From the NCBI GenBank assembly GCA_016839875.1, contig JAEOTK010000362.1:1-13000 (forward strand): DNA of 13,000 bases, given 5' to 3'. Source of the DNA: Candidatus Heimdallarchaeota archaeon (GTDB lineage Archaea; Asgardarchaeota; Heimdallarchaeia; Heimdallarchaeales; Heimdallarchaeaceae). Position numbers and translations under genes: made by a program. How positions within the stretch are numbered: position 1 is the stretch's first letter; the number at the start of each line of letters is the position of its first letter. The notes under the pieces were generated by a model. That model searched no databases, was not told where the DNA came from, and saw only the letters and a program-made list of their open reading frames with translations. Shown here piece after piece: positions 1 to 13,000 of the stretch.

Positions 1-601
1 CAATACGACAGGATGTAAAATCAGCAAGCCCACTTTCACACCATGCATTTATAGATCTTTTATTGGAATCAATAATAGTAACAGATTTAGGATCTACAGG
101 TTGCCCTGAAGTCATCTCAGCTCTCCAAGCTTTAATTATTCTCGGAACTATCTGTTTGTAAATTTCAGTTCCTTCCTCCTTGCCATAAGTATCTGCTAAA
201 GTTTTAACCATATAATAGGAAATTCTTTCTCCTGTCTTCCTCTGATCAAAATATGGTGATTCAATTTCTCCTTGTTTGTTTACATAATTTTCTGGTAACT
301 CAAGAGTCTTACAGGCAAAAAGAAAGATTAATTTCTCAAGTTCAGGGAAATTTCTCAAGAGTTTTAGGTCTTGTCTGAAAAGATCCCAGTCAAAGGCGTC
401 AACATTGAAATCATATTTGTCAACTACTTCTCTAAATTTATTAATTAAATTTGTAACATAAATATTCAAATCCTCAGGTTTGATTTCCTTGAAGAAATTA
501 AGTAACTCATCTACTCTTTCTAACCTTGTTTTAATGAGCTTTTCAGGAACATATTTTGTCTTTTTTGTTGTGCTAAAACATTCATAGTTTTCAATTTTCA
601 T
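1..601 (-). CDS. Partial paralogue of the 973-1872 protein (ATC-hydrolase-like), C-terminus outside the window
   Basis: Open reading frame of 200 codons that begins with ATG at 601-599 and is still open at base 1. The protein starts MKIENYEC and is mainly charged helices. It aligns along its visible length with the upstream 299-residue protein: both start MKIE, and blocks such as KTGERISYYMVK against KAGRRIRYHRVK and AWCESGLADF against AWTKLGLADF correspond in order. The two are therefore tandem paralogues separated by one small gene. The start lies 2 nt after the stop of that gene, and a Shine-Dalgarno core (AAGGAG, complement of 610-615) sits inside the end of the upstream reading frame, so translation is probably coupled. 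The part of the protein that carries the family's Cys-rich C-terminus is not in the window. Function is inferred only through the paralogue. Confidence 0.85.
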   Translation of the reverse strand, partial: MKIENYECFSTTKKTKYVPEKLIKTRLERVDELLNFFKEIKPEDLNIYVTNLINKFREVVDKYDFNVDAFDWDLFRQDLKLLRNFPELEKLIFLFACKTLELPENYVNKQGEIESPYFDQRKTGERISYYMVKTLADTYGKEEGTEIYKQIVPRIIKAWRAEMTSGQPVDPKSVTIIDSNKRSINAWCESGLADFTSCRI

Positions 602-603
602 TT

Positions 604-939
604 CTATTTCTCCTTATTTTCAATTCTTTCTAATTTAAAAACAACTGGCTTAGTTCCATCCCTACATGTAGTATAAGTTATTCTTGGTTCAGTATGAGCA
701 AAATCCCCCCCTAAAGAAAGAACGGACATATCTTTCCAGAGATCCATCCATGCCCAGGAACAAGGCCAATCATTTGGTAAGTCAGTATATACATGATCAA
801 CTATTATTTCTTGACCTTCCTTGAAATGAGGACACAAAGTTGATTTCCTTCCATCTGGGTAATGGTGTTCATGTCCAAAAACCTCTTCTGAACTGAACCG
901 TTTCTGTATTGTTATTTTTATTGGAAAATGTTTTGACAT
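604..939 (-). CDS. TIGR04076 family small protein
   Basis: A 111-residue protein that matches my recollection of the TIGR04076 family. It has an N-terminal IKITIQKRF strand, then a CPHFKEGQEI block (Cys36), the central PCSWAWMDLWKD block (Cys60, with Trp and Asp), GGDF, and the terminal CRDGTKPVVFKLERI block (Cys92). The conserved cysteines suggest metal binding or redox chemistry, but no biochemical role is established that I know of. It starts at ATG 939-937 with AAGGTG (complement of 948-953) as ribosome binding site, 33 nt after the upstream paralogue and 2 nt before the downstream one. Its position between two ATC-hydrolase-like paralogues suggests all three act in one pathway. Family call fairly sure, function unknown. 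Confidence 0.82.
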   Translation of the reverse strand: MSKHFPIKITIQKRFSSEEVFGHEHHYPDGRKSTLCPHFKEGQEIIVDHVYTDLPNDWPCSWAWMDLWKDMSVLSLGGDFAHTEPRITYTTCRDGTKPVVFKLERIENKEK

Positions 940-972
940 TTCTTATTCACCTTTGATTACATTTCTGCTATT

Positions 973-1872
973 TTACAACAGATTACTATATTCCTCTCTC
1001 AATTTCTCTGAATCTTCTTTACCAAGTTTCTCTGTTAATTCTATTGGCGGTTGTTTAGGACTAGTATGATAATCTATATCCCAATAAAATTCATCACAGA
1101 AAGGTGCATGGTGGAGGGTTTGAGTCCTTCTTACATGTCTATATTTACCTATATTAAACTCAGAAGAATCAGCATTGTAACAAGAAGCTAGATAAGCAAC
1201 ATCAGGATCATCAAAATCTCTAAAGGCATCATGAATAAGACATTTGTCAAATCTATAAAGAACTCTATGCTCATCCAGTATCGCTAAAGCAAAATCAGCT
1301 AAACCAAGTTTTGTCCATGCTTCAATTTGTAATCTACTGTCTTCAGCTGCAGTTTGTTCTTTTTGTTTTTCAAATATCTCCTTATTTGTGTTTCTTAATT
1401 CAATGTGTCTAGTAGCAATTATCTCCTTCCATAATTCAGTTCCTTTATTCACACCTAGAACTTCAATAAAGGCTTTCACTCTATGGTATCTGATTCTTCT
1501 TCCTGCTTTAACATAGTTCAAACAAGTAGTCATAAATTCATCATTTTCAAAATTATAATTGATAGGTAAAGCAATTTGCTTCGAAACATACAAAATGATT
1601 AAATCGATAAGTCTGTCATATTCTTTCAATACTGAATAAGTATCCTTTAGCTCCCTTATTTTAGAAATAGGAAAGTCAACAATATAATCACTAATTTCAT
1701 CGGCTAACATTCTTTCTAATACCAAGACATATTCTTTTATTATCTCTGGATTCAAAGTATTAGTGATTCTAAGCATTGCATCTGCATTTCTTAGATTGTT
1801 AGATATTTCTCTCATTGGATGAACTACTATTTCTTTTTCAGGATTGTATTCATCATGAACTTCAATTTTCAT
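973..1872 (-). CDS. L-2-amino-thiazoline-4-carboxylic acid hydrolase-like protein
   Basis: A 299-residue soluble protein. The C-terminal half (about 175-275) resembles the ATC hydrolase family (L-2-amino-thiazoline-4-carboxylic acid hydrolase, a ring-opening step toward cysteine in bacteria). It shows a GLADFALAILDE segment, a Cys in DKCLIHDAF, a second Cys in LASCYNADS, and an R-x-x-x-L...FCDEFYWD block that corresponds to the family's terminal C-D-F/W motif. The N-terminal 120 residues are helical and unassigned. Start is ATG 1872-1870 with only a weak GGGAAAG ribosome site; a TATA-like element at 1916-1925 predicts a leader of roughly 20 nt. It is first in an operon with a TIGR04076 gene and a second paralogue. 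Many members of this family in anaerobes have no tested activity, so the substrate is uncertain. Confidence 0.8.
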   Translation of the reverse strand: MKIEVHDEYNPEKEIVVHPMREISNNLRNADAMLRITNTLNPEIIKEYVLVLERMLADEISDYIVDFPISKIRELKDTYSVLKEYDRLIDLIILYVSKQIALPINYNFENDEFMTTCLNYVKAGRRIRYHRVKAFIEVLGVNKGTELWKEIIATRHIELRNTNKEIFEKQKEQTAAEDSRLQIEAWTKLGLADFALAILDEHRVLYRFDKCLIHDAFRDFDDPDVAYLASCYNADSSEFNIGKYRHVRRTQTLHHAPFCDEFYWDIDYHTSPKQPPIELTEKLGKEDSEKLREEYSNLL

Positions 1873-1894
1873 TTTCTTTCCCTACGTTTTATTG

Positions 1895-1912
1895 CGTTAG
1901 CTCAAGCTAACG
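1895..1912 (-). promoter_or_regulatory. Perfect palindrome in the core promoter of the ATC-hydrolase-like operon
   Basis: Two 8-bp arms, CGTTAGCT and AGCTAACG, are separated by 2 bp. The element lies between a TATA-like box (complement of 1916-1925, AGTATAAGAA) and the expected start point near 1893, which is about 27 bp from the box centre. This is where archaeal repressors typically block polymerase recruitment. Operator is the favoured reading; a hairpin in the leader is less likely because most of it would lie upstream of the start point. Confidence 0.5.
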
Positions 1913-1980
1913 GATTCTTATACTAGTAATAATTTCGTCGCAATGGATTACAAGAAATTCAAACATTTATAAGTTTAATC

Positions 1981-2017
1981 TTTTCTTGTGAGACGCCATT
2001 CTCACCAAATAAGAAAA
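1981..2017. repeat. Imperfect inverted repeat in the spacer between divergent genes
   Basis: GTGAGA (1988-1993) pairs with TCTCAC (2000-2005) around a 6-nt loop. Outside this, TTTTCTT (1981-1987) pairs with AAGAAAA (2011-2017) with a 5-nt bulge at 2006-2010. The element is the only clear structure in the 246-bp spacer apart from the two promoters. It could be a regulator site or a small RNA hairpin; nothing in the sequence decides between these. Confidence 0.4.
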
Positions 2018-2087
2018 ATGAAGGATTGCTTCTTCGATATTCTTTATTCGAATCTAGAGGTATTTAAGAAAGGATATTTTCTCTGTT

Positions 2088-2094
2088 TTTAAAC
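2088..2094 (+). promoter_or_regulatory. TATA box for the small gene at 2119
   Basis: The sequence TTTAAAC lies so that its last A of TTTAAA (2093) is 26 bp before the A of the ATG at 2119. This is the same spacing as the TTTAAA box in front of the flavoprotein gene at 10553. It predicts a leaderless transcript that starts at or next to the ATG, consistent with the lack of any Shine-Dalgarno motif. Confidence 0.55.
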
Positions 2095-2118
2095 TGAAAA
2101 AACTTCTTTTTAATCGAA

Positions 2119-2319
2119 ATGATAAGCGAGTTGTTTGTTAAACAATATGGAGTTGTTCTTTGTAGTGTAGATGGAGAAAACTGGTATGAAATATCAGAGA
2201 TATCAGCTCTCTGTTCCATTAACCATCATTATGCAGCTAGGGATTTGGATGCAGTTCTAAGACACTACAACAAAGGTCACATAGTTCCTGTAGAATATGT
2301 TCTTTATAAGAAGAAATAA
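2119..2319 (+). CDS. Small uncharacterised protein, leaderless
   Basis: A 66-residue protein I do not recognise. It begins with hydrophobic/aromatic strands (LFVKQYGVVLCSV), a DGENWYEI turn, two cysteines (15 and 31), a helical middle (HHYAARDLDAVLRHY) and a basic end in YKKK. The alternation of short strands and a helix is consistent with a small folded domain, possibly nucleic-acid or partner binding, but nothing diagnostic is present. Support for it being real: a TATA box at the exact leaderless distance, ordinary amino-acid composition, no competing gene on either strand, and tight packing against the convergent E1 gene (22 nt between stops). It is not evidently part of the ubiquitin cassette. 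Confidence 0.55.
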   Translation: MISELFVKQYGVVLCSVDGENWYEISEISALCSINHHYAARDLDAVLRHYNKGHIVPVEYVLYKKK

Positions 2320-2341
2320 ACAGAACAACGAGTATACAAAA

Positions 2342-3589
2342 CTATTGACTGCTTTTTAGTAGAATTCTAAGATAAACATCTTTTTCTTCATTGTTCTTTG
2401 TTAATCCAGTTACATAGACTGTTTCAAAATTCCTTATACCTTGTTCTTTTAGAGTATAACCTTTCTTGGCTTCAGACATTTCTTTCTTATCAACTAACCA
2501 GAAACCAGGTAAGAATTCAAGATCATAAGAGAAACCTCTTTGTTTGAGAATAGGAAGGATCATGTCAAGTGTTGATGTTGCAGGTAGTTCTATTTCTTCT
2601 ATAATTGGGGCGAATTCTCCACAGAGAAGACATCGTTTATTTGGAGGTTTTTCTAGATAGAAAAATTTACCTACTAATCCATTATAGATAAGATATTCAG
2701 GATTGACGGTTCCTAATTTTATTCCCTTAATATGATGTAGTAATTTCAATGCTTCTTGAGTTTGAATTGAAGCAATTACTGCATTTATTGAGATAACCGT
2801 AGGATCATGTTGATCAATCATTTTTACAGCTTCATCAATTGCAAATAATTCTGCATCCGGGAAGTGCTCTTTTACAAGTTTGTTTGCATAATCCAGTGCT
2901 ATTTGCACTTCTTCTTTCTCAGATGTATCTGGAGGTCTATTGTGCTTAGATTCAAAGTATAATTGACCTTTCAATAGACAATGAGATCTCTTTCTTGGGA
3001 TACCAACTAGAGTACAAGCTGCTAATGTTTCTCTTTCTCTTTCTCTTTGAGGATCACATTGAAGACATGAATTAACATCAGGCAGATAGGTGTAGACATG
3101 TCCGTAATAGGTAGCGGTTCCTCCATCAATCATGGGTTTCTTGAATTGAACTGCTCTTCTCATTAATTCATTTCTTGCTGTAACTGAATCAAGACCTGCA
3201 ATGTATATGTCAGCTTTAGCATAGATTTCTGGATCAATATCCTCTAAATTGGAATAATACCATAGATATCGACTATTCGGATTTATTTTTCTTAGTGCTC
3301 TAGCTGCAACCTTTGATTTTGGCTCTCCTTCTTCTGCATCAGAAAATAGAATCTGTCTATTGAGATTAGAGTGCTCAATAATATCTAAATCAATCAGATA
3401 TAAGGTACCAACTCCAGCCATTGCAAGATTTTTAGCTATTTCTGTTCCTAATCCTCCAATTCCTGCAATCACAACTGAAGAGTCTTTGAGAGCTTTCTGA
3501 TTCCATCCAGGTAGTCTTAGTTGTCTATCAAATCTTTTTCTTTCTTCAGAAGAAAGAGTTTCATCAAAGAAATTTGAATTATCTGCCAT
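2342..3589 (-). CDS. Ubiquitin-activating E1-like enzyme (UBA3-like)
   Basis: A 415-residue ThiF/MoeB-superfamily E1. In order: RFDRQLRLPG (19-28, candidate arginine finger Arg22 as in MoeB dimers), nucleotide loop AGIGGLG (42-48), DLDIIEHSNLNRQ (67-79), GLDSVTAR (132-139), a zinc pair Cys175/Cys178, catalytic Cys192 in ACTLVGIPR followed by HC as in UBA3, a short cysteine half-domain insert (about 205-262), the INAVIASIQTQE helix, the second zinc pair Cys320/Cys323, and a C-terminal domain from about 335 that looks like the ubiquitin-fold domain used to recruit E2. ATG at 3589 is chosen over TTG at 3631 because a strong TATA box lies at 3636-3649, too close for the TTG to be on the transcript. 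It activates the neighbouring ubiquitin by adenylation and thioester formation in the cytoplasm. Probably a homodimer, since no second E1 subunit is seen. Confidence 0.93.
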   Translation of the reverse strand: MADNSNFFDETLSSEERKRFDRQLRLPGWNQKALKDSSVVIAGIGGLGTEIAKNLAMAGVGTLYLIDLDIIEHSNLNRQILFSDAEEGEPKSKVAARALRKINPNSRYLWYYSNLEDIDPEIYAKADIYIAGLDSVTARNELMRRAVQFKKPMIDGGTATYYGHVYTYLPDVNSCLQCDPQRERERETLAACTLVGIPRKRSHCLLKGQLYFESKHNRPPDTSEKEEVQIALDYANKLVKEHFPDAELFAIDEAVKMIDQHDPTVISINAVIASIQTQEALKLLHHIKGIKLGTVNPEYLIYNGLVGKFFYLEKPPNKRCLLCGEFAPIIEEIELPATSTLDMILPILKQRGFSYDLEFLPGFWLVDKKEMSEAKKGYTLKEQGIRNFETVYVTGLTKNNEEKDVYLRILLKSSQ

Positions 3590-3635
3590 TTTAGTACCAA
3601 CTTGAACTTGATTTCTGAATATTGATATCAATACG

Positions 3636-3649
3636 TTTTATATATATAA
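3636..3649 (-). promoter_or_regulatory. TATA box for the E1 gene
   Basis: On the minus strand the sequence reads TTATATATATAAAA, the strongest TATA box in the window. A start point about 27 bp downstream (near 3615) leaves a leader of about 26 nt before ATG 3589. The box shows that E1 can be transcribed independently of ubiquitin and decides the E1 start codon. Confidence 0.7.
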
Positions 3650-3669
3650 GTAATTATTTTGTACGTTCG

Positions 3670-3702
3670 AAAAAACTGTAAAAAATAAAAAATAAAGAAA
3701 AG
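3670..3702 (-). terminator. T-rich terminator after the ubiquitin gene
   Basis: On the minus strand, 37 nt after the ubiquitin stop, there is a series of T runs (4, 3, 6, 6 and 6 Ts broken by single bases or short gaps). Archaeal RNA polymerase terminates at such U tracts without a hairpin. Together with the TATA box just downstream it makes ubiquitin a separate transcription unit from E1. Confidence 0.6.
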
Positions 3703-3738
3703 CTATCTTACAAGCTTATTCTTGAATTTGCTAGTATC

Positions 3739-4104
3739 TTAACCAGCTGTAGAAACTGGAATTAGAAGTACAGTATCTCCATCTTCCACACCATAATCTT
3801 CTAGCACATCATCAGAGTCACAAGTTCTACCTGCATGTGATAGATGAAATTCTTCTGGTGGAAGACCAAAAATCTGACTCACAGTGTATTTGATGTCACT
3901 TATTGGAGCTTCAGTAGCAACTACAAGTTTTTCTTGTTTTGGATTTGGTCCAATTGTACTTTGGAAATAGACACCAATTTTCTTTCCTGCGGGTGTTTTT
4001 GTATCAGGAGTCTTAGTTTCAGGAGTCTTTGATAGTATTTCCTCCTCAATTTCTTCTTCTTCCTCTTCTTCATCAAACGATAATTCTTCAAATTCTTCGC
4101 TCAT
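3739..4104 (-). CDS. Ubiquitin-like modifier with acidic, KTP-repeat N-terminal extension
   Basis: A 121-residue protein with a ubiquitin beta-grasp domain at about 43-121. Key matches to ubiquitin are the helix ISDIKYTVSQIFGLPPEEF, the HAGR turn (AGK in ubiquitin), VLEDYGVEDGDTV, and a C-terminal strand. It ends in Ala-Gly at the stop codon, with no tail to remove and no double glycine; UFM1 and Atg12/Atg8 show that a single terminal Gly can suffice for E1 chemistry. Lysines are few: Lys72 matches K27, Lys56 and Lys59 lie in the first hairpin, while the K48 and K63 positions are Arg93 and an acidic residue. Residues 1-24 are almost all Glu/Asp and hydrophobic; 26-40 are three KTPxx pentads. 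ATG 4104 is preceded by an AAAGG ribosome site (complement of 4114-4118). It is expected to be conjugated to target lysines by the E1, E2 and RING proteins encoded around it. Confidence 0.92.
   Translation of the reverse strand: MSEEFEELSFDEEEEEEEIEEEILSKTPETKTPDTKTPAGKKIGVYFQSTIGPNPKQEKLVVATEAPISDIKYTVSQIFGLPPEEFHLSHAGRTCDSDDVLEDYGVEDGDTVLLIPVSTAG
3985..4029 (-). repeat. Three 15-bp repeats encoding KTPxx pentads in the modifier's linker
   Basis: Residues 26-40 read KTPET, KTPDT, KTPAG. The first two units are near-identical at DNA level too. The five-residue K-(T/I/V/M)-P spacing is the same as in the lysine-rich protein encoded divergently at 4338, but here the two variable residues are acidic or small rather than basic. 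Confidence 0.75.
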
Positions 4105-4128
4105 TTAAATCAACCTTTTTAGATAGTC

Positions 4129-4151
4129 TATTAAGTATGTTTTACTTAATA
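4129..4151 (-). promoter_or_regulatory. Perfect 23-nt palindrome over the ubiquitin core promoter
   Basis: Nine-base arms TATTAAGTA (4129-4137) and TACTTAATA (4143-4151) flank a 5-nt centre. The right part overlaps the likely TATA box of ubiquitin (minus-strand TTTATTAAG, 4145-4153), which would place the transcript start near 4122, just ahead of the ribosome site. A dimeric repressor bound here would exclude TBP. The divergent gene's own TATA boxes are about 90 bp away, so the element probably serves ubiquitin. Confidence 0.6.
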
Positions 4152-4242
4152 AAGCTGCCTTTTAAAAATTACTTTAGTTTCTCAATTAATAAAGGTTCTT
4201 CTTTAGTAGATTTAAGTCGTAAGAATTGGGAGTTTGGATAGA

Positions 4243-4249
4243 TATATAA
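4243..4249 (+). promoter_or_regulatory. Candidate TATA box for the K/P-rich repeat protein
   Basis: TATATAA at this position, and a second AT-rich candidate (ATATATTTTTTAAG, 4262-4275), both lie upstream of the TTG start at 4338. They predict leaders of about 65 or 44 nt, long enough to carry the strong ribosome site at 4325-4331. Which one is used cannot be told from sequence. Confidence 0.45.
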
Positions 4250-4324
4250 CTAACGAAAAACATATATTTTTTAAGTAAAAATCGATGAAGAAAATAAAGA
4301 AACTTTAGTTGAGAAAAACTTAGT

Positions 4325-4331
4325 AGGAGGT
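4325..4331 (+). promoter_or_regulatory. Strong Shine-Dalgarno that fixes the TTG start at 4338
   Basis: AGGAGGT, the best match to an anti-16S ribosome site in the window, ends 6 nt before TTG 4338-4340. It argues that this low-complexity frame is a real and well-translated gene, and it decides the start in the absence of an ATG. Confidence 0.75.
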
Positions 4332-4337
4332 CTTAAT

Positions 4338-4979
4338 TTGGCAAGGAAAAAAAAGAAAAAAATTACATCAAAAACACCAAAACAGAAAATTCCCAAAGAA
4401 AAGATTCCTAAATCAAAAATACCTAGTGATTCTCCACCTAAACACACTTTTAGAGAGGACGATTTATTACCTCCAAAGAAGCAAAAACAAACTAAGGATT
4501 CACCTATTCCTAAGAAATCAGTTTTGAAAGATCCTAGATCTAATCATTCGAATCAGAAGATTCCTAAACAAAAAATACCTAAAACAAAAATACCTAAACA
4601 AGATAAATTTACTTCTTCAAAACCTCTGAATTATTATCCTAAAGACGAAGTCAAGAAAAAAGAACCAAAGGAATCTCAACCCCCTAAGAAATCAATAATT
4701 AAGGAAACAGTTCCTATTGAAAGTATTAAGAAACCTGAAAAAGAGAAAAAGGAGAAAAAAGAAAGCCCACCTCCTGTAAATGATAGCGAAAAATTCTCTA
4801 CAATCAGCAGTAAGGAATCAAAAGCAGTTCCTAAAGAGGAAAAGAAGGAGAAGAAGAAAAGAGAAGCACCTGCTACCACAGTTATTGAAGAGGTTAAGAG
4901 AGAAAAGACTCCTTCACAAAAAGTACCAAAACAAAAGGTACCTAAATCGAAAATGCCTAAACAAAAAAAACCTAGATAA
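4338..4979 (+). CDS. Lysine/proline-rich disordered repeat protein, divergent from ubiquitin
   Basis: A 213-residue protein that I do not recognise, with 62 Lys and 31 Pro by count and no Cys or Trp. Three clusters of the pentad K-(I/T/V/M)-P-K-x occur at residues 12-30 (four copies), 74-88 (three) and 195-213 (four). A second repeat is seen at about 53-66 and 112-125 (SPIPKKSVLKDP against SQPPKKSIIKET). Between them are KE-rich stretches. The whole chain should be disordered and strongly basic. TTG start with an AGGAGGT site 6 nt upstream. It sits inside the ubiquitin cassette, divergent from ubiquitin and convergent with the membrane-protein gene, and shares the pentad spacing with the modifier's acidic linker. 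It could be a conjugation substrate, a scaffold or nucleic-acid binder; a histone-tail-like role is possible but unsupported. Confidence 0.82.
   Translation: MARKKKKKITSKTPKQKIPKEKIPKSKIPSDSPPKHTFREDDLLPPKKQKQTKDSPIPKKSVLKDPRSNHSNQKIPKQKIPKTKIPKQDKFTSSKPLNYYPKDEVKKKEPKESQPPKKSIIKETVPIESIKKPEKEKKEKKESPPPVNDSEKFSTISSKESKAVPKEEKKEKKKREAPATTVIEEVKREKTPSQKVPKQKVPKSKMPKQKKPR
4368..4976 (+). repeat. Eleven 15-bp units in three clusters encoding K-x-P-K-x pentads
   Basis: Clusters lie at 4368-4427, 4557-4601 and 4920-4976. Units within a cluster are close in sequence, while clusters differ in the hydrophobic residue (mostly Ile in the first two, mostly Val/Met in the last). This pattern suggests local duplication followed by divergence under selection on the protein motif rather than a recent DNA expansion. 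Confidence 0.75.
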
Positions 4980-5016
4980 TTAATCTGGGATTGTTATTCA
5001 TTTTAATTCAGAATTA

Positions 5017-5622
5017 TTAAACTACTAGCGCAATCGTTCCTAAATAGAAGTAAATAATCCCGAATAATAGTAGAAAGAAATTGTTGAAATAAGTTAGAGT
5101 GGTTGCAATATAGAGTGCAGGAATTAGAATCATAAGAAGGAAACCTGAAAATTTAGGATTCATCCCCTTCTCACTTGTTCCTCTGAACCTAATGAATGGG
5201 AATCTAATAAGTGATCTAAATAATAAATAATTACTTGCTAAATAATATGGTAGCAATAGGATATCTACAACATTGATAGTAAATGAATAATCTATCCAAT
5301 CTGTATTTATTACTCCAGTAGAGAGAACAAACACATCATTTATTGTAAACATATCATTTATACCAAACAACATCTGTGCAAGAAGTATTAGAACGGGTAT
5401 TATGGGTAGAACATAAACAAAAATGAACTCATTAAAAGTAGCTTTATGTCTTAAGTAATAGAAGCTTCTAAAAACATAGAAGAACGAGATAAATACGTAA
5501 ATCGCGAGGAACACAAATAACTTCCCCAAATCACTATTTCCTTCTATAAAATAGTAGATTGATACACCTACCATGGATAGTGAGAGAAAGAATGAGCCAG
5601 TTATGTGTGTAAGTGTTCCCAT
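5017..5622 (-). CDS. Multi-pass membrane protein, RING-less relative of the upstream E3 candidate
   Basis: A 201-residue, very hydrophobic protein with about six predicted membrane helices (roughly 8-26, 32-52, 66-86, 112-135, 155-175 and 178-200). I do not recognise a family. Its layout parallels the membrane part of the RING protein upstream: paired helices, a basic FRSFYYLRHK-type loop after the second helix, a long loop after the third, then a basic loop before the last pair. It stops where the RING protein goes on to its linker and zinc finger. Start ATG 5622 has no ribosome site; a TATA-like TGTATAAAC (complement of about 5646-5653) would give a leaderless message, but it may also be read from the E2 operon, 80 nt downstream of the RING gene. 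A hetero-oligomeric partner of the RING protein is a plausible inference. Confidence 0.78.
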   Translation of the reverse strand: MGTLTHITGSFFLSLSMVGVSIYYFIEGNSDLGKLFVFLAIYVFISFFYVFRSFYYLRHKATFNEFIFVYVLPIIPVLILLAQMLFGINDMFTINDVFVLSTGVINTDWIDYSFTINVVDILLLPYYLASNYLLFRSLIRFPFIRFRGTSEKGMNPKFSGFLLMILIPALYIATTLTYFNNFFLLLFGIIYFYLGTIALVV

Positions 5623-5702
5623 TATTAATCTACTCGGTTAGCTCGTTTATACAATATTCTTAGCATATAATCTACTTTTTAATAGTTTGTATATGCTGAT
5701 TT

Positions 5703-6824
5703 TTATATCTTTTCAATTACTCGTTCTATATAGACTCTGGTGCTAACTCTGTATAATGGTCGTTTAACATATTTCACAGTAATAGGTTTGTTACATCTTG
5801 CACACAATCTTGATCTTTGATACCAACTCATAAATTCATCTTCATGTGCCGGATATCTACAGTGGGGACATAGAACAATCCTTCTAGAATCATTTTTCTT
5901 GAAGTCCATATAACAGATTATACATTTCAAATCATCTTTGGAAGGTACTCCAGCGGGGAAGATGTCTTTATCTTTCAATTTACCAGCTGCTGATCTTGTT
6001 GCTGTTCTTCTTGCTGTAGTAACATCTCGTCCTGGATCTACTCTAGCACTTGCCGATGCGGTTGTTGGTCTTCTTCGTGTCTGAGTAGATCGTGAACGTT
6101 GACTACTTCGAGAAGAAGCTGCCCTTGCAGAACTTGTTCTACTTGATCTTGTTTGTTGCCTAGTTGCTGCTGCCCTTGAAGGAGTTCTTCTTGTAGAACG
6201 AGTAGTTGTCGTTCGAGAAACTTGTCTTCTTGATTCAATTGTAGATGCAAATATGAAATATCTGAAGAACATAATAATGTAAATTAATACAAATATTAGA
6301 CTAAGAAAATCCATTTGCCAGTTAATAAAGAAGCCAAGTAGCAAAATTGAAACAAATACGGTATTTAGAAGAAAAGGTATTGTTCTCCCCCTTCTGATTT
6401 TTCTGTTTACAGCCATTGCTGGCCATTTTCCTGAAAAATAATTTTTGAAGTTGAGAGAGAGAATAATAACAGGAAAAAGCAACGATACCGAAATAAGATT
6501 AAAGAAGATGCCAATTGTATCTCCTCCTGCAAGATCTATGCTGATAATGAATATACGAGGATTATTTTCTAAAGGAGAAATATAATTTCCCATTAGCAAT
6601 ATGCTAAATGGAAGTAATAGAAATTGAGTACTTGCTGAAACTGCCTTGTGTTTTTTGTAATGCCTTCTTTCTAAGAAATAACGTAAGGTTGCTACAACAT
6701 ATAATGTCACATAGAAGAAAATCAAAGCAACTGGCAAATTTCTTTGGATTGCAAGGTACAATATTCCAACTACGCACCCTACAATTGCAATTGCTAAGTA
6801 TGTTTTGACATTATTTAATTCCAA
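5703..6824 (-). CDS. Membrane-anchored RING finger protein, candidate E3 ligase
   Basis: A 373-residue protein in three parts. Residues 7-192 hold about six membrane helices. Residues 198-280 are a low-complexity linker dominated by Arg, Ser, Thr and Ala, almost without acidic residues. Residues 301-344 form a RING-type zinc finger: Cys301/Cys304, Cys319, His321/Cys322, His327 and Cys341/Cys344, of the CPHC...H...W...CxxC kind found in the small RING finger proteins of archaeal ubiquitin operons. A basic tail follows. It starts at TTG 6824-6822, the only start codon in frame after the upstream gene, and lies 24 nt after the JAMM gene, so they share a transcript. It most likely binds the charged E2 and directs the modifier to proteins at or in the membrane. 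Membrane fusion of the RING is seen here directly; ligase activity is inferred. Confidence 0.87.
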   Translation of the reverse strand: MELNNVKTYLAIAIVGCVVGILYLAIQRNLPVALIFFYVTLYVVATLRYFLERRHYKKHKAVSASTQFLLLPFSILLMGNYISPLENNPRIFIISIDLAGGDTIGIFFNLISVSLLFPVIILSLNFKNYFSGKWPAMAVNRKIRRGRTIPFLLNTVFVSILLLGFFINWQMDFLSLIFVLIYIIMFFRYFIFASTIESRRQVSRTTTTRSTRRTPSRAAATRQQTRSSRTSSARAASSRSSQRSRSTQTRRRPTTASASARVDPGRDVTTARRTATRSAAGKLKDKDIFPAGVPSKDDLKCIICYMDFKKNDSRRIVLCPHCRYPAHEDEFMSWYQRSRLCARCNKPITVKYVKRPLYRVSTRVYIERVIEKI

Positions 6825-6848
6825 TAGATGACCAACCTTAAAGCTGTT

Positions 6849-7556
6849 TTAGACATTTTCAGACTGATTTTTCATGAATAAATTGATTGATTCAAAGCAA
6901 GCTTCTGTGCTTAATCCTTCAATTTCCTTAGACAACTCAGAATAAGATTTTCTATCTTCATCGATTCTGAAAATTCCTAAACCATAATCTTCAGCTGAAA
7001 TCATCAGAGGATCAATAACAACTGCAACTGATTTATTCCAGAATGTTTGATATCGGAGATGTGTTCTGAAATCATCTTTACTAAGAAAGGGTGTATAACT
7101 AGGATGACTGTGAGCCCAACCTATGATGAAATGCTTGGTATCTTTCTTGTTAAAAATATCTGTGAAAATCTTCTGATCAACAATTTCAACACTAACGGCG
7201 TCACCTTGGTCAACAGGCCAATAATCTTCAACAATAATCTGTTCTAGTGGTGTTTCTTCTTGACGAATTTGACCAGTTAAAAGACCTATTACTTCAATCC
7301 AATCTCTTTTTGGAATATTAGAATTAGCATATGATAAAGCATGTTTTGCAAGCTTCAGATAAGCTTTAGGTTTGAACAATATATCTGGTTTATGACGAAT
7401 CTGAATATCTTCTACAGTTATATCTTCTTCAATATCTTGTTCCAAATCCTTGACAATCTTGTCAATATCAGAGAGACCTAGAGCTTTCTCGATAGCTTCA
7501 ATCTTTTTGATAAGTTCCTTATATTGTTCAGGAATATCATTTTCTTTATTATTCAT
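6849..7556 (-). CDS. JAMM/MPN+ isopeptidase, Rpn11-like deubiquitinase
   Basis: A 235-residue protein with a complete JAMM zinc-protease motif: Glu88 (EVIGLLTG), His149-Ser-His151-Pro, Ser159 and Asp162, in the HSHPxxxxxLSxxD spacing of Rpn11 and CSN5. The MPN core spans about 58-200. An N-terminal extension of some 50 residues is helical and acidic and could be a coiled coil or a modifier-binding arm. It is expected to hydrolyse isopeptide bonds between the modifier and targets; since the modifier already ends at its final Gly, precursor trimming is not needed. ATG at 7556, 42 nt after the E2 stop and 24 nt before the RING gene. A TATA-like TATAAAA (complement of 7585-7591) about 30 bp upstream of the ATG could provide an internal promoter. 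Confidence 0.93.
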   Translation of the reverse strand: MNNKENDIPEQYKELIKKIEAIEKALGLSDIDKIVKDLEQDIEEDITVEDIQIRHKPDILFKPKAYLKLAKHALSYANSNIPKRDWIEVIGLLTGQIRQEETPLEQIIVEDYWPVDQGDAVSVEIVDQKIFTDIFNKKDTKHFIIGWAHSHPSYTPFLSKDDFRTHLRYQTFWNKSVAVVIDPLMISAEDYGLGIFRIDEDRKSYSELSKEIEGLSTEACFESINLFMKNQSENV

Positions 7557-7598
7557 GATTCAATACACCAATGGCTATAGCTTCTTTTATACCTTCGT

Positions 7599-8168
7599 TT
7601 ACCAGTAAGACTTTGCATATTTCTTACTTATTCCTCTGGCTTTTTTCAGGAACTTTTTCTTATCATGTAAAAACTCTAAAGCAGCTTCTTTGTTAAAGAC
7701 ATCTTTTGGATTTACGTAGGCACCTTCAACATTAAACATAGCTAGAATTGAATGTACTACAGTAGTGATGTTTTTAGCTGGTGACCAGCCATCATGTTTT
7801 CCAATAAGATCATTATCAACTAAAGCTAAACAGATGTTTCGCTTCTTTGGATATTCTTTTGGATTTGGCCAAAAATTAGGATGCCATATAGGAGTATGCA
7901 ACCTTACAAAAGGAGGTTTGTATGGATAATTTGGTCCAAATAGAATTTCTAATTTATACTTCCCCCCAGAATAAGGTGTTCCTTGAGGAGCTTTGAAACC
8001 AACTGCTAAATGTTCCATCGATTTCTTCTTTGCTGGAAAAGCTTTAACTTGTCCTAATATTCCCTCTTTATGCATTTTTCTGAGTGCTTCATAGTCCTTA
8101 ATTATTCTTTGTTTTCTAATTGGTTTCACCTTACCATTTTGTTTGTCAGTATAATGATTGTTGCTCAA
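7599..8168 (-). CDS. Ubiquitin-conjugating enzyme E2-like protein
   Basis: A 189-residue UBC-fold protein. Visible elements: the N-terminal helix RIIKDYEALRKM (21-32), the strand/loop YPYKPPFVRLHTPIWHPN with the HPN motif at 96-98, catalytic Cys113 in RNICLALV, Trp-Ser-Pro at 128-130, and C-terminal helices. HPN and Cys are separated by 14 residues, several more than in most E2 enzymes, because of an inserted FWPNPKEYPKKR stretch. The ends are basic (KPIRKQR, KKYAKSYW). It takes the modifier from E1 as a thioester and passes it to targets, helped by the RING protein. Start is TTG 8168-8166; the first internal Met (32) would remove helix 1, so TTG is favoured. First gene of the E2-JAMM-RING operon, divergent from the M55 peptidase. 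Confidence 0.93.
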   Translation of the reverse strand: MSNNHYTDKQNGKVKPIRKQRIIKDYEALRKMHKEGILGQVKAFPAKKKSMEHLAVGFKAPQGTPYSGGKYKLEILFGPNYPYKPPFVRLHTPIWHPNFWPNPKEYPKKRNICLALVDNDLIGKHDGWSPAKNITTVVHSILAMFNVEGAYVNPKDVFNKEAALEFLHDKKKFLKKARGISKKYAKSYW

Positions 8169-8170
8169 AT

Positions 8171-8187
8171 ATCTGACATTATCAGAT
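8171..8187 (-). promoter_or_regulatory. Palindrome at the predicted transcription start of the E2 operon
   Basis: ATCTGA (8171-8176) and TCAGAT (8182-8187) flank a 5-nt centre, immediately upstream of the E2 TTG. A TATA-like TTTTTTATA on the minus strand (8200-8208) predicts a start point near 8177, inside the palindrome. Position suggests an operator for the E2-JAMM-RING operon. Its sequence differs from the ubiquitin palindrome, so a shared regulator is not indicated. Confidence 0.45.
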
Positions 8188-8287
8188 GCCTTTAGAAGGT
8201 ATAAAAAATTTGTTAAACTATCAATTTCAAAGCTTGAAGAGAGGACGTAGATTCTTTCGATTTTGTTTCGTAAACTATTATAAGTAT

Positions 8288-8299
8288 CTTATATGTATA
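8288..8299 (+). promoter_or_regulatory. TATA box for the M55 peptidase gene
   Basis: CTTATATGTATA is centred about 40 bp before ATG 8333 and predicts a start point near 8320, with a leader of about 13 nt. It rules out the upstream in-frame ATG at 8186, which would lie far upstream of the transcript start. Confidence 0.5.
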
Positions 8300-8332
8300 C
8301 TATTTGAAAATCAAACAATCACAGTGAATGAA

Positions 8333-9280
8333 ATGAAAGTACTAATTTGGATGGATATTGAGGGAATTTCTGGAATTAATGATCCAGAGACTGGATTTAG
8401 TGATGATAATTACAAACATCTAGCTACAGCTGAAATCAATTCAGCAATTAGTGGCTTAAAGAAGGGGGGAGTGACTGAAATTGATATCTTTGATGGGCAT
8501 GGAATGGGAAACAATCTAATTTTAGAAGATCTAGATAAAACAGCCAATTATCTTGGTGGGGGATGGATGTATACATTAGCTGATTTGATACGTTCCGAGA
8601 AATTAAAAGAATATGATGCTATGGCTCTAATTGGTCTTCATGCTCAAGAAGGGTACAAGGATGGATTTATAGCTCATACAAATTCAGGTTTCACAGCTCT
8701 AAGAATGAATGGTAAATCTATTGGTGAAATTCAACAGGCTGCTTGGTTATTTGGTTATTTTGGAGTCCCCACAATATTGGTTAGTGGAGACGAAGCAGCA
8801 ATCAAGGAATCCATTCACTTCTTCCCTGATATTGCAGCTGTTTCTGTAAAGAAAAAGGAAGGGGATAAGTTTGTTTGTTTTCCATTAGAAGAGGTCTACT
8901 CTGAATTAGAAGAAAAAGCATTTGAAAAAATATCTAAAATCAAGGAAATAAAACCTTACAGTCTATCAGGTCCGATAACTGTAGAAATCCTCTATAGTTT
9001 TGCAAAATCAGCAGAGGATATGATAATCTTTCCAGGATATGAAAAGAAAGATGAACGAACTGTTGTTTATGAAGCAAAGGATTTCATTGAGGCATTTTGG
9101 GCTTATCATGGTTTTCGTATCGTTCTGACAGATTTAATGAAAGAATTCTACAATAGAATCCTTCTACAAGTTGAGAAGGAATTTGAGCTAGAAGAGAATG
9201 AAAAATACAAAAAGATTCGAAAAGATGTTTTTGATGAAATGCTAGAAAAACGAATACAATTCCCTGAAGTAGAATTTTGA
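8333..9280 (+). CDS. dppA: M55 family D-aminopeptidase, DppA-like
   Basis: A 315-residue protein that starts MKVLIWMDIEGISG, the hallmark of peptidase family M55. The zinc ligands known from Bacillus DppA are all present: Asp8, Glu10, His56 (DGHG), His103 (GLHA) and Glu132 (IGEI); His115 in AHTNSG is also conserved. The GVPTILVSGDEAA segment follows as usual. DppA forms a ring-shaped oligomer and releases N-terminal D-amino acids from short peptides; the archaeal substrate is unknown. The C-terminal helical tail from about 275 to 315 is longer than in Bacillus DppA. ATG 8333 is chosen over 8186 because the family begins at this Met and a TATA box lies between the two. It is divergent from E2 and ends 2 nt before the convergent acetyltransferase. 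It is probably an independent cytoplasmic peptide-recycling gene. Confidence 0.9.
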   Translation: MKVLIWMDIEGISGINDPETGFSDDNYKHLATAEINSAISGLKKGGVTEIDIFDGHGMGNNLILEDLDKTANYLGGGWMYTLADLIRSEKLKEYDAMALIGLHAQEGYKDGFIAHTNSGFTALRMNGKSIGEIQQAAWLFGYFGVPTILVSGDEAAIKESIHFFPDIAAVSVKKKEGDKFVCFPLEEVYSELEEKAFEKISKIKEIKPYSLSGPITVEILYSFAKSAEDMIIFPGYEKKDERTVVYEAKDFIEAFWAYHGFRIVLTDLMKEFYNRILLQVEKEFELEENEKYKKIRKDVFDEMLEKRIQFPEVEF

Positions 9281-9282
9281 AT

Positions 9283-9813
9283 TCAATCATCTAGTTGAAT
9301 TTTTTTGATATCATCCCATACATATCCTACAATTTCTTTCTTAATCTCCCATTTCTCATATGAGCTTCTTTCTTTAACAATTCCTCCCAATTTCTCATAG
9401 AATTTTCTGTAAGGATTTTCTTCTAATACCCAGATTATCATTGTCTTATGTTGCTGTGATTTAAAGAATTCAAGAATTTCTTTTACAAGTTTAGATCCTA
9501 CCCCTTTTCTCTGATATTCATCCAAAACATATATTGCTCCTATCGCGCAATCATATGGATCTGTATCTGGATATCTTCCTCCTGAAGCATAACCAACTAC
9601 ATTCCCGTTCTTATCTTCTGCAACAAACATAGCAGCAGTATCATCCTCTTTGATACCTATGATGATCTTCCTCCATCTCTCTAAACGCTCTACAAGATTC
9701 ATTTCATTCAGCTTTTCTTCAGGAAATATTCCTTTGTAAGCAGATTGCCAAACTTTGATGCCTACGTAAGCAACATCTTCAGCATCATTTGCATCAGCAG
9801 GTCTTATTTTCAT
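9283..9813 (-). CDS. GNAT family N-acetyltransferase
   Basis: A 176-residue GCN5-related acetyltransferase. It opens MKIRPADANDAEDV, has the VWQSAYKGIFPEE segment common in this group, and contains the acetyl-CoA loop QRKGVG at 101-106 after the strand AIGAIYVLDEY. The late motif NPYRKFYEKLGG is also typical. The acceptor cannot be told; small metabolites and protein N-termini or lysines are both possible. ATG 9813 follows the upstream stop by 5 nt. A GTG at 9822 would overlap that stop by 4 nt and add three residues, so it is an equally legal alternative. Either way it is translationally coupled to the cysteine-rich membrane protein. Confidence 0.88.
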   Translation of the reverse strand: MKIRPADANDAEDVAYVGIKVWQSAYKGIFPEEKLNEMNLVERLERWRKIIIGIKEDDTAAMFVAEDKNGNVVGYASGGRYPDTDPYDCAIGAIYVLDEYQRKGVGSKLVKEILEFFKSQQHKTMIIWVLEENPYRKFYEKLGGIVKERSSYEKWEIKKEIVGYVWDDIKKIQLDD

Positions 9814-9818
9814 TATAC

Positions 9819-10454
9819 TCACTCACAGAATTCATAACCACTTGCTTTCCAAGCTTCGTACATTACCTTATTCTTCTTTAGGAATTCATCTCTTATCTCC
9901 TTTGGAACCCTATTTAGAATACATGAAAAATTAACACAATCTGTACATATTTTCAGTTGAATGACTATATACCATGCGATAACTCCGATTGCTAGAACTC
10001 CTAAGTAGTACCATTTTTTTTCTATTATCAAAAATATAGCAGGAATTATGAAAATCAGATTTGCTCCAATCAAGAATTGAATCTTTTCCCAAAGGTTTGC
10101 TGGACCAGGTTTGAATTTAGCTGTTTTAAGAAAACCGTAATTAATCGAACAGTGTAAAATCTTGGTCTCTCCCTCAGCGTAAAACGGACAATGTGCACAA
10201 AGAATTGGAGGTTCCCAAACTACGAAGAAGAAAACTATGTAACCAATCCAAACCAGAGTTGAAATTAAATTAAGAGGATATCTCAAAAGTATCAAACCTA
10301 TAAAGGTTGGAATAAAAGCTACAACGAAAGGAATCCCAAAAATGATTGAATACTTCTTATCCAAATGACAATGTAATCTACCTGCTATATTACAGTTTTC
10401 ACAGTTTTCTTTATCTTCCCAGGTGCATATACAATGAGGATTAGAAGAACTCAT
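9819..10454 (-). CDS. Cysteine-rich four-helix membrane protein
   Basis: A 211-residue protein of unknown family with twelve cysteines in three groups: 8, 10, 18, 21 and 29 at the N-terminus; 86, 89 and 102 (CAHCPFY...LHC) after helix 2; and 170, 173, 178 and 210 after helix 4. Membrane helices are at about 36-57, 62-80, 127-144 and 148-167, so all three groups should face the same side, presumably the cytoplasm, and could bind zinc or iron-sulphur clusters. ATG 10454 is chosen over TTG 10538 because the conserved-looking domain starts there and TATA-like elements lie between them. It shares an upstream region with the divergent flavoprotein and is coupled to the downstream acetyltransferase. 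A redox role beside the flavoprotein is an inference. Confidence 0.8.
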   Translation of the reverse strand: MSSSNPHCICTWEDKENCENCNIAGRLHCHLDKKYSIIFGIPFVVAFIPTFIGLILLRYPLNLISTLVWIGYIVFFFVVWEPPILCAHCPFYAEGETKILHCSINYGFLKTAKFKPGPANLWEKIQFLIGANLIFIIPAIFLIIEKKWYYLGVLAIGVIAWYIVIQLKICTDCVNFSCILNRVPKEIRDEFLKKNKVMYEAWKASGYEFCE

Positions 10455-10521
10455 AATTGTATTAATGATACTAAATCTAAAAATCTTGTGCGTATATCTC
10501 TCTATGGACTGTATAGTAAGA

Positions 10522-10527
10522 TTTAAA
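10522..10527 (+). promoter_or_regulatory. TATA box for the flavoprotein gene
   Basis: TTTAAA ends 26 bp before ATG 10553, giving a leaderless message for the flavoprotein. The core is its own complement, so it could also serve the divergent cysteine-rich gene, with a start near 10497, though other AT-rich candidates closer to that gene (10470-10499) exist. Confidence 0.55.
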
Positions 10528-10552
10528 CGAGTATCCAATAGAAGACTGTAAT

Positions 10553-11707
10553 ATGTGTGATTATGATGTCATCATCGCAGGAGGGGGTATAGCAGGATCT
10601 ACTGCTGCGAAGTTTGCTGCCCGTGGAGGATTAAAAACCTTATTTGTTGAAAGACACAAAGTCCCAAGACATAAAGCTTGTTCTGGAATTCAGTTTGAAT
10701 ATTTTGAAAAAATATTGGGGGAAAAAATACCTAAAAATCGGTTATGCAATGTTGAATTAACAAAAATGAAGATGTACTTTCCAAATGGCAAAACATTTGG
10801 TTCTGACTTCAAGATGTTCAATTTCATGAGAAAACCATTTGATCATTGGTTGAATCTTATTGCTCAAGAAGCAGGTGCAGAATTCATTGATGATTGTGTT
10901 TGTCAAAGAGTTGATGAGAAAGAAGATCACGTTCTCGTGACACTGGTTAAACCAAAAGAAAAGAAAGAAATGCAGTTCACAACAAAATATCTTATTGATG
11001 CAACTGGTCTTCGTCCAAAAATCCGCTTACAACTTCGTCCTGAAGATTTTCCTAAAGGGAGTGAAGGTGCGACTTTAAACTACTACATTGACGGAACAGC
11101 TGATATGGATCCTGAAGCACTTTATCAATTCTGGAATATGGAATGGAATAATGCAATGTTTGCTTGGGTTTATATGAAAACTTTAGAAGATGGTAAGGAT
11201 TACTGGGTTGTTGGAACAGGTTGCAATGACACCAATGTCAATGAAAGGCAAGAAAAATTCTATAAGCACATCCAAGATGAGTTTAATCTCAAAGGTGAAA
11301 TTGTGAAGAGAGAGGGATATAAGACTTCAATGGACATGCTATCCAAGGATCGTGTTTGGCTAGGGAGAGATAGGATAATGATGATAGGAGACGCCGCAGG
11401 TCTTGTTGATCAAGTTAGAGGAGTTGGGATGGATGCAGCGGCACTGTCAGGTAGGTTAGTGGCTAAAGCACTAATCAAAGCAGAACAAAAACAGAAGAAT
11501 GCGTTTGAAATTTACAAGAAACTGATGAGAAGGGTTACAGCTCAAACTATTAGGAATCAAGGTAGAGAGATTCATTTCTTTAAGGATAATGATGAGCTTC
11601 AGAGATCTTTGGAGAAAAGTCTAATGAAAATGGGAATAACTATGCTTATACAATCATTCTTAAACAAAATTAGATCTCCTGAGAAGCAATATCTATTACC
11701 ACCCTAG
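10553..11707 (+). CDS. Geranylgeranyl reductase family FAD-dependent oxidoreductase
   Basis: A 384-residue flavoprotein. The FAD-binding Rossmann motif GGGIAG is at 10-15, with Glu33 closing the first beta-alpha-beta unit. The PRHKACSGI motif (Cys43) matches the P-x-x-K-x-C-x-G signature of geranylgeranyl reductases, and the second FAD motif GDAAGLVDQVRGVGMDAA is at 279-296. The length is usual for the family. In archaea such enzymes saturate the isoprenoid chains of membrane lipids, though paralogues reduce other substrates; this one could be either. Start ATG 10553 with a TATA box at the leaderless distance and no ribosome site. Its stop is 5 nt from the convergent stop of the next gene. 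Divergent from the cysteine-rich membrane protein, which could supply electrons. Confidence 0.9.
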   Translation: MCDYDVIIAGGGIAGSTAAKFAARGGLKTLFVERHKVPRHKACSGIQFEYFEKILGEKIPKNRLCNVELTKMKMYFPNGKTFGSDFKMFNFMRKPFDHWLNLIAQEAGAEFIDDCVCQRVDEKEDHVLVTLVKPKEKKEMQFTTKYLIDATGLRPKIRLQLRPEDFPKGSEGATLNYYIDGTADMDPEALYQFWNMEWNNAMFAWVYMKTLEDGKDYWVVGTGCNDTNVNERQEKFYKHIQDEFNLKGEIVKREGYKTSMDMLSKDRVWLGRDRIMMIGDAAGLVDQVRGVGMDAAALSGRLVAKALIKAEQKQKNAFEIYKKLMRRVTAQTIRNQGREIHFFKDNDELQRSLEKSLMKMGITMLIQSFLNKIRSPEKQYLLPP

Positions 11708-11712
11708 AAATT

Positions 11713-12231
11713 CTACTTCCAAACCTCGGGGTAAAATTTTGGAGTTATGCAGTAATCATCTTCATAGGGAGAGCTGATAAATTCGATTTCCAGAGCTGAT
11801 AGGTTCTCATCTATCTGCTTTGCTCTTTGAAAAGTTGTATCATCCAGTAGAAATTGATCACTCTCAGTCCCAGATACTTCAAGTAACAAGGTCTTCAGAA
11901 TCTTATTGACATTAACATAACAATAAACACCAAACACTGCTGCTTTTCCATAAAATGTTGAGTTACTATCATTAGAGTTTAGGATTTTACCTCCCTCAAT
12001 TTTTGCATTTATTTCTAATGAATTACAAAAAGTGGTTAATTCTGCTTCATTCTCAAAACTAGTCAAAGCAATGAATCGATCTGGTTTCAAATCATCTGGA
12101 TAAGGATGAGATTTACAGAAACGAAAGTACCTAAGAGATCTACACCAGTTTAGAAATTTATCCTTTCCATAGTTATAACATAAGCTATCTAGCAAGACTT
12201 CTCGTTTTATTTTCACTTCATTGTTATCCAT
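11713..12231 (-). CDS. Uncharacterised 172-residue protein
   Basis: I do not recognise this protein. It has no signal peptide or membrane helix. The N-terminal 50 residues are basic and aromatic, with cysteines 18, 30 and 39 (LCYNYGKDKFLNWCRSLRYFRFC). The middle has a small hydrophobic core (KAAVFGVYCYVNVNKILKTLLLEV), and the end is acidic, finishing in KFYPEVWK. ATG 12231 overlaps the end of the transporter gene by 8 nt (ATGGATAA), so it is translated by coupling and may assist or regulate the transporter or use its substrate. It ends 5 nt before the convergent flavoprotein stop. Confidence 0.75.
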   Translation of the reverse strand: MDNNEVKIKREVLLDSLCYNYGKDKFLNWCRSLRYFRFCKSHPYPDDLKPDRFIALTSFENEAELTTFCNSLEINAKIEGGKILNSNDSNSTFYGKAAVFGVYCYVNVNKILKTLLLEVSGTESDQFLLDDTTFQRAKQIDENLSALEIEFISSPYEDDYCITPKFYPEVWK

Positions 12232-13000
12232 TGTTGTTCAACTCTACTTCGGTTATAGTTTTCTCTTTTATTCTTACTACTATGAAGAAAAGTATAGAGA
12301 CAAACAAAGCGACTGATGCTAAAATAAAGGAATTTCTTAGCATACTTTCAATACCTGTTGCTGCTCTATCTGCAATTGCCCCAAGAATAATAATACCTGA
12401 TATATAGCCAGCAGTTCCTAATGCATTAAACAATCCATAAGCTGTTCCCCTTCTTTCAAATGTAGAAAAGATAGTAACTAGGGAATAATATCCAATCGTA
12501 TACAAAGGATACATCGGCACACTATAGATTATCAGAATCATAATCCAATTTGTAGGAAAGAGAGTCATTAGAAGATATACCAGAGTCATCCATCCCATAG
12601 AAATCATGATTATTATAGCAATATTTTTTGTCTTCTTTACTTTTCCAAGGAAAAAAGCTAAAGGCAATGCTAATATCGTTTTGATAATGAGAAAAAGTGA
12701 ATAGAAATCTGGATCAATAGTCAACGTATCCAAGAAATATATGGACGTATATCCCCAAAAACCTCCTGTCGTTTGATATGAAAATGCTAGAAAAAGAATG
12801 ATTGCAAATATCAAAGGAAAGAGAGTAATTTTGCTTCTCACTGTATCTGTCTTAGAAGAGGTTTCTTCAGTTGATGTTTCTTCATGTTTTTCTTTTTCTC
12901 CATTTTTACCTTCCTTAATAAGAAAAGCAAAAACAAGTGCAATAACACTCATTACTGAAGCTATAATCAGCTGTATTGTCATTGAATTGGTTACATTCTC
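12224..13000 (-). CDS. MFS transporter, C-terminal half, N-terminus outside the window
   Basis: The frame is open to the last base of the window. The visible part starts with one membrane helix, followed by a highly charged loop (KEGKNGEKEKHEETS and on) and six further helices. This fits helix 6, the central cytoplasmic loop and helices 7-12 of a twelve-helix Major Facilitator protein. FERRGTAYGLFNALGTAG followed by GAIADRAATG is a typical MFS segment around helices 10-11. An internal ATG at 12982 could be mistaken for the start, but it would give a half transporter; six codons upstream of it are open to the window edge. Substrate unknown. Co-transcribed with the 172-residue protein, which overlaps it by 8 nt. 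Confidence 0.85.
   Translation of the reverse strand, partial: ENVTNSMTIQLIIASVMSVIALVFAFLIKEGKNGEKEKHEETSTEETSSKTDTVRSKITLFPLIFAIILFLAFSYQTTGGFWGYTSIYFLDTLTIDPDFYSLFLIIKTILALPLAFFLGKVKKTKNIAIIIMISMGWMTLVYLLMTLFPTNWIMILIIYSVPMYPLYTIGYYSLVTIFSTFERRGTAYGLFNALGTAGYISGIIILGAIADRAATGIESMLRNSFILASVALFVSILFFIVVRIKEKTITEVELNNNG

Follow-up and report, generated by a model that had tools for sequence, protein, structure and literature searches.

Gene content and order of the locus

The window, that is, the whole 13,000-nucleotide stretch of DNA analyzed here, carried at 2342-8168 a full set of E1, ubiquitin-like modifier, E2, RING protein and JAMM protease, as the initial annotation had proposed, and family matches together with residue conservation indicated that the catalytic residues were intact. 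A second membrane protein without a RING (TM2) and a Lys/Pro-rich protein (KP) were encoded in the same locus (Table 1).

Table 1. Genes and shared intergenic region of the conjugation locus
Feature	Position	Strand	Start codon	Evidence or remark
E1 activating enzyme	2342..3589	-		PF00899, 6.4e-52; catalytic Cys192
Ubiquitin-like modifier	3739..4104	-		PF00240, 6.5e-7; structure model; Foldseek
Divergent region shared by the modifier and KP genes, 233 bp	4105..4337			
KP protein, Lys/Pro-rich	4338..4979	+	TTG	Divergent from modifier gene
TM2, RING-less membrane protein	5017..5622	-		hhalign against RING membrane domain
Membrane RING protein	5703..6824	-	TTG	
JAMM/MPN+ metalloprotease	6849..7556	-		PF01398, 2.8e-12
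E2 conjugating enzyme	7599..8168	-	TTG	PF00179, 3.6e-25

Gene order was surveyed in 69 loci, which were chosen by a RING match, so that what informs is the presence of the modifier (Ub), E1, E2 and JAMM beside the RING gene. The order Ub-E1-E2-JAMM-RING was found in 42 of the 69 loci examined and that of the window, E2-JAMM-RING-TM2-KP-Ub-E1, in 14, while contig ends interrupted 11 of the other 13. The membrane RING had been taken as the distinguishing feature of this locus, which was not confirmed: the same protein of RING and membrane domain closed the conserved cluster across Asgard genomes, and its recurrence there also ruled out the locus as a local oddity. The claim that the two membrane genes and the K/P gene travel with the system was supported by the comparison of locus neighbourhoods. 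In close (Heimdallarchaeaceae-type) orthologous loci, TM2 and KP were present wherever the contig reached, and no such locus was seen to be devoid of the two membrane genes and the K/P gene. TM2 lay directly after RING in the 30 loci that keep it, and the modifier gene was divergent and within 600 bp for 17 of 18 KP genes and for 21 of 23 genes of coiled-coil proteins.

It was highly improbable that the membrane proteins and KP are chance neighbours without a functional part in the system. The coding of KP on the opposite strand would fit such a coincidence, as would one genome (G008) in which TM2 is found on contig C108 and the cluster on C104. However, the position was kept in close loci (14 complete, several partial) as well as in Hod-type loci, TM2, which has no RING, was paralogous to the membrane domain of the RING protein itself (hhalign probability 97.8%, E 7.2e-13, 165 columns), the modifier was also present in 35 of the 36 genomes, among 227, that had TM2, and the K-x-P motif was common to KP and the modifier.

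Conserved catalytic residues and relationships of the enzymes

The description of E1 as UBA3-type held, UBA3 being its nearest solved relative in a PDB search. The catalytic Cys192, of CT type in the alignment with UBA3, was found in 56/56 relatives, and the nucleotide-binding glycine loop was conserved. The E2 contained HPN at 96-98 and the catalytic Cys113, and HPN and Cys were retained in 59/59 relatives. The active site of JAMM (Glu88, His149, His151, Ser159 and Asp162) was complete in 65/65 relatives; this enzyme would act as deconjugase and, where the modifier of a relative carries a C-terminal extension, also in precursor processing. A tree built from 41 rows of the E1 family united the E1s of Ala-Gly modifiers (25 rows) in one clade with support of 100/99, and the six E1s of Gly-Gly clusters fell outside it.

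ThiF-family E1s also activate sulfur carriers, and MoeB-like E1s occurred in the same genomes, so a SAMP/Urm1-type sulfur carrier, with E2, RING and JAMM in a side role, was considered for the modifier. This was extremely improbable, as the window E1 was nearest to UBA3, had the CT-type Cys and grouped away from the MoeB-like rows of the tree, the HPN/Cys E2 and JAMM travel with it, no sulfurtransferase was named by protein family scans of the window, and the gene content speaks against a thiocarboxylate role. The NEDD8 pathway resembles the present system in its E1 and differs in that the window modifier is without Gly-Gly. The NEDD8 E1 pairs with APPBP1 to form a heterodimer, and no partner subunit for E1 was seen in the window.

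The modifier and its Ala-Gly end

The modifier consisted of an acidic, disordered tail (residues 1-41), in which K26, K31 and K36 each stood in a K-T-P motif, and a beta-grasp domain (42-116), and it ended in -V-S-T-A-G without extension. The ubiquitin beta-grasp fold was supported by the PF00240 match, the structure model and Foldseek, where the top match was Caldiarchaeum ubiquitin bound to its Rpn11 (6fno_D, 1.4e-7); a Rad60-SLD/SUMO-like Pfam model matched weakly (0.0012). The C-terminal Gly for activation was present, but the end was -STAG and not Gly-Gly, either mature or after processing, and the protein was therefore filed as ubiquitin-like, not as ubiquitin sensu stricto.

This end was widely conserved. 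Among the modifier ORFs of the surveyed loci, -S[TVI]AG followed by 0-6 variable residues was found in 81 of 82, the remaining ORF being truncated, which ruled out a frameshift that cut off the modifier ahead of a Gly-Gly; L123 alone read STAGGF. In a protein search, 99 of 102 proteins carried -S[TSI]AG, the exceptions being P0133 (a fragment), P0142 (STAD) and P0153, and A120 and G121 were invariant in 34/34 aligned rows, themselves chosen from the 102. The modifier was found in 109 of 227 Asgard genomes.

In Caldiarchaeum, according to a passage of PMC6043591, the change of the penultimate Gly77 to Ala slows precursor processing by CsRpn11 far more than a change of Gly78, and a natural Ala-Gly end would by analogy imply an adapted JAMM. 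The simplest reading, for which the chances are about even, is that the penultimate Ala serves as an address code separating the modifier from Gly-Gly ubiquitin at E1 and JAMM. Since R93 is the last Lys/Arg of the window modifier, trypsin would leave a 28-residue remnant, and conjugates would be missed by standard Gly-Gly-remnant proteomics.

The membrane RING protein and TM2

The RING protein was composed of an N-terminal membrane domain (about residues 1-197), a disordered basic linker and a C-terminal RING (293-373). Compared with the eight zinc ligands of a RING E3 cross-brace, the metal-ligand pattern here comprised seven Cys/His and an invariant Glu330 at position 6 in 67/67 relatives; the Pfam match was below the cut-off, and the RING part showed a fold match to RING/U-box. 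No Foldseek match to the RING protein reached significance (best E 0.12); for the RING part, the zinc-finger domain of Hrd1 (6a3z) ranked second with a non-significant E of 0.19. None of the solved membrane domains stood out against residues 1-199, and the best match of the RING profile in a sequence search of the PDB was RNF24 at only E 0.0068. Eukaryotic membrane RING E3s of Hrd1 type share the layout of a membrane domain and a cytosolic RING, a likeness of layout for which homology of the membrane domains is not claimed. The ligase is predicted to sit in the membrane. The earlier proposal of a system aimed at the membrane was supported as regards this predicted location, not as regards what gets tagged.

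A K-[TIV]-P motif in the modifier tail and in neighbouring proteins

K-[TIV]-P was common to the modifier tail, the KP proteins and the coiled-coil proteins that other lineages encode beside the modifier, the last having it at both ends. The KP protein of the window contained ten such motifs. An extended, lysine-specific form, [I/V/P]-[K/R]-x-K-[T/I/V]-P, was common to these three groups. The pattern [KRQ][STEN]K[TIV]P occurred 68 times in 82 modifier tails, 33 times in 18 Heimdall KP proteins, 19 times in nine Hod-type KP proteins (picked by Lys and Pro content near TM2) and 47 times in 18 coiled-coil proteins (picked by regex, then by profile), compared with five times among 530 background ORFs totalling 173,674 aa and not once in the E1, E2, JAMM and RING/TM2 sets. 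Counts of K[TIV]P to R[TIV]P were 136:0, 138:2, 52:1 and 83:0, with 14, 26, 13 and 26 Arg expected from composition.

The occurrence of KP in 18 loci ruled out, for close relatives, that the K/P gene is wrong-strand low-complexity noise, and the motif density was also against it (nine KxPxxKxP versus a shuffled mean of 0.35). A single long motif, IPKxQI[RK]..., for KP and coiled coils was dropped, since only some Heimdall KP proteins had it. A KP profile search at 1e-5 did not recruit the Hod-type proteins, and homology among Heimdall KP, Hod-type KP and coiled-coil proteins is not claimed.

We tentatively suggest that K-[TIV]-P is the preferred acceptor lysine site of the system, with a role like that of psi-K-x-E in SUMO. 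Alternatively, K-x-P could be a docking handle for a reader, for instance one on the RING/TM2 complex, E2 or JAMM, instead of a modification site, with KP and the coiled-coil proteins as scaffolds sharing the modifier's binding partner, which is likewise a possible but uncertain explanation. Recurrence within flexible tails and, for the coiled-coil proteins, at either end is also seen with docking motifs, and with a net charge of +40 for KP versus -12 for the modifier tail, simple charge pairing is also possible. On the other hand, Arg almost never took the place of the K-x-P Lys, though position -2 does exchange K and R; a contact based on charge would be expected to tolerate Arg, which a strict reader pocket would not. 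If the motif is an acceptor site, the tail lysines of the modifier would allow chain growth, and KP or a coiled-coil protein would provide a multi-site platform. SUMO is similar in outline, with a flexible N-terminal tail and a lysine motif, here thought to support chains. SUMO has a Gly-Gly end and a psi-K-x-E motif, whereas K-[TIV]-P and Ala-Gly were found in the window.

A separate Gly-Gly ubiquitin in the same genomes

Both the Ala-Gly modifier and a separate Gly-Gly ubiquitin were present in five of ten genomes checked. Gly-Gly ubiquitins were detected in G003, G005, G007, G016, G051 and G177; five of the six genomes encode an E1 and a UEV protein no more than about 5 kb from it, and G016 gave no match to the Ala-Gly profile. 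Other E1-E2-JAMM sets were also noticed. Family scans saw no ESCRT-type families among the window proteins; UEV proteins adjoined the Gly-Gly ubiquitin instead.

Operons of this kind had been stated to be known from Caldiarchaeum and Asgard genomes. Such sets have indeed been published, according to passages of PMC5654768, PMC6043591 and PMC9192718, but the locus was not simply the published Asgard ubiquitin. That it represents the already described Asgard ubiquitin-ESCRT system with some C-terminal divergence was very unlikely because the two modifiers co-occur, although the enzyme classes are the same, the modifier has a ubiquitin fold nearest to Caldiarchaeum ubiquitin, and those publications include operonic E1/E2/JAMM/RING sets of Asgard genomes. 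The separate clades of the E1s, the location of the Gly-Gly ubiquitin elsewhere in the genome with an E1 and UEV protein of its own, its occurrence in G016 and the window's lack of ESCRT matches likewise argue against this identity.

Discussion

The components with their residues, the gene order, the C-terminus and the motif were read directly from the sequence, and they probably reflect a second, self-contained, membrane-tethered Asgard ubiquitin-like conjugation system that is distinct from the Gly-Gly ubiquitin found in the same genomes. Its five classes are those clustered in the operon of Caldiarchaeum subterraneum (ubiquitin, E1, E2, the RING protein srfp and an Rpn11-like JAMM), to which the window adds the long acidic K-x-P tail, TM2 and KP. 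In passages of PMC5654768 and PMC6043591, Caldiarchaeum ubiquitin is described with Gly-Gly and nine further residues and the RING proteins as small, in contrast to the Ala-Gly end and the RING fused to a membrane domain found here. The Asgard ubiquitin-ESCRT system (Heimdallarchaeota AB125 and others, Hatano 2022) likewise includes a ubiquitin fold, E1 and E2. The corresponding Asgard ubiquitins in our data had Gly-Gly plus 1-3 residues and, unlike the window modifier, no long tail, and their neighbours were mostly a UEV protein and an E1 about 335 aa long. The I44-equivalent of AB125 ubiquitin is residue 45 in a passage of PMC9192718, so that this ubiquitin also is without a 40-residue tail.

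In the route that we infer, including each of its reactions and the membrane topology, E1 would adenylate the C-terminal Gly of the modifier, hold the modifier as a thioester on Cys192 and pass it to Cys113 of E2. The membrane-embedded RING, probably assembled with TM2, would promote its transfer onto lysines on the cytosolic side of the membrane. JAMM would remove the modifier, and would first trim it in relatives with residues after the Gly. In a bolder reading, somewhat less likely than not, the data would reflect a phylum-wide second Asgard pathway that is based at the membrane, is set apart from ubiquitin by the Ala-Gly code and uses [I/V/P]-[K/R]-x-K-[T/I/V]-P as its own acceptor consensus, in the modifier tail for chains and in dedicated platform proteins, which would be rich in Lys and Pro in lineages of Heimdall and Hod type and long coiled coils bearing the motif at both ends elsewhere. 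Such a pathway could coat or crosslink membrane-proximal scaffolds.

In the titles, abstract openings and passages of the literature that was searched, no Ala-Gly Asgard modifier, membrane RING of the cluster or K-x-P motif was described, and an entry in a supplementary catalogue is possible. The Ala-Gly end offers a natural test of the purpose of the penultimate Gly, since a change that all but halts the Caldiarchaeum JAMM in the laboratory, as a passage of PMC6043591 reports, is the rule here. The long tryptic remnant shows concretely how conjugates would escape diglycine-remnant proteomics, and tells which remnant to seek. To our knowledge, accounts of the origin of ubiquitin assign to Asgard archaea a single, simple ubiquitin set linked to ESCRT. 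If two pathways operate side by side in several of these archaea, with one of the two bound to the membrane, then specialised ubiquitin-like pathways, equipped with an E1, E2, E3, protease and acceptor rule of their own, may predate eukaryotes, and the Ala-Gly system would be a second point from which to ask how protein tagging in eukaryotes came about.

Results

Gene layout and conserved residues of the cluster

The placement of all seven genes proposed in the initial annotation was borne out. The Lys/Pro-rich protein gene (KP) was convergent with the gene of the second membrane protein (TM2), with 37 bp between them, and divergent from the modifier gene, with 233 bp between.

Position and strand of the cluster genes in the window
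Gene	Position	Strand	Spacing
E2	7599-8168	minus	
JAMM	6849-7556	minus	42 bp from E2
RING protein	5703-6824	minus	24 bp from JAMM
TM2	5017-5622	minus	80 bp from RING protein
KP	4338-4979	plus, opposite to other cluster genes	
Modifier	3739-4104	minus	
E1	2342-3589	minus	

According to a family scan of the window, one flank of the cluster encoded an M55 peptidase, a GNAT, a FAD protein and an MFS protein. The family encoded on the other flank (2-601 and 973-1872, minus strand) had a weak match to ATC_hydrolase (PF14196) that fell below cut-off, and several tandem copies of this family were located downstream of E1 in loci L001, L002 and L003. A conserved 66-aa ORF (2119-2319, plus strand), with 62-73% identity to relatives in L001, L003, L005 and L006, lay beyond E1 in the window and upstream of the E2 gene in those four loci.

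Relatives were gathered with iterated profiles from 68 loci, and the E1, E2 and JAMM counts were restricted to near-full-length ORFs. E1 Cys192 was kept in 56/56 relatives, E2 HPN and Cys113 in 59/59, the JAMM active-site set in 65/65, and the RING ligands C301, C304, C319, C322, H327, C341 and C344 together with Glu330 (position 6) in 67/67. The solved E1 closest to that of the window was UBA3 in a PDB search. The JAMM and E2 frames were split in two in L103:2256-3056 and L114:11240-11796, clusters otherwise intact, which may reflect frameshift, assembly error or decay.

The modifier and its Ala-Gly end

In the structural model, residues 1-41 of the modifier formed a disordered acidic tail and residues 42-116 a beta-grasp (pLDDT about 90) followed by a short flexible end; the best fold match was Caldiarchaeum ubiquitin in complex with its Rpn11. 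The 82 modifier ORFs shorter than 190 aa comprised 81 with -S[TVI]AG (72 STAG, 5 SVAG and 4 SIAG), followed by 0-6 residues (none in 51; STAGGF in L123), and one (L079) truncated by the contig end. A separate protein search found S[TSI]AG in 99 of 102 proteins, with nothing beyond it in 43 of the 99; the exceptions were P0133 (a fragment), P0142 (STAD) and P0153. Conservation up to Gly with variable ends is, at the sequence level, the pattern of a processed modifier, and the window's copy would need no trimming. As described in PMC6043591, CsRpn11 tolerated Gly78Ala in the ubiquitin precursor, while the penultimate Gly77Ala was processed much more slowly and Val at this position not at all. 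Ala is the natural residue of the modifier at the position aligned to Gly77, so the JAMM has to accept Ala or be slow by design.

ORFs of 296-583 aa near the cluster (L097:14572-16314, L117:2213-3964 and L107:11770-12660) also matched the modifier profile and, judged by this match, must carry a ubiquitin-like domain in another context. Other ORFs of ~262 aa (L089:14723-15511, L092:1760-2599 and similar ones in other loci), flanked on the opposite strand by two modifier genes, had hydrophobic segments at the N-terminus and, at the C-terminus, a ubiquitin-like domain whose end (-IPSRKK or similar) lacked Gly.

Membrane proteins

TM2 aligned with the membrane domain of the RING protein over 165 columns (hhalign 97.8%, 7.2e-13), which identifies it as a RING-less paralogue. 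Hydrophobic blocks of the RING protein fell within 5-51, 102-128 and 147-197, and the model contained six helices ahead of residue 208; the segment 198-282 had pLDDT under 50, and the linker carried a net charge of +19. By the positive-inside rule, the RING domain would face the cytosol.

The lysine motif

At least one K-x-P was present in 80/82 modifier tails. The extended motif [KRQ][STEN]K[TIV]P had 68 copies in the 82 modifier tails, 33 in the 18 Heimdall-type KP, 19 in the 9 Hod-type KP and 47 in 18 coiled-coil proteins, which neighbour the modifier in other lineages. There were 0 copies in the E1, E2, JAMM and RING/TM2 sets and 5 in 530 other ORFs of at least 150 aa each (173,674 aa), a background not wholly clean because L109, L117 and L119 were later matched by the coiled-coil profile. 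The 23 matches of this profile included L117, L119 and the background ORF L109 with two motif copies.

The ratio of K[TIV]P to R[TIV]P was 136:0 in distinct modifier tails (14 Arg expected from composition), 138:2 in Heimdall KP (26 expected), 52:1 in Hod-type KP (13 expected) and 83:0 in coiled-coil proteins (26 expected), where 18 copies were imposed by the selection regex; at position -2, K and R interchanged. The motif lysine may tentatively be regarded as an acceptor site, and a docking site is an equally likely reading of K-[TIV]-P.

The coiled-coil proteins carried the motif close to their N-terminus, and most also had it at the very C-terminal end; there, L092 had KTT and some others KRP or KKP. 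A divergent modifier gene lay within 600 bp of 17/18 KP genes and 21/23 coiled-coil genes, the exceptions being L073 (cut), L117 (contig without modifier) and L126 (707 bp). In 8 Hod-type loci KP and TM2 shared a strand, with KP following TM2, and in L112 KP lay on the opposite strand.

Spread across Asgard genomes

The RING protein matched in 158/227 genomes (E <= 0.001), many matches covering the zinc-finger part only. In 69 loci (60 regions from the RING match list, L001-L008 and the window), the order Ub-E1-E2-JAMM-RING was found in 42 and the window's own order in 14; 11 of the remaining 13 were truncated by the contig end, and L122 and L128 were uncut contigs without a recognised modifier beside E1. 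Since the regions were selected via RING, the informative result is that the other four genes accompany it. Profile search found the modifier in 109/227 genomes. TM2 was found in 36/227, 35 of them with the modifier; the exception was G024, and G028 and G049, from the same stretch of the table, had the modifier and no TM2.

A separate Gly-Gly ubiquitin

Ten genomes were checked for Gly-Gly ubiquitin. It ended in Gly-Gly plus 1-3 residues, without a long tail, in G003, G005, G007, G016, G051 and G177, and in all of these but G177 an E1 of about 335 aa and a UEV-type protein lay within ~5 kb. Protein type and PMC9192718 suggest that these UEV proteins belong to ESCRT-I. The Ala-Gly modifier was also found in five of these six genomes and was absent from G016 by profile search. 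The Ub-fold protein of G108, G121 and G122 was more divergent, with QAGG[IV] at its end, and in G045 none was read. When 41 E1-family proteins were placed in a tree, the 25 Ala-Gly E1s formed one clade (100/99) and the Gly-Gly E1s were not a single clade (2 changes); two long-branch warnings concerned other rows. The two pathways are thus probably orthogonal.

Further E1-E2-JAMM clusters were observed at G051:C1:1382407-1386013 (L146, L203, L231) and G045:C116:38674-42065 (L147, L204, L226); their E1, about 410 aa long, was placed apart from both E1 types. In another Asgard group, a ~530-aa E1-family ORF adjoining E2 (G108:C10:384358-387022, L151, L192; G122:C1:2863435-2865962, L193) again formed a separate branch.

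Discussion

Asgard operonic E1/E2/RING/JAMM sets are already known in general terms, according to PMC5654768, PMC6043591, PMC9192718 and PMC11188069. Within the texts covered by our literature search, no Ala-Gly Asgard modifier, cluster membrane RING or K-x-P motif was found, and priority is not claimed. The parts, their residues, their order, the Ala-Gly end and the motif are established as features of the sequence; from them we infer activation, conjugation and membrane topology. The chances are about even that the Ala-Gly end is an address code, its penultimate Ala keeping the modifier apart from Gly-Gly ubiquitin. Taken as a whole, the cluster probably encodes a second ubiquitin-like pathway that is functional and has its ligase in the membrane.
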